Below, piece by piece: positions 1 through 64,000 of a stretch of 64,000 nt of DNA (position 1 is its first letter; each line of letters begins with the position of its first letter). The position numbers and the translations under genes are program-made. Under the pieces are notes generated by a model. That model saw only the letters and a list, made by a program, of their open reading frames with translations, ran no database searches and was not told the origin of the DNA. This DNA is from Amycolatopsis sp. FDAARGOS 1241 (GTDB lineage Bacteria; Actinomycetota; Actinomycetes; Mycobacteriales; Pseudonocardiaceae): assembly GCF_016889705.1 (NCBI RefSeq), contig NZ_CP069526.1:8460001-8524000 (forward strand), written 5' to 3'.

Positions 1-1746
1 GTCGATGAAGTGCCCGCCCTCGCCGACGAAGCGCGTGCCCTCCGAGTCGGCCTTGGTGTACCAGCTGTTCGACTCCAGGCGGCCCGCGTTCACGAGGTAG
101 CGCACCGACGCCGGGCCCAGGCGCGGCCCGAACTGGACCTTGGCTTCGTTGAGCAGCGGCGCGAACCGGCGGTTGAAGCCGACCTGCAGCCGGTTGTTGC
201 CCGATTCCTCGATGGCCTCGACGATCCCGCGCAGCTCCTTCTCCGAAAGCGCCAGCGGCTTCTCCACGAACACGGCCTTTCCCGCGAGCAGCGCCCGGCG
301 GGTGAGCTCGGCGTGGGAGCTGTGCCGCGTCACCACGAACACGGTGTCGACGGAGTCGTTCTCCAGCAACGCGTTCAGGTCGGTGTTGGCGCGAGCGAAG
401 CCGAACTTGCGCTTGGCGTTGGCGCCCGAGAGCGCCGACGTGGTGACCACTTCGGACAGTGCCACGCGCTCCTGCTCCACCAGGTGCGGCAGCAGCATCG
501 ACGACGCGTAGTTGCCGGCCCCGACGAACCCGACGCGCAGGCGGCTGCGCGGGGTGGCCCGGGTACCCGTCGCCGCGGGCGGCGCCACCGCCGACACCAC
601 GGCCCGCGGCTCGGTCTCCGGGCCCTCGGGGTAGCGGAAGAGCACCGCGACGGCCTTGAGCTCGCCGTCCTGCAGCGATTTGTACGTCTCCACCGCGCTC
701 GAGAAGTCGGCGACGTGCGTGATCAGCGGTTCGACGTCGAGCTTGTCGCGCGCGGCCAGGTCGAGGAAGCACTCGATGTTGCGGCGCTCGGTCCAGCGGA
801 CGTAGCCGATCGGGTAGTCGCGGCCCTCGAGCTCGTACTCGGGGTCGTAGCGCCCGGGCCCGTACGAGCGTGAGAACCGGACGTCCAGCTCCTTCTCGTA
901 GTAGGCGTTCCAGGGCAGGTTGAGCGAGATCTTGCCGATGTCGACCACCCGGCCGCGGTCGCGAGCGAGCTTCGCGGCCAGCTCCACCGGGTCGTTCGAG
1001 GCGCCGCCCGCGGCCAGGTAGACCTGGTCCACGCCGTGGCCACCCGACAGCTCCGCGACGGCGTTGTCCACCACCCCCGACCCGGGGTGCGCGCACGCCA
1101 GCGCACCGAGCTGTTCGGCCAGCTCGCAGCGCGCCGGGTCGGGGTCCACGCCGACGACACGAACGCCCGCGGCGATCAGCAGCTGCACCACGAGCTGCCC
1201 GATCAGGCCCAGCCCGATCACCAGTGCGAGGTCACCGAGCTGCGGCTCGCCGCGGCGCACGCCCTGCATCGCGATCGACCCGACCGTGCCGAACGCCGCG
1301 AAGCGCGGGTCCAGCCCGGCGGGCACGCGCGCGTAGAGGTTCTTGGGCACCCAGTTCAGCTCGGAGTGCAGCGCGTGCTCGTTTCCGGCGCACGCCACGA
1401 CGTCGCCCACCGCCACGTCGTCGATGCCGGCGCCGACCTCGACGACCACGCCGGCCAGCGAGTAGCCCAGCGGTGTGTAGGAGTCGAGCTTGCTCGTCAC
1501 CTTGCGGTAGGTCGCCGCGAGCCCGTTGGTGGCGACGCTCTGCATGACCTTCGCGACCTGGTCCGGGCGTGAGCGCGCCTTGCCGATCATGGACATGCCG
1601 GCCTCGGACACCTTCATCATCTCGGTGCCGGTGGAGATCAGCGAGTACCCGGTGCGCACGAGCACGCCGCCCGGCTTGCAGGCCGGGACGGGCACGTCGA
1701 GGAGCGCCAGCTCCCCGCTCTTGTAGTTCTGCACTACCTGCTTCAC
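1..1746 (-). CDS. Two-domain oxidoreductase (zinc-type dehydrogenase + Gfo/Idh/MocA), 3' end cut by window
   Basis: Reading the minus strand from a GTG at 1746 gives an open frame of 582 codons that runs off the left edge. The start follows AGGAG at a normal distance and lies 7 bases after the asnB stop. The first ~350 residues are a medium-chain dehydrogenase/reductase (ALVIGLGLIGQLVVQL nucleotide-binding region). After a short linker a second Rossmann domain begins (LRVGFVGAGNYASSMLLPHL) followed by the EKPLAL motif of the Gfo/Idh/MocA sugar oxidoreductases. This fused architecture is known from polysaccharide and secondary-metabolite clusters and probably oxidises or epimerises a nucleotide sugar; the substrate cannot be read from sequence. 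Last gene visible of the cluster 9510 to 1. Confidence 0.85.
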   Translation of the reverse strand, partial: MKQVVQNYKSGELALLDVPVPACKPGGVLVRTGYSLISTGTEMMKVSEAGMSMIGKARSRPDQVAKVMQSVATNGLAATYRKVTSKLDSYTPLGYSLAGVVVEVGAGIDDVAVGDVVACAGNEHALHSELNWVPKNLYARVPAGLDPRFAAFGTVGSIAMQGVRRGEPQLGDLALVIGLGLIGQLVVQLLIAAGVRVVGVDPDPARCELAEQLGALACAHPGSGVVDNAVAELSGGHGVDQVYLAAGGASNDPVELAAKLARDRGRVVDIGKISLNLPWNAYYEKELDVRFSRSYGPGRYDPEYELEGRDYPIGYVRWTERRNIECFLDLAARDKLDVEPLITHVADFSSAVETYKSLQDGELKAVAVLFRYPEGPETEPRAVVSAVAPPAATGTRATPRSRLRVGFVGAGNYASSMLLPHLVEQERVALSEVVTTSALSGANAKRKFGFARANTDLNALLENDSVDTVFVVTRHSSHAELTRRALLAGKAVFVEKPLALSEKELRGIVEAIEESGNNRLQVGFNRRFAPLLNEAKVQFGPRLGPASVRYLVNAGRLESNSWYTKADSEGTRFVGEGGHFID

Positions 1747-1753
1747 AGCACTC

Positions 1754-3679
1754 CTAGCTGCCAGAGAGCGCGCCGGACCGGGCGCCGCGGTACCAGTACT
1801 CGAGGGTCAAGACGTGCCAGAGGTGCTTCGCCCGGTCCTGCTGACCGGCGGCGTCCTCGGCCACGAGCTTGCGCAGCGCGTCGCGCTGCAGGAAGCCGGA
1901 TTCGACGAGGACACCTTCGTTGACGACTTCCTGGACCAGCGGCGCCAGGTCGCGGCTCATCCACGCCCGCAGCGGGGCGCTGAAGAGACCCTTGGGGCGG
2001 TAGACGATCTCCTTCGGCAGGATCGCCATCGCCGCTTCCTTGAGCGCCGCCTTGCCCTGGCGGCCGACGATCTTCTTGTTCCCCGGCACCCGGAACGCCG
2101 CCTTCACGACCTCGACGTCGACGAACGGCGTGCGCACCTCGGTGGAGGCGGCCATCGTCGAGCGGTCGGTGTAGGTGAGGTTGAGGCCGGGCAGGAACAT
2201 CCGCGAATCGGCCAGGCACATGCGGTTGACGTAGTCGGACAGCACCTGGTCGTGGTAGGTGTCGGCGTGTTCGGTCAGCACGTCGTCGACGGCGCCGGCC
2301 AAGTCGGGGTTCACGAGGCCGAGCAGCTCGCCGCGGTCGTACATCGTGTAGCTGCGCCGGAACGCCGTCTCCTCCGGCAGCTCCGCGAACGACAGGAACC
2401 GCTTGGCGAAGCGCACCGTGCGGTAGCCGCGGCTCGCGGACGCGACGGGCAGCCGGTCGACGACCGTCGAGATCGGCTTGCGCACCACCCCGGGCACGCG
2501 CTGGTAGCGCAGCGCGAGCTGGTTCGCGTAGTGCTTGCGGTAGCCGGCGAACAGCTCGTCGGCGCCCATGCCGGACAGCAGCACCTTCACGCCGGCCTCG
2601 CGCGCGGCCGAGCAGATGAGGAACGAGTTGATGGCCGCGGGATCCCCGATGGGCTCGTCGAGGTGGTAGGTCATGCGCGGCAGCAGGTCGAGCACCTGCG
2701 GCGCGATCTCGATCTCGTGCAGGTCCACGCCGAACTGCCGGGCCACGATCCGGGCGTAGCGCAGGTCGTCCGGCATCGCCTCGAACTTGGCGTCCTCGGC
2801 GCGGAAACCGATGGTGTAAGCCGAAATCCCGGGCCGCTGCCGCGCGGCCAGTGCCGTCAGGTAGCTCGAGTCGAGACCGCCGGAGAGGAACGTGGCGACC
2901 GGGACGTCGGCGAGCAGGTGCTTGCTCGTCGAATCGGCGATGACCTCGTGCAGGTCGACGTCGCCCCGGTGCTCGCGGCTGTACTCCTCGCCTTCCTCGG
3001 CGACCCGGCGCAGCGACCAGTACGCGCCGCGCTCGACCGGGGCGCCGGGGCGGAAGCGGATCCACGTGCCGGGCTGCAGCTTCTCGACCTCGCGGTAGGC
3101 GCAGCGGCTGTCAGGCACCCAGTAGTAGAGCAGCGACGCGATCAGCGCGGCTTCGTCGACCTCCAGCGTGCCGCCGAGCTCGGTGGCCAGCGCCTTGAGC
3201 TCGGAGGAGAACGCGACTGCGCCCCCGCGCTGGACGAAGAACAGCGGTTTGATGCCCAGCTGGTCGCGCACCAGCACCAGCTCGCCGGTGCGTTCGTCGA
3301 AGATCCCGAACGCGAACATCCCGCGCAGCCGCGGCAGGCAGCCGACGCCCCACTCGCGCCACGCGCGCAGCAGCACCTCGGTGTCGGACGTGCCGCGGAA
3401 GCGCGCGCCCTTGCCCTCGAGTTCCGCCCGCAGCTCCGGCGCGTTGTAGAGCTCGCCGTTGTAAGTCAGCGCGAGCCCCTCGGCCACCATCGGCTGCGCA
3501 CCCGTCTCCGACAGGTCGACGATCGACAGCCTGCGATGTCCGAAGTGGACCTCGCCGTCGCCGGCCTGGTGGTCGTAGCGGCCCGAACCGTCCGGCCCGC
3601 GGTGCGCGAGGCACTTCGTGAGCCGATCGGTGAGCGGGCCGCCGTCCGGCCAGTGGTAGGCACCTGCGATGCCGCACAT
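1754..3679 (-). CDS. asnB: Asparagine synthase (glutamine-hydrolysing), AsnB type
   Basis: 641 residues, normal family length. Begins M-C-G-I-A-G, so Cys2 is available as the glutaminase nucleophile after Met removal; the class II glutaminase domain (LAHRGPDGSGRY, GHRRLSIVDL, YNGELYN) fills about the first 220 residues. The synthetase domain carries the PP-loop SGGLDSS near residue 266. Members of this family either make asparagine or amidate sugars and peptides. Position 15 bases after a Wzz-like gene and just before a sugar oxidoreductase suggests amidation of a surface-polysaccharide or glycolipid precursor rather than housekeeping asparagine supply; that is inference. ATG start with GAGAGGG nine bases upstream. 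Confidence 0.9.
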   Translation of the reverse strand: MCGIAGAYHWPDGGPLTDRLTKCLAHRGPDGSGRYDHQAGDGEVHFGHRRLSIVDLSETGAQPMVAEGLALTYNGELYNAPELRAELEGKGARFRGTSDTEVLLRAWREWGVGCLPRLRGMFAFGIFDERTGELVLVRDQLGIKPLFFVQRGGAVAFSSELKALATELGGTLEVDEAALIASLLYYWVPDSRCAYREVEKLQPGTWIRFRPGAPVERGAYWSLRRVAEEGEEYSREHRGDVDLHEVIADSTSKHLLADVPVATFLSGGLDSSYLTALAARQRPGISAYTIGFRAEDAKFEAMPDDLRYARIVARQFGVDLHEIEIAPQVLDLLPRMTYHLDEPIGDPAAINSFLICSAAREAGVKVLLSGMGADELFAGYRKHYANQLALRYQRVPGVVRKPISTVVDRLPVASASRGYRTVRFAKRFLSFAELPEETAFRRSYTMYDRGELLGLVNPDLAGAVDDVLTEHADTYHDQVLSDYVNRMCLADSRMFLPGLNLTYTDRSTMAASTEVRTPFVDVEVVKAAFRVPGNKKIVGRQGKAALKEAAMAILPKEIVYRPKGLFSAPLRAWMSRDLAPLVQEVVNEGVLVESGFLQRDALRKLVAEDAAGQQDRAKHLWHVLTLEYWYRGARSGALSGS

Positions 3680-3694
3680 GTGCGTTCGCCCTCT

Positions 3695-5515
3695 CTAGCT
3701 TTCCGGACCGGATTGGACGGGCGCGAAGTTCCTCGTCGGCAGTTCCGAATCGGCAGACTGGTCCGGGCGGCGCTGGTCCGGCTTGCGCGGCTCCGGCGTC
3801 GGGGTGCGGTCTTCGGGCTTGCGCGGCACCGGGCTCAGCCGGCGAGTCGGCGCCTCGTGGTGGTTGCGCTTCGGCTCGACCGCGTTGACCGGCCTGACCA
3901 CGGAGCTCTCGATCGTCTTCTCGTTGTCCTGCTCGACCGGCCAGTCGATGGGCTTCTCGGGCTCCTGCGCCACGAACTTCTGCGGCCGCTCGGGGACCTT
4001 GTCGTTCGTCGCGCCGGCCGGCTTCTCGTCGGCGATCCGGGCGGCCGGCTGGAGGGCGGGCTGGGCCGCGGGCTGGGCCGCCTGCTTCGCCGCGACCACA
4101 CTCGCCCGGCCGCGCAACGCGGTGTGCAGGCCGTCCCACAGCGTGCCGTCGGTGTGGTCCTTGGGGTCCGGGTCCACGAGCACCACGCCGAGCACCGGGA
4201 TGCCGCAGTCGGCGAGCTGGCGCGCGACCGTGTGCAGCCACAGCGTGTTCGCGTAGCCCGAGCGCACGACCAGCACCGTTTCCCGGCCGAGGTACGCCAG
4301 GTCCGTCCACGCCGTGCCGGGCGCGACCGTGCCGACGCCGATCAGGTGCGTCGCGCGTTTCGCCGCCGGGTCGCCGGCCTCGACGACCGTCACGTCGCCC
4401 ATCGCCGGCTGCTTCGCCGCGTCGCGGTGCGGCAGGTCGTCGACGACGACCACGGGACCGTCCTCGGCCAGCTCCTTCGCGATGTCCAGGGCGAGCCCCG
4501 CGGCCACCCCCGGCGCGCCGAGTTCCAGCAGCGACAACGGACCACGTTCGGAGCGGGCCGCACGCACCAGCGTCACGGCCACGCGCTTGCGGTCGATCAC
4601 CGGCCGCGACCGAGCCCACAGCCGGGCTGGGCCACGCGGCTTCGACCGCAGCTGTGCGATCACCGACGCACCGAGGTGCGCTGAGAGCTCCCGCCGCAGC
4701 ACCGGCCGGTCGCGCACGAGCGCCGTCACCATGGCCAGGCCGAGCCCGAGGGCGAGTCCCAGCGCCAGGCCGATCGCGCCGTTGGTGGCGACGGTCTTGA
4801 GGAACGACACCTTCACGATGGCCGGCGCGTCGACGATCTGCGTGCCCGCGGCCACCTGCGGTGTGCCGATGCCCGCCTGCTGAGCCTGGTTCTGCAGATC
4901 CGCAATCTTCGACACGAGGTCGGCGCGCTGCGAGTAGAGCTGCTCCAGCGTGCCGGCGTTGGCCCGGCTGCCCTTGTCCGCCTCCGCCGCAGCCTGGGAA
5001 TCGACCTGCGTGAGCTGTTGCTGCGCCTGCGTGCGCTGGTCGAGCAGCGCCTTCGCCTGCGCGGTCGCGGCGGCCTGGTTGCGCTGCACGTGGTCGGCGA
5101 TGAAGACGTCGGCGAGCGCCTGCGCCTTGGCCAGCGCGTCGGTCTGCGACTTCGCCTTCACCGTCACCTGCATGACGTTGTTGGTGAGGCCGAGCCCGGC
5201 GTAGTCCTTCAGGAAGTCTTCGGTCGACTCGGTGCTGCCGGCCTTCTTCAGCGCAGCCGAAGCGATCTTCGCGGTTTGCAGCACGGCGACGTCGGTGCGC
5301 ATCAGCGTGCCGCTGTCGGTCGGTGAGTCGTCCGGGTGGATCACGATGACCTTCGTGACGGCGGTCGGCGGAGCCGGGAGCAGCACGGCCACCGCGCCGC
5401 CGACGACGAGTCCCAGCAGCGCGAAGGCGAGCCACAGCCGGCGGTGCCGGCGCACGGCGACCACGAGCCGCTGCAGGTCGATCAGCGGCGGTGAGGAAAA
5501 CCTGTCTGTGGTCAC
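3695..5515 (-). CDS. Wzz/CapA-like polysaccharide co-polymerase with degenerate kinase domain and disordered tail
   Basis: 606 residues. One membrane helix near residues 29-50, an extracellular Wzz-type segment with a glutamine-rich coiled coil (about 140-205), and a second helix near 235-260. The cytoplasmic part resembles a BY-kinase/CpsD ATPase but its P-loop position (LELGAPGVAAGLAL) has no GK[ST], and only a Walker A'-like VVVVDD strand remains. The last ~130 residues are Pro/Glu/Arg-rich and probably disordered. Such proteins set chain length or export of capsule or exopolysaccharide. The GTG start overlaps the stop of the upstream Wzz paralogue (GTGA), so the two are translated together. 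Confidence 0.75.
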   Translation of the reverse strand: MTTDRFSSPPLIDLQRLVVAVRRHRRLWLAFALLGLVVGGAVAVLLPAPPTAVTKVIVIHPDDSPTDSGTLMRTDVAVLQTAKIASAALKKAGSTESTEDFLKDYAGLGLTNNVMQVTVKAKSQTDALAKAQALADVFIADHVQRNQAAATAQAKALLDQRTQAQQQLTQVDSQAAAEADKGSRANAGTLEQLYSQRADLVSKIADLQNQAQQAGIGTPQVAAGTQIVDAPAIVKVSFLKTVATNGAIGLALGLALGLGLAMVTALVRDRPVLRRELSAHLGASVIAQLRSKPRGPARLWARSRPVIDRKRVAVTLVRAARSERGPLSLLELGAPGVAAGLALDIAKELAEDGPVVVVDDLPHRDAAKQPAMGDVTVVEAGDPAAKRATHLIGVGTVAPGTAWTDLAYLGRETVLVVRSGYANTLWLHTVARQLADCGIPVLGVVLVDPDPKDHTDGTLWDGLHTALRGRASVVAAKQAAQPAAQPALQPAARIADEKPAGATNDKVPERPQKFVAQEPEKPIDWPVEQDNEKTIESSVVRPVNAVEPKRNHHEAPTRRLSPVPRKPEDRTPTPEPRKPDQRRPDQSADSELPTRNFAPVQSGPES

Positions 5516-6888
5516 GGCGAACCTGCCATCACGTCACGGTCCACCGGGACCTGGGGTGGACCCGCCGCGGCGGGTTCTCTGCGCGGTTTTCCGGTGACGC
5601 GAACCTGGCGGGTCAGCACCGCGCCCAGCACTTCGTGTCCGGCGTCGGCGCAAGCCTCCGCGACCGCCACGAGCTCCCACGCGCTGCGGGTGCCGAGCGA
5701 GAGGACCACGAGCACGCCGTCGGTGCCGTCGGGCACGGTCGGCTGCACCCCCGCGGCCACCACGATCTCGGTGACGGTGAGCTGCACCCGCACGCGCTCG
5801 GCTCGGGCGACCTTCGCGAACTGCTCGGCGGCCTGCTTCGCGGCCCCGTCACCGGCGGCGACGAGCACGAGCAGCCGCAGCACGCCGTCGCGGTCGGCGC
5901 CGAGGCGCGCGAACACACGGCGGTAGCGCACCTCGCGGCTCGCGTCGTCGGCAGACACCGGCACCTCCGGCAGGTTCCACGGCTTGTCGCTGCCGGTGAT
6001 CCGGCGCAGCACACCGCGGACCCCGGCGGCCGGCTCGGGCTCGCCGGACTCCGGCACGTCGACGCTCGCCAGCACGGGTGCGCCGAGCGCGGAACCGATC
6101 TCCGTCTCGCTGCGCAGCCGCCGGTCGGTGCGCGAACCGAACAGGTAGCCGAGGACCCCGATGAGGAAGAACAGGATCGCGCCACCCCCGGCGAGCTGCG
6201 TCAGGGTCGGTGCCGCGGGCGACGTCGGCTTCTCCGACGGCCCCATCACGACCATGTTCCCTGCGCCCGTGGCCGCGTCGGCGGCGTTGAGGTTGTTCAT
6301 GGCCTGCTCGAGCGAGGTCCGGAGCCCCTGCAGCTCGGTGCGGACCTGCACGCCCTCGACCGTCTGCCCGTCCTGCACCGAACGGGACAGGTCGAGGATG
6401 CGCTGGTTGGTCTGCGCCACCTGCTGGCGCAGCGCCTCCCGCTGCTCCTGGGCCAGCTGCGCCGACGTGTCGGCCGAGTTGGCGAGCAGCTGCGTGGAGT
6501 ACTTCACGAACTCGTTCGCGACTTGGTCGGCGAGCTGCTGCGCGTGCTGCGGGCTGTCGCCGTCGGCGGTGATCGCGACGACGTTGCCCTGCGCCACCGA
6601 GGCGCTCACCTTCTTCTGCAGGTCCGTGCCGGTTTCGCGCAGCCCCAGTGCCGCGCCGGCGCGGTCGAGCACCACGGAGCTGGTGGCCACCTGGGCCTGG
6701 GTGAGCAGTTCGTCGGCCTGGCGCGGGCCCTGCAGCAGCACGCTGGCAGTGGTCTCGTAGCCGGGCGAGAGCACCAGCGATGCCCCCGCGCCCACCCCCG
6801 CCCCCACGACGACCAGGATCAGCAGCGCTCGCCAGCGCCTCCGCAGGACCTGCCCCACCGTGGAGAGTCGTACCGTGTCGTCACTCAA
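5512..6888 (-). CDS. Wzz-like polysaccharide chain-length regulator, pseudo-kinase type
   Basis: 458 residues. Membrane helix at about 18-38, Wzz extracellular region with coiled coil (about 110-180), second helix near 222-242, then a cytoplasmic ATPase-like domain. The P-loop equivalent reads VLVAAGDGAAKQ and lacks the Gly-Lys-Ser/Thr of active BY-kinases, so it probably does not hydrolyse ATP. It heads a unit with the next Wzz paralogue and asnB. The best start is a TTG at 6888 about ten bases after GGGAGGGG; no ATG lies nearby. The 128-base gap upstream (6889-7016) separates it from the glycosyltransferase and probably holds a promoter, though I see no convincing -35/-10 pair. Confidence 0.75.
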   Translation of the reverse strand: MSDDTVRLSTVGQVLRRRWRALLILVVVGAGVGAGASLVLSPGYETTASVLLQGPRQADELLTQAQVATSSVVLDRAGAALGLRETGTDLQKKVSASVAQGNVVAITADGDSPQHAQQLADQVANEFVKYSTQLLANSADTSAQLAQEQREALRQQVAQTNQRILDLSRSVQDGQTVEGVQVRTELQGLRTSLEQAMNNLNAADAATGAGNMVVMGPSEKPTSPAAPTLTQLAGGGAILFFLIGVLGYLFGSRTDRRLRSETEIGSALGAPVLASVDVPESGEPEPAAGVRGVLRRITGSDKPWNLPEVPVSADDASREVRYRRVFARLGADRDGVLRLLVLVAAGDGAAKQAAEQFAKVARAERVRVQLTVTEIVVAAGVQPTVPDGTDGVLVVLSLGTRSAWELVAVAEACADAGHEVLGAVLTRQVRVTGKPRREPAAAGPPQVPVDRDVMAGSP

Positions 6889-7016
6889 GATCGGGGTCCC
6901 CCTCCCGCATCGGGCAGTTGAAGTGGCGTACCGGTCACTGACCCCGTCGTCGTGCTCGACGCGTTGGTTACACCGAACGCAGGAAGCTTGTTCAAACCGC
7001 GATCAACCGTCCGGAG

Positions 7017-8204
7017 TCAGTGGATCGCGCGAACGTACGCGGCGAGCAGCGCCTGCTGTGAGTTCTCCCAGGCCAGCGGGCCGCTGACGCGCGCCTTCCC
7101 CAGCGCCCCCATGCGGGCGCGCTGCTCCGGGTCGTCGAGCAGCACGGCCACGAGCTTGGCGAACTCGGTGACGTCGTTGGCCGGCGCGTAGAGCGCCGCG
7201 TCGCCCGCGGAAACCCGGGCTTCGCGCAGTTCGAACGACACCATCGGTTTGCCCATGGCCATGTACTCCATGACCTTGTTCATCGTCGACACGTCGTTGA
7301 GCGGGTTGAGCGGGTCCGGCGACAGGCACACGTCGGCCGCGGACAGGTAGCGCAACAGGTCGGCGTCCGACACGCGGCCGGTGAACTCGACCTGGTCGGC
7401 CAGGCCCAATTCCTTCGACAGGGCGACCACGTCGTCGAACGTGTCGCCCGCGCCGACGAACACCGCGTGCCAGTCGGTGCAGCCGATCTCGTCGCGCAGA
7501 GAAGCCAGCGCACGCAGCGCGTAGTCCACGCCGTCCTGCGGCCCCATCACGCCGAGGTAGCAGAGCAGGTGCGGTTTGCCGCGCTTGAGCTCGGGTTCCA
7601 CGGGCACCTCGTGGAACCGCTCGACCACGGGCGCGCTGCGGACCACGAACACGTCCTCGGGGCGCTTGCCGCCGCGGATGAGGGCGACCTGGCGGTAGCT
7701 CTCGTTGGTGGCGATCACGACGTCGGCCGCGCGGTAGGTCGAGCGCTCCAGCGCGCAGACGCCGCGGTAGAGCAGGTCCTGGCCGCGGTCGAAGCGCGAG
7801 AGGTACAGCTCCGGCACGAGGTCGTGCTGGTCGAAGATGAACTTCGCGCCCTGGCGCTTGAGCATGCGCGCGACGAGGAATAGCAGGTCCGGCGGGTTGC
7901 AGGCGTGCACCACGTCGACGCGGCCGACCTTGCGGGCGAGCCGGAACGTGTGCCACAGCGCCGAGCCGTACTCCTGCAGGTACCCCGCGGGCCCACCGGT
8001 CGCCGCCTTCAGCGGGTAACGGTGGATGTGCACCTCGTCGACCACGGCCTCGGGTTCGGTGTCGCGTTTCGTGCCCCGCGGGCAGATCACGTGCACCTCC
8101 CAGCCGGCGTCGCGCAGCGTCTGGCACTCCTGCCACACGCGGCGGTCGAACGGCACCGAGAGGTTCTCGACGAGGATCAGCGCTTTCTTCTTGTCACCAG
8201 GCAA
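7017..8204 (-). CDS. Family 4 glycosyltransferase
   Basis: 395 residues from a TTG at 8204, preceded by AGAGGG at good spacing and overlapping the 3' end of the dehydrogenase gene by 11 bases. An upstream extension of the same frame reads as arginine/serine-rich shadow and is not used. GT-B fold: N-terminal domain (ALILVENLSVPFDRRVWQE), linker, C-terminal donor domain (LLCYLGVMGPQDGVDYAL, then a PLNDVSTMNKVMEYMAMGKP stretch typical of GT4 enzymes). It likely transfers a sugar to a lipid-linked acceptor during surface-polysaccharide assembly; the paired dehydrogenase suggests a uronic-acid donor or product. Specificity cannot be told. Confidence 0.85.
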   Translation of the reverse strand: MPGDKKKALILVENLSVPFDRRVWQECQTLRDAGWEVHVICPRGTKRDTEPEAVVDEVHIHRYPLKAATGGPAGYLQEYGSALWHTFRLARKVGRVDVVHACNPPDLLFLVARMLKRQGAKFIFDQHDLVPELYLSRFDRGQDLLYRGVCALERSTYRAADVVIATNESYRQVALIRGGKRPEDVFVVRSAPVVERFHEVPVEPELKRGKPHLLCYLGVMGPQDGVDYALRALASLRDEIGCTDWHAVFVGAGDTFDDVVALSKELGLADQVEFTGRVSDADLLRYLSAADVCLSPDPLNPLNDVSTMNKVMEYMAMGKPMVSFELREARVSAGDAALYAPANDVTEFAKLVAVLLDDPEQRARMGALGKARVSGPLAWENSQQALLAAYVRAIH

Positions 8205-9510
8205 GACCGACGTATCCCTCTTCGGCCCGGCGCGCCTCGGCGTCGGGGAGGCGGACGAGGTCGACGAGCGTCTGCTCGCCGCCGTGGGGCAGGGCCGCGA
8301 GCACGGCCGGGTCGGCGGTGCCGACGAGGCACACGTCGGCGTGCGCCAGCACCTCCTCGACCGACCCCGCGAGCAGCTGGCCCAGGTGCGGCAGCCGGCT
8401 CTCGATGTACTCGCGGTTGGCACCCATCAGGCGCGACAGGCTCACGTTCGCGTCGTAGATCTTGAGGTCGTAACCCTTGCCCAGCAGCCGTTCGGCGAGT
8501 TCCACGAGCGGGCTCTCGCGCAGGTCGTCGGTGCCCGGCTTGAACGACAGGCCGAACAGGCCGACCTTGCGCTTGCCGGTGCGCGCGACGAGGTCGAACG
8601 CGCGCTGCAGGTGGTCGGAGTTCGACGGCAGCACGTGCGCGAGGATCGGCACCGACACGTCGGCGCGGCGCGCGGCGTAGACCAGCCCGCGCAGGTCCTT
8701 CGGCAGGCACGAACCGCCGAACGCGAAGCCCGGGCGCAGGTACGCGGGGCTGACGTTGAGCTTGCGGTCGGCGAGGAAGACGTCCATCACCTTGTGCGAG
8801 TCGAGCCCCAGCGCGCGGCAGATGGCGCCGAGCTCGTTGGCGAAGCCGATCTTCAAGCCGTGGAAGGCGTTGTCGGCGTACTTGGTCATCTCCGCGACCG
8901 GGATCGGCACGCGGAAGACGTTGCCGGGCAGCCCCTCGTACAGCGCCGCGACGATGTCGCCACTGGCCGGGTCGAGCTCGCCGATGACGGTCTTCGGCGG
9001 GTCGTAGAAGTCACGCACGCTCGTGCCCTCGCGCAGGAACTCGGGGTTCACCGCCACCCCGAAGTCGACGCCCGCCGTGCGGCCGCCGGCCTTCTCCAGG
9101 ATCGGCACGAGCAGATCGAGGCACGTGCCCGGCAGCATCGTGCTGCGGAACACCACCGTGTGCCGGGTTCCTTTGTGCGCCAAGACTTCGCCGATTTGTT
9201 CGGCGACGCGCTCGAGGTACTCGGTGGACAGGCTGCCGTTGGGCGCCGAAGGCGTGCCCACGCACACCAGCGACACGTCCGTCGCCGCCACCGCCTCGGC
9301 CACATCGGTCGTCGCGCGCAGCGCCCCGGACGCCACCACCTCGGCCGTCAGCTCACCGATGCGCTCCTCGACCACCGGCGCGTTGCCGCGCGTCACCAGG
9401 TCGACCTTCACGGGGTTCACGTCGACCCCGACGACCTCGTGCCCGCGCCCCGCCAGGCAGGCCGCGGACACGCACCCCACGTACCCCAGCCCGAAGACAC
9501 TGATCCTCAC
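8194..9510 (-). CDS. UDP/GDP-sugar 6-dehydrogenase (AlgD-like)
   Basis: 438 residues, close to the 436 of Pseudomonas AlgD. GTG start at 9510 with GGAGG seven bases upstream; a longer reading starting further upstream has no support. NAD-binding GLGYVG at residues 7-12, conserved lysine in HGLKIGFANE near 220, catalytic cysteine in GGSCLPKD at 268. The enzyme oxidises a nucleotide hexose at C6 to the uronate with two NAD+. Sequence details (RISVFGLGYVG, LPGTCLDLLVPILE, LRESPLVELAE) look more like GDP-mannose dehydrogenase than bacterial Ugd, but I cannot assign the substrate firmly. First gene of the polysaccharide cluster. Confidence 0.9.
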   Translation of the reverse strand: MRISVFGLGYVGCVSAACLAGRGHEVVGVDVNPVKVDLVTRGNAPVVEERIGELTAEVVASGALRATTDVAEAVAATDVSLVCVGTPSAPNGSLSTEYLERVAEQIGEVLAHKGTRHTVVFRSTMLPGTCLDLLVPILEKAGGRTAGVDFGVAVNPEFLREGTSVRDFYDPPKTVIGELDPASGDIVAALYEGLPGNVFRVPIPVAEMTKYADNAFHGLKIGFANELGAICRALGLDSHKVMDVFLADRKLNVSPAYLRPGFAFGGSCLPKDLRGLVYAARRADVSVPILAHVLPSNSDHLQRAFDLVARTGKRKVGLFGLSFKPGTDDLRESPLVELAERLLGKGYDLKIYDANVSLSRLMGANREYIESRLPHLGQLLAGSVEEVLAHADVCLVGTADPAVLAALPHGGEQTLVDLVRLPDAEARRAEEGYVGLAW

Positions 9511-9697
9511 GCTTGAACCTCCGCCCGCATTCGCTGACCGGTTGGTCGGCGCGCGGCGGCCGTTCGTTACCCGTTCAGACCATTCGGTGAATGGCAACCG
9601 GATTCGCGTATCGATTTCGCGCTTTTTCGGCTTCTTGTCGGTCCGGCGACAGCTCTTTCCGTTGCGGTAGCGGCGTTTCGGGCAAGAATCGACGAAG

Positions 9698-9729
9698 CGC
9701 CGGGGAAGCGTGCGAATACTTCCCCGGCG
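9698..9729 (-). terminator. Hairpin terminator after the GH75 gene
   Basis: A perfect 11-bp stem (CGCCGGGGAAG at 9698-9708 with CTTCCCCGGCG at 9719-9729) encloses a 10-base loop, starting 27 bases after the GH75 stop codon. No long U-tract follows on the minus strand, as is common in actinobacteria. The remaining bases up to the dehydrogenase start at 9510 show no gene. Confidence 0.75.
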
Positions 9730-9755
9730 GTTCGGATGGGTCGATCAGGCTGATT

Positions 9756-10460
9756 TCAGTTGTTGCTCACGAACCGGCTCGCGAGGTCCTCCCCCGTACT
9801 GGTGGCCGAGCCGTGGTTCTCGATCGGCGAAACCTTGGAGTTCTTGAAGCAGAGGTAGGTCACGCCGGAGTCCGCACCGCCGTTCGAGGGGTCCGGGTTG
9901 ATGCCGAGGTCCTTGGCCGTCGCGTACGACGCTTCGCCGATGATCCCCGTCGGCCCGGTATCCCCGATCACGGTGTACTCGATTTTCCCGTTGTAGATCA
10001 CCGCGCAGCTCCCACCGCCCTTGAGCCCGGACGACCCGTAGTTCCACGCGCTGCTCGAACTCGGCACCACGATGTACGGCAACGCCGCGGCGTTCAGCGG
10101 CCGCCCGTCACTCTGGTGGAACGCCGTGTCGTCCTGGAAGCAGCAGTCGGTGTCCTCGTTGCACTGCGACGTCCGCTGCCCGTCGCAGTCGATGTCCATG
10201 TCGGCCTTCCAGAACACCGCCCCGTTCGCGTCGCACACTGCGACGGTCTTCGAGCCGGCGTCCTCGTCGGTCTTGTACTTGCCGTTCGAGATCTGCTTGC
10301 AGCTGGTCATCTTCGCCAGCAGCTGCGCCGCGGACGGCCCGGCCGCCGGTTGCGCCTGAACCGCGGTCCGTGCCGGGTTCTCGGCTGACGCTGCTGCTGC
10401 CGCTGCCGGCAAGACCGTAGCGGCGATCGCCATGGTCGCGAACAGGAGCAGCTTCCTCAT
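9756..10460 (-). CDS. Secreted chitosanase, glycoside hydrolase family 75
   Basis: 234 residues with a Sec signal peptide (MRKLLLF, hydrophobic core, cleavage near residue 26). The mature part has the fungal-type chitosanase signatures MDIDCDGQ near 88-94, CFQDDTAFHQSDGRPLN near 107-123, LPYIVVP near 127-133, and IEYTVIGDTGP...IIGE around 160-176. The acidic residues D167 and E176 lie in the segment expected to hold the catalytic pair; exact assignment needs alignment with the Fusarium enzyme. It should hydrolyse chitosan outside the cell. Six cysteines suggest disulfides. ATG with GGGAG upstream, directly behind a palindromic operator (10476-10494), with its own terminator. Confidence 0.88.
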   Translation of the reverse strand: MRKLLLFATMAIAATVLPAAAAAASAENPARTAVQAQPAAGPSAAQLLAKMTSCKQISNGKYKTDEDAGSKTVAVCDANGAVFWKADMDIDCDGQRTSQCNEDTDCCFQDDTAFHQSDGRPLNAAALPYIVVPSSSSAWNYGSSGLKGGGSCAVIYNGKIEYTVIGDTGPTGIIGEASYATAKDLGINPDPSNGGADSGVTYLCFKNSKVSPIENHGSATSTGEDLASRFVSNN

Positions 10461-10475
10461 AGAGGCTCCCTGTTA

Positions 10476-10494
10476 GTTAGGAAAGTTTCCTTAC
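10476..10494 (-). promoter_or_regulatory. Palindromic operator upstream of the chitosanase gene
   Basis: GTTAGGAAAGTTTCCTTAC is a 19-base inverted repeat centred on 10485 with one mismatched pair (core AGGAAA-G-TTTCCT). It ends 15 bases before the ATG and overlaps the likely transcript start, which is a repressor position. From memory, similar AGGAAAnTTTCCT palindromes precede chitosanase and other secreted hydrolase genes of streptomycetes and are linked to the ROK-family repressor CsnR; I cannot verify that here. Confidence 0.7.
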
Positions 10495-10693
10495 AGTTGC
10501 GGCGTAGCGCACAGGATGCACCTCGATGCGGTGCGTGACAACTTTCTCGAGTCAGTGGTTTTCCCACCGGGTAGGGAAGGTCACGAATCTGCAGGTGGTC
10601 TGGGGAACTGGTTACGGAAGGGGGGAATTGGGGTCCCGAACAGCGGCACGTCGTGGAGGTTCTGGCGGTGCGTGTTGCGTTGCGCCGAGGTGC

Positions 10694-10848
10694 TGATGCG
10701 GTCCTGCGCAGGGGCGTGTCGCGCGGCGTATGCACCCCGAAGCTCAAGTGTGACTACGGCCGTACTGAAGCTTCGGATCGAGGTGCCGGGTGGGGCTGGG
10801 CGCATCCTCGGTGGGTGGTTTGGCGGCGGATTCGCAGGTAGGCGTCCG
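10694..10848 (+). repeat. Dispersed intergenic repeat, copy 1
   Basis: This stretch matches the reverse complement of 54926-55068 at roughly three bases in four. Shared blocks include TGATGCGGTCCTGCGC, GAAGCT, GAGCTTCGGATCG/GAAGCTTCGGATCG and GGGGCTGGG. The open frames through it are not supported as genes: they have no start signal and only follow the high GC. It lies in the 447-base gap 10461-10907 between the chitosanase start and the deacetylase stop. Apart from the operator and this repeat I see nothing in that gap. Confidence 0.7.
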
Positions 10849-10907
10849 TCGGGTTGGCGGATGGTCTGGCGGTGGGTTGCGGGGCGTTGCACGTTGTGCC
10901 GGTGGGC

Positions 10908-11546
10908 CTAGAAGGTCGAGAACTCGCCGAGGAACCAGCGTCGGCGCTTCTTGCCGGCGAGCACGTGTTCGGCCCAAGCCTCATCGAAGTCGTGCCGCAC
11001 CTCCACGCGGTGCTGCAGCCACTCGCCCCCGCGCCCTGACCCGCGCTCGCCCGTATACACCCGCGTCGCGCCGGCCGCCTTCAACCGCCCGAGCACCCGC
11101 CGGTCCACCCGCCCCTGGGGCAGTGCGTACCGGCACACCGGGCGACCGCTCAGCTCCCCCAGCACCCGCGGCGCCACGTCCAGCTCCCGGCGTAGCACGC
11201 GCTCTTCGAAGAACCGTTCGGCACCGAACCGGTCCCAGCCGTGCGAGCCGACGTCCATGCCGGCTGCCACCAGGTCGCGCAGGCCGGAACGGTCGACGAA
11301 CCCGCGTGACCCGACGCGGCCGGCCAGTGGGAAGAACTCGCCCCGAAGCCCCCGTGCCACCAGTCGCGGCAGCGCGACCTCGACGTCGGACGAGTTGCCG
11401 TCGTCGAAGGTCAGCCGCACGTCCGGGCGTGACCCCACCAGGTCCAGCAGCGTCTCGAACTGGTCGACGGTGATCCAGCGTTCGTCCTCCCCCGGGTCGA
11501 GTGCTCGCTGGGGTCTGCCGATGCCGTGCACCGCGAAGTTGACCAT
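10908..11546 (-). CDS. Polysaccharide deacetylase-like protein (NodB fold) with altered metal site
   Basis: 212 residues from an ATG at 11546, chosen for GAGG just upstream; a TTG 60 bases further up has no ribosome site. Motif 1 LTFDDGN (D48, D49) and motif 2 region DVGSHGWDRF are present. In active enzymes the histidine after SHGWD is a second metal ligand; here that place (residue 106) is arginine, so only H102 remains. No signal peptide, so it is probably cytoplasmic. It may act on a sugar precursor or have lost catalysis. Neighbour of a chitosanase but transcribed separately, with an 88-base gap to the dimethylargininase gene upstream. Confidence 0.75.
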   Translation of the reverse strand: MVNFAVHGIGRPQRALDPGEDERWITVDQFETLLDLVGSRPDVRLTFDDGNSSDVEVALPRLVARGLRGEFFPLAGRVGSRGFVDRSGLRDLVAAGMDVGSHGWDRFGAERFFEERVLRRELDVAPRVLGELSGRPVCRYALPQGRVDRRVLGRLKAAGATRVYTGERGSGRGGEWLQHRVEVRHDFDEAWAEHVLAGKKRRRWFLGEFSTF

Positions 11547-11634
11547 CACACCTCGTCCCGGTTCGGACCGCTGGACCTCCTGTGTTCCGATTAATCGATG
11601 GGGCAAATGGAGTAGTTACACTATCTACACAAAG

Positions 11635-12486
11635 TTATTTCCGGATCTCCAAAGTGCAGCACTTCGGGCCGCCGCCGGCCTTCCGCAATTCGGAAACATC
11701 GAGGTAGACGGGTTCGTAGCCGCGGGCGACCAGCTGCGCACCGAGCCCGGTGGCCTCCAGCGGCAGCACGACGTTGCGCCCGTCGGACACCCCGTTCAGC
11801 CCGAAGCACTCGGCGTCGGCCGCCGTGGCGATCACCGCGTCGGGGAACAGCCGGCGCAGCACGCGCTGGGAGCCGGGCGAGAAGGCCGCCGGGTAGTACG
11901 CGACCTGGGCCGGCGCGGTGTCGGTGTCGGCGTCGGCCTCGGTGAGCACGAACAGCGCCGTGTCGAGGTGGTAGTAGCGCGGGTCGACCAGGTTCAGCGA
12001 CACCACGGGCACGCCGAGCACCTCCTGCGCCTCCGCGTGCGCGGCGGGGTCGGTGCGGAAACCGGTGCCGGCGAGCAGCAGCTTGCCCGTCCAGGCGAAG
12101 TCGCCCTCGGCTTCGTTGATCCGCTCCGGCATCGTGAGGTCGCGGTAGCCGTGCTCGACGAACCAGCGGCGGAAGTGCTCGGCCTCGGCCGCGCGCTGTG
12201 GTGCCCGGAAACGCGAGCCGAGCACGCGCCCGTCGACGACCGTGCCCGAGTTCGCGGCGAACACCATGTCCGGCAGCCCCGGCTGCGGCTCGATCTCCTC
12301 GACCGTGTGACCGAGGCGGCGGTAGGTGTCGCGCAGCTCGGTCCACTGCGCCACGGCGACGTCGGCGCTGACCGGCTGGGTCGGGTCCATCCAGGGGTTG
12401 ATCACGTAGTCCACCGCGAAGAACCGCGGCGGGCACATCAGATAACGGCGGGTGGTGGGCACGCGCTGCACAGACTCTGCCTGCAT
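11635..12486 (-). CDS. ddaH: Dimethylargininase / arginine deiminase-fold hydrolase
   Basis: 283 residues from ATG 12486. The guanidino-modifying enzyme fold is visible from YLMCPPRFFAVDYVINPWM near residue 15, FAANSGTV near 80, the EGDFAW stretch near 127, the histidine in RYYHLDTALFVL near 170, and the C-terminal cysteine in GGGPKCCTLE, the expected nucleophile. It should hydrolyse methylated or free arginine to citrulline plus an amine. The gene diverges from an Lrp/AsnC gene with a 73-base shared promoter region, an arrangement that suggests direct control by that regulator. Ornithine aminotransferase, a frequent partner, is not present here. Confidence 0.85.
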   Translation of the reverse strand: MQAESVQRVPTTRRYLMCPPRFFAVDYVINPWMDPTQPVSADVAVAQWTELRDTYRRLGHTVEEIEPQPGLPDMVFAANSGTVVDGRVLGSRFRAPQRAAEAEHFRRWFVEHGYRDLTMPERINEAEGDFAWTGKLLLAGTGFRTDPAAHAEAQEVLGVPVVSLNLVDPRYYHLDTALFVLTEADADTDTAPAQVAYYPAAFSPGSQRVLRRLFPDAVIATAADAECFGLNGVSDGRNVVLPLEATGLGAQLVARGYEPVYLDVSELRKAGGGPKCCTLEIRK

Positions 12487-12559
12487 GAGTGCAGAGTAAG
12501 TTCGGCCCAATTCGCAATCAATCGCTGTTCGCTGCGCACATACCTGCTAAACATTGCGT

Positions 12560-13006
12560 GTGAACACCATCGACCAGCGAATCGTTTCCTGCCTGGTGGC
12601 GAACGCGCGCTCCAGCTACGCGGAGATCGGGAAAGTTGTCGGACTGTCCGCTCCGGCGGTCAAACGCCGAGTCGACCGGCTGTTGGAAACGGGCGTACTG
12701 CGCGGCTTCACGGCTGTGGTCGACCCCGAAGCGCTCGGCTGGGGCACCGAGGCGTTCGTCGAGGTCCACTGCCAGGGCAACGTGGCGCCCGGGCGCATCC
12801 GCGCGCGGCTTGAACCACTGCCGGAGGTCGTCGCCGCATACACCGTCTCCGGAGCGGCGGACGCGATCGTCCACCTCCGCGCCGCCGACATCCACCACCT
12901 CGAGACGGCGCTCGAGCGGCTGCGCGGACTCGAGATCGTCGACCGGACCGTGTCGACCGTCGTACTGTCCCGCTTGTTGGAACGGCCGCCGAATCCGCAG
13001 TCCTGA
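12560..13006 (+). CDS. Lrp/AsnC-family transcriptional regulator
   Basis: 148 residues from GTG 12560 (VNTIDQRIVSCL); a TTG two codons earlier is less likely and no Shine-Dalgarno is seen, so the mRNA may be leaderless. N-terminal winged helix-turn-helix (SYAEIGKVVGLSAPAVKRRV) followed by a RAM/ligand domain with GxxDxxV-like GAADAIVHLRA. The divergent position next to the dimethylargininase implies an amino-acid-responsive switch, perhaps sensing arginine-family compounds; that is inference from position. Confidence 0.88.
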   Translation: MNTIDQRIVSCLVANARSSYAEIGKVVGLSAPAVKRRVDRLLETGVLRGFTAVVDPEALGWGTEAFVEVHCQGNVAPGRIRARLEPLPEVVAAYTVSGAADAIVHLRAADIHHLETALERLRGLEIVDRTVSTVVLSRLLERPPNPQS

Positions 13007-13405
13007 ACCGGCCCTTGGCGCTCATCGGAACTCCGATCGGCCGGGTCCCCCTTCGAATTGTTCCCACATCCCGGGAAATTTGTGCAGCGCCGGGCCATCC
13101 GGTGTGCTGTGCGCGGCCGTTCCAGGACCCGACCCGGCCGGTTTACACCAACAGTGGGAGACGCGCGTCACTCCGGTTCGCCTGGAAATACCGTTACCAT
13201 CGGTTACAGGTAACACAAACCGCCCGGTCCGCCACCGCGCCGAGCAGTTTCGGAGTCCGGGTACCCCACACTTCGGCAACTCCCGAGTCCCCGACGAGTA
13301 ACCTCGGGAGTGGCCTGGTGATCCAGCCGACATCGCCGGGCGGGCGTTTTCCCCGGGGGCCGACCCGGGGTCGCAGCACGTCGGGAGAGAGGGATTCCCT
13401 GACCC
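13007..13405 (+). other. Intergenic region and likely korA promoter region
   Basis: 399 bases between the Lrp stop and korA. The notable element is a cluster of GTTAC half-sites at about 13192-13213 (GTTACC, GGTTACA, GGTAAC) in which GTTACC and GGTAAC form an inverted pair ten bases apart; it may be an operator, unassigned. korA is preceded by GGAGAGAGGG. No RNA gene or coding frame is supported. Confidence 0.4.
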
Positions 13406-15358
13406 ATGAGCACGAGTTCGAACGGCGGTCCTGGGGGCGCAGCGGCCGGCAACGGCCACGCCGCCTTGACCAACTCGAGGTCCACCGAAGTCAGCAAACT
13501 GGACCGGGTGGTCATCCGGTTCGCCGGTGACTCAGGCGACGGTATGCAGCTGACCGGCGACCGGTTCACCTCGGAGGCCGCGGCCTTCGGCAACGACCTG
13601 TCGACGATGCCGAACTTCCCGGCCGAGATCCGGGCCCCGCAGGGCACGATCCCCGGCGTCTCGTCGTTCCAGGTGCACTTCGCGGACTACGACATCCTCA
13701 CGCCGGGCGACCGGCCGGACGTCCTGGTGGCGATGAACCCGGCCGCGCTCAAGGCGAACCTGCGCGACGTGCCACACGGCGGCACGATCATCCTCAACAC
13801 CGACGAGTTCACCAAGCGCAACCTCGTGAAGGTCGGGTACGACAACGACCCGCTCGACGACGACACGCTCTCGGCGTTCCAGATCCACCGCGTCGCCATG
13901 TCGACCCTGACGCAGGGCGCGCTGGCCGACACCGGCCTCGGCAAGAAGGACGCCGAGCGGTGCAAGAACATGTTCGCGCTGGGTCTGCTGTCGTGGATGT
14001 ACCACCGGCCGACCGAGGGCACCGAGCGGTTCCTTAAGGAGAAGTTCGCGAAGAAGCCGGACATCGCCGAGGCCAACATCCTGGCCTTCCGCGCCGGCTG
14101 GAACTACGGCGAGACCACCGAATCGTTCGCGACGACGTTCGAGGTCGCGCCCGCGAAGCTCGACAAGGGCACCTACCGGCAGATCACCGGCAACACCGCG
14201 CTCGCGTATGGGATCGTCGCGGCCGGCCAGCAGTCCGGGCTCCCGGTGCTGCTCGGCACCTACCCGATCACGCCGGCGTCGGACGTGCTCCACGAGCTGT
14301 CCAAGCACAAGAACTTCGGCGTCATCACCTTTCAGGCCGAGGACGAGATCGCCGGCATCGGCGCGGCGCTGGGCGCCTCCTACGGCGGCGCGCTGGGCGT
14401 CACCTCGACCTCGGGCCCGGGCATCGCGCTCAAGTCGGAGACCATCGGCCTGGGCGTGATGACGGAGCTGCCGCTCGTGGTCATCGACGTGCAGCGCGGC
14501 GGCCCGTCAACGGGCCTGCCCACCAAAACGGAGCAGGCCGACCTGCTGCAGGCGATGTTCGGCCGCAACGGCGAATCGCCCGTGCCGATCATCGCGCCGC
14601 TCTCGCCCGCCGACTGCTTCGACGCGGCACTGGAGGCCACGCGGATCGCGCTGAAGTACCGCACGCCGGTGCTGCTGCTGTCCGACGGCGCGATCGCCAA
14701 CGGCTCCGAGCCGTGGCTGGTCCCGGACGTCGCGAACCTGCCCGACCTGCGGGTCGAGTTCGCGAAGAAACCCAACTCCGACGGTGCTTCTGCCGGCTCC
14801 GGCGAATTCTGGCCCTACGTGCGCGACCCCGAGACGCTGGCGCGCGAGTGGGCCGTACCGGGCACGCCCGGCCTGCAGCACCGCATCGGCGGGCTGGAGA
14901 AGGCCGACCGGACGGGGCACATCTCCTACGACCCCGACAACCACGACAAGATGGTGCGGCTGCGCCAGGCGAAGGTCGACGGCATCGACGTGCCCGACGT
15001 GGTGGTCGACGACCCGTCCGGCGGCAAGGCCCGCGTGCTGGCGCTCGGCTGGGGCTCCTCGTACGGTCCGATCGGCGCGGCGTGCCGGCGCGTGCGCAAG
15101 CTCGGCCTGCCGATCGCGCAGGCGCACCTGCGGCACCTGAACCCGCTGCCGCGCAACCTCGGTGACGTGCTGCGGTCCTACGACAAGGTCGTGGTCCCGG
15201 AGATGAACCTGGGCCAGCTCGCGCTGCTGCTGCGGGCGAAGTTCCTGGTGGACGTGCACTCGCACACCAAGGTCGCGGGGCTGCCGTTCAAGGCCGAGGA
15301 GCTGCAGAACGTGTTCGCCGACATCATCACCAGCACCATCCCGGAGGGCGTCAAGTGA
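13406..15358 (+). CDS. korA: 2-oxoglutarate:ferredoxin oxidoreductase, alpha subunit (gamma-alpha fusion)
   Basis: 650 residues. The N-terminal ~200 residues are the gamma domain (VIRFAGDSGDGMQLTGDRF, FPAEIRAPQGT), the rest the alpha domain (GNTALAYGIVAAGQQ, TYPITPASDVLHEL, FQAEDEIAGIGAALGASYGG, TSTSGPGIALKSE, QRGGPSTGLPTKTEQ), followed by the domain II loop near 560. With KorB it converts 2-oxoglutarate, CoA and oxidised ferredoxin to succinyl-CoA, CO2 and reduced ferredoxin. This two-subunit form matches the oxygen-tolerant KGOR of mycobacteria. The stop overlaps the korB start by four bases. Ferredoxin is not encoded nearby. Confidence 0.95.
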   Translation: MSTSSNGGPGGAAAGNGHAALTNSRSTEVSKLDRVVIRFAGDSGDGMQLTGDRFTSEAAAFGNDLSTMPNFPAEIRAPQGTIPGVSSFQVHFADYDILTPGDRPDVLVAMNPAALKANLRDVPHGGTIILNTDEFTKRNLVKVGYDNDPLDDDTLSAFQIHRVAMSTLTQGALADTGLGKKDAERCKNMFALGLLSWMYHRPTEGTERFLKEKFAKKPDIAEANILAFRAGWNYGETTESFATTFEVAPAKLDKGTYRQITGNTALAYGIVAAGQQSGLPVLLGTYPITPASDVLHELSKHKNFGVITFQAEDEIAGIGAALGASYGGALGVTSTSGPGIALKSETIGLGVMTELPLVVIDVQRGGPSTGLPTKTEQADLLQAMFGRNGESPVPIIAPLSPADCFDAALEATRIALKYRTPVLLLSDGAIANGSEPWLVPDVANLPDLRVEFAKKPNSDGASAGSGEFWPYVRDPETLAREWAVPGTPGLQHRIGGLEKADRTGHISYDPDNHDKMVRLRQAKVDGIDVPDVVVDDPSGGKARVLALGWGSSYGPIGAACRRVRKLGLPIAQAHLRHLNPLPRNLGDVLRSYDKVVVPEMNLGQLALLLRAKFLVDVHSHTKVAGLPFKAEELQNVFADIITSTIPEGVK

Positions 15359-16419
15359 CCGCCATCGACCTCGGACTGCCGCAGCTCGGTGGTCTGGACC
15401 TGGTCCCCACCACCGACGAACCGCAGAAGGCCAAGGACTACAAGTCCGACCAGGAAGTGCGCTGGTGCCCCGGCTGCGGTGACTACGTGGTGCTCAACGC
15501 CGTGCAGTCGTTCCTGCCGACGCTGGGCCTCAAGCGCGAAAACATCGTGTTCATCTCGGGCATCGGCTGCTCGTCGCGCTTCCCGTACTACCTCAACACC
15601 TACGGCATGCACTCGATCCACGGCCGCGCGCCGTCGATCGCGACCGGGCTCGCGACCACGCGCCCGGACCTGTCGGTGTGGGTCGTCACCGGCGACGGCG
15701 ACGCGCTGTCCATCGGCGGCAACCACCTGATCCACGCGCTGCGCCGCAACGTGAACATCAAGATCCTGCTGTTCAACAACCGGATCTACGGCCTCACGAA
15801 GGGCCAGTACTCGCCGACGTCGGGCCAGGGCATGGTCACCAAGTCGACCCCGATGGGTTCGGTGGACACACCGTTCAACCCGCTGTCGCTGGCCATCGGC
15901 GCCGAAGCGTCGTTCGTGGGCCGCGCGCTGGACTCCGACCGCAAGGGCCTCACCGAGGTGCTCGAGGCGGCGGCCCGCCACCGCGGCTCCGCCGTCGTCG
16001 AGATCTACCAGAACTGCCCCATCTTCAACGACGGCGCGTTCGACGTGCTGAAGGACAAGGACGAGGCCGCGACGCGCCTCATCCCGCTGCGCTCCGGCGA
16101 GCCCATCCGCTTCGGCCCGGAGGGCGAGCTCGGCGTCACCCGCAGCGGCTGGGGCGGCCTGGAGGTCGCCAAGGTCACCGACATCGGCGAGGACAACCTC
16201 GTCGTCCACGACCCGTCGATCCCCGACACGGCCTACGCCTTCGCGCTCTCCCGCCTCGGCGACCAGAACCTCAACCACGTCCCCACGGGCATCCTACGCT
16301 CCGTCGAACGCCCCACCTACGACGACGCCGCACGCGCCCAGGTGGACGAAGCCCGCGCCGCCCGCACGCCCGACCTCCAGGCCCTCCTGCGCGGCAAAGA
16401 CACCTGGACTGTTGCTTAA
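15355..16419 (+). CDS. korB: 2-oxoglutarate:ferredoxin oxidoreductase, beta subunit
   Basis: 354 residues from a GTG overlapping the korA stop. CPGCGDY near residues 38-44 and a further cysteine in IGCSSRFPYY supply [4Fe-4S] ligands; the thiamine diphosphate motif runs from GDGDALSIGGNH to NNRIYGLTKGQYSPTS; a last cysteine is in YQNCPIFNDGAF. It holds the TPP and cluster that carry out oxidative decarboxylation in complex with KorA. Ends with a strong terminator. Confidence 0.95.
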   Translation: MTAIDLGLPQLGGLDLVPTTDEPQKAKDYKSDQEVRWCPGCGDYVVLNAVQSFLPTLGLKRENIVFISGIGCSSRFPYYLNTYGMHSIHGRAPSIATGLATTRPDLSVWVVTGDGDALSIGGNHLIHALRRNVNIKILLFNNRIYGLTKGQYSPTSGQGMVTKSTPMGSVDTPFNPLSLAIGAEASFVGRALDSDRKGLTEVLEAAARHRGSAVVEIYQNCPIFNDGAFDVLKDKDEAATRLIPLRSGEPIRFGPEGELGVTRSGWGGLEVAKVTDIGEDNLVVHDPSIPDTAYAFALSRLGDQNLNHVPTGILRSVERPTYDDAARAQVDEARAARTPDLQALLRGKDTWTVA

Positions 16420-16434
16420 CGGTTCTTGTTCCGG

Positions 16435-16465
16435 AACGGCCTCCTCGCCGCGCGAGGAGGCCGTT
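16435..16465 (+). terminator. korAB terminator
   Basis: Perfect 13-bp stem, AACGGCCTCCTCG at 16435-16447 and CGAGGAGGCCGTT at 16453-16465, with a five-base loop and a short TTCG tail, 15 bases after the korB stop. Confidence 0.85.
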
Positions 16466-16517
16466 TTCGTGTGCGACCCCGGCTCCACCGACACGGTTGC
16501 GATGACGCCGCAACCGA

Positions 16518-16858
16518 CCGGCCGAACTCCAGGACACGGGCCCCGCAGGATCCCTTGGCGGACAAGACAACCTACCGCCCGGCCACACTTCGGCCACCCA
16601 CAACAAATTCCATCAGCTATGGATAGCCAGCTCCGCACAAGGGTCACCACACCGCGAGATCCCGCCGGCTTCCTCCCCACGATGCGCCCGACCCCCACGC
16701 CAAGCACAAACCCGCCGGCCGAACTCCGGGACACGGGCCCCGCAGGATCCCTTGGCGGACAAGACAACCTACCGCCCGGCCACACTTCGGCCACCCACAA
16801 CAAATTCCACCAGCCATGGAAAGCCAGCTTCGCACAAGGGTCACCACACCGCGAGATC
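16518..16858. repeat. 144-bp direct repeat (two copies) between convergent genes
   Basis: Copies at 16518-16661 and 16715-16858 are offset by exactly 197 bases and differ at only five positions, with no gaps. Both end in GTCACCACACCGCGAGATC, the reverse complement of the GCGCGATCTCGCGGTG-type motif that also occurs in the hairpin elements at 20.4 and 23.3 kb. The 53-base spacer (GCCGGCTTCCTCCCCACGATG) resembles the arm of those hairpins. Minus-strand frames crossing both copies merely translate the repeat. It fills the 507-base gap between korB and the sunset-domain gene. Confidence 0.85.
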
Positions 16859-16892
16859 GCGCCGCCTCGGCGGAGCCGGGGCAGACAACACA

Positions 16893-16936
16893 GCTTCTCT
16901 GATTGCCCCGGCGAAGCCGCAGGCAATCAGAGAAGC
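16893..16936 (-). terminator. Long hairpin overlapping the stop of the sunset-domain gene
   Basis: GCTTCTCTGATTGCC (16893-16907) pairs perfectly over 15 bp with GGCAATCAGAGAAGC (16922-16936), loop 14 bases. The right arm includes the TGA stop codon (16927-16929) of the minus-strand gene, so termination structure and coding end are fused. Confidence 0.8.
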
Positions 16937-18282
16937 GGCCGGAAGCCGACGCGTTCCGCGTCGGCCGGTGTGCGGAACCAGACTTCGGCCACCATGCGCG
17001 GGAATTGGGGCGACTCGTCGGTGCAGTAGCGCAGCGCGGTGACGCTCGCTTTGACCGTAAAGGCGTCGGAGGGGCGGCCGCCGCCCGGACGGGGCATCGC
17101 GGAGCCCGGGCCGAACGGGCCGGGCGGTACGGAGTCTTCGGGAGTCTGGCGGGCCGGCGGGGGTTCGGGCGCCGCCATGGCGGCGGCGACCTGGTTGGGT
17201 TGCACCGACGGCTCGAACAACGATCCACTTTGGGCACCGGTGAGCTCCGGGTCGCGGCGTTCGACCGAACGCATCGACGGCTCGATCGGCCGCGGAGGCT
17301 CGAACCCGCCTCGCGGGGATTCGCGCGGCTGGCGCTTGGGCAGGGCCCCCGGCTCCAGCGAGTCCTCGACTGAGTCCTCTGTGGACTCCACAGACTCCGT
17401 GGACCCGACGGACTCCGCCGCGGCGCCCGGCGGCGAGGTGGGCGTGAGGTGCTCGGTGGCCTCGTGCTCTTCGAGGTAGTCGCCGGTTCCTTCGTGGTCG
17501 CCGGGTTCTTCGAAGGGTGAGCGCTCCTTGGTGAACCAGTCCGATTCGGCCGTTTCCGGCCGGGCCTCCGGTTCCGGGGCGGCCGCGGGCTTCTGGAACA
17601 GCGACACCGGTTCGCCGGTAGCGCCGAAGGACGCCTCGGGCTCGAGCTTGCTTTCGATCGACGCCGGCTCCGGCGCACGGTGGTAGCCGCTGCCGTGGTC
17701 CTCTTCGTCCGGTTCGAACGCGGGCTCCGGCGCGGCGTGGTAACCACTGCCGGAATCGCGGGCGACGGGGTTCAGGTATTCGGTCGCGGCCGCGCGGTAC
17801 GCGGCGCCACTGTCCACGGAGGACGGCGCGGCGGCCGGCTCGAAGTCGTCGGCGACGGGCTCCGGGTCCGGTGCCGTCCGGTACTCCGCCTCGTACTCGG
17901 CCTCGGGCTCGAACCCGGGCGACGGCGTCGCGCTGATCAGCTCGGTCGGGGCGTGCTCACGCTCGTCGCGGGCCCACGACGGGGTGAGATCCGGCTCGGC
18001 GAAGTCGTGGTCGTCCGAAGACACCGAGGACACCGAAGACACCGAAGTCGTCTCGGACCCCGAGAACTCCGGTGTGACCGGCGCCGGCACCGCGGTGCCG
18101 GTCGCGGCCAGCGCCGCCGCGTTGGCCGGCGTGCGCGCGTTCTCGGCGTGCGCCGCGGCCAGCGCTTCCTCCAGCTCGCGGACCCGCTTGCGCGCCGGCA
18201 ACACGAGGACCAACCAGGCCACGAGCGCACCGACGAAGAAAGCCAGCAGACTCCACAGCCAGACCTGTCCGAAAATGGACAT
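16927..18282 (-). CDS. Membrane-anchored protein with disordered region and C-terminal sunset domain
   Basis: 451 residues from ATG 18282 (AGGA upstream). One N-terminal helix (about 5-30, MSIFGQVWLW start), a short coiled coil (VRELEEALAAAHAE), then some 350 residues of acidic, Pro/Ser-rich low complexity that contain two GSGYHxAPEP repeats and SVSSVSS runs. The last ~40 residues (SVTALRYCTDESPQFPRMVA, then EVWFRTPADAERVGFRP) fit the sunset domain found at the end of many actinobacterial proteins. The usual histidine of that domain is Cys here. Function unknown; a longer frame that fuses it to the prenyl synthase is an artefact. Confidence 0.75.
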   Translation of the reverse strand: MSIFGQVWLWSLLAFFVGALVAWLVLVLPARKRVRELEEALAAAHAENARTPANAAALAATGTAVPAPVTPEFSGSETTSVSSVSSVSSDDHDFAEPDLTPSWARDEREHAPTELISATPSPGFEPEAEYEAEYRTAPDPEPVADDFEPAAAPSSVDSGAAYRAAATEYLNPVARDSGSGYHAAPEPAFEPDEEDHGSGYHRAPEPASIESKLEPEASFGATGEPVSLFQKPAAAPEPEARPETAESDWFTKERSPFEEPGDHEGTGDYLEEHEATEHLTPTSPPGAAAESVGSTESVESTEDSVEDSLEPGALPKRQPRESPRGGFEPPRPIEPSMRSVERRDPELTGAQSGSLFEPSVQPNQVAAAMAAPEPPPARQTPEDSVPPGPFGPGSAMPRPGGGRPSDAFTVKASVTALRYCTDESPQFPRMVAEVWFRTPADAERVGFRPLL

Positions 18283-18296
18283 CTTTCCTGCCCCTT

Positions 18297-19367
18297 TTAG
18301 TGCGTTCGCGCGACCAGGTAGTCGGCGACCGACTCGCAGGCATCGCGCGCGGGGGAAGCGGGCAGCGCTGCGAGCTCGGCACGTGCTCGCGAAGCGTAGT
18401 CGGAAAGGGTGACGCGCGCGCGTTCGAGTCCGTGAGAACTTCGCAAGAGCTCGAGGGCCTCCTCGACCAGAGCGTCCTCGGTGATGGGGCCGGCGAGCAG
18501 CTCCACGAGCCGCGGGTCGGTGGCCGGGTCGGCCAGCGCGTACAGCATGGGCAGCGTGCGGACGCCTTCGCGCAGGTCCGTGCCCTGCACCTTGCCCAGC
18601 TCGTCGGAGGGCGACGCGATGTCGATGATGTCGTCCGAGATCTGGAACGCCGTGCCGATGAGCTCCCCGAAGCGGCACAGCGCCTGGATGTACTCCTCGG
18701 GCGCGCCGGACATCATGCCGCCGAACCGCCCGGACGTCGCGATCAGCGAGCCGGTCTTCTGCGCGATGACCGTGAGGTAATGCTCGACGGGGTCGTCGCC
18801 GGGGCCCGGGCCGACCGTCTCGCGCATCTGCCCGGTCACGAGCTCGCCGAACGTCTCGGCGATGATGCGCGCCGCGTCGGTGCCGAGGTCTGCGACCAGG
18901 CGGGAGGCGTGGGCGAAGAGGAAGTCGCCGGTCAGGATCGCGACGGTGTTGTCCCAGCGCGCGTTGACGCTCTCCGCGCCGCGCCGCATGGTCGCCTCGT
19001 CCATCACGTCGTCGTGGTACAGCGTCGCCAGGTGCACCAGCTCCACCGCGGCGGCCGCGATGAGCACGTGCTCTCCCTGCTTGGGCCCGAACTGCGCCGA
19101 CAGCAGCGTGAACAGGGGACGGAAACGTTTGCCCCCCGCCTCGACCAGGTGCAACGCCGCGTCGTGCACCGCCTGCACATCGCTCTTCACGACGTCCCGC
19201 AGCATCGCCTCGACGTCCGCCAGCCCCCCGGCAACCGCCCGCAGCAGCTCCTCGTCCTCGATCTGCAGCCCGACGGTCGCGCGCAGGTCCTCGACAGCGC
19301 CATCCCGCGCAGCGCCATCCCGCGCAGCGGCGGCTCCCGCCCCCGGGGGTGGTGAAGACACAGACAC
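18297..19367 (-). CDS. Long-chain polyprenyl diphosphate synthase (menaquinone side chain)
   Basis: 356 residues from GTG 19367, with GGAG five bases upstream. First aspartate-rich motif DDVMD at 119-123 and second DDIID at 245-249, with GGKRFRPL near 78-85. It condenses isopentenyl diphosphate onto an allylic primer. Small residues before the first motif imply a long product such as the octa- or nonaprenyl tail of menaquinone. Homologous to mycobacterial GrcC1, which I recall as a neighbour of menaquinone genes. It ends 14 bases before the sunset-domain gene, so the two are probably co-transcribed. Confidence 0.92.
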   Translation of the reverse strand: MSVSSPPPGAGAAAARDGAARDGAVEDLRATVGLQIEDEELLRAVAGGLADVEAMLRDVVKSDVQAVHDAALHLVEAGGKRFRPLFTLLSAQFGPKQGEHVLIAAAAVELVHLATLYHDDVMDEATMRRGAESVNARWDNTVAILTGDFLFAHASRLVADLGTDAARIIAETFGELVTGQMRETVGPGPGDDPVEHYLTVIAQKTGSLIATSGRFGGMMSGAPEEYIQALCRFGELIGTAFQISDDIIDIASPSDELGKVQGTDLREGVRTLPMLYALADPATDPRLVELLAGPITEDALVEEALELLRSSHGLERARVTLSDYASRARAELAALPASPARDACESVADYLVARTH

Positions 19368-19682
19368 GTCGGCTCCGCTCTCTCATGCGCCGGCAGGTTT
19401 CCGGTCTTCAGAGTAGTGGCTACCCCTGGGCCGCCGTTTAACCGCTGTCCAGGGGAAACGGTGACGAACATGACATCGGGCGCCGACGGACGTTCTCCCA
19501 CCGACCCGGACACCTCGGGAACCACGAACGGGTTGAACCACCCGCACGGACGGGTGATCGACGCTCAGCAGCGCAACGGGCGAAACGGGCGCGCGGATAT
19601 TCACTCAGTGGGAGATCACCGGCGCGCTCCGGGCAGCGGGGAGAGCGGCGCGGTCGAGAGAACGGCACAGCGGAGGACAAGT
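19368..19682. other. Divergent intergenic region
   Basis: 315 bases between two divergent starts. A frame in phase with the secreted-protein gene extends leftwards through it but lacks a ribosome site and a sensible N-terminus. I see no RNA gene. Promoters for both genes must lie here; I cannot place them. Confidence 0.4.
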
Positions 19683-20333
19683 ATGCGCAGGAACAGCAGG
19701 CGGGCGGGGCTCGTCGCGGCGGTCGTGGTGGCCGGGGGCGTGGTCACGGGCGGGATGGCGCACGCGGACACGCCGGCCGGGGTGGCGGACCTCGGTGAAG
19801 CGAGTTTCACCAAGGGCGCGACCACGGTGACGGTGCCGACGCTGGCACCGTGCGCGGTGGAGGGGCCGACGAGCGCGTCGGCGGAGTCCGTGACCAAGCC
19901 GGGGCTCACGTTCGGCGGCGGGACGTCGTCGTGCACGACCACCGTCGTGGATCCGGACAACGACACGACCACCACCAAATCGACGGCCACCGGGAAGAAT
20001 TTCGAGCTCTCGGCCCTCGTGAGCGCCGGCGGGCCGCGCATCCGCCTGGCGAGCTACACCGTCACGTGCGACGCGGCGCAGCGGCAGACGAACGCGAACT
20101 GGACGTTCAGCGGCCTCGCGGGCATCACCGGCCTGCCGTCACCGATGCCGGCGAACTACACCAAGCCCATCACCAAAGCCAACGGCACCGTGCTGGCCAA
20201 CGCGGTCTTCAACACCCAGACCCTCCCCGGCGACGGCAGCATCAGCCTCACCATGCTGCGCATCGACTTCGCGCCGGCATCCGGGATCACCGGCGCTGTC
20301 ACCGTCGGTCGCACTTCGTGCTCCCCTGTGTAG
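19683..20333 (+). CDS. Secreted protein of unknown function
   Basis: 216 residues from ATG 19683, chosen because GGAGGA lies five bases upstream and a clear signal peptide follows (MRRNSRR, hydrophobic core, AHA cleavage near 31). The mature part is Thr/Ser/Ala-rich with beta-strand character, four cysteines (LAPCAVEG, TSSCTTTV, TVTCDAA, TSCSPV) and a DPDNDTTTTK stretch. It resembles the loosely defined secreted choice-of-anchor-type proteins of actinobacteria, but I do not assign it. The stop is followed after four bases by the hairpin element starting at 20338. Confidence 0.7.
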   Translation: MRRNSRRAGLVAAVVVAGGVVTGGMAHADTPAGVADLGEASFTKGATTVTVPTLAPCAVEGPTSASAESVTKPGLTFGGGTSSCTTTVVDPDNDTTTTKSTATGKNFELSALVSAGGPRIRLASYTVTCDAAQRQTNANWTFSGLAGITGLPSPMPANYTKPITKANGTVLANAVFNTQTLPGDGSISLTMLRIDFAPASGITGAVTVGRTSCSPV

Positions 20334-20457
20334 TTTTGCCTCGGCTTCGCCGAGGCGGCGAGATCGCCTTTGAGCCGGCTTCTTCCGCACGATGTGTTCG
20401 GGCTGGGGGCCGAACACATCGTGCGGAAAAACCGGCGCGATTTCGCGGGGTGGTTCA
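20334..20457 (+). repeat. Hairpin repeat element, copy 1 (3'-end element)
   Basis: This ~124-base element begins directly at the stop codon of the secreted-protein gene. It holds a palindrome GCCTCGGCTTCGCCGAGGC (20338-20356), GGCGAGATCGCC, a 19-bp hairpin (20383-20428) and ends with ACCGGCGCGATTTCGCGGGG. An inverted copy lies at 23278-23398 behind nuoN, nearly identical outside the loop. The terminal block is the same as part of the 65-bp unit of the adjoining tandem array. Confidence 0.85.
20383..20428 (+). terminator. 19-bp stem terminator inside hairpin element copy 1
   Basis: TTCCGCACGATGTGTTCGG (20383-20401) pairs perfectly with 20410-20428 around an eight-base loop and is followed by AA. 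In the other copy one stem pair is changed on both sides (G-C here, T-A there), a compensatory change that shows the structure is conserved. The symmetric stem could end transcription from either side. Confidence 0.75.
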
Positions 20458-20530
20458 GCCCTTTGCCCGTCAGCAGGGCAGCCGCAAGGCCGGACCCTGC
20501 AGCAACGGCGCCAGCTCGGCCGAGGGCCGG

Positions 20531-21415
20531 GCAGCGTCGCGCGGTCCAGAAACGACAAGGCCTCGCGGGGTGGCGCACCGGCTTTCTCGCCGGCGCCACG
20601 CCGGCCAGAAACCGGCGCGACTCGGCGAAGTAACTCAGCGCCGCTGTCGCCTCAACAAAAGCACGCGAGCCACAAGCGGGCACGGCCTCGCCGTGTGGTT
20701 CAGCAGTCTCGTCACCTCAACAGCGCCACGCGGAACTAAAAAACCGCGCGATTCGGCGAAGTAACTCAGCGCCGCTGCCACCTCAACAGCGTCACGCACG
20801 CCAGAAACCGATACGACCCTGGAGTGGCTCAGCGGCGCTGCCGCCTCAACAGCGTCACGCGGGCAGAAATCGGCGCGACTCGGCGAAGTCGCTTAAGGGC
20901 ACTACCACCTCAACAAAAGCACACAAACCACAAGCGGGCACGGCCTCACCGTGGTCGTTCAGCAACATCGCCACCTCACCAGCGCCACGCGGACCAAAAA
21001 CCGGCACGACCTGGCGAAGTCGCTCAGCGCGCTGTCACCTCAAACAGCGTCACACACGCCAGAAACCGATACGACCCTGGAGTGGCTCAGCGGCCCGGCC
21101 ACCTCAACAGCGCCACGTGATCCAGAAGCCGGCGCGATCTGGCGGAGTGGTTGAGTGGCCCTGCCACCTCGGCAAGATCACGCGGACCAAATGCGGGCGC
21201 GGCCTCGCGGGGGTGGTTCAGGGGCCTTGCCACGTCGACAGCGCCACGCGCAATAAAAACCAGCGCGACCTTCGGAGTGGCGCAGCAGCGCTGCCATCTC
21301 AGCGGCCGCGCCGGGCCACGAGCCGGCGCGGCCTTGCCGGGTGGGCAGAGGCCTGTACCTCAGCGGCGTCGTGCGGACCAGAAGCCGGCGCGGGTCGCTC
21401 GGGGCGCGTCGGCGG
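20531..21415. repeat. Tandem array of degenerate ~65-bp units
   Basis: Thirteen to fourteen units of 63-66 bases are recognisable from recurring GCCACGCGGACCAGAAACCG, GGCGCGACCTCGCGGAGTGG and TGCCACCTCAACAGC blocks. Unit starts: 20531, 20595, 20661, 20725, 20791, 20854, 20919, 20984, 21049, 21112, 21177, 21241, then less clear. Units 20595-20853 and 20854-21111 are a higher-order duplication: unit 1 matches 5, 2 matches 6, 3 matches 7, 4 matches 8 better than their neighbours. The period is not a multiple of three and frames crossing it are not genes. The 1,084-base gap 20334-21417 holds only this and the hairpin element. Confidence 0.85.
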
Positions 21416-21417
21416 TT

Positions 21418-22125
21418 TCACGTCTGCAGGGCGGTGCGCAGGGCCGGATCCTGAAGCAGCGGAAGCAGGTCGGGGTCCAGCACCCGCGAAGCGCCCGGCA
21501 GCGAGGCCTGGCGCAGCATCGCGTGCAGCACGTCGGCGTGGGGTTGGTCCTGCAGGGTCCACACGGCGCGGCGGCGGGCGTCCGCGGAACCGAGCCACCA
21601 GTGCGTCACCAGGGCCGCCACCTGTTCCACCGCGGCGGCGCGCCCGCGTTCCAGCAGGGGCCGGTTCAGGCCGCACACCTCGATCGTCGCGCGGCCCTTG
21701 TCGGTCAGTGCGCGGTAGGTGCCGATGGACAGCACGAGGAACAGGTGGTCCAGCGGGTCGTCGACGGTGGGGTCGATGAGTAGCGGCTCCCCGGCGTTGT
21801 CGACCGGGAACCGGTCGCGCTTGTGGTGGCTGTTGCAGAACTCGCACGCCAGCAAGTGGTTCAGCCAGTCGAACGCCCGGCGCGGGTTGCGGGCCACCGG
21901 TTCGAAGTGGTCCACAGTGGACCCGAGGCCGTCGCCGCAGTACATGCAGTAGCCGCGGCCCGAGGCCATCACGCCGAGCTGGGCGCGGATCGCCCGCCTG
22001 GCCCCGCGGGCGGAAGTCCACAAGCGACGCGCGGTTTTCGTGTCCCCGTGCGGGATACGCGCCGTCAACCGCAAGAGCTCCGAAGACACCGAGGCAGGCA
22101 GCGCCACGCGGCGCAGCGCGATCAC
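21418..22125 (-). CDS. HNH endonuclease, PtuB-like, of a two-gene ATPase/nuclease system
   Basis: 235 residues from a GTG at 22125 that overlaps the ATPase stop by four bases. CMYC at 60-63, DHF at 72-74, N89, and CEFCN with K102 give an HNH/ββα-metal core held by two CxxC zinc pairs; the pattern CxYC-DHFxPxxR-DWxNxLLxCxxCN matches the nuclease partner (PtuB) of Septu and retron Ec78-type defence systems. The C-terminal ~120 residues are helical. It probably cleaves nucleic acid when the ATPase partner is triggered, for example by phage. A longer start at 22203 would overlap the ATPase by 82 bases and is rejected. The stop abuts the 65-bp repeat array. Confidence 0.75.
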   Translation of the reverse strand: MIALRRVALPASVSSELLRLTARIPHGDTKTARRLWTSARGARRAIRAQLGVMASGRGYCMYCGDGLGSTVDHFEPVARNPRRAFDWLNHLLACEFCNSHHKRDRFPVDNAGEPLLIDPTVDDPLDHLFLVLSIGTYRALTDKGRATIEVCGLNRPLLERGRAAAVEQVAALVTHWWLGSADARRRAVWTLQDQPHADVLHAMLRQASLPGASRVLDPDLLPLLQDPALRTALQT

Positions 22126-23201
22126 CGCTCGTCGAAGTTCCGCGTCACGTCCTCGACCCGGCTGGGCGGCGAGCTGCTCAGCCGCCGGCGCAGCTGCTCC
22201 CACTCACGCACGCCGGCGGCGTCGGCCTGGCCCGTCGCTACGAGCAGCTCCAGCTCCGCCAGGTGCTCGCGCAGCTCGACGGCCCGCGGTGAGTAGGGGC
22301 TGTCCAGCCCGAACAGGTCCGACAGCACGGCGTCGTCACCGCTGCCGTAGACCACGCGCCGGTACAGCTCGTCGGACACCACCCGCGGCGGCTCCTGCTC
22401 GTCCGGCCCTGGCAGCCGGATCAGCCCGCCCGGGTCGGCCGCCTGGCACACGTACGGGCTGTGCGTGCTCACCACGAACTGGATCCGCGGGAAGTGCGCC
22501 TTGAGCCACGGCCCGATCCGCTTCTGCCACGACACGTGCAGGTGCGCGTCGACCTCGTCGATCAGCACCACACCCGGCGCGTCCACCCCGAGCCCGGCCT
22601 CCGCGAGCTGCCGCACGAGGTCGACGACCAGAGCCGTGACGGTGCGGTACCCGTCGCTCATCTCGCGCAGCGGGAAGCGGTCGCCGCGGTAGGACACCCA
22701 CAGGCCGTCGGAGTCGACGTCGCGCACGCGGTAGCCGTCGGGCAGCAAGCCGTCGCCGAGCAGGCCCAGCACGGAATCCTTCAGCTCCCGCGCACCCGCC
22801 TTGCCCTCCAGCGCGCGCAGGTGCTGGTTGATCAGCCACGCGACGCCCTCGGCCAGCGACGCGTCCTCGCTGAACAGGCTCGCCACGCGCGCGAACTCGC
22901 CGCGCATCAGGGACTGCGCCTCCGGCGCGCCCCCGGCCAGCCGCCGGAACGGACCGTAGCCGGCGCAGAACGCAGGCCCCTCGCCCACCACCTCGACGTC
23001 GATCGAGCTGTCCTCACCGACCAGATCGTCGGCGAACGGCGGCCGCACGATCGCCTGCGCCAGCGCGCGCAGGAACGTCGTCTTGCCCGACCCGTTGCGC
23101 CCGGCGAGCACGATCCAGCCCGGTCCGGGCAGCCGCAGGTCCACCGTGCGCGGACCGCGGAACCCCAGCACGTCCGTGATCCGCACTCGCTCGATGACCA
23201 T
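22122..23201 (-). CDS. ABC/AAA-type ATPase, PtuA-like, partner of the HNH nuclease
   Basis: 359 residues. RecF/SMC-like N-terminus (ITDVLGFRGPRTVDLRL) with P-loop GRNGSGKT at 34-41, signature-like MSDGYRT at 181-187, Walker B VVLIDEVDAHLH at 211-222 and H-loop STHSPY at 245-250. There is no TOPRIM domain, so it is not an OLD nuclease. The C-terminal DLFGLDSPYSPRAVELREHL stretch is like that of ATPases paired with HNH nucleases. It is taken as sensor and regulator of the coupled nuclease. Weak AGGGC site before the ATG. Alternative role: DNA repair ATPase, but the nuclease coupling favours defence. Confidence 0.78.
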   Translation of the reverse strand: MVIERVRITDVLGFRGPRTVDLRLPGPGWIVLAGRNGSGKTTFLRALAQAIVRPPFADDLVGEDSSIDVEVVGEGPAFCAGYGPFRRLAGGAPEAQSLMRGEFARVASLFSEDASLAEGVAWLINQHLRALEGKAGARELKDSVLGLLGDGLLPDGYRVRDVDSDGLWVSYRGDRFPLREMSDGYRTVTALVVDLVRQLAEAGLGVDAPGVVLIDEVDAHLHVSWQKRIGPWLKAHFPRIQFVVSTHSPYVCQAADPGGLIRLPGPDEQEPPRVVSDELYRRVVYGSGDDAVLSDLFGLDSPYSPRAVELREHLAELELLVATGQADAAGVREWEQLRRRLSSSPPSRVEDVTRNFDER

Positions 23202-23277
23202 GCCCTGAGCTTATCGGCCGGACACGACGAAGGCTGCCGCGAAATCCTCCGCAACAGCCTCCCTCACCTACTGACCA

Positions 23278-23398
23278 CCCCACGAGATCGCGCCGGTTTT
23301 TTTCCTCACGATGTGTTCGGGCCCCCCGGGGTCGAGCACATCGTGAGGAAGAAGCCGGCTCAAAGGCGATCTCGCCGCCTCGGCGAAGCCGAGGCCGA
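23278..23398 (-). repeat. Hairpin repeat element, copy 2 (behind nuoN)
   Basis: Inverted relative to the copy at 20334 but in the same orientation relative to its own gene: it starts right after the nuoN stop, with the same GCCTCGGCTTCGCCGAGGC palindrome, then GGCGAGATCGCCTTTGAGCC, then a long stem (TTCCTCACGATGTGCTCG paired with CGAACACATCGTGAGGAA, one G-T pair) and CCGGCGCGATCTCGTGGGG. It probably ends the nuo transcript. Between it and the ATPase start an imperfect hairpin (AGGCTG/CAGCCT, 23231-23260) is also seen. Confidence 0.85.
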
Positions 23399-24973
23399 CT
23401 ACCCAGCGAAGCCGCCTGAAGCCGCCCAGTTCAAGGCGAAGGTCGGCACCAGGCCCAGCACCAGCGTGACCACCACGCCGAGCGTGATGGCCGCCGTGGT
23501 GAAGCCGCCCGGGATGGCGACCGTCGGGCCGTCGGCGGCCGGCTCGGAGAAGTACATCAGCACGATCACGCGCAGGTAGAAGAACGCCGCCACCGCGCTG
23601 AACACCAGGGCGACCACCACCAGCGGGGCCATGCCGTCGGACAGCGCCGCGGAGAACACCACGAACTTGCCCACGAAGCCGCTCGTCAGCGGGATACCGG
23701 CGAGAGCCAGCAGGAGGAACGTGAACACGCCCGCGAGCACCGGCGAGCGCTTCGCCAGGCCCGCCCACGCCGACAGGTGCGTGGCCTCCCCGCTGCCGTC
23801 CCGCACGAGGCTGATCACGCCGAACGCCGCCAGCGTGGTGAAGCCGTAGGCGAGCAGGTAGAACAGCGTGCTCGACAGGCCGTCTTCGGTCATCGCGATC
23901 GCGCCGACGAGCAGGAAGCCCGCGTGGGCGATCGAGGAGTACGCGATCATGCGCTTCACGTCGGTCTGCGTGAGCCCGAGGATCGCGCCGATCGCCATCG
24001 AGATGATCGCCACGGCCCACAGCACGCCGCGCCACTCCCAGCTGGTCGAGGAGAACGCGACGGACAGCACGCGCAGGATCGCGCCGAACGCCGCGACCTT
24101 CGTGCACGCGGCCATGAAGCCCGTCACCGGCGTCGGGGCGCCCTGGTAGACGTCCGGCGTCCAGGTGTGGAACGGGCCGACCGAGCCCTTGAACAGCAGG
24201 CCGACCACGAGCAGGCCGAGGCCGGCGAACAGCAGCGTGTCCGAGCGGTCCGAGCCGGCGGCGGCGTTGGCGATGTCAGCGAGCTTCACGGAGTTCGCGT
24301 AGCCGTAGAGCAGCGCGAGGCCGTAGAGGAAGAACGCCGAGGAGAACGCGCCCAGCAGGAAGTACTTCACCGCCGACTCCTGCGAGATGAGCCGGCGCCG
24401 CCGGGCCAGGCCGCACATGAGGTACAGCGGCAGGCTCAGCACCTCGAGGGCGATGAACATCGTCAGCAGGTCGTTGGCCGCGGTGAAGGCCATCATGCCG
24501 CCGAGCGCGAACAGCGTCAGCGGGAACACCTCGGTCTGCGACCTCGTCGCGGTGGCGACCTGCGCGCGGTCCTGCACGGTACCGGGGCTGATCGCGGCCT
24601 GCGCCACGAACGCGCCACCCGGCTCGACCTTGCGGTCGGCGATGAGGAACACCGCGCCGAGCGCCAGCAGGAGCAGCGTGCCCCAGAGGAACAGCGACGG
24701 CCGGTCCACCGAGATGGCTCCCGCGAACGTGGTCACACCCGCCTTCGGCGAGTTGTCCGTCGCGTAGAACACCAGCGCCGCACCGGACGCGACGATCGCG
24801 AGCAGGCTCATGAACACCTGCAGGCCCCAGCGCAGGTTCCTGGGCGCGAAGGCCTCCACCAGCACGCTGACGCACGCGACGCCGAAGACGATCAGCAGCG
24901 GCAGCACGGCTGCGTAGTCGATCGAGGGCGTCGGCAGCTGCGCCGGCGCCTGGGTGAGGAACATGTCGAGCAC
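23399..24973 (-). CDS. nuoN: NADH-quinone oxidoreductase subunit N
   Basis: 524 residues, about 14 membrane helices; antiporter-like proton channel subunit at the middle of the complex I membrane arm. The proton-antiporter core includes LYLMCGLARRRRLISQESAV, the lysine in GLLFKGSVGPFHTWTPDVYQ and MIAYSSIAHAGFLLVGA. GTG start at 24973 with GGAGG ten bases upstream, four bases after nuoM; an ATG three codons in is possible. Last gene of the nuo operon. Confidence 0.95.
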   Translation of the reverse strand: MLDMFLTQAPAQLPTPSIDYAAVLPLLIVFGVACVSVLVEAFAPRNLRWGLQVFMSLLAIVASGAALVFYATDNSPKAGVTTFAGAISVDRPSLFLWGTLLLLALGAVFLIADRKVEPGGAFVAQAAISPGTVQDRAQVATATRSQTEVFPLTLFALGGMMAFTAANDLLTMFIALEVLSLPLYLMCGLARRRRLISQESAVKYFLLGAFSSAFFLYGLALLYGYANSVKLADIANAAAGSDRSDTLLFAGLGLLVVGLLFKGSVGPFHTWTPDVYQGAPTPVTGFMAACTKVAAFGAILRVLSVAFSSTSWEWRGVLWAVAIISMAIGAILGLTQTDVKRMIAYSSIAHAGFLLVGAIAMTEDGLSSTLFYLLAYGFTTLAAFGVISLVRDGSGEATHLSAWAGLAKRSPVLAGVFTFLLLALAGIPLTSGFVGKFVVFSAALSDGMAPLVVVALVFSAVAAFFYLRVIVLMYFSEPAADGPTVAIPGGFTTAAITLGVVVTLVLGLVPTFALNWAASGGFAG

Positions 24974-24976
24974 GGG

Positions 24977-26527
24977 TTACTTGCCTCCCTGCACGGCAGA
25001 CAGCGTCGCCTGCACCGACGGGGTGATCGTGTCGAGCAGCGGCTTGGGGTAGAAGCCCAGGCCGATGATGAGGAAAACCAGCGGGGCCAGGATCGCGATC
25101 TCCTTGCCGCCGAGGTCCTTGATGGCCTTCTTGGCGCCGAGTTCCGGCGCCATCGCGGTGCCCGGGCCGCCGCCGACGCCGATGAGCGCGTCGCCGCGCA
25201 CCGGGCCTTGCATGATCCGCTGGTAGAGCCACAGCACGTACGCCGCGGCGAGCACCATGCCGACCGTCGCGATGATCGCGTACACCGGCTGCGTCACGAA
25301 GGAGCCCAGCAGCACCAGGAACTCGCTGATGAACGAGTTGGTGCCCGGCAGCGACAGCGCCGAGAGGCCGGCGATCAGCAGCATCCCGCCGAGCAGCGGG
25401 GTCACCTTCGCCATGCCGCCGTAGTCGGAGATCCGTGTGGACCCACCGCGCATCACGATCAAGCCGATCACCACGATCAGCATCCCGGTCGAGAGGCTGT
25501 GGTTCAGCATGTACGACACCGAACCGACCATCGCCTGCTCGTTGAAGGTGAAGATGCCGAGCGCGATGAACCCGAAGTGGGCGATCGAGACGTAGGCGAT
25601 GAACCGCTTCATGTCCGACTGCCCCGCGGCGAGGATCGAGCCGTAGAGCACGCCGATCACCGACAGCACCAGCACCAGCGGCGCCAGCGTCTTGCTCGCT
25701 TCGGGGAACATCGGCAGGCAGTAGCGCAGGAAGCCGAACGTGCCGACCTTGTCGAGCACACCGACCAGCAGCACCGCGACCCCGATCGGGGCCTGGCCCG
25801 CGGCGTCCGGGAGCCAGGTGTGGAACGGCACCAGCGGCGCCTTGATCGCGAACGCGAGGAAGAAGCCGAGGAACAGCCAGATCTGCGTGCCCGTCGGCGC
25901 GTCCCGCACCACGGTGACCAAGGTGGCCCAGTCGAACGTGCCGTGGCCCAGCTTGTCCGACGCGAGCGAGTACGCGCCGATCGCCGAGGCCAGCATGATC
26001 AGGCCGCCGAGGAACGAGTACAGGAAGAACTTCACCGCCGCGTACTGCCGGTTCGCGCCGCCGTAGCCGCCGATCAGGAAGTACATCGGGATCAGCATGA
26101 TCTCGAACAGCACGTAGAAGAGGAACACGTCGGTCGCCGCGAAGACGCCGATCGTGATCGCCTCCTGCAGCAGGATCAGCGACAGGAACCCGCCGGCGCT
26201 GCGGCCGGCCGGGAGCTTGTCGGTGAGCCCGAGCGCGCCCACCACGATCGGCACGAGCAGGGCGATCACCGCGATCATGATCAGCGAGATGCCGTCGGTG
26301 CCGAACGCGATGTGGATGCCGAAGGTGGGGATCCAGTCCATCGAGGTGGCCTGCTGGATCCGTGCGCCCGAGGGCGAGTAGCTCGCCCAGAACGGGATGA
26401 TCAGCAGGAACTCCGCAATGGACACGACCAGCGCGGTCGCGATCGCGGCCCGGTCGTTCCCCTTCAGGAACGCCAGCACCAGCGAGCCGGCCAGCGGCAG
26501 CAGGATGAGCGCCAGAAGCCAAGTCAT
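24977..26527 (-). CDS. nuoM: NADH-quinone oxidoreductase subunit M
   Basis: 516 residues, about 14 helices, proton-pumping antiporter-like subunit. Conserved glutamate in FYVLFEIMLIPMYFLIGGYG and lysines in FAIKAPLVPFHTWLPDAAGQ and MKRFIAYVSIAHFGFIALG are present. Starts one base after the nuoL stop, so translation is coupled. Confidence 0.96.
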   Translation of the reverse strand: MTWLLALILLPLAGSLVLAFLKGNDRAAIATALVVSIAEFLLIIPFWASYSPSGARIQQATSMDWIPTFGIHIAFGTDGISLIMIAVIALLVPIVVGALGLTDKLPAGRSAGGFLSLILLQEAITIGVFAATDVFLFYVLFEIMLIPMYFLIGGYGGANRQYAAVKFFLYSFLGGLIMLASAIGAYSLASDKLGHGTFDWATLVTVVRDAPTGTQIWLFLGFFLAFAIKAPLVPFHTWLPDAAGQAPIGVAVLLVGVLDKVGTFGFLRYCLPMFPEASKTLAPLVLVLSVIGVLYGSILAAGQSDMKRFIAYVSIAHFGFIALGIFTFNEQAMVGSVSYMLNHSLSTGMLIVVIGLIVMRGGSTRISDYGGMAKVTPLLGGMLLIAGLSALSLPGTNSFISEFLVLLGSFVTQPVYAIIATVGMVLAAAYVLWLYQRIMQGPVRGDALIGVGGGPGTAMAPELGAKKAIKDLGGKEIAILAPLVFLIIGLGFYPKPLLDTITPSVQATLSAVQGGK

Positions 26528-26528
26528 G

Positions 26529-28436
26529 TCAGGAGAACCTCACCAGCAGAAGGGCCGCCAGAAGCAGGAACGTGCCGCCGAGCATGGACAGCGCGTACGA
26601 CCGGACGAACCCGGTCTGCAGGCGCCGCAGGCGCCCGGACCCGCCGCCGAGTGCCGCGGCGAGGCCGTTGACCGCCCCGTCGACCCCGCGGTTGTCGACG
26701 TACACCAGCGCCCGCGCGAGCCAGGTGCCCGGGCGGGCGACCAGCGTCTCGTTGAGGGCGTTGCCGTACAGGTCCTTGCGCGCCGCCCGGACGATCCAGG
26801 ACACGCGCTCCGGGCGCTCGACCGGGATGTCGCGGCCGGGGCGGAAGATCCAGATCGCGAGCAGCGCCCCGATCAGCGCGAGCAGGAGTGTGAGCCACGG
26901 GATCGTCGCCGCCGGGATCGGGGCGTGCTCGGCCTCGTGGTACGGGCCGACGGTCGGGGCCAGCCAGTCCTCGAACCGGTCGCCGATCGCGAAGAACGCA
27001 CCGGAGCCGACCGACCCGATCGCCAGGATCGCCATCGGGACCCACATGATCGGCTTGGACTCGTGCGGATGGAAGTCGCGGCCGTCGGAGCTCTTGATGT
27101 CCTTCCAGCGCGATTTGCCGAAGAAGGTCATCATCATCAGGCGCGTCATGTAGAACGCGGTGAGCCCGGCGCCGATGATGCCGGCAAGGCCGAACACCCA
27201 GCCGCGCCAGGCCTCCTGGCCGAACGCGGCCTCGATGATCGCGTCCTTCGTGTAGTAGCCCGCGAGGAACGGGAAGCCGATCAGCGCGAGGTAGCCGAGA
27301 CCGAAGGTGACGAACGTGATCGGCATCTTCTTGGCCAGGCCGCCGAACTTGCGCATGTCGACCTCGTCGTTCATGCCGTGCATGACCGAACCGGCGCCGA
27401 GGAAGAGCCCGGCCTTGAAGAAGCCGTGGGCCACCAGGTGCATGATGCCGAGCGCGTAGATGCCCGGCCCGAGGCCGACCGCCAGCATCATGTAGCCGAT
27501 CTGGCTGACGGTGGAATACGCGAGCACCTTCTTGATGTCGTCGTACGCGCACCCGACGATGCACCCGATCAGCAGCGTCACCGCACCGACGAGCGTGACG
27601 ATCAGGCGCCCGTCCGGCGTGGCGCTGTAGATGACGTTGGAGCGGGCGACCAGGTAAACGCCCGCCGTGACCATCGTTGCGGCGTGGATCAGGGCCGACA
27701 CGGGGGTCGGGCCCTCCATCGCGTCCGGCAGCCACGCCTGCAGCGGGAACTGGCCGGACTTGCCGCACGCGCCGAGCAGCAGCAGGATGCCGATCGCGGT
27801 GATCGCGGCCGGCGGGATCTGCCCGTTGGTCAGGCCCGCGAAGACCTGGGTGTACCCGGTGGAGCCGGTGTACTTGAACATCAGGAAGATCGCCAGCGCG
27901 AGCCCGCCGTCACCGACGCGGTTCATCAAGAACGCCTTCTTCGCGGCGGTCGCCGCGGACGGGCGGTTCTGGTACCAGCCGATGAGCAGGTACGACGCGA
28001 GACCCACGCCTTCCCAGCCGAGGTACAGCGTCACGAAGCTGTTGCCCAGCACCAGGATCAGCATCGAGGCGACGAAGAGGTTGAGGTAAGCGAAGAAGCG
28101 GTACCGGCCCTCGTCCTCGGCCATGTAGCCGATCGAGTAGAAGTGGATCAGCATGCCGACGCCGGTGATCAGCAGGACGAACGTCAGCGACAGCGCGTCG
28201 ATGCGCAGCCCGAAGTCCACCTGCAGCTGCCCCACCGGGATCCACGAGTACAGGTTGACGTTCTCGGTCGCGGCACCGTCCGTCGAGAAGAACAGGATCA
28301 CGCCGTAGACGAAGGCCAGGAGAACAGTGGCGGTGCCGAGCAGGTGCCCCCACGCCCTCGCCCGTTTCCCGGCAAGAAGCAGGATCAGGGCGCCGAGGGC
28401 GGGAAGGGCCACCAGCAGCCACGATGATGCGGTCAC
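26529..28436 (-). CDS. nuoL: NADH-quinone oxidoreductase subunit L
   Basis: 635 residues; distal antiporter-like subunit with the long lateral helix at the C-terminal end. Signature stretches are GWEGVGLASYLLIGWYQNRP, KSGQFPLQAWLPDAMEGPTP, ALIHAATMVTAGVYLVARSN and LAYSTVSQIGYMMLAVGLG. Start is GTG 28436 with GAGGGAG upstream, 13 bases after the nuoK stop. Confidence 0.96.
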   Translation of the reverse strand: MTASSWLLVALPALGALILLLAGKRARAWGHLLGTATVLLAFVYGVILFFSTDGAATENVNLYSWIPVGQLQVDFGLRIDALSLTFVLLITGVGMLIHFYSIGYMAEDEGRYRFFAYLNLFVASMLILVLGNSFVTLYLGWEGVGLASYLLIGWYQNRPSAATAAKKAFLMNRVGDGGLALAIFLMFKYTGSTGYTQVFAGLTNGQIPPAAITAIGILLLLGACGKSGQFPLQAWLPDAMEGPTPVSALIHAATMVTAGVYLVARSNVIYSATPDGRLIVTLVGAVTLLIGCIVGCAYDDIKKVLAYSTVSQIGYMMLAVGLGPGIYALGIMHLVAHGFFKAGLFLGAGSVMHGMNDEVDMRKFGGLAKKMPITFVTFGLGYLALIGFPFLAGYYTKDAIIEAAFGQEAWRGWVFGLAGIIGAGLTAFYMTRLMMMTFFGKSRWKDIKSSDGRDFHPHESKPIMWVPMAILAIGSVGSGAFFAIGDRFEDWLAPTVGPYHEAEHAPIPAATIPWLTLLLALIGALLAIWIFRPGRDIPVERPERVSWIVRAARKDLYGNALNETLVARPGTWLARALVYVDNRGVDGAVNGLAAALGGGSGRLRRLQTGFVRSYALSMLGGTFLLLAALLLVRFS

Positions 28437-28449
28437 TCGGTCGTCTCCC

Positions 28450-28749
28450 TCAGTACTTCAGCAGGTTCGTGTCGTCGACCGAGGCCGAGCGCCGGGTGCG
28501 GAAGATCGACATGATGATCGCCAGGCCCACCACGACTTCGGCGGCGGCCACGACCATCACGAAGAATGCCATCACCTGGCCGTCGAGCCCGCCGTTGATG
28601 CGGGCGAAGGTGACCAGGGTGAGGTTCACCGCGTTCAGCATCAGCTCGATGCACATGAACACGACGATCGCGTTGCGGCGCACCAGGACGCCGACGGCGC
28701 CGATGGAAAACAGCAACGCCGACAACAGGAGGTAGTAGCTCGGGGTCAC
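28450..28749 (-). CDS. nuoK: NADH-quinone oxidoreductase subunit K
   Basis: 99 residues with three membrane helices, the normal size. The two membrane glutamates of the NuoK family are visible in [15 protein letters not shown] and [12 protein letters not shown]. It couples quinone reduction to the proton channels. GTG start overlaps the nuoJ stop (GTGA). Confidence 0.96.
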
Positions 28750-29636
28750 TTTCCTTCCCCTTCTTCGTCAGCGCGGGCCGCGGCGGAGCCGTTCTCCGAC
28801 GGCTTTCCGCCGACCAGCGCGTGCGCGTCGGGCTTGGGGCCCTCGTCGGCGATGAGCTTGCGCTCGCGCATGAGCTCCAGCGCCGAGGTGGATTCGATGA
28901 TCGCCGAGAGCGACTCCGGCGCGATGGAGCCGTCGGGCAGCAGGGCCGGGACGGCGACCGAGTTGGCCGTGGCGAACACACCCGGGCCGGGCAGCGGCGA
29001 CGGGCGGTCGTGCTCGCCGCGGAAGCGCAGCTTGACCAGTTCGCGCTGCGGCAGCTTGCCGCCCTTCTTGCCGCGGTCGGTGAACGCCAGCACCATCGCG
29101 CCCAGCGCGGCGGTGATGAGCAGCGCCGAGGTGAGCTCGAACGGGAACAGGTACTGCGTGAAGATGATCCGCCCGAGGCCGCCCGCGCCACCGCCGTTCG
29201 CGGCGTACGGGTCGAGCGCCGGGGCCGGCGTCACGTTCACCAGCGAGCGGAAGACGCCGGCGGCGATCAGGGCGGCGAGCCCGATGCCGAGCACGGTCGC
29301 CGCGAGCCGCTGTCCGCGCAGCACCTCGACCACGGAGTCGGAGCTCTCGCGGCCGACCAGCATCAGCACGAACAGGAACAGCATCATGATCGCGCCGGTG
29401 TAGACGATGATCTGCGTGAACCCGAGGAACGGCGCCGACTGCGTCATGTACAGCGCGCCCAGGCTCAGCATCGTCAGCACCAGCCACAGCGCCGAGTGCA
29501 CGGCGTTGCGGGAGAAGATCATCCCCAGCGCGCCCAGCAGGGAGAGCGGGCCGAGGATCCAGAACGCGATGGCCTCGCCCACCGACACCGTGGACGACGC
29601 GGCGGCGGGCGCCTGCGCCAGAAGGGCCGTGATCAT
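28746..29636 (-). CDS. nuoJ: NADH-quinone oxidoreductase subunit J, extended C-terminus
   Basis: 296 residues: five helices in the first ~175 residues, including the pi-bulge helix 3 region [19 protein letters not shown], then a charged ~120-residue cytoplasmic tail absent from E. coli NuoJ (184 residues). Such tails are usual in actinobacterial NuoJ but their role is not known to me. ATG overlaps the nuoI stop. Confidence 0.95.
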
Positions 29637-30175
29637 TGCTTGGCCTCCTGCTGCTGCGCCTTCGCGAGTTCGGGGCCGTTCACGTAGTAGTCCTGCTCGT
29701 TGTCGCCCAGGCGCATCGGGTGCGGCGGCTGCTCCATGCCCGGCAGCAGCGGGGCGAGCAGGTCTTCCTTCGTGTAGATGAGCCGCTGGCGGTCATCGTC
29801 GGCGAGCTCGTAGAAGTTGATCATCGTCAGGGACCGCGTGGGGCAGGCCTCGATGCACAACCCGCAGCCGATGCAGCGCAGGTAGTTGATCTGGTAGTCC
29901 TTGCCGTAGCGCTCACCCGGGGAGTACCGCGCCTCTTCGGTGTTGTCGCCGCCCTCCACGAAGATCGCGTCGGCCGGGCAGGCCCAGGCGCACAGCTCGC
30001 ACCCGACGCACTTCTCCAGCCCGTCCGGGTGGCGGTTGAGCTGGTGGCGGCCGTGGTACCGCGGCGCGGCCGGGGCGCCGGCCTCCGGGTACTCCTCGGT
30101 GGCGACCTTCTTGAACATCATCCCGAAGGTGACACCGAAACCCTTGATGGGGTTGAGGAAGTCAGTTGCCCCCAT
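29633..30175 (-). CDS. nuoI: NADH-quinone oxidoreductase subunit I
   Basis: 180 residues. Two ferredoxin-like motifs, [12 protein letters not shown] and [12 protein letters not shown], bind the [4Fe-4S] clusters N6a and N6b that pass electrons from NuoG to NuoB. N-terminal amphipathic helix contacts the membrane arm. The gene overlaps the 3' end of nuoH by 14 bases. Confidence 0.97.
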
Positions 30176-31508
30176 TGTCTGCCCCTTCCTGTGCTGGCGA
30201 AGCGGTGACGCCCGCGGGTTTGCGCCGCGCCGCCCTCGCCTCCGCCTTGGCCAGCGCCTTCTGGCGCGGAGTGCTCTCGGGGACCTGCAGGTCCAGCGGG
30301 GGCACCGGGAAGCCGCCGCCCGTGAGGTCGACGTAGTCGTCGTTCTCGACCTTCTTGTTCGGCACGGCGAGGCTGATCAGCACCAGCACCACCAGGACCA
30401 CGCCGACGCCGACGAGGATCTGCGGCCAGCTCCACTGGATCGTCTTGATTGCGACGACCACGAGGATCCAGATCAGGTTGATCGGCACCAGGACCTTCCA
30501 GCCGAGCCGCATGAACTGGTCGTAGCGCAGCCGCGGCAGCGTGCCGCGCAGCCAGATGAAGCAGAACAGCAGGATGAAGGTCTTGGCGAAGAACCAGAGC
30601 ATCGGCCACCAATTCTGGTTCAGCGGCGAATCGTCGCCGACGAACGGGAACCGCCAGCCGCCGAGGAACAGCGTGGTGCAGAAGGCCGAGACGATGACCA
30701 TGTTCACGTATTCGGCGAGGAAGAACATCGCGAACTTCATCGAGCTGTACTCGGTGTGGAAGCCGCCGACCAGCTCCGACTCGGCCTCTGGGAGGTCGAA
30801 CGGCGCGCGGTTCGTCTCGCCGACCATCGAGATCAGGTAGATCACGAAGCTCGGGATCAGCATGTAGAAGTACCAGCCGTGGGCCTGTGCCTCGACGATT
30901 TGCGACGTCTGCAGGGACCCCGAGTAGAGGATCACCGCGACGATCGAGAGGCCCATCGCGATCTCGTAGGAGATCACCTGCGCCGCCGAGCGGAGCCCGC
31001 CGAGCAGCGGGTACGGCGAGCCCGACGACCAGCCGGCGAGCACGATGCCGTACACCCCGATCGACGAACAGGCGAGGATCACCAAAACGCCGACCGGGAG
31101 GTCGACCAGCTGCAGCGTGGTCGTCTCGCCGAAGATCGACACCACCGGGCCGAACGGGATCGCCGAGAGCGCGATGAGCGCGGGGATCGCGGCGAGCACG
31201 GGGGCGAGGAAGTACACCTTGCGGTCGGCGGTGTCCGGCACGACCTGCTCCTTGAACGGGAGCTTGATCGCGTCGGCCAGCGACTGCAGGTACCCGCCCG
31301 GGCCCACGCGGTTGGGGCCGGGCCGGTTCTGCATGCGGCCGACCGCCTTGCGCTCCCAGACGATCAGGAAGATCGTCAGGATCGGGCCGATCAGCAGGAT
31401 GACGACCGCCTTCAGCAGGATCAGCCACCACGGGTCGTCCGCGAGCAGGCGCGCACGCTCGGCGGCGTCCGGCATCTGCGCCAGGAACGGCGTGAGCTGC
31501 GGGCTCAC
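30162..31508 (-). CDS. nuoH: NADH-quinone oxidoreductase subunit H
   Basis: 448 residues, eight or nine helices; forms the quinone chamber floor ([40 protein letters not shown]). The last ~70 residues are a cytoplasmic Ala/Arg-rich extension. GTG start overlaps the nuoG stop (GTGA). Confidence 0.96.
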
Positions 31509-33970
31509 TGTTCACCTCCGGAGATCTGCACCAGCGCGCCGTGGCCCGCGGCCAGTGCGGCGCGGACGGCGGAACCGTCGGAGTTGCCCGGGAGCCACAC
31601 GACCCCGTCGGGCAGGTCGGCGACCTCGACGGGCAGCGTGATCGAGCCGCGCTCGGTTTCGACGCGGACCGTGGCGCCGAGGCCTTCCGCGGTCTTCGCC
31701 GACAACCGCGCCACGGGCTTGCGCTGCGTGCCCTTGAGGTGCGGTTCGCCGTCCTGCAGCGAGCCGTTGTCGATCAGCTGCCGCCAGGTGGCGAGCACGG
31801 CCTCGCCGGTACCCGGTACCGGCGCGGCCTGCGCTCCGGTGACGACGTGGCCCCAGCTCGCGGTGCCCTGGCCGAGCTTCGCGAAATCACCCGCCGCGGC
31901 GGCCGGCGTCTGCGTGAACAGGTCCACGTCCATCTCGACGGCGAGGGTGTCGAGCACCCGGCCGTCGGTCAGGGCACCGGTGCCCTCGAGCGTGATGTCG
32001 AACTCGCGGCGGCGGCCCTCCCAGTTGAGGTAGCTGCCCGCCTTCTCGACCGACGGCGCAACCGGCAGGACCACGTCCGCCCGCTCGGTGACCTCGCTCG
32101 CCCGCAATTCCAGGCTCACGATGAAGCCGGCGTTGTCGAGCGCGCGGCGCGCCAGGTCCGGGTCGGGCAGGTCGTTCGGGTCGACGCCGCCGACGACCAG
32201 CCCGTCGAGCTCACCGCCGGAGGCGGCCCGCAGGATGCCCGTGGTGTCGCGGCCCGGCTGCGCCGGAAGCTCGGCGCCCCAGCGCTTCGCCACCTCGGCG
32301 CGAGCGGTGTCGTCGGACACCGACCGGCCGCCCGGCAGCAGCGTCGGCGCGCAGCCGGTGGCCAGTGCGCCGCGTTCGCCCGCCCGCCGCGGGATCCACG
32401 CGAGCCGCGCGCCCGTGCGCTCGGCCAGCGCCCGCAGCGAGGAGAACAGCCCGGGAACCTCGGCGGCGCGTTCGCCGACGAGGACCACGGCGCCGCCGGC
32501 GCTCAGCGCCTCGTCCAGGTCGGCCGCGTGCTGCGCGATGCCGTCGACCGCCGCGGCCTCGCCGCCCGGCACGCAGGCCAGCAGCTCGCCGAAGGTCTTG
32601 CGCACCGACGAGGTCGTCCACTGTCCCAAGTGGACCACGCGGGTGCGGTTCTTGCGGGCTGCCTTGCGCAGCCGCAGGAACACGATCGGCGCTTCGTCCT
32701 CCGGTTCGAAGGCGACGCACAGGACGGTGCGGGCCTTTTCGAGCTCCCCGAAGGTCACGCCGGTCTCCGGCGTCGTCGCGACCACCGACGAGGTGAGGAA
32801 CGCGAGCTCCTCGGCCGAGTGCGCGCGGGCGCGGAAGTCGATGTCGTTGGTGCGCAGGGCGAGCCGGGCGAACTTCGAGTACGCGTAGGCGTCCTCGACG
32901 GTCAGCCGGCCGCCGGTGAGCACCCCGACGCCCTTGCCGTCGCGGGCCTTTTCGAGCCCGGCGGCCGCGGCGCGCAGCGCGTCGGTCCAGGAGGCCTCCT
33001 CCAGCACGCCGTCCTCATTGCGCACGAGCGGGCGGCGGATGCGGTCGTCGGCCTGCACGTAGCGGAAGGCGAAGCGGCCCTTGTCGCAGAGCCACTCCTC
33101 GTTGACCTCCGGGTCCTCGCCCGCGAGCTTGCGCTGCACCTTGCCGCGGCGGAAGTCCGTGCGCTCGGCGCAGCCCGACGAGCAGTGCTCGCACACGCTC
33201 GGCGCCGACACCAGGTCGAACGGGCGTGACCGGAACCGGTACGCGGCGCTCGTGAGCGCGCCCACCGGGCAGATCTGGATGACGTTGCCGGAGAAGTAGC
33301 TCTGGAACGGCTCACCCGAGGTCGTGCGCGAAGCCAGGTCCAGCACGTCGGCCGTCTCGGCGGTACCGATCTGCTGATGCGCGCCGCGTTCGAGCAGCTC
33401 GATGAACGGGTCGCCGGCGACCTGCGCCGAGAACCGCGTGCAGCGCTGGCAGAGCACGCAGCGCTCGCGGTCCAGCAGCACCTGCGCCGAGATCGGCAGC
33501 GGCTTCGGGAACGTGCGCTTGGTGTCCACGAAGCGCGAATCGGTGCGGCCGTGGGCCAGCGCCTGGTTCTGCAGCGGGCACTCGCCGCCCTTGTCGCAGA
33601 TCGGGCAGTCGAGCGGGTGGTTGATGAGCAGCAGCTCCATCACGCCCTGCTGCGCCTTGTCGGCGACGGGCGAGGTGAGCTGCGTCTTCACGACCATGCC
33701 GTCGGCGACCGTCATCGTGCAGGACGCCTGCGGCTTCGGCATCGGCCTGCCACCCATCTCCACCTCGACGAGGCACTGGCGGCAGGCGCCGGCCGGGTCG
33801 AGCAGCGGGTGGTCGCAGAATCGCGGGATGACCGTGCCGAGCCGCTCGGCGGTGCGGATCAACAGCTCGCCCTTGGGTGCGATGACCTCTTCGCCGTCGA
33901 TGATCAGCTTGACGTGACCCTCGGGGACCGGGGTCTCTTCGGTCGCTGGTTTGTCGGGCGCGATCGTCAT
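31505..33970 (-). CDS. nuoG: NADH-quinone oxidoreductase subunit G
   Basis: 821 residues from ATG 33970, which overlaps the nuoF stop; the frame continues upstream only as shadow of nuoF. N-terminal [2Fe-2S] N1b domain ([15 protein letters not shown]), HxxxC motif [14 protein letters not shown] for N5, CVLCQRC plus a later cysteine (ICPVG) for N4, and CEHCSSGC...C for the off-path N7 cluster. The rest is a molybdopterin-oxidoreductase-like domain without cofactor. It carries electrons from NuoF to NuoI. Confidence 0.96.
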
Positions 33971-35256
33971 GCCTGAGCTCCCACCAGTTCGGGCTGGGCG
34001 GCCTTGTTCTTCTCGCACAGGTCGAGGAACTCCTGGCGGAAGTACTTGATCCCGCTCTGGATCGGCGACACGGCGCCGTCGCCCAGCGCGCAGAACGAGC
34101 GGCCGAGGATGTTGTCGCAGACGTCCAGCAGCGTGTCGATGTCCTCGGCGGTGCCGTGGCCCTCGACCATGCGCTCCAGGATCTGCGCGAGCCAGTACGT
34201 GCCCTCGCGGCACGGCGTGCACTTGCCGCAGGACTCGTGCTCGTAGAACTGCGTCCACTTCATCACGGCCCACGGCACGGACACGGTCTCGTTGAAGACC
34301 TGCACCGCGGTGGTGCCGAGCATCGAGCCGGCCTCGGCGGCGCCTTCGAAGTCGAGCGGGATGTCGAGGTGCTCGGCGGTGAACATCGGCGTGGACGAGC
34401 CACCCGGCGTCCAGAACTTGAGCGGGATCCCGTCCTTCATGCCGCCGGCGAGTTCGAGCAGCTCGCGCAGCGTGGTGCCGAGCGGGCACTCGTACTGGCC
34501 GGGCTTCTCGACGTGGCCGGAGATCGAGTAGATCTTCGGGCCGGGCGACTTCTCGCGGCCCATTTCGCGGAACCAGTCCGAACCGGCGTTGACGATGAAC
34601 GGCGCGCTGGCGATGGTCTCGACGTTGTTCACCGTGGTCGGCGCGGCGTAGAGGCCGGCGGCCGCCGGGAACGGCGGTTTGAGGCGCGGCTGGCCGCGGC
34701 GGCCCTCGAGCGAGTCGAGCAGCGCTGTCTCCTCGCCGCAGATGTACGCGCCGGCACCGGCGTGCACGGTCAGCTCGAGGTCGTAACCGGTGCCGAAGAT
34801 GTTCTTGCCGAGGTAGCCCTTCGCGTACGCCTCCCGCGCGGCCGCGTTGAGCCGGCGGATGCAGTGCAGGGCCTCACCGCGCACGTAGATGAAGCAGTGG
34901 TTCGACCGCATCGCGTACGAGGCGATGATGCAGCCCTCGATGAGCGAGTGCGGGTCGGCCATCATCAGCGGGATGTCCTTGCAGGTACCCGGTTCGCCCT
35001 CGTCGGCGTTGATCACCAGGTAGTGCGGCTTGTCGAAGTTCGGCGGCATGAACGACCACTTGACGCCGGCCGGGAAGCCCGCGCCGCCGCGGCCGCGCAG
35101 GCCGGAGGCCTTCACCAGCTGCACCAGCTGCTCGGGGGTGCCGGCGAGCGCCTTGCGCGCGGCGGTGTAGCCCTCGAGCTGCTCGTAGGTCTCGATGCGC
35201 CAGGAGTTGGGCGACAGCCAGCGCTTCGTGAGGACCGGAGTGATGGGATCAGGCAT
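33967..35256 (-). CDS. nuoF: NADH-quinone oxidoreductase subunit F
   Basis: 429 residues. FMN/NADH site [18 protein letters not shown] near residues 50-68, [34 protein letters not shown], and the N3 cluster ligands in [12 protein letters not shown] plus the cysteine in [11 protein letters not shown]. It oxidises NADH and starts electron flow into complex I. Follows nuoE without a gap and overlaps nuoG. Confidence 0.97.
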
Positions 35257-36120
35257 CTACTTCTTCTCCAGTTCCGGCAGTGGGACATCCTGCGTCGCCG
35301 GGGCGGTCCACCCGCGGTCGGCCGCGATCTGCGCGCCCCGAAGGGTTTCGACGGCCTGCGACGGCCCGTCGACGTCCCCGCGGTAGGTCTGCTCGTCCTC
35401 CGGGAAGAACCCGGCCAGCTGCAGCTCCGCGCCCTTGAAGTTCGTCAGCGGCGCACCGCGCGTCGGAGCCGGCTTCTTGCCCGCCTGCAACGCGTCGACC
35501 AGCGCGACGGCCTTCTCCGGCGTCTGGTTGTCGAAGTACTCGTAGTTGACCTGGATGACCGGCGCGAGGTCGCAGGCCGCGAGGCACTCGGCGTGCTCGA
35601 GGGTGATCGAGCCCGGCTCGTTCGGCGTGCCCGCCGTCTCCTCGTGGCCCAGCGGCGCGTCGGCGGAACCGAGGTGCGTCTGGAGCTTCTTGTAGATGGC
35701 CTCGCCGCCCATCGCCGCGCACAGCGTGTTGGTGCAGACGCTCACCAGGTGCTCGCCGCACGGGCGGCGCTTGTACATGGTGTAGAACGTCGCGACCGCG
35801 CTGACCTCGGCGTCGGTGAGGTCGAGGTGCTTGGCGCAGAAGGCGATGCCCTCCTGGCTCACGAACCCCTGCACCGACTGCACGAGGTGCAGCATCGGCA
35901 GCAGCGCCGAGCGCGCCACCGGGTAGCGCGCGATGATCTCCTCGGCCTTCGTGTGGATGTCCTCTTCGAAGACGTCCACCGGCGGGTTGTCGGCGAGGAT
36001 GCCCGCCGCCGCGGCCGGGTCCGGCGCGATGGCGACGACATCGGTGTCGCCACCCGCGGCGGCGTGCGTCTCCTTCGCGTGCCGCGGCCCCGGCTCGGGC
36101 GTCGCAGTCGAGTACGTCAT
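35257..36120 (-). CDS. nuoE: NADH-quinone oxidoreductase subunit E, extended
   Basis: 287 residues from ATG 36120 overlapping the nuoD stop. Thioredoxin-like [2Fe-2S] domain with CTNTLC and CLAAC providing the four cysteines of N1a. N- and C-terminal extensions of roughly 50-70 residues flank the core compared with E. coli (166 residues), typical of actinobacteria. The long frame reaching into nuoD is not used. Confidence 0.95.
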
Positions 36121-37490
36121 CGGTCCACTCCCCCCATCACCGGGTCGATCGAGGCGACCGCGGCGATCACGTCGGCCACCAGCCCGCCTTCGGCCATCGC
36201 GGGCATCGACTGCAGGTTCACGAAACTGGGCTCGCGCATGTGCACCCGCAGCGGCCGGGTGCCGCCGTCGGACACCAGGTGCGCGCCGATCTCGCCGCGC
36301 GGCGATTCGACCGGCGAGTAGACCTGGCCCGCCGGCACGCGGAAGCCCTCGGTGACGAGCTTGAAGTGGTGGATCAGCGACTCCATCGACTGACCCATGA
36401 TCTTCTTGACGTGCTCGAGCGAGTTGCCCATGCCGTCGCTGCCGATGGACAGCTGCGCGGGCCACGCGATCTTCTTGTCCTCGACCATGACCGGGCCCGG
36501 TTCGAGTTTCTTCAGGACCTGCTTGATGATCCGCAGGCTCTGGTGCATCTCCTCGACGCGGATGAGGTAGCGCGCCCAGCAGTCGGCGTCGGTCGAGGTC
36601 GGGATGTCGAATTCGAACTCGTCGTAGCGCGAGTAGGGCTCTGTCTTGCGCAGGTCCCAGGGCAGGCCCGCCGAGCGCAGGATCGGGCCGGTGACGCCGA
36701 GCGCAAGGCACGCGTCCACGGGCAGCACGCCCACGCCCTTGAGGCGGTTGCGCCAGATCGGCTGGCCGGTGAACAGCTTGTCGTACAGGGGAAGGCGCTT
36801 GTCCATCACCTTGACGAACTCGGTGACCTTCTCCTCGAAGCCCTCCGGCATGTCCTGCGCGAGGCCGCCGGGGCGGATGAACGCGTGGTTCATGCGCAGG
36901 CCGGTGAGGAACTCGAGCAGGTGCAGCACCTCTTCGCGCTCGCGGAATCCGAGCGTCATGGCCGTGGTGGCGCCGAGCTCCATGCCGCCGGTGGCGATGT
37001 AGACGAGGTGCGAGCCGATGCGGTTGATCTCCAGCAGCATCACGCGCAGCAGCTCCGCGCGCGGCGGGGCCTGGACGCCCAGCAGCTTCTCGACGCCGAG
37101 GCAGTAGGCCATCTCCGTGGACAGCGGCGCGAGGTAGTCCATGCGCGTCACGAACGTGACGCCCTGGGTCCAGGTGCGGAACTCGCAGTTCTTCTCGATG
37201 CCGGTGTGCAGGTAGCCGATGACCGACCGCAGCTGCGTGACGGTCTCGCCCTCCATCTCCAGCACGAGCCGGAGCACACCGTGCGTCGACGGGTGCTGCG
37301 GGCCCATGTTGATGACCATGCGCTCGTCATGCTGGGCGTCGGAGACGACGTCGTCCCAGTCGCCGCCGGACACGGTGTAGACGCGGCCCTCGGTGGTGTC
37401 GCGCGAGTCGGCGTACTCGAAGCTCTCGGCGCCTTCGGCGGACGTGTCGGTGCCGGTGGTGACGTCCGAAAGGTTCTCGCTGGTAGTCAC
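36117..37490 (-). CDS. nuoD: NADH-quinone oxidoreductase subunit D
   Basis: 457 residues from GTG 37490, chosen for GGAGG eight bases upstream; a longer in-frame start lies in the duplicated spacer. Core motifs [37 protein letters not shown] and the C-terminal [14 protein letters not shown] with PSFVNLQSM. It lines the quinone-binding pocket near cluster N2. About 60 acidic residues precede the conserved start. Confidence 0.96.
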
Positions 37491-37557
37491 GAGTAAGACC
37501 TCCGCTGGTGCTGGCAGAGTCGGGATTTCCGCGCCCGACGCGGCAGGTTCCCGGTGC

Positions 37558-37561
<4 letters not shown>
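37487..37561 (-). CDS. Mini-ORF of 24 codons between nuoC and nuoD
   Basis: A GTG at 37561 overlaps the nuoC stop (GTGA) behind GGAGG at eight bases; its TGA at 37487-37489 overlaps the nuoD GTG (GTGA) behind an identical GGAGG and spacing. The peptide starts [14 protein letters not shown] and ends QRRSYS, the same six residues as the nuoC end. It arose by a tandem duplication of the nuoC 3' end, and could keep ribosomes moving from nuoC to nuoD. Whether the peptide matters is unknown; it is highly basic with one cysteine. Confidence 0.45.
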
Positions 37562-38348
<787 letters not shown>

Positions 38349-38352
<4 letters not shown>

Positions 38353-38897
38353 TTCTTCGCGTACTTGATCGACGACGGGATCAGCTCAGTGCGCGCGCCG
38401 CTGGCCGCGCGGATGGCGGCGCGGCGGGCGTTGATCGGCTCGTCCTGGATCTTCGCGTGCAGCTTGAGGATCGCGTCGAGCAGCATCTCCGGGCGCGGCG
38501 GGCAGCCGGGGAGGTACATGTCGACCGGCACCACGTGGTCGACGCCCTGCACCACGGCGTAGTTGTTGAACATGCCGCCGGAGGAGGCGCACACCCCCAT
38601 CGCCAGCACCCAGCGCGGCTCGGCCATCTGGTCGTAGATCTGGCGCAGGACCGGAGCCATCTTCTGCGTCACGCGGCCGGCCACGATCATCAGGTCGGCC
38701 TGCCGCGGGGTCGCGCTGAAGCGCTCCATGCCGAAGCGGGCGATGTCGTAGCGGGAACCGCCGACCGTCATCATCTCGATCGCGCAGCACGCGAGGCCGA
38801 ACGTGGCGGGCCACAGCGAGTTCTTGCGCGCCCAGTTGACCAGGCCCTCGAGGCTGGCCAGCAGGATGCCGTTGGGGAGTTTCTCTTCGAGGCCCAT
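38349..38897 (-). CDS. nuoB: NADH-quinone oxidoreductase subunit B
   Basis: 182 residues. Ligands of the terminal [4Fe-4S] cluster N2 are seen: tandem cysteines in LACCAIEMM, the cysteine in [12 protein letters not shown], and the one in [10 protein letters not shown]. It hands electrons to menaquinone. Six bases after nuoA. Confidence 0.97.
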
Positions 38898-38903
38898 GGT
38901 CTT

Positions 38904-39326
38904 CTAGTTCCAATCCAGGCCGCCGCGCCGCCACACGTAGGCGTACGCGAACCCGACCGTAACGATGAACAGCACGATCTCCACCAGGCCGAACACACCG
39001 AGCGCGTTCGCGTTCACGGCGAACGGGTAGAGGAACACCATCTCGATGTCGAACAGGATGAAGAGCATGGCCGTGATGTAGTACGCCACCGGCATGCGAC
39101 CGCCACCGACGAGCGGCTGCGGCGAAGGCTCGATCCCGCATTCGTAGGCCGAGAGCTTGGCCTTGTTGTACCGGCTCGGGCCGACGAGCGGACCCAGGAG
39201 CACGGAGAACGTGGCGAACGCGGCCGCCAGCACGAACAACAGGACGAGCGGCAGGTACACCTTCAGGCCGGGCGCGGCCGCAGCTCCACTGGGGTCGGCC
39301 TGCGCCAGCACGGGCAACATCAGCAC
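38904..39326 (-). CDS. nuoA: NADH-quinone oxidoreductase subunit A
   Basis: 140 residues, three helices; the conserved loop KLSAYECGIEP (with the quinone-site cysteine) and AMLFILFDIEMVFLYP are present. First gene of nuoA-N. Two starts are possible, GTG 39326 or ATG 39320; neither has an ideal ribosome site (AAGGA lies 13-19 bases away). Confidence 0.94.
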   Translation of the reverse strand: MLMLPVLAQADPSGAAAAPGLKVYLPLVLLFVLAAAFATFSVLLGPLVGPSRYNKAKLSAYECGIEPSPQPLVGGGRMPVAYYITAMLFILFDIEMVFLYPFAVNANALGVFGLVEIVLFIVTVGFAYAYVWRRGGLDWN

Positions 39327-39467
39327 GGGGTCTTCGCCATCCTTTCCGCGCCGCTGCGGGTTGCTTCTCGGGTGGTGGTCCGCTTCCTCGACGGCACCCT
39401 AAGGGAGCTGGGTCACACCGCCGAGGGTCAGGGCACCCTTACGGCCCGTGGCCGGGCCGCGGGTAGC

Positions 39468-39485
39468 TTGTGAAATAGTTCACAA
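39468..39485 (-). promoter_or_regulatory. Rex operator 1 upstream of nuoA
   Basis: TTGTGAAATAGTTCACAA is a perfect inverted repeat (seven-base arms, four-base centre) matching the TTGTGAAnnnnTTCACAA consensus of the NADH-sensing repressor Rex. It lies ~140 bases before nuoA. In Streptomyces Rex represses nuoA-N when NADH/NAD+ is low, so the same is expected here. The 466-base gap 39327-39792 also holds a second box and a possible iron box; no gene is seen in it. Confidence 0.9.
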
Positions 39486-39499
39486 GCCACTCGTCGTGG

Positions 39500-39517
39500 A
39501 TGTGAAGCGATTCACAA
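39500..39517 (-). promoter_or_regulatory. Rex operator 2 upstream of nuoA
   Basis: ATGTGAAGCGATTCACAA matches the Rex consensus at all but the first arm base. Its centre is 32 bases from that of operator 1, about three helical turns, which would place two Rex dimers on the same DNA face. Confidence 0.82.
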
Positions 39518-39570
39518 GCATGGGGGGAGTGTAGGACTCGACTCACACCGGTGTCGCTAGGGGCCGTGGT

Positions 39571-39586
39571 ATAAGGCTTACCTAAC
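39571..39586. promoter_or_regulatory. Possible DtxR/IdeR-type iron box
   Basis: ATAAGGCTTACCTAAC contains TAAGGCTTACCTAA, one base from TTAGGCTTACCTAA, an actinobacterial iron-box type sequence. It agrees only partly with the full 19-base consensus. About 55 bases upstream of Rex operator 2. Iron control of an enzyme with many Fe-S clusters would make sense but is inferred. Confidence 0.4.
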
Positions 39587-39792
39587 TTGACCGCCCGGCC
39601 AGGACGGGGCAGCGCCGGCCGCAGTCGCGGGACCAGCGGTAAAGGGTTCCTCAGGTGGGTAACGGGCGGACAATCCGGACGTGATCTTGTGACGTATCCC
39701 ACCTGACCGGCCGGGCAACCATTGCTCCAGCCGGGTATTCCGGCACCGCCTCACGGGACGGTCCCGGGGTGTTCCAGAAGTGTGGCGCGGCC

Positions 39793-41085
39793 TCAGCGGG
39801 GGCTGGGGGTGACCCGCGCGAGAGCAGCGATGAGGCGGTCGACGCCGTCGCCGCCCTTGGCGTCGTAGCAGCCGGAAAGTCCCTTGTACACCAACGGAAG
39901 GATCTTGTTGATCCGCAGCCCGTACTTGGTGCACACGTGCATGACCTTCGGGTTGCCGATGAGCTTCGCGAAGACGTTGCCGAGCCGGTAGTAGCCGCCC
40001 ATCAGCTCGCCGACCGCGCGCGGGTAGCCCTCGAGCGCGCGCTCGCGCGACGGCCCTTCGCGGCGGGCCAGCGCCTGCACCACGACCTCCGCCGCGAGCT
40101 GCGCGGACTCCATGGCCGCGGAGATGCCTTCGCCGTTGAACGGGCTCACCATGCCGCCGGCGTCGCCGAGCAGCAGCAGGCCGTCGCGGTAGTGCGGGGT
40201 GCGGTTGAAGCCCATGGGCAGGCCGGCGCCGCCGACCTTGCCGATGGCGTTCTCCTCGCGGTAGCCCCACTCCTCGGGCGTGCCGTCGAGCCACTGGCGC
40301 AGCAGCGCGCGGTAGTCGGTGTTGCGGAACGAGCCGGACGTGGAAAGCATGCCGAGCCCGACGTTGACGGTGCCGTCGCCGAGCGGGAACGCCCAGCCGT
40401 AACCAGGCAGCAGCTTGGGGTCGCGCGGGTCCGAGCGGTCCCACAGCTCGAGGTGGCCCTCGATGAACGGCTCATCGTGGCGCGGGCTCTTGTAGTACCG
40501 CCGCACGGCGACGCCCATGGGGCGCTTCTCGTTCTTCTCGATCCCGACACTCAGCGCGAGCCGCGCGGACACCCCGTCGCAGGCCAGCACGAGCGGCGCG
40601 CGGTAGCTGACCGGCGTCTTTTCGGGCCCGACCTTGGCTTCGACGCCGACGACGCGGCCGGCGGAGTTGGTGATGGCACCGGTGACGGTGGTGCGCTCGT
40701 ACAGCCGCGCGCCCGCCTTGACGGCCGTCTTGGCCAGCAGGTCGTCGAAGTCCTGGCGCGTGCGGGCGACACCGTAGGGCGGGTAGCTGGTGAGGTCGGG
40801 CCAGTCGAGTTCGAGCGTGAGGTCGCCCGTGATGATGCGCAGCCCGCGGTTGTGGACCCAGCCCGCGCCCTCGCTCGTGTCGAGGCCGAGGTCGATGAGT
40901 TGCTTGACGCCGCGGGGCGTGAGGCCGTCGCCGCAGACCTTCTCGCGGGGGAACTCGGTCTTCTCCAGCAGCAGCACGTCGACACCCGCGCGCGCGAGGT
41001 AGGTGGCCGCGGTGGAGCCGGCCGGTCCGGCGCCGACCACGATGACGTCGGCGTCGTGGTCGGGGTTGCGGCGGGTGATCGTCAT
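39793..41085 (-). CDS. menJ: Geranylgeranyl reductase family FAD protein, likely menaquinone reductase MenJ
   Basis: 430 residues from ATG 41085. FAD motif GAGPAG at 18-23, FPREKVCGDGLTPRGVK near 47, and GDAGGMVSPFNGEGISAAME near 300 typify the family. Mycobacterial MenJ (Rv0561c) reduces the beta-isoprene of menaquinone to the form used in respiration. Position 26 bases after menG and upstream of nuoA fits that role. Weak ribosome site. Confidence 0.85.
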   Translation of the reverse strand: MTITRRNPDHDADVIVVGAGPAGSTAATYLARAGVDVLLLEKTEFPREKVCGDGLTPRGVKQLIDLGLDTSEGAGWVHNRGLRIITGDLTLELDWPDLTSYPPYGVARTRQDFDDLLAKTAVKAGARLYERTTVTGAITNSAGRVVGVEAKVGPEKTPVSYRAPLVLACDGVSARLALSVGIEKNEKRPMGVAVRRYYKSPRHDEPFIEGHLELWDRSDPRDPKLLPGYGWAFPLGDGTVNVGLGMLSTSGSFRNTDYRALLRQWLDGTPEEWGYREENAIGKVGGAGLPMGFNRTPHYRDGLLLLGDAGGMVSPFNGEGISAAMESAQLAAEVVVQALARREGPSRERALEGYPRAVGELMGGYYRLGNVFAKLIGNPKVMHVCTKYGLRINKILPLVYKGLSGCYDAKGGDGVDRLIAALARVTPSPR

Positions 41086-41111
41086 GCTGTCAAAAATACA
41101 GCGTGGCGGCG

Positions 41112-41825
41112 CTACTCCGTGGAGGGCGGCGGTGGGGAGGCCGGCTTCTTGGCCCGGTGGATGGCGACGACCCCGAAGGTGAGGTTCAGCCATTCCACCT
41201 CGGTCCAGCCGGCGCTCGCGATGATCTCGCCCAGCGCCCGCTGGTCGGGCCACGCGAGCATCGATTCGGCCAGGTAGGAGTACGCCTCAGGGTTGGTCGA
41301 GGACCGGCTGCCCACCCAGGTGAGCAGCTTGAGGATGAAGCGCCGGTACACGAACCGGACGGGCGCGAATGTGGGCGTCGACACCTCGCAGATCACAAGC
41401 CGGCCGCCCGGCTTGACCACCCGCAGTATTTCGGCGAGTGCCGCCTTGGTGTCGACGAAGTTGCGCAACGCGAGCGAGATCGTGACCGCGTCGAAGGAAC
41501 CGTCTTTGAACGGCAGGTGCAGCGCATCGGCGGCCACCATGGGCAGCTTCCGCCGCAGGCCCGCCCTGAGCATGCCGAGCGAAAAGTCGGCTGCGACGCA
41601 GTACGCGCCGTTGCGCGCGTACTCGACCGTCGACACGCCCGTCCCGGCCGCCAGGTCGAGCACCTGTTCGCCCGGCTTGGCGTCCAGCACGCGCGCCGTG
41701 GTGGTCCTCCACCGCCGGTCGAACCCGAACGTCATGAACGAATTCGCCCGGTCGTACCCGGACGCCACACCATCGAACATGGCGGCGACTTCGTGCGGAT
41801 CCTTGTCCAGGCTTGCGCGGGGCAT
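41112..41825 (-). CDS. menG: Demethylmenaquinone methyltransferase
   Basis: 237 residues. SAM motif VLDLAAGTG at 55-63, [18 protein letters not shown] near the N-terminus, [20 protein letters not shown] and the [16 protein letters not shown] strand are UbiE/MenG features. It methylates the naphthoquinone ring in the last classical step of menaquinone synthesis. Sits downstream of array B, so it likely has its own promoter. Confidence 0.93.
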
Positions 41826-41947
41826 GCGTCGAATCTAGACACCTCGGGCGGGGGTTGCGTTCGAGGGTCGCCGGGGTGCTGGTCAGGTGGGGTGTCGCGG
41901 TTGGCTGGCCAAGGGTCGGTCGGGGGTCGGTCGCGGGCGGCGTGCGC

Positions 41948-42900
41948 GAGCGGTCCCGTCAGACAGTCGGATCGGGGCAGGCGGGCCTGCCACGCGGTCG
42001 GATGGGGCCGAACGGTGCCCCCCACGCGGTCAGGTCGGGGCGAGCGGTCCCGCCACGCCGTCGGATGGGGACGAGCGGTCCCGCCACCCGGTCGGGTCGG
42101 GGCGAGCGGTCCCGCCACGCCGTCGGATGGGGACGAGCGGTCCCCTGCGCGGTCGAATCGGGCGACCGTCCCCTCCGCGGTCGGATCGGGTGAGCGATCC
42201 CGCCACGCCGTCGGATGGGGGCGAACGGTGCCCTCGCGCACGGGAGTCGGCGCGAGCGGCGCCTTCGCGCGCGGGTGCGGACGCTGACCAAGCAGTCCAC
42301 TCGCGGCCGGGATCGGCTCGCCCGGTCCCCTGCTCACAGCTCGTGGGCACCGCAGGTTCACTCGCACCCACTGCAGCGCACGAACGGTCCACCCACGCAG
42401 GCAGCGACGCGCCAGCAGTCCAATCGCCTTCCGTGCGACACAGCGGTCCGCTCCCGCCCGACGCAACGGTCCCGCCGCCCGCACGCGGGGCAGGAAAAGT
42501 CCATCCCGGCCGGCAACCAGGCGCGAACGGTCCACTCACACAGGCGCCACGGCGTCAGCGGTCCACTCGCGCTCCGGCCGGGACCAGCGGTCCCCTCGCT
42601 CCCCGGCGCTGGCGGTCCCACCGCCGGCCACGCACGGCACGAAAGGTCCCGTCACGCCGCCAACCAGAAGCGAACGGTCTCACAGCAACACGCGGCGCGG
42701 CGTCAGCGGTCGAATCGCTCTCCGTCGCCACCGGTCCCAAAATTTCGGCCACGGCACGAAAGGTCCATTCACGCCCCAACCAAGCGCGAACGGCCCACTC
42801 ACACAAGCGGCACAGCGTCAGGGGCCCACTCGCGCTCGGCCCGGTGCGGGCGGTCCACTCGCGCTCCGGCGCTCCAGCGGTCCCGTCGTGAGCCGAGCAC
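41948..42900. repeat. Tandem array of ~31-bp degenerate units
   Basis: From 41948 units restart at 41980, 42010, 42042, 42073, 42104, 42135, 42164, 42192, 42223 and 42254; those at 42042, 42073 and 42104 are 31 bases each and nearly identical. Each begins GAGCGGTCCCGCCAC and ends GTCGGATGGGGAC-like. From about 42285 to 42900 only the GAACGGTCCACTC core recurs at roughly 30-36 base steps. Frames in both directions stay open without start signals. The array occupies most of the 1,158-base gap 41826-42983; nothing else is seen there. Confidence 0.85.
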
Positions 42901-42983
42901 CGGTGTGCGGGGTCAGCTCGTGCCGTCGGTGTGGTGCGAGCGGGCCGTTCGCGCGCGAGTAAAGGCTGAACCCGAGCCAGGAG

Positions 42984-44087
42984 TCACCCCAGTGCGGCGA
43001 GCATCCCGCGCACCGATTCCGGCCACGCGAACTCCTCCGCTCGCGCCCGGGCCGCGGCGCGGCGGAGGTCCTCCGGGCTGTCCAGGAGGCCCGTGACGGC
43101 GGAGGCGAAGGCCGGGGCGTGGTCGTCCACGGCGGCGCCGCAGCCGGGGCCGACGATCTCCCGGAGCGCGGACGAGGCCGAGACGACGACGGGCGTGCCC
43201 GAGGCGAGCGCCTCCAGGGCGGCCAGCCCGAAGGTCTCATGCGGCCCGGGGGCCAGCGAAACGTCAGCTGTGGCCAGAAGCCGCGCCACTTCGTCGCGCC
43301 CGGACAGGAAGCCTAGGAAAGTGACCGGCAAGCCGCGGGCCCGGCGTTCCAGCGCCCGTCTTCGGGGCCCGTCCCCCGCGATCACCAAGCGGACCCGCGC
43401 ACCCGAATCCGTGAGCTCCGCCACGGTGTCCACGCTGCGCTCCACGTGTTTCTCCGGAGACAAGCGTCCACAGTGGACAAGGAGTGCGTCCGCGCCACCG
43501 GCCAGCGAGAGGCGCCAGGAGTCCGAGCGCATCGAGGGCGCGAACGTCGACAGATCGACACCCAAGGGGACCCGCCGGACGTTCGGCACCGAGATGCGGT
43601 CGAACTCCGCGCGGGCGAAGGCCGTGGTGCACACGACCGTGTCGTAGCTGGCGGCCATGCGGCGGTTGGCGACGTCGGCGACGGAGCGGGCCATCGGCCG
43701 GGGCAGGAAGAACTGCTCCAGCAACCGGTCGAGCCGTTCGTGGGAGATGACCGTGCTCGGGACGCCGTGCCGGCGGGCCCAGGTGCCCATGCCGCGCAGG
43801 GTCAGGCGGTCCGACACCTCCAGCCGGTCGGGCTCCAGCCGGCGCAGAACTGCCCGCACGCGGTGCGGGTCGACCGCCCGGTAACCACCCGTGCCCGGGA
43901 TCCGGGGCGCGGGCAGCGAATACCGGCGCACCCCCGTCGGCAACGTCTCGACCGCGTACCGCGTGCCCGGCACGACCAGGGTGACGCGGTGTCCACTGGC
44001 GACATACCCGGCACCGAGGTGGTGCAGCGCGGTCCGCAACCCACCCGAGCGCGGCCCGTAGAAATTCGCCAGCTGGACGATGTGCAT
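42984..44087 (-). CDS. Family 4 glycosyltransferase, mannosyltransferase-like
   Basis: 367 residues. Starts MHIVQLANFYGPRSGGLRTA, with donor-domain motifs LVHCGRLSPEKHVERSVD near 208 and the EX7E-type segment GPHETFGLAALEALASGTPV near 293. GT-B retaining enzyme, likely using GDP-mannose for a glycolipid or lipomannan-type product. It follows mgtA by three bases, so the two probably act in one pathway. Confidence 0.85.
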   Translation of the reverse strand: MHIVQLANFYGPRSGGLRTALHHLGAGYVASGHRVTLVVPGTRYAVETLPTGVRRYSLPAPRIPGTGGYRAVDPHRVRAVLRRLEPDRLEVSDRLTLRGMGTWARRHGVPSTVISHERLDRLLEQFFLPRPMARSVADVANRRMAASYDTVVCTTAFARAEFDRISVPNVRRVPLGVDLSTFAPSMRSDSWRLSLAGGADALLVHCGRLSPEKHVERSVDTVAELTDSGARVRLVIAGDGPRRRALERRARGLPVTFLGFLSGRDEVARLLATADVSLAPGPHETFGLAALEALASGTPVVVSASSALREIVGPGCGAAVDDHAPAFASAVTGLLDSPEDLRRAAARARAEEFAWPESVRGMLAALG

Positions 44088-44090
44088 CGC

Positions 44091-45209
44091 TCAGGCCGCG
44101 CGCGCGGCCCGGCCCTGCACCGCCTCGTAGTGCCCCACGAGCTCGCGGCAGACGGCGGGCCAGGTGCGCCCCAGCACGACCTTGCGCGCCTTCTCCCCCA
44201 GGCGCGCCCGCAGCGCCGGGTCGCGCAGGTCGTCGAGGCGTTCGACGAGCGCGCGGCCGAAGCTCTCGCGCTCGGCGGGCAGCAGGTAACCCGTGCGGCC
44301 GGGCAGCACGAGGTCCTTCGGGCCGCCCGCGTCGGGAGCGAGCACCGGCAGGCCCGACGCCATGGCTTCCTGCACGGCCTGGCAGAACGTCTCGTGCGGT
44401 CCGGTGTGGACGAACACGTCGAGGCTCGCGTACGCGACCGACAGCTCGTCGCCGTACTTCGCACCGAGGAACGCGGCCTCCGGGAGTCGCTCGCGCAGCA
44501 CCGGCAGCTCCGGGCCGTCGCCGACGACGACCACGCGGATGCCGGGCACGCCGGCCAGCGCGGTGAGCCGCTCGACCTCCTTCTCGGGCGCCAGGCGGCC
44601 GACGAATCCGACGAGCAGTTCGCCGTTGGGTGCGAGCTCGGCCCGCAGCGTGGGGTCGGCGTGCGCGGGCGAGAAGCGGTCGATGTCGACCCCGCGCGCC
44701 CACCGGTGCACGCGGGGCACGCCGTGCAGGCGCAGCTGCTCGACGGAGTCGCTGGACGGCGCGAGCGTCCGGTCGGCCCGCGAGTGCACGCGGCGCACCC
44801 AGCGCCACGCCGCGCGGGCGCCGATGCCGAAACCGTACGACGTGGCGAAGCCCGCGATGTCCGTCTGGTAGACGGCGATCGACGGCACCCGCAACCGCCG
44901 GGCCGCGGCGAGACCGCGCGCGCCGACCACGAACGGGGACGCCAGGTGAACCACGTCGGGCCGGAATCCGGTCAGGGCCGTGAGCACGGTGCGCGTCGGC
45001 AGGCCGATCGGCAGCGAGTGCACGCCGGGCACGTCGAACGCCGGGATGCGGACGACCGGGGCGCCGCGGTAGGACTCCGGACCGGGTCCCGGCGCCACCA
45101 CGAGCACGTCGTGGGCGCGGTCGACCAGGTGCTCGACGACCCGCAGCACGGAGTTCGTCACGCCGTTCACCTGGGGCAGGAAACTTTCGGTGACTATGGC
45201 GACTCGCAC
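44091..45209 (-). CDS. mgtA: GDP-mannose-dependent alpha-mannosyltransferase, MgtA-like
   Basis: 372 residues from GTG 45209. RVAIVTESFLPQVNGVTNSV at the start, VGFVGRLAPEKEVERL near 200 and PHETFCQAVQEAMASGLPVL near 278 are typical. The mycobacterial and corynebacterial MgtA mannosylates a glucuronosyl-diacylglycerol. The gene order menD - DUF3592 - mgtA - menG with relatives here agrees with that family as I recall it. Longer starts lack support. Confidence 0.82.
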   Translation of the reverse strand: MRVAIVTESFLPQVNGVTNSVLRVVEHLVDRAHDVLVVAPGPGPESYRGAPVVRIPAFDVPGVHSLPIGLPTRTVLTALTGFRPDVVHLASPFVVGARGLAAARRLRVPSIAVYQTDIAGFATSYGFGIGARAAWRWVRRVHSRADRTLAPSSDSVEQLRLHGVPRVHRWARGVDIDRFSPAHADPTLRAELAPNGELLVGFVGRLAPEKEVERLTALAGVPGIRVVVVGDGPELPVLRERLPEAAFLGAKYGDELSVAYASLDVFVHTGPHETFCQAVQEAMASGLPVLAPDAGGPKDLVLPGRTGYLLPAERESFGRALVERLDDLRDPALRARLGEKARKVVLGRTWPAVCRELVGHYEAVQGRAARAA

Positions 45210-45292
45210 GTGGCCACTTTCGCAAAGGCGTGCGCGAACCGGACCAATCCCGTGTGACAGGTGGGCCAACGGTGTCCGAACACTCGCATGTG

Positions 45293-45308
45293 GTGTTCAC
45301 GGGAACAC
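45293..45308. promoter_or_regulatory. Palindrome in the mgtA / IMPase divergent region
   Basis: GTGTTCACGGGAACAC has perfect six-base arms around ACGG. It lies in the 177-base region between mgtA and the inositol-monophosphatase-like gene and could be an operator for either. The polarity (GTTC...GAAC) is opposite to that of the LexA box. Unassigned. Confidence 0.4.
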
Positions 45309-45386
45309 AGTCCGTCGACAGATTCGCGACGACATGTCACCTCAAGGTCGTGTCCCGGAAACCAGGACGGCCCAGACTAAGCAGGC

Positions 45387-46226
45387 ATGACCCTCTTGTC
45401 CTCCAGGCCGTCGCAGCCCGTGGAGCCGGGGCTGCTCTCGAGGGCTCTCGAGGTGGCCGGCCGGCTGGCCAACGACGCCACCGACGTGATCACCGCGACG
45501 GCAGGCCGCGGCGCCCACCCCTCGACCCTGGACTCCCCGTTCGACTGGGTCACCGACACCGACCGCATCCTCGAGCGGCACACCCGGCGGGTGCTGACCG
45601 CCGAGTTCCCGGGGATCCCGGTCGTCGGCCACGAGCTCGGCGCCGACCACGGCGCGGACGTCGCCGAGTATCGCTGGGTCGTGGACTCCGTCGACGGCAC
45701 AGCCAACTACGTCGCCGGCGTGCCGTGGTGCGCCTACAGCCTCGCCCTGATCGACGCGTCGGGCCCGGTCGTCGGGGTCGTCGCCGACCCGTACCGGGCG
45801 CAGATCTACGCCGCCGCCCGCGGCCGCGGCGCTCGCGCGAACGGCAAGCCCATCCAGCTGGTCGACCGCCGCGTGACGGCCGGCGCGATCGTCTGCACGG
45901 AGCTCGCGCGCAAGGGGCCGTGGCCCGGCATGGGCGGGTTCATCGAACGCGCTGCCGCCGCGCACGCTGGGGTGCGGGTGCTGGGTTCGGCCGCGCTGTC
46001 GATCGCTCAGGTCGCGCTCGGGCACGCCGCCGCCGCGGTGCTGCACAGCTACCACGAGTGGGACGTCGCCGGCTCCGTCGCCATGGCCATCGAGGCCGGC
46101 GCCGTGGTGCTCGACAAACACGGCGAGGACACCGCCCTGCCGACTGACGGGCTGCTCGTCGCCGCCCCGGGCGTCGCCGACGAGGTCTTACGCTGGTGGC
46201 AGGAGACCGCGACGGTCGCGAGCTGA
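45387..46226 (+). CDS. Inositol monophosphatase-family phosphatase
   Basis: 279 residues. Metal-binding motifs: WVTDTD near 54, GHE near 81-83, DSVDGTANY from D100, and WDVAGSVA near 219. The family removes phosphate from inositol-1-phosphate, histidinol phosphate or similar substrates; context with mannosyltransferases suggests inositol or polyol glycolipid metabolism, but histidinol phosphatase cannot be excluded. Ribosome site is poor; the mRNA may be leaderless. Confidence 0.85.
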   Translation: MTLLSSRPSQPVEPGLLSRALEVAGRLANDATDVITATAGRGAHPSTLDSPFDWVTDTDRILERHTRRVLTAEFPGIPVVGHELGADHGADVAEYRWVVDSVDGTANYVAGVPWCAYSLALIDASGPVVGVVADPYRAQIYAAARGRGARANGKPIQLVDRRVTAGAIVCTELARKGPWPGMGGFIERAAAAHAGVRVLGSAALSIAQVALGHAAAAVLHSYHEWDVAGSVAMAIEAGAVVLDKHGEDTALPTDGLLVAAPGVADEVLRWWQETATVAS

Positions 46227-46249
46227 GACGGGTTCGGGCGTTCCGACCG

Positions 46250-46990
46250 GGCGCGGTCGGCGGCTGTGCGGTCGGCGACTGTGCGAGCTGTGGCGGCGGC
46301 TGTGCGAATCGGGACGCCGCCGGTGCGAGTCGGGACGTCGCCGGCGCGGATCTGATCACCGGCTGAGCGAATGAGCTCGCCGTCCGTGCGGACCGCGCCA
46401 CCAGCTGCACGAATGGGCTCGCCGCGGATGCGGACCGCGCCACCAGCTGAGCGAATCCGCTCGCCCCCGTACGGACCGCGCCACCAACTGAGCGAATCAC
46501 GTCGCCCCATGTGCGGACCGGGCCACCAGCTGCGCGACTCAGGTCGCCCCATGTGCGGACCGCGCCACCAACTGCGCGAATCGGAGCATGGCTGTTCAGA
46601 TCCGGCCGCTGGCTGTTAGAACCTCACCACCGGTTGCGCGGCGCCGGCCACCGAATGTGCGAGCACGGCCACACCGCTGTTCAGACCCGGTGGCAGGCCG
46701 TGCTGACCAGACTGCCGACCGTTCGAAGCACAGCACTTGCTGTGCGGAGTCGACTATCGGCTGCGCGAACGAGGTCACCGGCTGCGCGGCATCAGGCACA
46801 AGAGGACACCCGGCGATCGGGCGGGAGTCGCCCGCTGTGGTGACCAGGTTGTGGCGTGTCGGGGGCTGATCGTCGGCTGTGTACGGGAAGCCGTGGGCTG
46901 GGCGAAGGCAAACACCAAACGTGCGAGTCCCGCCAAACGCTGTGCGTAGCTGATCACGAGCTGTGCAGATCGCGTCGAGAGCTGCGCGAC
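46250..46990. repeat. Tandem array of ~42-bp units (with 21-bp sub-period)
   Basis: The regular core starts at 46392, 46434, 46475, 46517 and 46559; each unit is 41-42 bases and runs ACCGCGCCACCAGCTG, then CGAATC, then TCGCCCC, then GTGCGG. On both sides a weaker CGGCTGTGCGAA-type motif recurs every 20-24 bases from about 46250 to 46990. It fills the 769-base gap 46227-46995 between two convergent genes. No supported coding sequence or RNA gene is seen. Confidence 0.82.
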
Positions 46991-46995
46991 GCCAC

Positions 46996-47469
46996 TCAAG
47001 CAGCCGTGACTTCAGGCACCTCGGTGGCCGCCCGAGCAGCCCGGTCGCGTTTGAGCAGCCGACGGAGCCACCACATGAGGGGGCCGGCGACGGCCCACGT
47101 GACGAGGATGGTGGTGCCCAGGGGCAGGAGCGTGAGCGTCGCGGTGCGGCCGGCGACGCGGGCGAGCCGGTCGGGGTTCGTGACGTCGTACTCGATGGCC
47201 ACGAGCTGGCCCGCCGCGAGGCCGGCGGGGTAGAGCACCCCGTTGGCCGGGCTGTGGACGATGCCGTCCGGGCTCTGGAACTGGATGATCGTGCGGTCGA
47301 AGCCCACGGACTCGACGGTGGCCGTGGCGGTGCCGAGGTGGTCTTCGATCGCGTTGTCGTTGCGGATCGCGGCGAAGAGCAGGCTCACGCAGAGCACGGT
47401 GAGGAGCGAGGCGACACCGAGGACGGCAAACCATCCGATGCGCCTCGCCCGCTCACTCCTGGCCGTCAC
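46996..47469 (-). CDS. DUF3592-type membrane protein
   Basis: 157 residues, two membrane helices (about 12-33 and 115-137) flanking an extracytoplasmic beta domain (ATATVESVGFDRTIIQFQSP, LVAIEYDVTNPDRLARV). Basic C-terminus. Similar to the small membrane protein between menD and mgtA in mycobacteria (Rv0556) as I recall. Function unknown. Starts GTG 47469; ends at the edge of the 42-bp array. Confidence 0.72.
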   Translation of the reverse strand: MTARSERARRIGWFAVLGVASLLTVLCVSLLFAAIRNDNAIEDHLGTATATVESVGFDRTIIQFQSPDGIVHSPANGVLYPAGLAAGQLVAIEYDVTNPDRLARVAGRTATLTLLPLGTTILVTWAVAGPLMWWLRRLLKRDRAARAATEVPEVTAA

Positions 47470-47486
47470 ACCGCGAGCTTAGAGCC

Positions 47487-49001
47487 TCAGCGCTCGCCCG
47501 CGGCGGCGAGCATCCGGTGGTTGGAGCGGATCTGGTCGTACGACTTGGGCTTCTCAACCGCGTGTGCCGCCCGGGCCGCGGCCGCAGCGGCACCGTTCGG
47601 GCCGACGGCCGGCTTGCCCTTCGTGAACAGCCACGTCTGGAACAGCGCCTGCAGCGGCTTGCCCGACACCTGCTCGGCCAGCGCCTCGAACTCCGGGATC
47701 ACACCGTGATCACCGGCCTTCACCACCTGCCACTTCTGCAGAATCGCGAAAAACGCGTCATCGCCGACAGCCGTGCGCAGGGCCTGCAGGGCCATCGCGC
47801 CGCGGTCGTAGACGGCGCCGTCGAACTGGTTCTCCGCACCCGGATCGCCGGGCAGGACCTGCCAGAACGGGTCGTCGGCGGCATAGGAGTCGTAGGCGTA
47901 CTGGGCGAGCTCGGCCGTGGTGCCCTCGCCCTCGTGCTCGGACCACAGGTACTCGGCGTAGGACGCGAAGCCCTCGTTGAGCCAGATGTCGCTCCACTTG
48001 CCGAGCGAAACGTTGTCGCCGAACCACTGGTGGGCGTTCTCGTGGGCGATGAGCGTGGTGTTGGAACCGGCGAGGAAGTTCTTCAGACCGTATGTGGGGC
48101 GCGTCTGGTTCTCGAGGGAGAACGTGATGCCGCTGGTGACCACGCCGCCCTCCGCCTCGAACGGGTAAGGCCCGAACTGCGTGGCGAGGAACGCGTCGAT
48201 CTCCGGCGTCCGCTCGACGCTCGCCTTGGCCGCGTAGAGCGAGTCACCGAGGTCGGCGCCGTAGGCCGTGATGAACGGCTTGTTGTCCGGCGTCGTCGAC
48301 TGGACCACCTCGTACTTCCCCACGATGAACGACGTCAGGTACGTGGCCTGCGGCTTCGTGCTCCGCCAGTTCCACCGCGTCCACCCGGCGCGCGACTGCG
48401 TCTTGCGGACGAGTGACCCGTTCGTGATGGCGGCGAGGCCGTCCGGGGCTTCGATCGAGACGTCGTACGTGGCCTTGTCGGTCGGGTGGTCGTTGGACGG
48501 GAACCACCACTGCGCGCTCTGCGGCTCGTCGACGCCCAGCGCGCCGAACGCGCCGTGCTTCCACCCGTGGATCCCGTCGACCGTCTCGGCCGAGGGCGTG
48601 TCGTCGTATGCCACGACGACGGTGGTGGTCTGCCCCTTCGCCAGCGGGTGGGCGGGCGTGATGACGAGCTCACCGTTGCCGTTCTGGTTCCGGAATCCGG
48701 CGGCCTCGTTGCCGACGAGCACGCTCCTGGCTTTCAGCGCGAAGTCCAGGTCGAACCGCGACAGGTCCTGCGTGGCGGTGAGCAGCAGGGTCGTCGTGCC
48801 GGCGAGGCGGTCGGTGTCGGGCTGGTAGGTCAGGCGGATGTCGTAGTGCAGGACGTCGGTGCCGCCGTTGCCCGCATTGGGGTAGTACGGGTCCCCCACG
48901 CCGGGCGCCCCGTGCCCCGGCGCGGCGCCTGCCGCCCCCGCGACCAGAACCGACACCACTCCCGCCGCGACCAACCCGAGCCCGGCCCGTCTTCCACGCA
49001 T
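47487..49001 (-). CDS. Secreted M1-family metallopeptidase
   Basis: 504 residues. Signal peptide (MRGRRAGLGL, cleavage near AGA-AP, residue 27). Zinc site HENAH at 320-324 with E343 in LNEGFA; the substrate-exopeptidase motif usually GAMEN is SLENQ just before. N-terminal beta domain of aminopeptidase N fold; lacks the large C-terminal helical domain of cytosolic M1 enzymes. Should trim peptides outside the cell. ATG 49001 with GGGAGG upstream; diverges from the phosphotransferase gene over 137 bases. Confidence 0.9.
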   Translation of the reverse strand: MRGRRAGLGLVAAGVVSVLVAGAAGAAPGHGAPGVGDPYYPNAGNGGTDVLHYDIRLTYQPDTDRLAGTTTLLLTATQDLSRFDLDFALKARSVLVGNEAAGFRNQNGNGELVITPAHPLAKGQTTTVVVAYDDTPSAETVDGIHGWKHGAFGALGVDEPQSAQWWFPSNDHPTDKATYDVSIEAPDGLAAITNGSLVRKTQSRAGWTRWNWRSTKPQATYLTSFIVGKYEVVQSTTPDNKPFITAYGADLGDSLYAAKASVERTPEIDAFLATQFGPYPFEAEGGVVTSGITFSLENQTRPTYGLKNFLAGSNTTLIAHENAHQWFGDNVSLGKWSDIWLNEGFASYAEYLWSEHEGEGTTAELAQYAYDSYAADDPFWQVLPGDPGAENQFDGAVYDRGAMALQALRTAVGDDAFFAILQKWQVVKAGDHGVIPEFEALAEQVSGKPLQALFQTWLFTKGKPAVGPNGAAAAAARAAHAVEKPKSYDQIRSNHRMLAAAGER

Positions 49002-49138
49002 TGGCGTTTCCTCCCAGAAGGTGATGAACGCGCTCGAACGTAACCAGGGTTGGAGTTGCGAGGTACGTCCGTTGGGCGGTTCTTACCCGCTGAGATCCCC
49101 GGCAGTTACCGGTTGACTGGACCGCCAGACTCGATCGC

Positions 49139-49876
49139 ATGACCGAAGTTCCGCTGGCCGGCAACGTGACGGACGGCGTCGTCCGCATCGGCGACACCGT
49201 GCGGCGCCCGGCCGGGCCGTGGACCGACGCGGTGGACGCGGTGCTCACCCACCTGCACGACGTCGGGTTCCGCGGCTCGCCGCGGGCGCTCGGGCGGGAC
49301 GAGCGGGGACGACAGGTGCTGGAATTCGTGCCGGGCAGCACCGGGGCCGAGCAGGGGCTCTACGCGCCGGCCGAGCTGCGGGAACTCGGCCGGATGCTGC
49401 GTGAACTGCACGACGCGCTCGCCGAGTTCACGCCACCACCGGACGCCGTGTGGCACCGGCTCATCCCGCCGGATCGCGAGGAGCTGGTGTGCCACAACGA
49501 CGTCGCGCCGTGGAACCTGGTGCGCGGCGACCGCGGCTGGGTGCTCATCGACTGGGACTGCACGGCCCCGGCGTCAACGGTGTGGGACCTGGCGTACGCG
49601 GCGCAGAGCACGGCGGGCCTGCGCGCTGATCGCGGGCTCGCCGACTCCGCAGCCCGGCTGCGAGCCTTCACCGACGGCTACGGACCGGACGACCGTCAGC
49701 GGGCAGAGCTCCCGGCAACGCTGGGCCGCCGCGCTCGTGCGATGCACGACTTCCTCAAGGCCAACGCGCACCGCCGGCCGTGGGCCCGCATCTGGCTCGA
49801 GGACGGCGCGTACTGGCGCGAAACGGCCGAGCACCTCGACGGCCATGAAGCCGTCTGGCGCGAGGCGCTCAGCTGA
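49139..49876 (+). CDS. Aminoglycoside/choline-kinase-like phosphotransferase
   Basis: 245 residues. Catalytic loop HNDVAPWN at 119-126 and metal aspartate in IDWD at 138 give the APH fold. The N-terminal lobe is short (TDGVVRIGDTVRRP). Substrate unknown: an antibiotic, amino sugar or choline-like compound. Ends one base before the convergent menD gene, so their transcripts must run into each other. Confidence 0.82.
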   Translation: MTEVPLAGNVTDGVVRIGDTVRRPAGPWTDAVDAVLTHLHDVGFRGSPRALGRDERGRQVLEFVPGSTGAEQGLYAPAELRELGRMLRELHDALAEFTPPPDAVWHRLIPPDREELVCHNDVAPWNLVRGDRGWVLIDWDCTAPASTVWDLAYAAQSTAGLRADRGLADSAARLRAFTDGYGPDDRQRAELPATLGRRARAMHDFLKANAHRRPWARIWLEDGAYWRETAEHLDGHEAVWREALS

Positions 49877-49877
49877 T

Positions 49878-51554
49878 TCAGGCCTGTCCGACCGCCGACG
49901 CGACCGCTTTCCGCAGCCGGGCGTGGAGGCCGCGGTGCTGGGTCCGGTCCACTCGCACCTCGACGACCCGCAGGCCCGGCGCGGGGACCAGGGCGGCGCG
50001 GAACTCCTCGACCGTCGTGGCCAGGGTGTGGGGCACGCGGTACCCCGCGCACAACGCGCCGAGATCAGCGCCGTGCGGGGTGCCGAAGACGCGTTCGAAG
50101 CTGGCCGCGTGCTCGGGCGCCCCCTGTTCCAGCAGGGAGAAGATGCCGCCGCCGTCGTCGTTCAGCACGACGATGGTGAGGTCTGGACGTTGCTCCGCGG
50201 GCCCGGTCAGCAGGCCCGACGCGTCGTGCAAGAAGGTCAGGTCGCCCAGCAGCGCGTACGAGGGCGCGCGGTGCACCGTGGCCGCGCCGAGGGCTGTGGA
50301 CACGGTGCCGTCGATGCCGGCCACGCCGCGGTTGCGGTGGACCAGGACGTCGGGGCGCAGGGAACCGACCAGGGCGACGTCGCGGGTCGGGTTGGAGGAG
50401 CCCACCACGAGCAGGGCACCTTCGGGCAGGGAGTCGATCAAGGCGGCGGCGACCGTCAGGCCGTTGGGCCACGGCTCGCTGACCAAGGCCGCGGAAACGG
50501 CCGCCGCGGCGGCCGCGTCGGCGCGTTGCCAGGCGGCGAGCCACTCCGGGTCGGCGGGTTTGGTGGGCTCGGCGAACCACTGGCCGACCTGGCGGACGTT
50601 GTGCGCGGGCGCGGGCCAATCCGAGTCGGGGCGCACGAGCAGGACCTCGACAGCCGGGTCGGAAAGGACCTTGCCGACCTGGCGGAACACGGTGGGGCGG
50701 CCGAGGCACAGGACCTGCTCCGGCTTGTGCTTCGAGATGAACTCCTCGACGCCCAGCAGCCACGCGCCCGACGAAATCGCGGTCGTGCCCGAAAGGCCCA
50801 GGCCACCGGTCTCCGACACCACGGGCCAGCCGTGTTGTTCAGCCCACTCGCTGGCCGCCTGTACGCCCGTGTCGCACGCGATGACGAGACCGTGGCGGGC
50901 CGAAGGCACCACGAACGACGGCAACGCGCCGAAGTCCGGCAGCTCCGTCCAGCGCTCGCCGTCGGCGCGGCCCTCGATGGATTCGTACCACTCGGCGTCA
51001 TCTCCGACGTCGGGCACGAGCGGCTCGCGGAACGGGATGTTCAGGTGCACGGGCCCGCTGCGCCATTCGCCGTACGCGGCGTTCCACGCGCGGCAGATCT
51101 GGCTGCGCCAGTACGAGTTCTGCCCGGCCCGGCGCTCGGCGACGGCGAGCTCGTCGAAGTAGCGCACGGCGTCGCCGTAGAGCCGGTACTGCTCGATGAC
51201 CTGGCTCGCCCCCGCGGCGCGCAGCTCGGGCGGACGGTCGGCCGTCAGCACGATCAGCGGCACTCCCGCGCGGTCGGCCTCGAGCACGGCCGGGTGGAAG
51301 TTCGCCGCGGCGGTGCCGGAGGTGCAGACCACGGCCGAGGGCCGGCCCGTGCGCGCGGCGATGCCGAGCGCCAGGAACGCCGCGCCGCGCTCGTCGATGC
51401 GCACGTGCAGCTTGAGGCGGCCGGCCGCGGCGGCGTCGTAGAGCGCGATCGACAGCGGCGCGTTGCGTGAACCCGGGCACAGGACCACGTGGGACACGGT
51501 GTTGCGGACCAGTTCGTCGACGATGACCCTGGCCTGCGCGGTCGACGGGTTCAC
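49878..51554 (-). CDS. menD: SEPHCHC synthase (menaquinone biosynthesis)
   Basis: 558 residues from GTG 51554. TPP enzyme: Pyr domain with CPGSRNAPLS, GTAAANFHPAVLEADRAGVP, ADRPPELR and GASQVIEQ; PP domain with RGVAGIDGTVSTALGA and LLGDLTFLHD...LNDDGGGIFSLLEQ. It joins isochorismate with 2-oxoglutarate-derived succinyl semialdehyde. The 96-base gap to menB holds the divergent promoters. Confidence 0.95.
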   Translation of the reverse strand: MNPSTAQARVIVDELVRNTVSHVVLCPGSRNAPLSIALYDAAAAGRLKLHVRIDERGAAFLALGIAARTGRPSAVVCTSGTAAANFHPAVLEADRAGVPLIVLTADRPPELRAAGASQVIEQYRLYGDAVRYFDELAVAERRAGQNSYWRSQICRAWNAAYGEWRSGPVHLNIPFREPLVPDVGDDAEWYESIEGRADGERWTELPDFGALPSFVVPSARHGLVIACDTGVQAASEWAEQHGWPVVSETGGLGLSGTTAISSGAWLLGVEEFISKHKPEQVLCLGRPTVFRQVGKVLSDPAVEVLLVRPDSDWPAPAHNVRQVGQWFAEPTKPADPEWLAAWQRADAAAAAAVSAALVSEPWPNGLTVAAALIDSLPEGALLVVGSSNPTRDVALVGSLRPDVLVHRNRGVAGIDGTVSTALGAATVHRAPSYALLGDLTFLHDASGLLTGPAEQRPDLTIVVLNDDGGGIFSLLEQGAPEHAASFERVFGTPHGADLGALCAGYRVPHTLATTVEEFRAALVPAPGLRVVEVRVDRTQHRGLHARLRKAVASAVGQA

Positions 51555-51650
51555 CGGCGGGCCCCTGGTGCGTCTACCGCCGACGCACACCCTCCCGCGG
51601 AGGCGGCATCAACCACAGCACAAGTGTCCACAGGTCCTATTCTCCCAAAC

Positions 51651-52574
51651 GTGGATGACGCCCGAGTTTCCGAGCTGTTCGACCCCTCCGCGTGGACCGA
51701 GGTCGAAGGTTTCGCCTTCACCGACATCACCTACCACCGCTCCGCTGAGAGCCGCTCCGGCAAACGGGTGGTCCGGGTGGCGTTCGACCGTCCGGAGGTC
51801 CGCAACGCCTTCCGCCCGCACACGGTCGACGAGCTCTACCGCGCCCTCGACCACGCCCGGATGAGCTCCGACGTCGGCTGTGTCCTGCTCACCGGCAACG
51901 GGCCGTCGCCCAAGGACGGGGGCTGGGCGTTCTGCTCCGGCGGTGACCAGCGTATTCGCGGACGCTCCGGATACCAGTACGCGAGCGGGGAGACCTCCGA
52001 CACGGTCGACCCTGCGCGCGCGGGCCGGCTGCACATCCTCGAGGTCCAGCGCTTGATCCGGTTCATGCCGAAACCCGTGGTCGCGGTCGTGCCCGGATGG
52101 GCCGCGGGCGGCGGGCACTCGCTGCACGTGGTGTGCGATCTCACGCTCGCCTCGGCCGAGCACGCGCGGTTCAAGCAGACCGACGCCGACGTCGGCTCGT
52201 TCGACGCCGGCTACGGCTCCGCGTACCTCGCGCGCCAGGTCGGCCAGAAGTTCGCGCGTGAAATCTTCTTCCTCGGCCGCGACTACACCGCCGAGCAGAT
52301 GCACCACATGGGCGCGGTGAACGAGGTCGTCCCCCACGCTGCGCTGGAGACCGTCGCGCTCGAGTGGGCGTGGACCGTCGTCGGCAAGTCGCCGACGGCG
52401 CAGCGCATGCTGAAATACGCGTTCAACGCGATCGACGACGGGCTCGTCGGCCAGCAGCTCTTCGCCGGTGAGACCACGCGCCTGGCGTACATGCAGGACG
52501 AGGCGGTGGAAGGCCGCGACGCGTTCCTGCAGAAGCGGGACCCGGACTGGTCCGACGTCCCGTACTACTACTGA
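51651..52574 (+). CDS. menB: 1,4-Dihydroxy-2-naphthoyl-CoA synthase
   Basis: 307 residues from GTG 51651 (no Shine-Dalgarno, possibly leaderless; a GTG nine codons earlier is the alternative). Crotonase fold with FCSGGDQRIRGRSGY, the VPGWAAGGGHSLHVVCDLTL oxyanion region, and SFDAGYGSAYLARQVGQKFA, plus the C-terminal PDWSDVPYYY typical of MenB. It closes the second ring of the naphthoquinone. menE follows after 16 bases. Confidence 0.96.
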   Translation: MDDARVSELFDPSAWTEVEGFAFTDITYHRSAESRSGKRVVRVAFDRPEVRNAFRPHTVDELYRALDHARMSSDVGCVLLTGNGPSPKDGGWAFCSGGDQRIRGRSGYQYASGETSDTVDPARAGRLHILEVQRLIRFMPKPVVAVVPGWAAGGGHSLHVVCDLTLASAEHARFKQTDADVGSFDAGYGSAYLARQVGQKFAREIFFLGRDYTAEQMHHMGAVNEVVPHAALETVALEWAWTVVGKSPTAQRMLKYAFNAIDDGLVGQQLFAGETTRLAYMQDEAVEGRDAFLQKRDPDWSDVPYYY

Positions 52575-52590
52575 TCGTTCGGGAGGGCTT

Positions 52591-53733
52591 GTGCGGGTCG
52601 TCTGGCTCGACGGGAGCGCCGAGGCCGTGTCCGCGCTGGACTCGGCCGTCGCGGCGGCGCTCGACGGCGGGGACGCCGTGCTTCCGCTGTCCGCGGGTGA
52701 CCCGGCGGCGCCGGCGCTGCTCGAGGCCATGGCGCCGGACACCCCGGTGGAGCCGGACACGGCCGTGATCATCGCCACGTCGGGGTCCACCGGGACCCCG
52801 AAAGGCGTGCTGATCTCGCCGGGCGCGCTGACGGCGTCGGCCGTGGCGACGCACGCGCGGCTCGGCGGTCCGGGCCACTGGCTGCTCGCGACGCCCGCGC
52901 ACTACATCGGCGGCCTGCAGGTCCTGGTCCGCGCACGGCTGGCCGGCACGAAACCGGCGTTCCTCACCGGCACGGGCTTCCGGACCGACGACTTCGCCGC
53001 GGCCGCCGCGGCCGTGCTGGCCGAGGACGGCCCGCGGTACACGGCGCTGGTGCCGACCCAGCTCGTGCGGCTGCTCGACGACGGCGGCGCGGGCCTGGCC
53101 GCGGCCCAAGGCTTCGACGCGATCGTGCTGGGGGCCGCCGCGACGTCGCCGAAGCTGCGCGAACGGGCCCACGACGCCGGGGTGCGGATCATCCCCTCGT
53201 ACGGCATGAGCGAGACAGCCAGCGGCTGCGTCTACGACGGCGTGCCGCTGGACGGCGTGCGGGTGGAGCCGGACGCGTCCGAGCGGTTGCGCATCTCGGG
53301 CCCGGTGCTCGCCCACGGCTACCGGCTGGCGCCCGAGCTGACGGCCGAGTCGTTCCAGGACGGCTGGTTCCGCACGTCGGACCGCGGGCTGCTGCTGCCC
53401 GGCGGCCGCGTCGAGGTCCTCGGCCGCGCCGACGACGTCATCAACACCGGCGGGGTGAAGGTGTCGGCGGCTTCGGTGGAGAAGGTCCTCGGCGCGGTCG
53501 ATGGGGTGCGCGACGCGTGTGTGGTGGGCGTTCCGTCGCCAGAGTGGGGTGAAGCCGTGGTGGCTCTGGTGGTGGCGGAGGGCGCGGTCGACCCTGCCGC
53601 GTTGCGCGCCGCCGTACGGGCCGAGCTGGGCGGCGCGGCCACGCCGAAGCGGATCGAGTTCACCGGCGAGCTGCCGCTCCGCGGCCCGGGCAAGATCGAC
53701 AGATCGGCTGTCAAGGCGCGGTTGAGTTCCTGA
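52591..53733 (+). CDS. menE: o-Succinylbenzoate-CoA ligase
   Basis: 380 residues from GTG 52591 (GGGAGG just upstream). ANL superfamily: P-loop TSGSTGTPKG at 63-72, SYGMSETASGCVYDG, GWFRTSDRG, GRADDVINTGGVKV and the catalytic lysine near the end (GPGKIDR). The short form lacks much of the usual N-terminal domain, as in mycobacterial MenE. Activates o-succinylbenzoate for MenB. Confidence 0.93.
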   Translation: MRVVWLDGSAEAVSALDSAVAAALDGGDAVLPLSAGDPAAPALLEAMAPDTPVEPDTAVIIATSGSTGTPKGVLISPGALTASAVATHARLGGPGHWLLATPAHYIGGLQVLVRARLAGTKPAFLTGTGFRTDDFAAAAAAVLAEDGPRYTALVPTQLVRLLDDGGAGLAAAQGFDAIVLGAAATSPKLRERAHDAGVRIIPSYGMSETASGCVYDGVPLDGVRVEPDASERLRISGPVLAHGYRLAPELTAESFQDGWFRTSDRGLLLPGGRVEVLGRADDVINTGGVKVSAASVEKVLGAVDGVRDACVVGVPSPEWGEAVVALVVAEGAVDPAALRAAVRAELGGAATPKRIEFTGELPLRGPGKIDRSAVKARLSS

Positions 53734-53805
53734 AACGCCGCACAGACGGCTCGAAAACCGCCCGGGTCGTTGACAGGGTGCCAGTGATCGCGGTTGCCTC
53801 GGGGG

Positions 53806-53937
53806 ATGAAGACGTGGACGAAGGCAGCGCTGGCGGTGGTGGCGGTGGTCACCGGGCTCGTGATCGGCGCGGGGGCCGCGTCGGCGGACGAGCCGGACAG
53901 CAGCGGGACCCTCACGTGGGAGGTCACGGGTTCCTGA
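53806..53937 (+). CDS. Small secreted peptide, 43 residues
   Basis: ATG 53806 to TGA 53937. MKTWTK, a ~18-residue hydrophobic core and an AxA site (GAASA) form a clear signal peptide, leaving a mature acidic peptide of about 16 residues ending TWEVTGS. TTGACA at 53770-53775 may be a -35 box, though no good -10 is seen and GGGGG abuts the start, so the mRNA may be leaderless. It lies alone between menE and menA. Function unknown. Confidence 0.55.
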   Translation: MKTWTKAALAVVAVVTGLVIGAGAASADEPDSSGTLTWEVTGS

Positions 53938-53971
53938 TCGGGTGAAGATCGCATGGGTTTGAATAACGCCC

Positions 53972-54841
53972 ATGGCGACAGTGAGTGAGTGGATCGAAGG
54001 CGCCCGTCCGCGGACGCTGCCCAACGCGATCGCCCCGGTGGTCGCCGGGGTCGGGGCGGCGGTCGCGCTGGACGCGTTCTCGTGGTGGCGTTCGCTGCTG
54101 GCGCTGCTGGTCGCGCTTGCGCTGATCATCGGTGTCAACTACGCCAACGACTACTCCGACGGCGTCCGCGGCACCGACGAGAAGCGCGTCGGCCCGCTGC
54201 GGCTGGTCGGGTCCGGCACAGCCGCCCCGAAGTCCGTCCTCACCGCGGCGCTGGTGTGCCTGGGCCTGGCGGGTGTGCTTGGCCTGCTGCTCGTGGCCCT
54301 CACCGGGTTCTGGTGGCTGCTGGCCATGGGGGCGCTGTGCATCCTCGGCGCGTGGTTCTACACGGGCGGCAGCAAGCCCTACGGCTACTACGGCTTCGGC
54401 GAGATCGCCGTGTTCGTGTTCTTCGGCCTCGCGGGCGTGCTGGGCACCGTCTACGTGCAGGCCGGCCGCGTCAGCTGGGCCGGCCTGGGCTGCGCCGTGG
54501 CGGTCGGCTGCTTCTCCACGGCGGTCCTCACGGCCAACAACCTCCGCGACATCCCCACCGACATCGAGTCCGGCAAACGCACCCTCGCCACCCGCCTCGG
54601 CGACACCGGCACCCGCCGCCTCTACCTGGCGCTGGTGGCTGTGCCCTACGTCATCACCATCCTGCTGGGCATCCGGCACCCCCTGCAGCTCATCGCCCTG
54701 GCCACGGTCCCCATGCTGCTGAAATCCGTCCGCGCCGTCGGCGGCGGCAAGGTGGGCCGCGAACTCATCCCCGCCCTCCGCGACACAGGCTTGGCGATGC
54801 TCGCCTGGGCCGTCTTGAGCGCCCTCGCCCTGGCCTTCTGA
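53972..54841 (+). CDS. menA: 1,4-Dihydroxy-2-naphthoate polyprenyltransferase
   Basis: 289 residues, eight or nine helices. The two aspartate-rich prenyltransferase motifs are NYANDYSDG at 56-64 and NNLRDIPTD at 189-197. It joins the naphthoate to the polyprenyl chain made by the synthase at 18.3-19.4 kb. Family starts [13 protein letters not shown]. No terminator hairpin is obvious after it. Confidence 0.95.
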
Positions 54842-54925
54842 ACCAGCCCCACAAGGCGACGCAAAGCCACCGACGCAGCAAGTCTGCACCCAGCCCCGCC
54901 CACCACCTCGAACGGCGACGCAAAG

Positions 54926-55068
54926 CCACCTACACAAGCGCCGCCGAACCGCGCAACAACCCTCGCACCCAGCCCCTGCCCCGCACCCCGATCCGAAGCT
55001 CCTCCACGGCACAATCCAGCTTCAGGGTGCACGCGCCCCGCAACACGCTCCCGCGCAGGACCGCATCA
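54926..55068 (-). repeat. Dispersed intergenic repeat, copy 2
   Basis: Minus-strand relative of 10694-10848: it shares TGATGCGGTCCTGCGC, TGCACCCTGAAGCT and GAGCTTCGGATCGGGGTG. In addition GGCGACGCAAAGCCACC occurs twice on the plus strand, near 54857 and 54913. The 269-base gap 54842-55110 contains nothing else I can support. Confidence 0.68.
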
Positions 55069-55110
55069 ACCCACAGACCAACCGGAGGGCACCAAGAACC
55101 GAGAAATCCC

Positions 55111-56187
55111 TCAGCCCTCGAACCGCCCACTGATCAGGAACTCATCAAACCTCGCCCGATAAGGCGCGATGTCGATCCCCTGCTCCGCCAACCACTCATC
55201 GTCGTAATACGTGTGCGCGTACCGGTCACCGCCGTCACACAACAACGTCACGACAGACCCAGCCTGCCCCTCAGCCACCATCCGCGAGATCAACGCGAAC
55301 GCCCCGTACAGGTTCGTCCCCGTGGACCCCCCGGCCCAGTGCCCCGTGTGATCACGCAGCAACCGGATAGCCGCCAGCGACGCGGCATCCGGCACCTGGA
55401 ACATCTCGTCGATCACCCCGGGCACGAACGACGGCTCCACCCGCGGTCGCCCGATGCCCTCGATGCGCGACGGCATCCCGGTCGAGTAGTCCAGCTCCCC
55501 GGTCTCCCACGCCCCGTAGAAGGACGAGTTCTCCGGATCCACGACCGCGATCTTCGTGGTGTGCCGCTTGTACCGCACGTACCGGCCGAAGGTCGCGCTC
55601 GTCCCACCGGTGCCGGCGCCCACGACGATCCACGACGGCACCGGATGCCGCTCCGCCCGCATCTGCGCGAACACGGATTCGGCGATGTTGTTGTTCCCCC
55701 GCCAGTCCGTCGCCCGCTCCGCGTAGGTGAACTGGTCGAGGTAGTGCCCACCGCACTCCGACGCCAGCCGCTCCGCTTCCGGGTACATGTCCGGCGCCCG
55801 GTCCACGTAGTGGCATTCGCCGCCGTAGAACTCGATGAGGGCGATCTTCTCCTTGCTCGTGCGGCGCGGCACCACCGTCACGAACTTCAGGCCCAGCATC
55901 CGCGCGAAGTACGCCTCGGAGACGGCCGTGGAGCCGCTGGAGGCCTCGATGAGCGTGGTGTCCGGGCCGATCTGGCCGTTGACCAGGCCGTAGAGCAGCA
56001 GCGACCGGGCCAGCCGGTGCTTGAGCGAGCCCGTGGGGTGCACGGACTCGTCCTTCAGGTACAGGTCGACGCCCCACTCCTGCGGCAGCGGGAAGACGTG
56101 CAAGTGCGTGTCGGCGCTGCGGTTCGCGTCGGCCTCGATGATGCGGACGGCCTCGCGCACCCAGGCGCGGTTGTGGAGCCGGCTCAT
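55111..56187 (-). CDS. PLP-dependent cysteine synthase-like enzyme, Cds1 type
   Basis: 358 residues from ATG 56187, overlapping the DUF4229 stop. Schiff-base lysine K56 in PTGSLKHR, substrate loop [14 protein letters not shown], phosphate loop [14 protein letters not shown], and [10 protein letters not shown]. The opening ([28 protein letters not shown]) matches the actinobacterial Cds1 group, described as an L-cysteine desulfhydrase in M. tuberculosis (Rv3684). It may release H2S from cysteine; a synthase role is possible. Confidence 0.82.
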
Positions 56188-56474
56188 GCGGCGTCGTCGC
56201 CGGTGGAGCCGTCGCCGCGGAGCTCGGCGCGCAGGGCCGCCCGGGCGCGCGCGCGGGCTTCGTTGCGCTTGGCCAGGCCCGCCGTCACGCGCGTGTTGAG
56301 CGAGCGGAAGAGCAGCAGCCCGAGCGGCAGACCCACGACGAGCCCGATCAGGAGGGCGACCAGCAAGGGCACCCCGACCAGCGTCAGCACCCACGCGACC
56401 ACGGCCACCAGCGCGAAGCGCGCCACTAGGTAGACCGTCAGGTCGCGGTACAGGTTCTTCGGCGTTTCGCTCAC
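56184..56474 (-). CDS. DUF4229 membrane protein
   Basis: 96 residues, two membrane helices (about 12-35 and 38-58), then a basic coiled-coil tail ([20 protein letters not shown]) and acidic end. Matches the small actinobacterial DUF4229 proteins; function unknown. Translationally coupled to the Cds1-like gene. Confidence 0.75.
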
Positions 56475-56485
56475 ATCGAAGCAGG

Positions 56486-56959
56486 CTACGCCTTGTTCCC
56501 GTCCTCTTCGCCCAGGCCCGTGTTGTTCGGACGGCCCTCGAAGCGCGTCGAGAGCACCACGGTCGTGTTGGTGCGCCCGACGCCCGGGATGCGGCGCAGG
56601 CGCCCGAGCGTGTGCTCCAGCTCGTCGACCGTCGACACGCGCACCTTCACCACGAACGCTTCGTCACCGGCCACGGCGTAGCAACTCTCCACCTCGGCCA
56701 GCTCGCCGAGCGCGGACGCGACGTCGTCGTCGGTCGCGGTGTCGGTCGGGTGGATGCCCACGAGCGCGGTGACACCCAGTCCGACGGTGCTCGGGTCCAC
56801 CATCGCGTGGTAGCCGGTGATCACCCCGGCCGCTTCGAGCTTGCCGACGCGCTCGTGCACCGACGAAGCCGAAAGCCCCACGGACCGGCCCAGGTCGGCG
56901 TAGGTGGCCCGGCCGTTGACCCGCAGCGCGGCGATGATCTTCCGGTCCAGCTGATCCAC
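56486..56959 (-). CDS. Lrp/AsnC-family transcriptional regulator
   Basis: 157 residues from GTG 56959. HTH ([20 protein letters not shown]) followed by a RAM domain ([20 protein letters not shown]). It stands at the head of the Lrp - DUF4229 - Cds1 unit; control of sulfur amino acid use is therefore a reasonable guess. Confidence 0.88.
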
Positions 56960-57320
56960 CGGCTCATTATGCTGCGCGGCTCCCCGGGCCCGCAGGCAAG
57001 GTAATGCCCGGAGTGTCTACTGCGTCACAACGTCGCGGATGGTCCTGATGGCCCGCGATGCCCCTTTGGCGTGCCTTTACCTGAGTGAGCGCCTCCGCAG
57101 AGGAAAACGCGCAGGTCAGCGCGATCCGAACGGAGACTTCACGCCACGGAGAGCCGCAGAGGTTATGTCCCTTTTGCACTTTAAGGGCTCTTTACTCTTG
57201 GACAACCGTTCGAGTACCCGACGGGTGAAGTGCCACGATTGCCGCGTTGGCTACCCCGGCGCGACGGGCGAAAGGCCCGATGCCTCCGGTATAGCAAGTA
57301 GTTCGTTAAGGAGGCGGAAA
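56960..57320 (+). other. Divergent promoter region and bldC leader
   Basis: 361 bases. Close to bldC there are short stems (GGGCGAAAGGCCC near 57257-57269; CCCTT-TTGCACTTT-AAGGG near 57169-57187) that could fold in a long 5' leader, but I recognise no riboswitch family. No gene is seen. Confidence 0.4.
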
Positions 57321-57533
57321 ATGACCGCGACGATGGGCGGAAGGCTGCTCACCCCGGGTGAGGTGGCCGCCTTGTTCCGGGTGGACCCGAAGACGGTCAC
57401 CCGGTGGGCCACGGCCGGCCGGATCGGCTCGATCCGGACCCCGGGCGGGCACCGCCGGTTCCGCGAGTCCGAGGTGAACGAGCTCCTCGCCGAGCTCACC
57501 ACCGACGCGAGCGAACCGGCCCGCAAGGCCTGA
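57321..57533 (+). CDS. bldC: Developmental regulator BldC (MerR-like DNA-binding protein)
   Basis: 70 residues, the normal length. Winged helix-turn-helix of the MerR/excisionase type (LLTPGEVAALFRVDPKTVTR) followed by the wing TPGGHRRFRESEV. ATG 57321 with a perfect AAGGAGG. In Streptomyces BldC holds back early entry into development. No partner domain. A long frame beginning upstream is not used. Confidence 0.93.
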   Translation: MTATMGGRLLTPGEVAALFRVDPKTVTRWATAGRIGSIRTPGGHRRFRESEVNELLAELTTDASEPARKA

Positions 57534-57546
57534 ACCACCACCACGC

Positions 57547-57602
57547 AAGGGTCGTGAGTGGTAAGGGGTGACTTCCCGCACCTCTTACCGGTCACGACCC
57601 TT
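57547..57602 (+). terminator. bldC terminator
   Basis: Long imperfect hairpin: AAGGGTCGTGA (57547-57557) pairs with TCACGACCCTT at the end, with inner stems GGTAAG/CTTACC and GGTG/CACC and a small apical loop. Thirteen bases after the bldC stop. Confidence 0.75.
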
Positions 57603-57687
57603 CGTCGTACCCGGGGTTCGGGCCGGTTCGCGGTTTTGGGGCTAACCTGGGGAACCGGCAAGGCCTTGCACGACGGAAGGACCGGGC

Positions 57688-57879
57688 ATGATTCCTCTGC
57701 TCGCAGCGGTGGGCGCGATCACCATCGCCGTTCTGTTGTGGCGGGTCTTCGCGGCGGGGCAGCGCATCGGCGTGCCGGACCGCCGATCCACCCGCGGCCC
57801 GGACGACGACCCCGACTTCCTGCGCAAGCTCTCCGAAGAGCAGCGCAAACGCCCCACGTCCGACGACGGCGACTCCTGA
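57688..57879 (+). CDS. Small single-helix membrane protein
   Basis: 63 residues: N-terminal membrane helix (about 3-22) and a charged tail (DDDPDFLRKLSEEQRKRPTS). ATG 57688 with GGAAGG ten bases upstream. Unknown function; codon use and the ribosome site argue that it is real. Confidence 0.65.
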   Translation: MIPLLAAVGAITIAVLLWRVFAAGQRIGVPDRRSTRGPDDDPDFLRKLSEEQRKRPTSDDGDS

Positions 57880-57909
57880 CGGCTCCGGTGCCGAAGCCCG
57901 GACACGACT

Positions 57910-57941
57910 CGGCGCCCCAGCTCCGCGAAGCCGGGGCGCCG
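57910..57941. terminator. Bidirectional terminator between convergent genes
   Basis: CGGCGCCCC (57910-57918) pairs with GGGGCGCCG (57933-57941), nine perfect base pairs and a 14-base loop, midway in the 70-base gap between the small membrane protein and the ParA-like gene. Confidence 0.7.
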
Positions 57942-57949
57942 TCCGCGCG

Positions 57950-59257
57950 TCAGCGGTACTGCTGCGCGCCGAAACCGTCCGCGACCGTGGCCGCCAGCTC
58001 CAGCAGCGCGAGGCGCGTGTCCCCGCCCAGACGCTCCAGCTCGATTTCCGCGCCCTCCTCCAGGTGTGCGTCGAACGGGATGCGGCAGACGGCGCGGACC
58101 TTGGCGCCGAAGTGGGCTGCGAGCTTGTCCAGGTCGACCGAGCTGCCCTTCGGGCGCACCGAGTTGATGACGACCACCGAGCGCTTCACCAGTTCGCCGT
58201 AGCCGTGGGCTTCGAGCCAGTCGAGCGTGGCCGACGCGGACCGCGCGCCGTCGACCGAACCGGACGACACGACGACGAGTGAGTCGGCCAGGTCGAGCAC
58301 GCCCTTCATCGCCGAGTGCATCAAACCGGTGCCGCAGTCGGTGAGCACGATGTTGTAGAAGTGCTCCAGCAGGTTCACCGTGCGGCGGTAGTCGATCTCC
58401 GAGAACGCCTCCGACACGGCCGGGTCCTGTTCGCTGGCGAGGATCTCCAGGCGGCTCGACCCCTGCGACGTGTACGAGCGCACGTCGCTGTACCGGGTGA
58501 TCTTCTCGGCGTCGCGCAACAAGTGGCGCACGGTCGCCGTGGTTTCGATGGCGATCTTCTGCGACAGCGTGCCGCGGTCGGGGTTCGCGTCGACGGCCAC
58601 CACGCGGTCGCCGCGCAGCGACGCGAAGGTCGAGCCCAGCGTGGTCGTGGCGGTGGTCTTGCCCACGCCGCCCTTGAGCGACAGCATCGCGATCTTGTAG
58701 CACCCGCGCAGCGGCTGGTTGACGCGCGCGATCAGCTCCCGCCGGCGCGTGTCGGCCGGGCTCTCACCGGGGTTCACGAGCTTGCCCGTGCCGAGGTACA
58801 GCGCCTTGCGCCAGCCCGACTGCGGCGTGCGCTTCGCCTGCTTCACCAGGTGTGCGGTGGCCAGGTCGTCGGGCACGGCCGACGCGGGGCGCCCGCCCGG
58901 CTGCGGCAGGCCCGACGGCTGCTGCTGCGAGGGCGGGTACCCCGTGGGCGGGTACTGCTGCTGGGGTTGCTGCGGCTGGTGGGGTTGCAACGGGGGCAGG
59001 TTCTGGTCGTACTGCTGCTGCGCGTACCCCGGCGGCACCTGGGCCTGCTGTTGCGGCACGGCGTGCGGCCCGGAGTTCGGGTTCGGAGACGCGACGACCT
59101 GCGTCGGCTGTGCGTCGTAGGGCCCCGAAGGCGGGTGCGGCGCCGAGTCCGTGCGTTCGTCGGAGAACAGCTCGGCTGCCGGTTCCTGCGCCTGTTCGGC
59201 CTGCGCCTGAGCCTCTCCGGCCGTAGCCCGGGCCGCTTCTTCACTGGGTCCGGTCAC
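57950..59257 (-). CDS. MinD/ParA-like ATPase with Pro/Gln-rich N-terminus (EspI-like)
   Basis: 435 residues from GTG 59257, set by GGGAGG nine bases upstream. About 130 residues of Gln/Pro-rich low complexity precede a conserved linker (SGWRKALYLGTGKLVNPGES) and the deviant Walker A KGGVGKTT at 195-202. The architecture recalls EspI (Rv3876) of type VII secretion and Rv0530 of the mycobacterial cytochrome c locus. It follows ccsB by 89 bases and could position or regulate the maturation machinery; no ESX genes are present. Confidence 0.8.
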   Translation of the reverse strand: MTGPSEEAARATAGEAQAQAEQAQEPAAELFSDERTDSAPHPPSGPYDAQPTQVVASPNPNSGPHAVPQQQAQVPPGYAQQQYDQNLPPLQPHQPQQPQQQYPPTGYPPSQQQPSGLPQPGGRPASAVPDDLATAHLVKQAKRTPQSGWRKALYLGTGKLVNPGESPADTRRRELIARVNQPLRGCYKIAMLSLKGGVGKTTATTTLGSTFASLRGDRVVAVDANPDRGTLSQKIAIETTATVRHLLRDAEKITRYSDVRSYTSQGSSRLEILASEQDPAVSEAFSEIDYRRTVNLLEHFYNIVLTDCGTGLMHSAMKGVLDLADSLVVVSSGSVDGARSASATLDWLEAHGYGELVKRSVVVINSVRPKGSSVDLDKLAAHFGAKVRAVCRIPFDAHLEEGAEIELERLGGDTRLALLELAATVADGFGAQQYR

Positions 59258-59346
59258 CGCTGCCAACCTCCCGGGTACGCCGCTGCTGGATCTCTCCGGT
59301 ATCGACGGTAGTCGGGGGGAGCGTTACCGACCGCGTGGCCCCCCGA

Positions 59347-60324
59347 TCAGCTGACCCCGGCGTAGGAGTGCAGCCCGGCGGTCACCAGGTTGACGAAGAA
59401 CAGGTTGAAGATCGTCACCGCGAACCCGACGATGTTGATCACGGCCGCGCGCGTGCCGCGCCAGCCGGCGGTGGCGCGGGAGTGCAGGTAGGAGGCGTAC
59501 ACGACCCACGCGATGAAGGCGACGGTCTCCTTCGGGTCCCAGCCCCAGAAGCGGCCCCACGCGGCCTCGGCCCACACGGCGCCGCACAGCACGCCGAAGG
59601 TGAAGATCGGGAACGCGATGATCGTGGCGCGGTAGGCGATGCGGTCGAGCACGTCGGCGGCCGGCAGCTTCGGGCCGAAGCCGGGGAACTTGGCCGGGTT
59701 GCGGTCGTAGGCGGTGCGGAACAGGTACAGCACGCTGGCCACACCGGGCACCAGGAACACGCCCGAACCGATGATCGCGGCCGACACGTGGATGTAGAGC
59801 CAGTAGGACTGCAGCGCGGGCACGACCGGCGCGGCCACCGTGTACAGCAGCGTGCCGTTGATGAACATCAGGATCACGACGGGCAGCAACACGAAACCCG
59901 TGAGGTGGCGCACCGGGAACTTCTTGATGACGACCAGCCACGCGACCACCGTGATGAAGGTGACCGCCATGCCGTACTCGTACATGTTGCCCCACGGCGC
60001 GCGGTGCACGGCGAGACCACGCAGCACGATCGCGGTGAGCTGCAGCGCAGCGCCCAGCACCAGCAGCGCCGCGCCCATGCGCCCGATGCGCTCGGGCCGC
60101 CCGACCTCCCGCGGGGCCTCGGGCTCCGCCGGCTTGTCGACGTCCTCGATCACCGGCGCCCCGGCGCCGACGAGGGTCTTCTGCGCGCTGCGCTCGTGGG
60201 CCAGGCGGCCCTTGGCGCCGAAGGCCTGCTCGAACAGCGTGAGCAGGAGCGCGAGGACGTAGATCGCCACCGTGGTGGTGTAGAACCAGTCGCTGTACTG
60301 CGACAACGTCTCGTTGATCTGCAT
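59347..60324 (-). CDS. ccsB: System II cytochrome c biogenesis protein CcsB/ResC
   Basis: 325 residues, about eight helices. The haem-binding WGRFWGWDPKE motif lies at 256-266, with histidines in helices flanking it (e.g. H179 in YIHVSAA). With ResB it moves haem out and attaches it to apocytochrome c. Ends 89 bases before the ParA-like start and begins three bases after resB. Confidence 0.93.
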   Translation of the reverse strand: MQINETLSQYSDWFYTTTVAIYVLALLLTLFEQAFGAKGRLAHERSAQKTLVGAGAPVIEDVDKPAEPEAPREVGRPERIGRMGAALLVLGAALQLTAIVLRGLAVHRAPWGNMYEYGMAVTFITVVAWLVVIKKFPVRHLTGFVLLPVVILMFINGTLLYTVAAPVVPALQSYWLYIHVSAAIIGSGVFLVPGVASVLYLFRTAYDRNPAKFPGFGPKLPAADVLDRIAYRATIIAFPIFTFGVLCGAVWAEAAWGRFWGWDPKETVAFIAWVVYASYLHSRATAGWRGTRAAVINIVGFAVTIFNLFFVNLVTAGLHSYAGVS

Positions 60325-60327
60325 GCC

Positions 60328-61944
60328 TCAGCTGCCTTTCCGGCCCGTGACCAGCCGTTCGCCGATCCGCTGGAACTCTTCGCCGTACCCTGCTTGGTCG
60401 GTGCGCGCGAGGCCGGCGACCTCGATCACGGTACCCGCGTGTCCGTCGTCACCGCGGCTCACCCGCACCCACAGTCGACGCCGCTTGACCAGCAACGACG
60501 CCCCGAGACCCGCGAACATCACGATCGCGAAGCCGAGCACGTACCCCTGCGTCGGGTCGTGCGAGATCTGGAGGTTCACCCACTCGTTCACGCCGTCGAA
60601 GCGCACCTTGGTGCCGTCGTCGAGCGTGAGCTCCTGGCCCACGGCCAGGTTCTGCCGCGCGACGCGCTTGAGGCGGCCGTCGGCGACGCGGTCCTGGTCC
60701 ACGTCGAACACCGACTGCCCGCGGCCCGCGTCGAGGCCGAGGTCGCCGCGCAGCACGTCGACGGCGACCATCGGGTTCTTCAGCTGCGGCGCGGTGGAGG
60801 TGAGCACGCCGGCGTGGACGAACGACGTCGGCGCGAGGATGCCGGTGATCGCGAGCTGCTTCGTGCGGCGCTGGATCTCGTCGGTGATGCCCGGCGTGTC
60901 GAACTTGGTGGCGCCCTGCGAGAGCATCGTGCCCGTGTCGGTCGGCCGCCACTGCGTGTTCTGCGTGCGCTTCTCGCCGTTGGGGAAGGTCACGGTGAAC
61001 TGGGGTGAGTAGCCGTTGCCGAGCAAGTAGACGCGGTCGCCCGCGGTGCGCAGCGGGTCGTTGACCTGCAGGTTGTACGGCCGCCAGGTGCCGGTCTGCA
61101 GATCCGGGCCGGACTGGTACTGGATGTTGGAGTGGTAGTAGTCGGCCTCGTTCGTGTCCGTGTAGTGGGCGGTGAAGTCGTTGACCTTCACGCAGAACGG
61201 GTCGAGGTCGGTGCCGTCGATGCGCAGGCCGGCTTCGAACGAGTCGTAGTTGTAGATGCCGGAGTTGCAGAACTGGCTGCCGTCGGCCTGCACGATGACC
61301 TGGCCCTCGTAGCTGTAGAGCTTGCCGAGGGCGAAGAAGATGATCAGGCCGAGCATGCCGAAGTGGAAGAGCAGGTTGCCGGTCTCGCGCAGGTAGCCGC
61401 GTTCGGCGGAGACGCTGAAGCCGCCGTCCTCCTCTTCGCGCTCGACCTTGCGCCAGCCGGACAGCTGCTTGAGCACGTCCTCGCGCACGGCCTCGGCGGT
61501 GCGCGAGGTGCGGGCGATGCGGTGGTGCGGCATGCGGGCGAGGTTGCGCGGCGTCAGCACCGGGCGCGCGCGCATCTGCTTGACGTAGTCCCAGCTGCGC
61601 GGCGTGAGGCAGCCGACCAGCGAGATCATCAGCAGCAGGTAGATCGCGGAGAACCAGACGCTGGAGTAGACGTCGTAGAACTGCAGCTTGTCGAGCAGAG
61701 TGCCCCACCAGCCGTGGCTCGAGATGTACTCGTCGACCTTCGCGGCGTTGAGGCGGTTCTGGGGCAGCAGGGCGCCGGGCAGCGCGGCGAGCGCCAGCAG
61801 GAACAGCAGGATCAGCGCGGTGCGCATCGACGTAAGGCCGCGCCAGGTGTTGCGCAGGAACGCGAGCACCTGTTTTCCCGCTGACGGCTTGTACGGGCGC
61901 TGGGGGTTGGCGGGGGGCGCTTCGATGGGGGGCACAGTCGTCAC
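60328..61944 (-). CDS. resB: System II cytochrome c biogenesis protein ResB
   Basis: 538 residues from a GTG overlapping the ccdA stop (GTGA). Helices near 35, 80, 180 and 460 with a large extracytoplasmic domain between the third and fourth. Typical stretches are TSMRTALILLFLLALAALPG and LLFHFGMLGLIIFFALGKLY. Works with CcsB. A longer frame continuing into ccdA is a shadow. Confidence 0.92.
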   Translation of the reverse strand: MTTVPPIEAPPANPQRPYKPSAGKQVLAFLRNTWRGLTSMRTALILLFLLALAALPGALLPQNRLNAAKVDEYISSHGWWGTLLDKLQFYDVYSSVWFSAIYLLLMISLVGCLTPRSWDYVKQMRARPVLTPRNLARMPHHRIARTSRTAEAVREDVLKQLSGWRKVEREEEDGGFSVSAERGYLRETGNLLFHFGMLGLIIFFALGKLYSYEGQVIVQADGSQFCNSGIYNYDSFEAGLRIDGTDLDPFCVKVNDFTAHYTDTNEADYYHSNIQYQSGPDLQTGTWRPYNLQVNDPLRTAGDRVYLLGNGYSPQFTVTFPNGEKRTQNTQWRPTDTGTMLSQGATKFDTPGITDEIQRRTKQLAITGILAPTSFVHAGVLTSTAPQLKNPMVAVDVLRGDLGLDAGRGQSVFDVDQDRVADGRLKRVARQNLAVGQELTLDDGTKVRFDGVNEWVNLQISHDPTQGYVLGFAIVMFAGLGASLLVKRRRLWVRVSRGDDGHAGTVIEVAGLARTDQAGYGEEFQRIGERLVTGRKGS

Positions 61945-62714
61945 AGTGGCAGCACCAGGTTCGAGGCGACGGAGTTGCGGAGCCAGCCCATGACGTCTCC
62001 CCAGAGTCCGGTGACGAGCAGGATGCCGACGACCATGAGCAGCCCGCCGCCGATCAGCTGCACGCGGCGGCCGTTGCGGCGGAGCCAGTCGGTGGCGCGC
62101 ACGGCCCAGCGGGCGCCGAGCGCGATCAGCAGGAACGGCAGGCCGAGGCCCACGCAGTAGATGAGCACCAGCAGGTAGCCGCGCGCGGCGGCGCCGCCGG
62201 TGGCGCTCGCGAGGCTCGTGACGGCCGAGAGCGTCGGCCCGATGCAGGGCGTCCAGCCGAGCCCGAACACGGCGCCGAGCAGCGGCGCGCCCCAGATGCC
62301 GCCGCCGGGCACGTGGTGCGAGCGGAACTCGCGCTGCAGGCCGGGAATCCAGCCGAGGAACACGAGCGCCATCGCGATCGTGAGCACTCCGCCGATGCGC
62401 TGCAGGAGGTCCTGGTTGATCAGGAGGGTGTCGGCGAGCCACACGAGCGTGCCGAGCGTCGCGACGAACACCACGGTGAACCCGAGCACGAACAGGCCCG
62501 CGGCGCCGAGCACGGCGTAGCGGCCCTTCTTGCGTTCCTCCTCGATGCTCACCGCGGGCGCGTCGGCGCCCACCAGCGCCGCGAGGTACGCCAGGTACCC
62601 GGGCACGAGCGGCACCACGCACGGCGACGCGAACGAGATCGCGCCGGCCAGCAGCGCCACGCCCGCGGCGAGCAGCAGCGGTCCGGAGATCGCCAGCTCG
62701 GACACGGAGTTCAC
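61941..62714 (-). CDS. ccdA: Thiol:disulfide interchange membrane protein CcdA
   Basis: 257 residues, six helices. The two redox cysteines are C32 in SPCVVP and C157 in TPCIGP. It passes electrons from cytoplasmic thioredoxin to the outside thioredoxin-like protein so that apocytochrome thiols stay reduced. GTG start at 62714. The 304 bases upstream hold a DosR-like palindrome. Confidence 0.93.
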   Translation of the reverse strand: MNSVSELAISGPLLLAAGVALLAGAISFASPCVVPLVPGYLAYLAALVGADAPAVSIEEERKKGRYAVLGAAGLFVLGFTVVFVATLGTLVWLADTLLINQDLLQRIGGVLTIAMALVFLGWIPGLQREFRSHHVPGGGIWGAPLLGAVFGLGWTPCIGPTLSAVTSLASATGGAAARGYLLVLIYCVGLGLPFLLIALGARWAVRATDWLRRNGRRVQLIGGGLLMVVGILLVTGLWGDVMGWLRNSVASNLVLPL

Positions 62715-63018
62715 GCACTTGAGAGTAGGCAGTGAGCTTCGCGTGAGACGGGCGGGGGCAGCTCACAGGACCTACGCCACACCCGTGCGGGACCTTCGTC
62801 CCGCCTGGGCTTTCCGGGCGGTTGTCGCCGATCGGCCCGCCCCGCCCGGGTGATCCCTCAGCGCCGGGCCGATCTTGAGCGCCGTCTTCCGGGGAGGAGC
62901 GCCCACCACGCCGACCGCCTCCGCGCTGCTGACCGTGGCGTCGGAGAGTCCGGATCTCGACGGCGAGAGCACGCGGCCGGCGAGGCGACCGACGAAACCC
63001 CCCGCCTCAGCTGAACCC
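62715..63018 (-). other. Intergenic region upstream of ccdA
   Basis: 304 bases. Contains the palindrome at 62787-62804 and a hairpin pairing GATCGGCCCG (62830-62839) with CGGGCCGATC (62865-62874) that may end the tlpA transcript. A 66-codon minus-strand frame (62772-62972) has no ribosome site or recognisable family and is not called. Confidence 0.45.
62787..62804 (-). promoter_or_regulatory. DosR/DevR-like palindrome upstream of ccdA
   Basis: GCGGGACCTTCGTCCCGC has perfect seven-base arms and fits the GGGACnTTnGnCCC pattern of DosR/DevR hypoxia boxes. It lies ~75-90 bases before the ccdA start. Control of cytochrome c maturation by oxygen or NO through such a regulator would fit but is inferred. 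Confidence 0.45.
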
Positions 63019-63597
63019 CTACTTCTCCGTCACCAGCCGCTGCACCGTCGGCATCAGGTCGGACGCCAGCACCTGCCGCAGGAAGACCGCAGCGACGCGG
63101 TGCTTCTTGTCGAGCACGATGGTCGACGGGATGAGGTTGCGGGGGTAACCCTGCAGCTGCAGGAGCACGCGGCCCGTCGGGTCCCAGATGGACGGGTAGG
63201 TGATGCCGCGGTCGCGGATGAAGTCCTGGGCGACTTCGCGCGCGGGGTCGCGGACGTCGAGGCCCACGACCTGGCCGCCGACGGGGGCCATCTGCTTGCT
63301 CGCCGTCTCGAGTTCCGGCGCTTCGGCGCGGCACGGACCACACCACTGGCCCCACAGGTTGACGACCACGACCTTGCCGGGGAAGTCGGCGATGGACAGT
63401 TGCTTGCCCTCGTGCATGAGGTCGTCGCCCGCCAGGACGGGCGCGTTCTGGCGCTGCGCCTCCGGGTACGTGATGTCGAGTTTGCCGCCCGGCGAGACGA
63501 AGCTGAACGTGCCGCCTTCGACGACCGCGTCCTTGCCCGTCGAGCAGCCGGCCACCAGCAACGCGGCCGTCAGCACCGCACCGAGAACTCGTTTCAT
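63019..63597 (-). CDS. resA: Lipoprotein thioredoxin-like protein TlpA/ResA
   Basis: 192 residues from ATG 63597, which overlaps the stop of the gene upstream. Lipobox LVAGC with C18 and redox centre WCGPC at 85-89 in a TlpA fold (GKVVVVNLWGQWCGPCRAE). It reduces apocytochrome c thiols outside the membrane with electrons from CcdA. The gap to ccdA suggests separate control. Confidence 0.92.
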   Translation of the reverse strand: MKRVLGAVLTAALLVAGCSTGKDAVVEGGTFSFVSPGGKLDITYPEAQRQNAPVLAGDDLMHEGKQLSIADFPGKVVVVNLWGQWCGPCRAEAPELETASKQMAPVGGQVVGLDVRDPAREVAQDFIRDRGITYPSIWDPTGRVLLQLQGYPRNLIPSTIVLDKKHRVAAVFLRQVLASDLMPTVQRLVTEK

Positions 63598-64000
63598 GCG
63601 CCCGTCACCTTCGGGTCCGTCGTGCCCGCGGGTTCGCTGTAGACGATCTCCACGAGCGCCTCGCCGTCGTAGACCAGGCTGGTGAGCGACGCGAGCGAGC
63701 ACTGCCGGTGCCGGGGGTCGTGCCACAGGCGCTTGGCCTCGAGGAACCGGCGCAGCGTCCAGATCGGCAGCTGGTGCGAAACGCACAGCGCCTCGCGCCC
63801 GTCGGCCTTCTCGCGCGCCCGGTGGACCGCGCCGAGCATCCGGTGCGCGATCTCCACGTACGGCTCGCCCCACGACGGCCGGAACGGGTTCAGCAGGTAC
63901 GGCCACGCTTTCGGCTGGCGCAGCGCGCCGTCGCCGACGGCCACGCGCTGGCCTTCGAACACGTTGCCGGCTTCGATCAGGCCGTCGTCGGTCGCGATGT
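63594..64000 (-). CDS. Histidine phosphatase (phosphoglycerate mutase family), 5' end outside the window
   Basis: The frame is open from 63594 to the right edge, giving 135 residues of the C-terminal part. CVSHQLPIWTLRRFL contains the second catalytic histidine; the N-terminal RHG motif is not in the window. Relative of mycobacterial Rv0525, which also precedes the TlpA gene. Substrate unknown; the TlpA gene start overlaps its stop. Confidence 0.82.
   Translation of the reverse strand, partial: IATDDGLIEAGNVFEGQRVAVGDGALRQPKAWPYLLNPFRPSWGEPYVEIAHRMLGAVHRAREKADGREALCVSHQLPIWTLRRFLEAKRLWHDPRHRQCSLASLTSLVYDGEALVEIVYSEPAGTTDPKVTGA

Follow-up and report, generated by a model that had tools for sequence, protein, structure and literature searches.

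The window analysed here, a 64,000-nucleotide stretch of DNA from Amycolatopsis sp. FDAARGOS 1241 (contig NZ_CP069526.1), a member of a genus known for antibiotic production, carries a two-gene operon for an ATPase and a nuclease, raising the questions of whether the pair is a Septu (PtuAB) defence system, as the initial annotation proposed, and what is to be made of its short ATPase. The gene for the latter, ptuA (positions 22122..23201, minus strand), encodes a 359-residue ABC-type (AAA_21) protein in which all the motifs listed in the initial annotation were found at the positions it gave: the Walker A sequence GRNGSGKT (residues 34-41, including K40; 23079..23102, minus strand), the signature MSDGYRT (residues 181-187), the Walker B sequence GVVLIDEVDAHLH containing D215 and E216, and the H-loop residue H247. 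In a protein alignment with 22 relatives residues 34-40 are identical throughout and T41 almost so. The closest protein, from Amycolatopsis sp. NPDC051903, is 97% identical.

The stop codon of ptuA overlaps the start of ptuB (21418..22125, minus strand) by four bases, GTGA, as had been annotated, and ptuB encodes a 235-residue HNH nuclease with a GTG start. The open reading frame listing also permits a 261-residue product from an upstream GTG; we favor the shorter form, because a start codon with the four-base overlap is kept in all 24 copies compared (GTG in 21, ATG in two and TTG in one). The two cysteine pairs and HNH residues described earlier are all present, N89 among them. C60 and C63 of C60-M-Y-C63 (21937..21948, minus strand) and C94, C97 and N98 of C94-E-F-C97-N98 (21832..21846, minus strand) are invariant in 50 of 50 alignment rows, as are D72 and H73 of the D72-H73-F74 motif (21904..21912, minus strand). 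The suggestion that this nuclease is unusually compact did not hold, as the corresponding PADLOC model has 244 positions and 118 of 120 homologues among the matches listed are 226-264 residues long. The short partner is the ATPase.

The assignment to Septu is supported by profiles, by a comparison of the folds of both proteins and by conserved catalytic residues. In PADLOC the best model for the ATPase was the PtuA model PDLC00269 (E = 5e-143) and that for the nuclease the PtuB model PDLC00317 (E = 1e-95), the runner-up in each case being a model named mREase_IV (1.3e-100 and 2.5e-55, respectively). Above-threshold Pfam matches included AAA_21 for the ATPase (1.5e-22) and HNH for the nuclease (22.1 bits against a cut-off of 21.4), and no housekeeping family scored better in any of the three profile libraries scanned. 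The predicted structures, each modelled as a single chain, have the PtuA and PtuB folds. We therefore consider the pair to be a standalone Septu system with a probability of roughly 85%, that is, a known kind of system that PADLOC profiles already recognize, whose one distinctive feature is the compact PtuA. By analogy with characterized systems, we infer that it would act as a working phage-defence module.

How the operon may be expressed is indicated by a probable -10 element, TAAGCT (23208..23213, minus strand), 6 nt before the ptuA ATG. The same hexamer lies 6-7 nt before the start in 20 of 21 Amycolatopsis copies, the window included, and the remaining copy has TAAACT; the sequence further upstream differs in a clade-specific manner. 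Across named genomes TAnnnT was found 5-8 nt before the start at 28 of 76 loci, many of them close relatives and hence not independent, versus 0.18% of random positions, and 48 of the 76 have no such element. This conservation near the ATG suggests that ptuA is transcribed here from a promoter of its own and without a leader, although a scan with a sigma-70 consensus called no promoter at ptuA.

The gap between nuoN and ptuA also contains a palindromic element with a strong predicted hairpin (23274..23395; -73.9 kcal/mol, z = -5.9) that is possibly the nuoN terminator; a terminator scan did not call it, and found one site relative to a shuffle mean of 1.6. An inverted copy, 89% alike and sharing its conserved outer arms and long central stem, lies at 20338-20454. 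We considered these palindromes as terminal repeats of a mobile element and rejected the idea, since related copies occur across the genome (32 BLAST matches, several being the two strands of one copy) and inspection by eye found none in the gaps flanking the pair in genomes G047 and G010; for the same reasons they were not needed for insertion. In G059 the gaps hold similar elements with like outer arms and a different inner stem. A different kind of palindrome, with the pattern CTCGTGAGTG...GGTTCTAACC...CACTCACGAG, occupies the same gap after nuoN at loci L032, L045 and L046 and is perhaps a terminator or a further dispersed repeat. Downstream of ptuB, in the gap before the next gene (20565-21392), there is a degenerate array of direct repeats of about 65 nt each, represented by seven copies in a 74-nt register, six of which are 62-74% alike to the reference copy.

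The two genes travel together. Strong ptuA matches were found in 25 of 80 Amycolatopsis genomes, the other 55 including seven with weak matches only, and strong ptuB matches were found in the same 25, with G043 adding only ptuB fragments. Among the best 80 of 454 ptuA loci from a scan of named genomes, all of which are actinobacterial by their titles, a PtuB frame was found at 78 (E of 1.8e-47 or better) and began between -20 and +60 nt from the ptuA stop at 76. The conserved adjacency and shared genomes place the pairing far beyond chance. In a family-level sample 54 of 297 genomes, from 12 of 46 genera, matched at 1e-60 or better. Plasmid matches numbered 94 in 72,556 records, 22 of them covering at least 80% of the query; four of the ten listed, from Streptomyces or Kitasatospora, were 49-61% identical to it and the others 26-35%, and most of the 94 may be other AAA ATPases, as 93 of the 94 fall under 60% identity. 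Only eight of 50,697 phage records matched, all partially and none reaching 80% of the query.

The initial annotation placed the operon among core metabolic genes, and Pfam scanning of its neighbors in the window bore this out, identifying three complex I subunits, a polyprenyl synthetase and a thiamine-pyrophosphate enzyme, together with one protein that had no match and, judged by its N-terminus, looks secreted. We surveyed the nuoN-polyprenyl synthetase interval in 75 of the 80 genomes (74 plus the window; for G060, the nuoN side only), the other five having the two genes on separate contigs or no synthetase found. Twenty-three of the 75 carry ptuA there, including G010, in which the gene is frameshifted and split over two frames, and the ptuB fragments of G043 lie at this site also; in G056 and G057 the pair is located elsewhere. 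A nuoN tree was drawn for 41 selected genomes of the 80, comprising every one of the 23 site carriers, the remnant and 17 more. It requires at least four changes in site occupancy, and sister genomes differ (G047 with the pair and G068 without, G070 with and G079 without), from which we conclude that the pair is accessory; the outcome that the initial annotation named as refuting, an unvarying pair in every related genome, is thus not what is seen. The site is therefore useful as a single chromosomal place at which sister species have the pair, lack it or have broken copies. A defence-gene scan of the interval covered G015 alone, where five frames separate nuoN from ptuA (P0243-P0247), and showed no defence island, PADLOC giving only weak helix-turn-helix matches to P0243; of three frames searched with Pfam, P0243 was a regulator, P0244 PPE-like and P0246 without a match. 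The sister genomes G070 (C1:330929-331975) and G079 (C18:89960-91006) each have a synthetase match with one in-frame TGA. In G076 (C1:8469153-8470123) distant PtuB-like (1.9e-11) and PtuA-like (2.8e-6) matches lie near each other on the same strand, perhaps a second type of Septu in that genome.

The shortened segment of PtuA, residues of about 52-78 (22968..23048, minus strand), follows the Walker A helix and precedes the motif FCAGYGPF. The distance from GSGK to GYGPF is 44 residues both in the window and in A. saalfeldensis (L137), the lowest value among the best 80 of the 454 loci from named genomes. This leaves out the spacings of 50 at L187 and L188, which are artefacts produced by a second GSGK inside the segment. 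The GSGK-GYGPF spacing was measurable at 67 of those 80 loci, being 90-120 at 56, 76 at seven and 196 at L161. Within Amycolatopsis, PtuA forms of 395 residues (an 18-genome clade), 390 (G070) and 450 and 451 (two copies outside the site) coexist, showing that the segment is variable in length. Pooled over the 18-genome clade its pN/pS is 0.086 versus 0.045 for the remainder of ptuA, which is to say less constrained and not diversifying, and we rejected the idea of a hypervariable sensor arm.

A short ATPase may raise the suspicion that this is a decaying Septu whose PtuA is a non-functional deletion product, as the protein has about 100 residues fewer between P-loop and signature than E. coli PtuA, the confidence of its predicted structure is low at residues 85-114 and one relative is frameshifted. 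Against this, the 359-residue length is common to three genomes with intact ptuA, in which dN/dS (calculated with the frameshifted G010 excluded) is 0.132 for ptuA, 0.239 for ptuB and 0.171 for nuoN; five further homologues (P0003-P0007) are 356-371 residues long; and the catalytic motifs are, T41 nearly so, invariant among the 22 aligned proteins. The intermediate 395-residue form is likewise under strong purifying selection, with pooled dN/dS in the 18-genome clade of 0.044 for ptuA and 0.127 for ptuB. The shortening thus does not look like decay, which we rate as very improbable. The same clade provides an argument for a domesticated pair, a Septu descendant turned to work for the cell, for example in repairing nucleic acids or in tRNA turnover under stress, as its ptuA is more constrained than nuoN (0.090) and constant at one chromosomal site, and in the window core genes adjoin the pair. 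This is improbable, though less so than decay, given that sister species lack the pair, only a remnant is left in one member of the clade, ptuA is frameshifted in a relative, most genomes of the genus have no strong match and some actinobacterial plasmids carry close homologues.

That the pair might instead be the effector of a type I-A retron was considered because retron PtuA and PtuB have folds very similar to those predicted here, and was rejected. The genome has no match to the reverse transcriptase family PF00078 (RVT_1), a search that was positive in three of 14 known genomes used as a control; no Rfam family reached its gathering score within positions 18000-25000; and both NCBIfam equivalogs for retron Ec78 scored far below their cut-offs (107.3 of 500 bits for PtuA and 27.6 of 150 bits for PtuB). 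As RVT_1 has no match in this genome, there is no retron part available as a switch. The chance that the retron reading is correct is very small, and would lie in a reverse transcriptase of a kind missed by PF00078.

For a standalone Septu system, the presence of K40, D215, H73 and N89 leads us to infer an ATPase-nuclease complex switched by infection, the details of which would follow the E. coli systems. PtuA, as an SMC/Rad50-like ABC ATPase, would assemble with PtuB, both proteins being needed, and a trigger arising during phage infection would activate the complex through release or remodelling. PtuB would then cut nucleic acid, whether tRNA (tRNA-Tyr, for instance) or nicked DNA, and phage multiplication would stop at the expense of the infected cell. 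Passages in one report (PMC11555353) describe growth arrest and tRNA-Tyr depletion by retron-Eco7 PtuA and PtuB jointly and not singly, no tRNA depletion by retron-Eco4 PtuAB, and activity of another E. coli Septu on nicked DNA. It is conceivable, if rather unlikely, that the compact PtuA belongs to a distinct line of Septu systems that has lost most of the variable arm between P-loop and GYGPF, and that PtuB is therefore sensed or gated in another way than in E. coli. Taken with leaderless expression and the near-core conservation of its 395-residue cousin in one Amycolatopsis clade, this would make the pair a minimal form of Septu that responds to another trigger. We found no account of such a compact form in the titles and abstract openings of the open-access literature. 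A naturally trimmed PtuA could help to separate the phage-sensing part of the ATPase from the part that holds the nuclease.

Compared with known systems, the pair is closest in kind to the E. coli Septu PtuAB, for which structures have been solved (8ee4, 8ee7, 8eea and 8sux), although the host here is a soil actinobacterium. E. coli PtuA has 465 residues, about 100 more than the 359 here, and sequence identity is about 20-23%. From the P-loop block, which is weakly aligned, to the signature block there are 121 residues here as against 224 in 8ee4_A, and residue 76 aligns with position 149 of the 446 in PDLC00269, so that about 73 profile positions are missing before it. The residues that the E. 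coli Septu needs, K43 and D316 of PtuA and H75 and N91 of PtuB, have counterparts in K40, D215, H73 and N89, a correspondence drawn by motif, and for PtuB also by equal spacing, rather than by direct alignment to that strain. The effectors of the retrons Ec78/Eco7 and Ec83/Eco4 differ in that their PtuA has an N-terminal extension that is absent here, as the match begins only at residues 45-64 of their chains. The ABC ATPases PARIS AriA and SMC/Rad50 had lower Z scores against our PtuA than all but one of the PtuA entries listed, and to our knowledge their partners are not HNH nucleases of the PtuB type. With this operon, a defence family whose structures and biochemistry have been studied is extended to Amycolatopsis.
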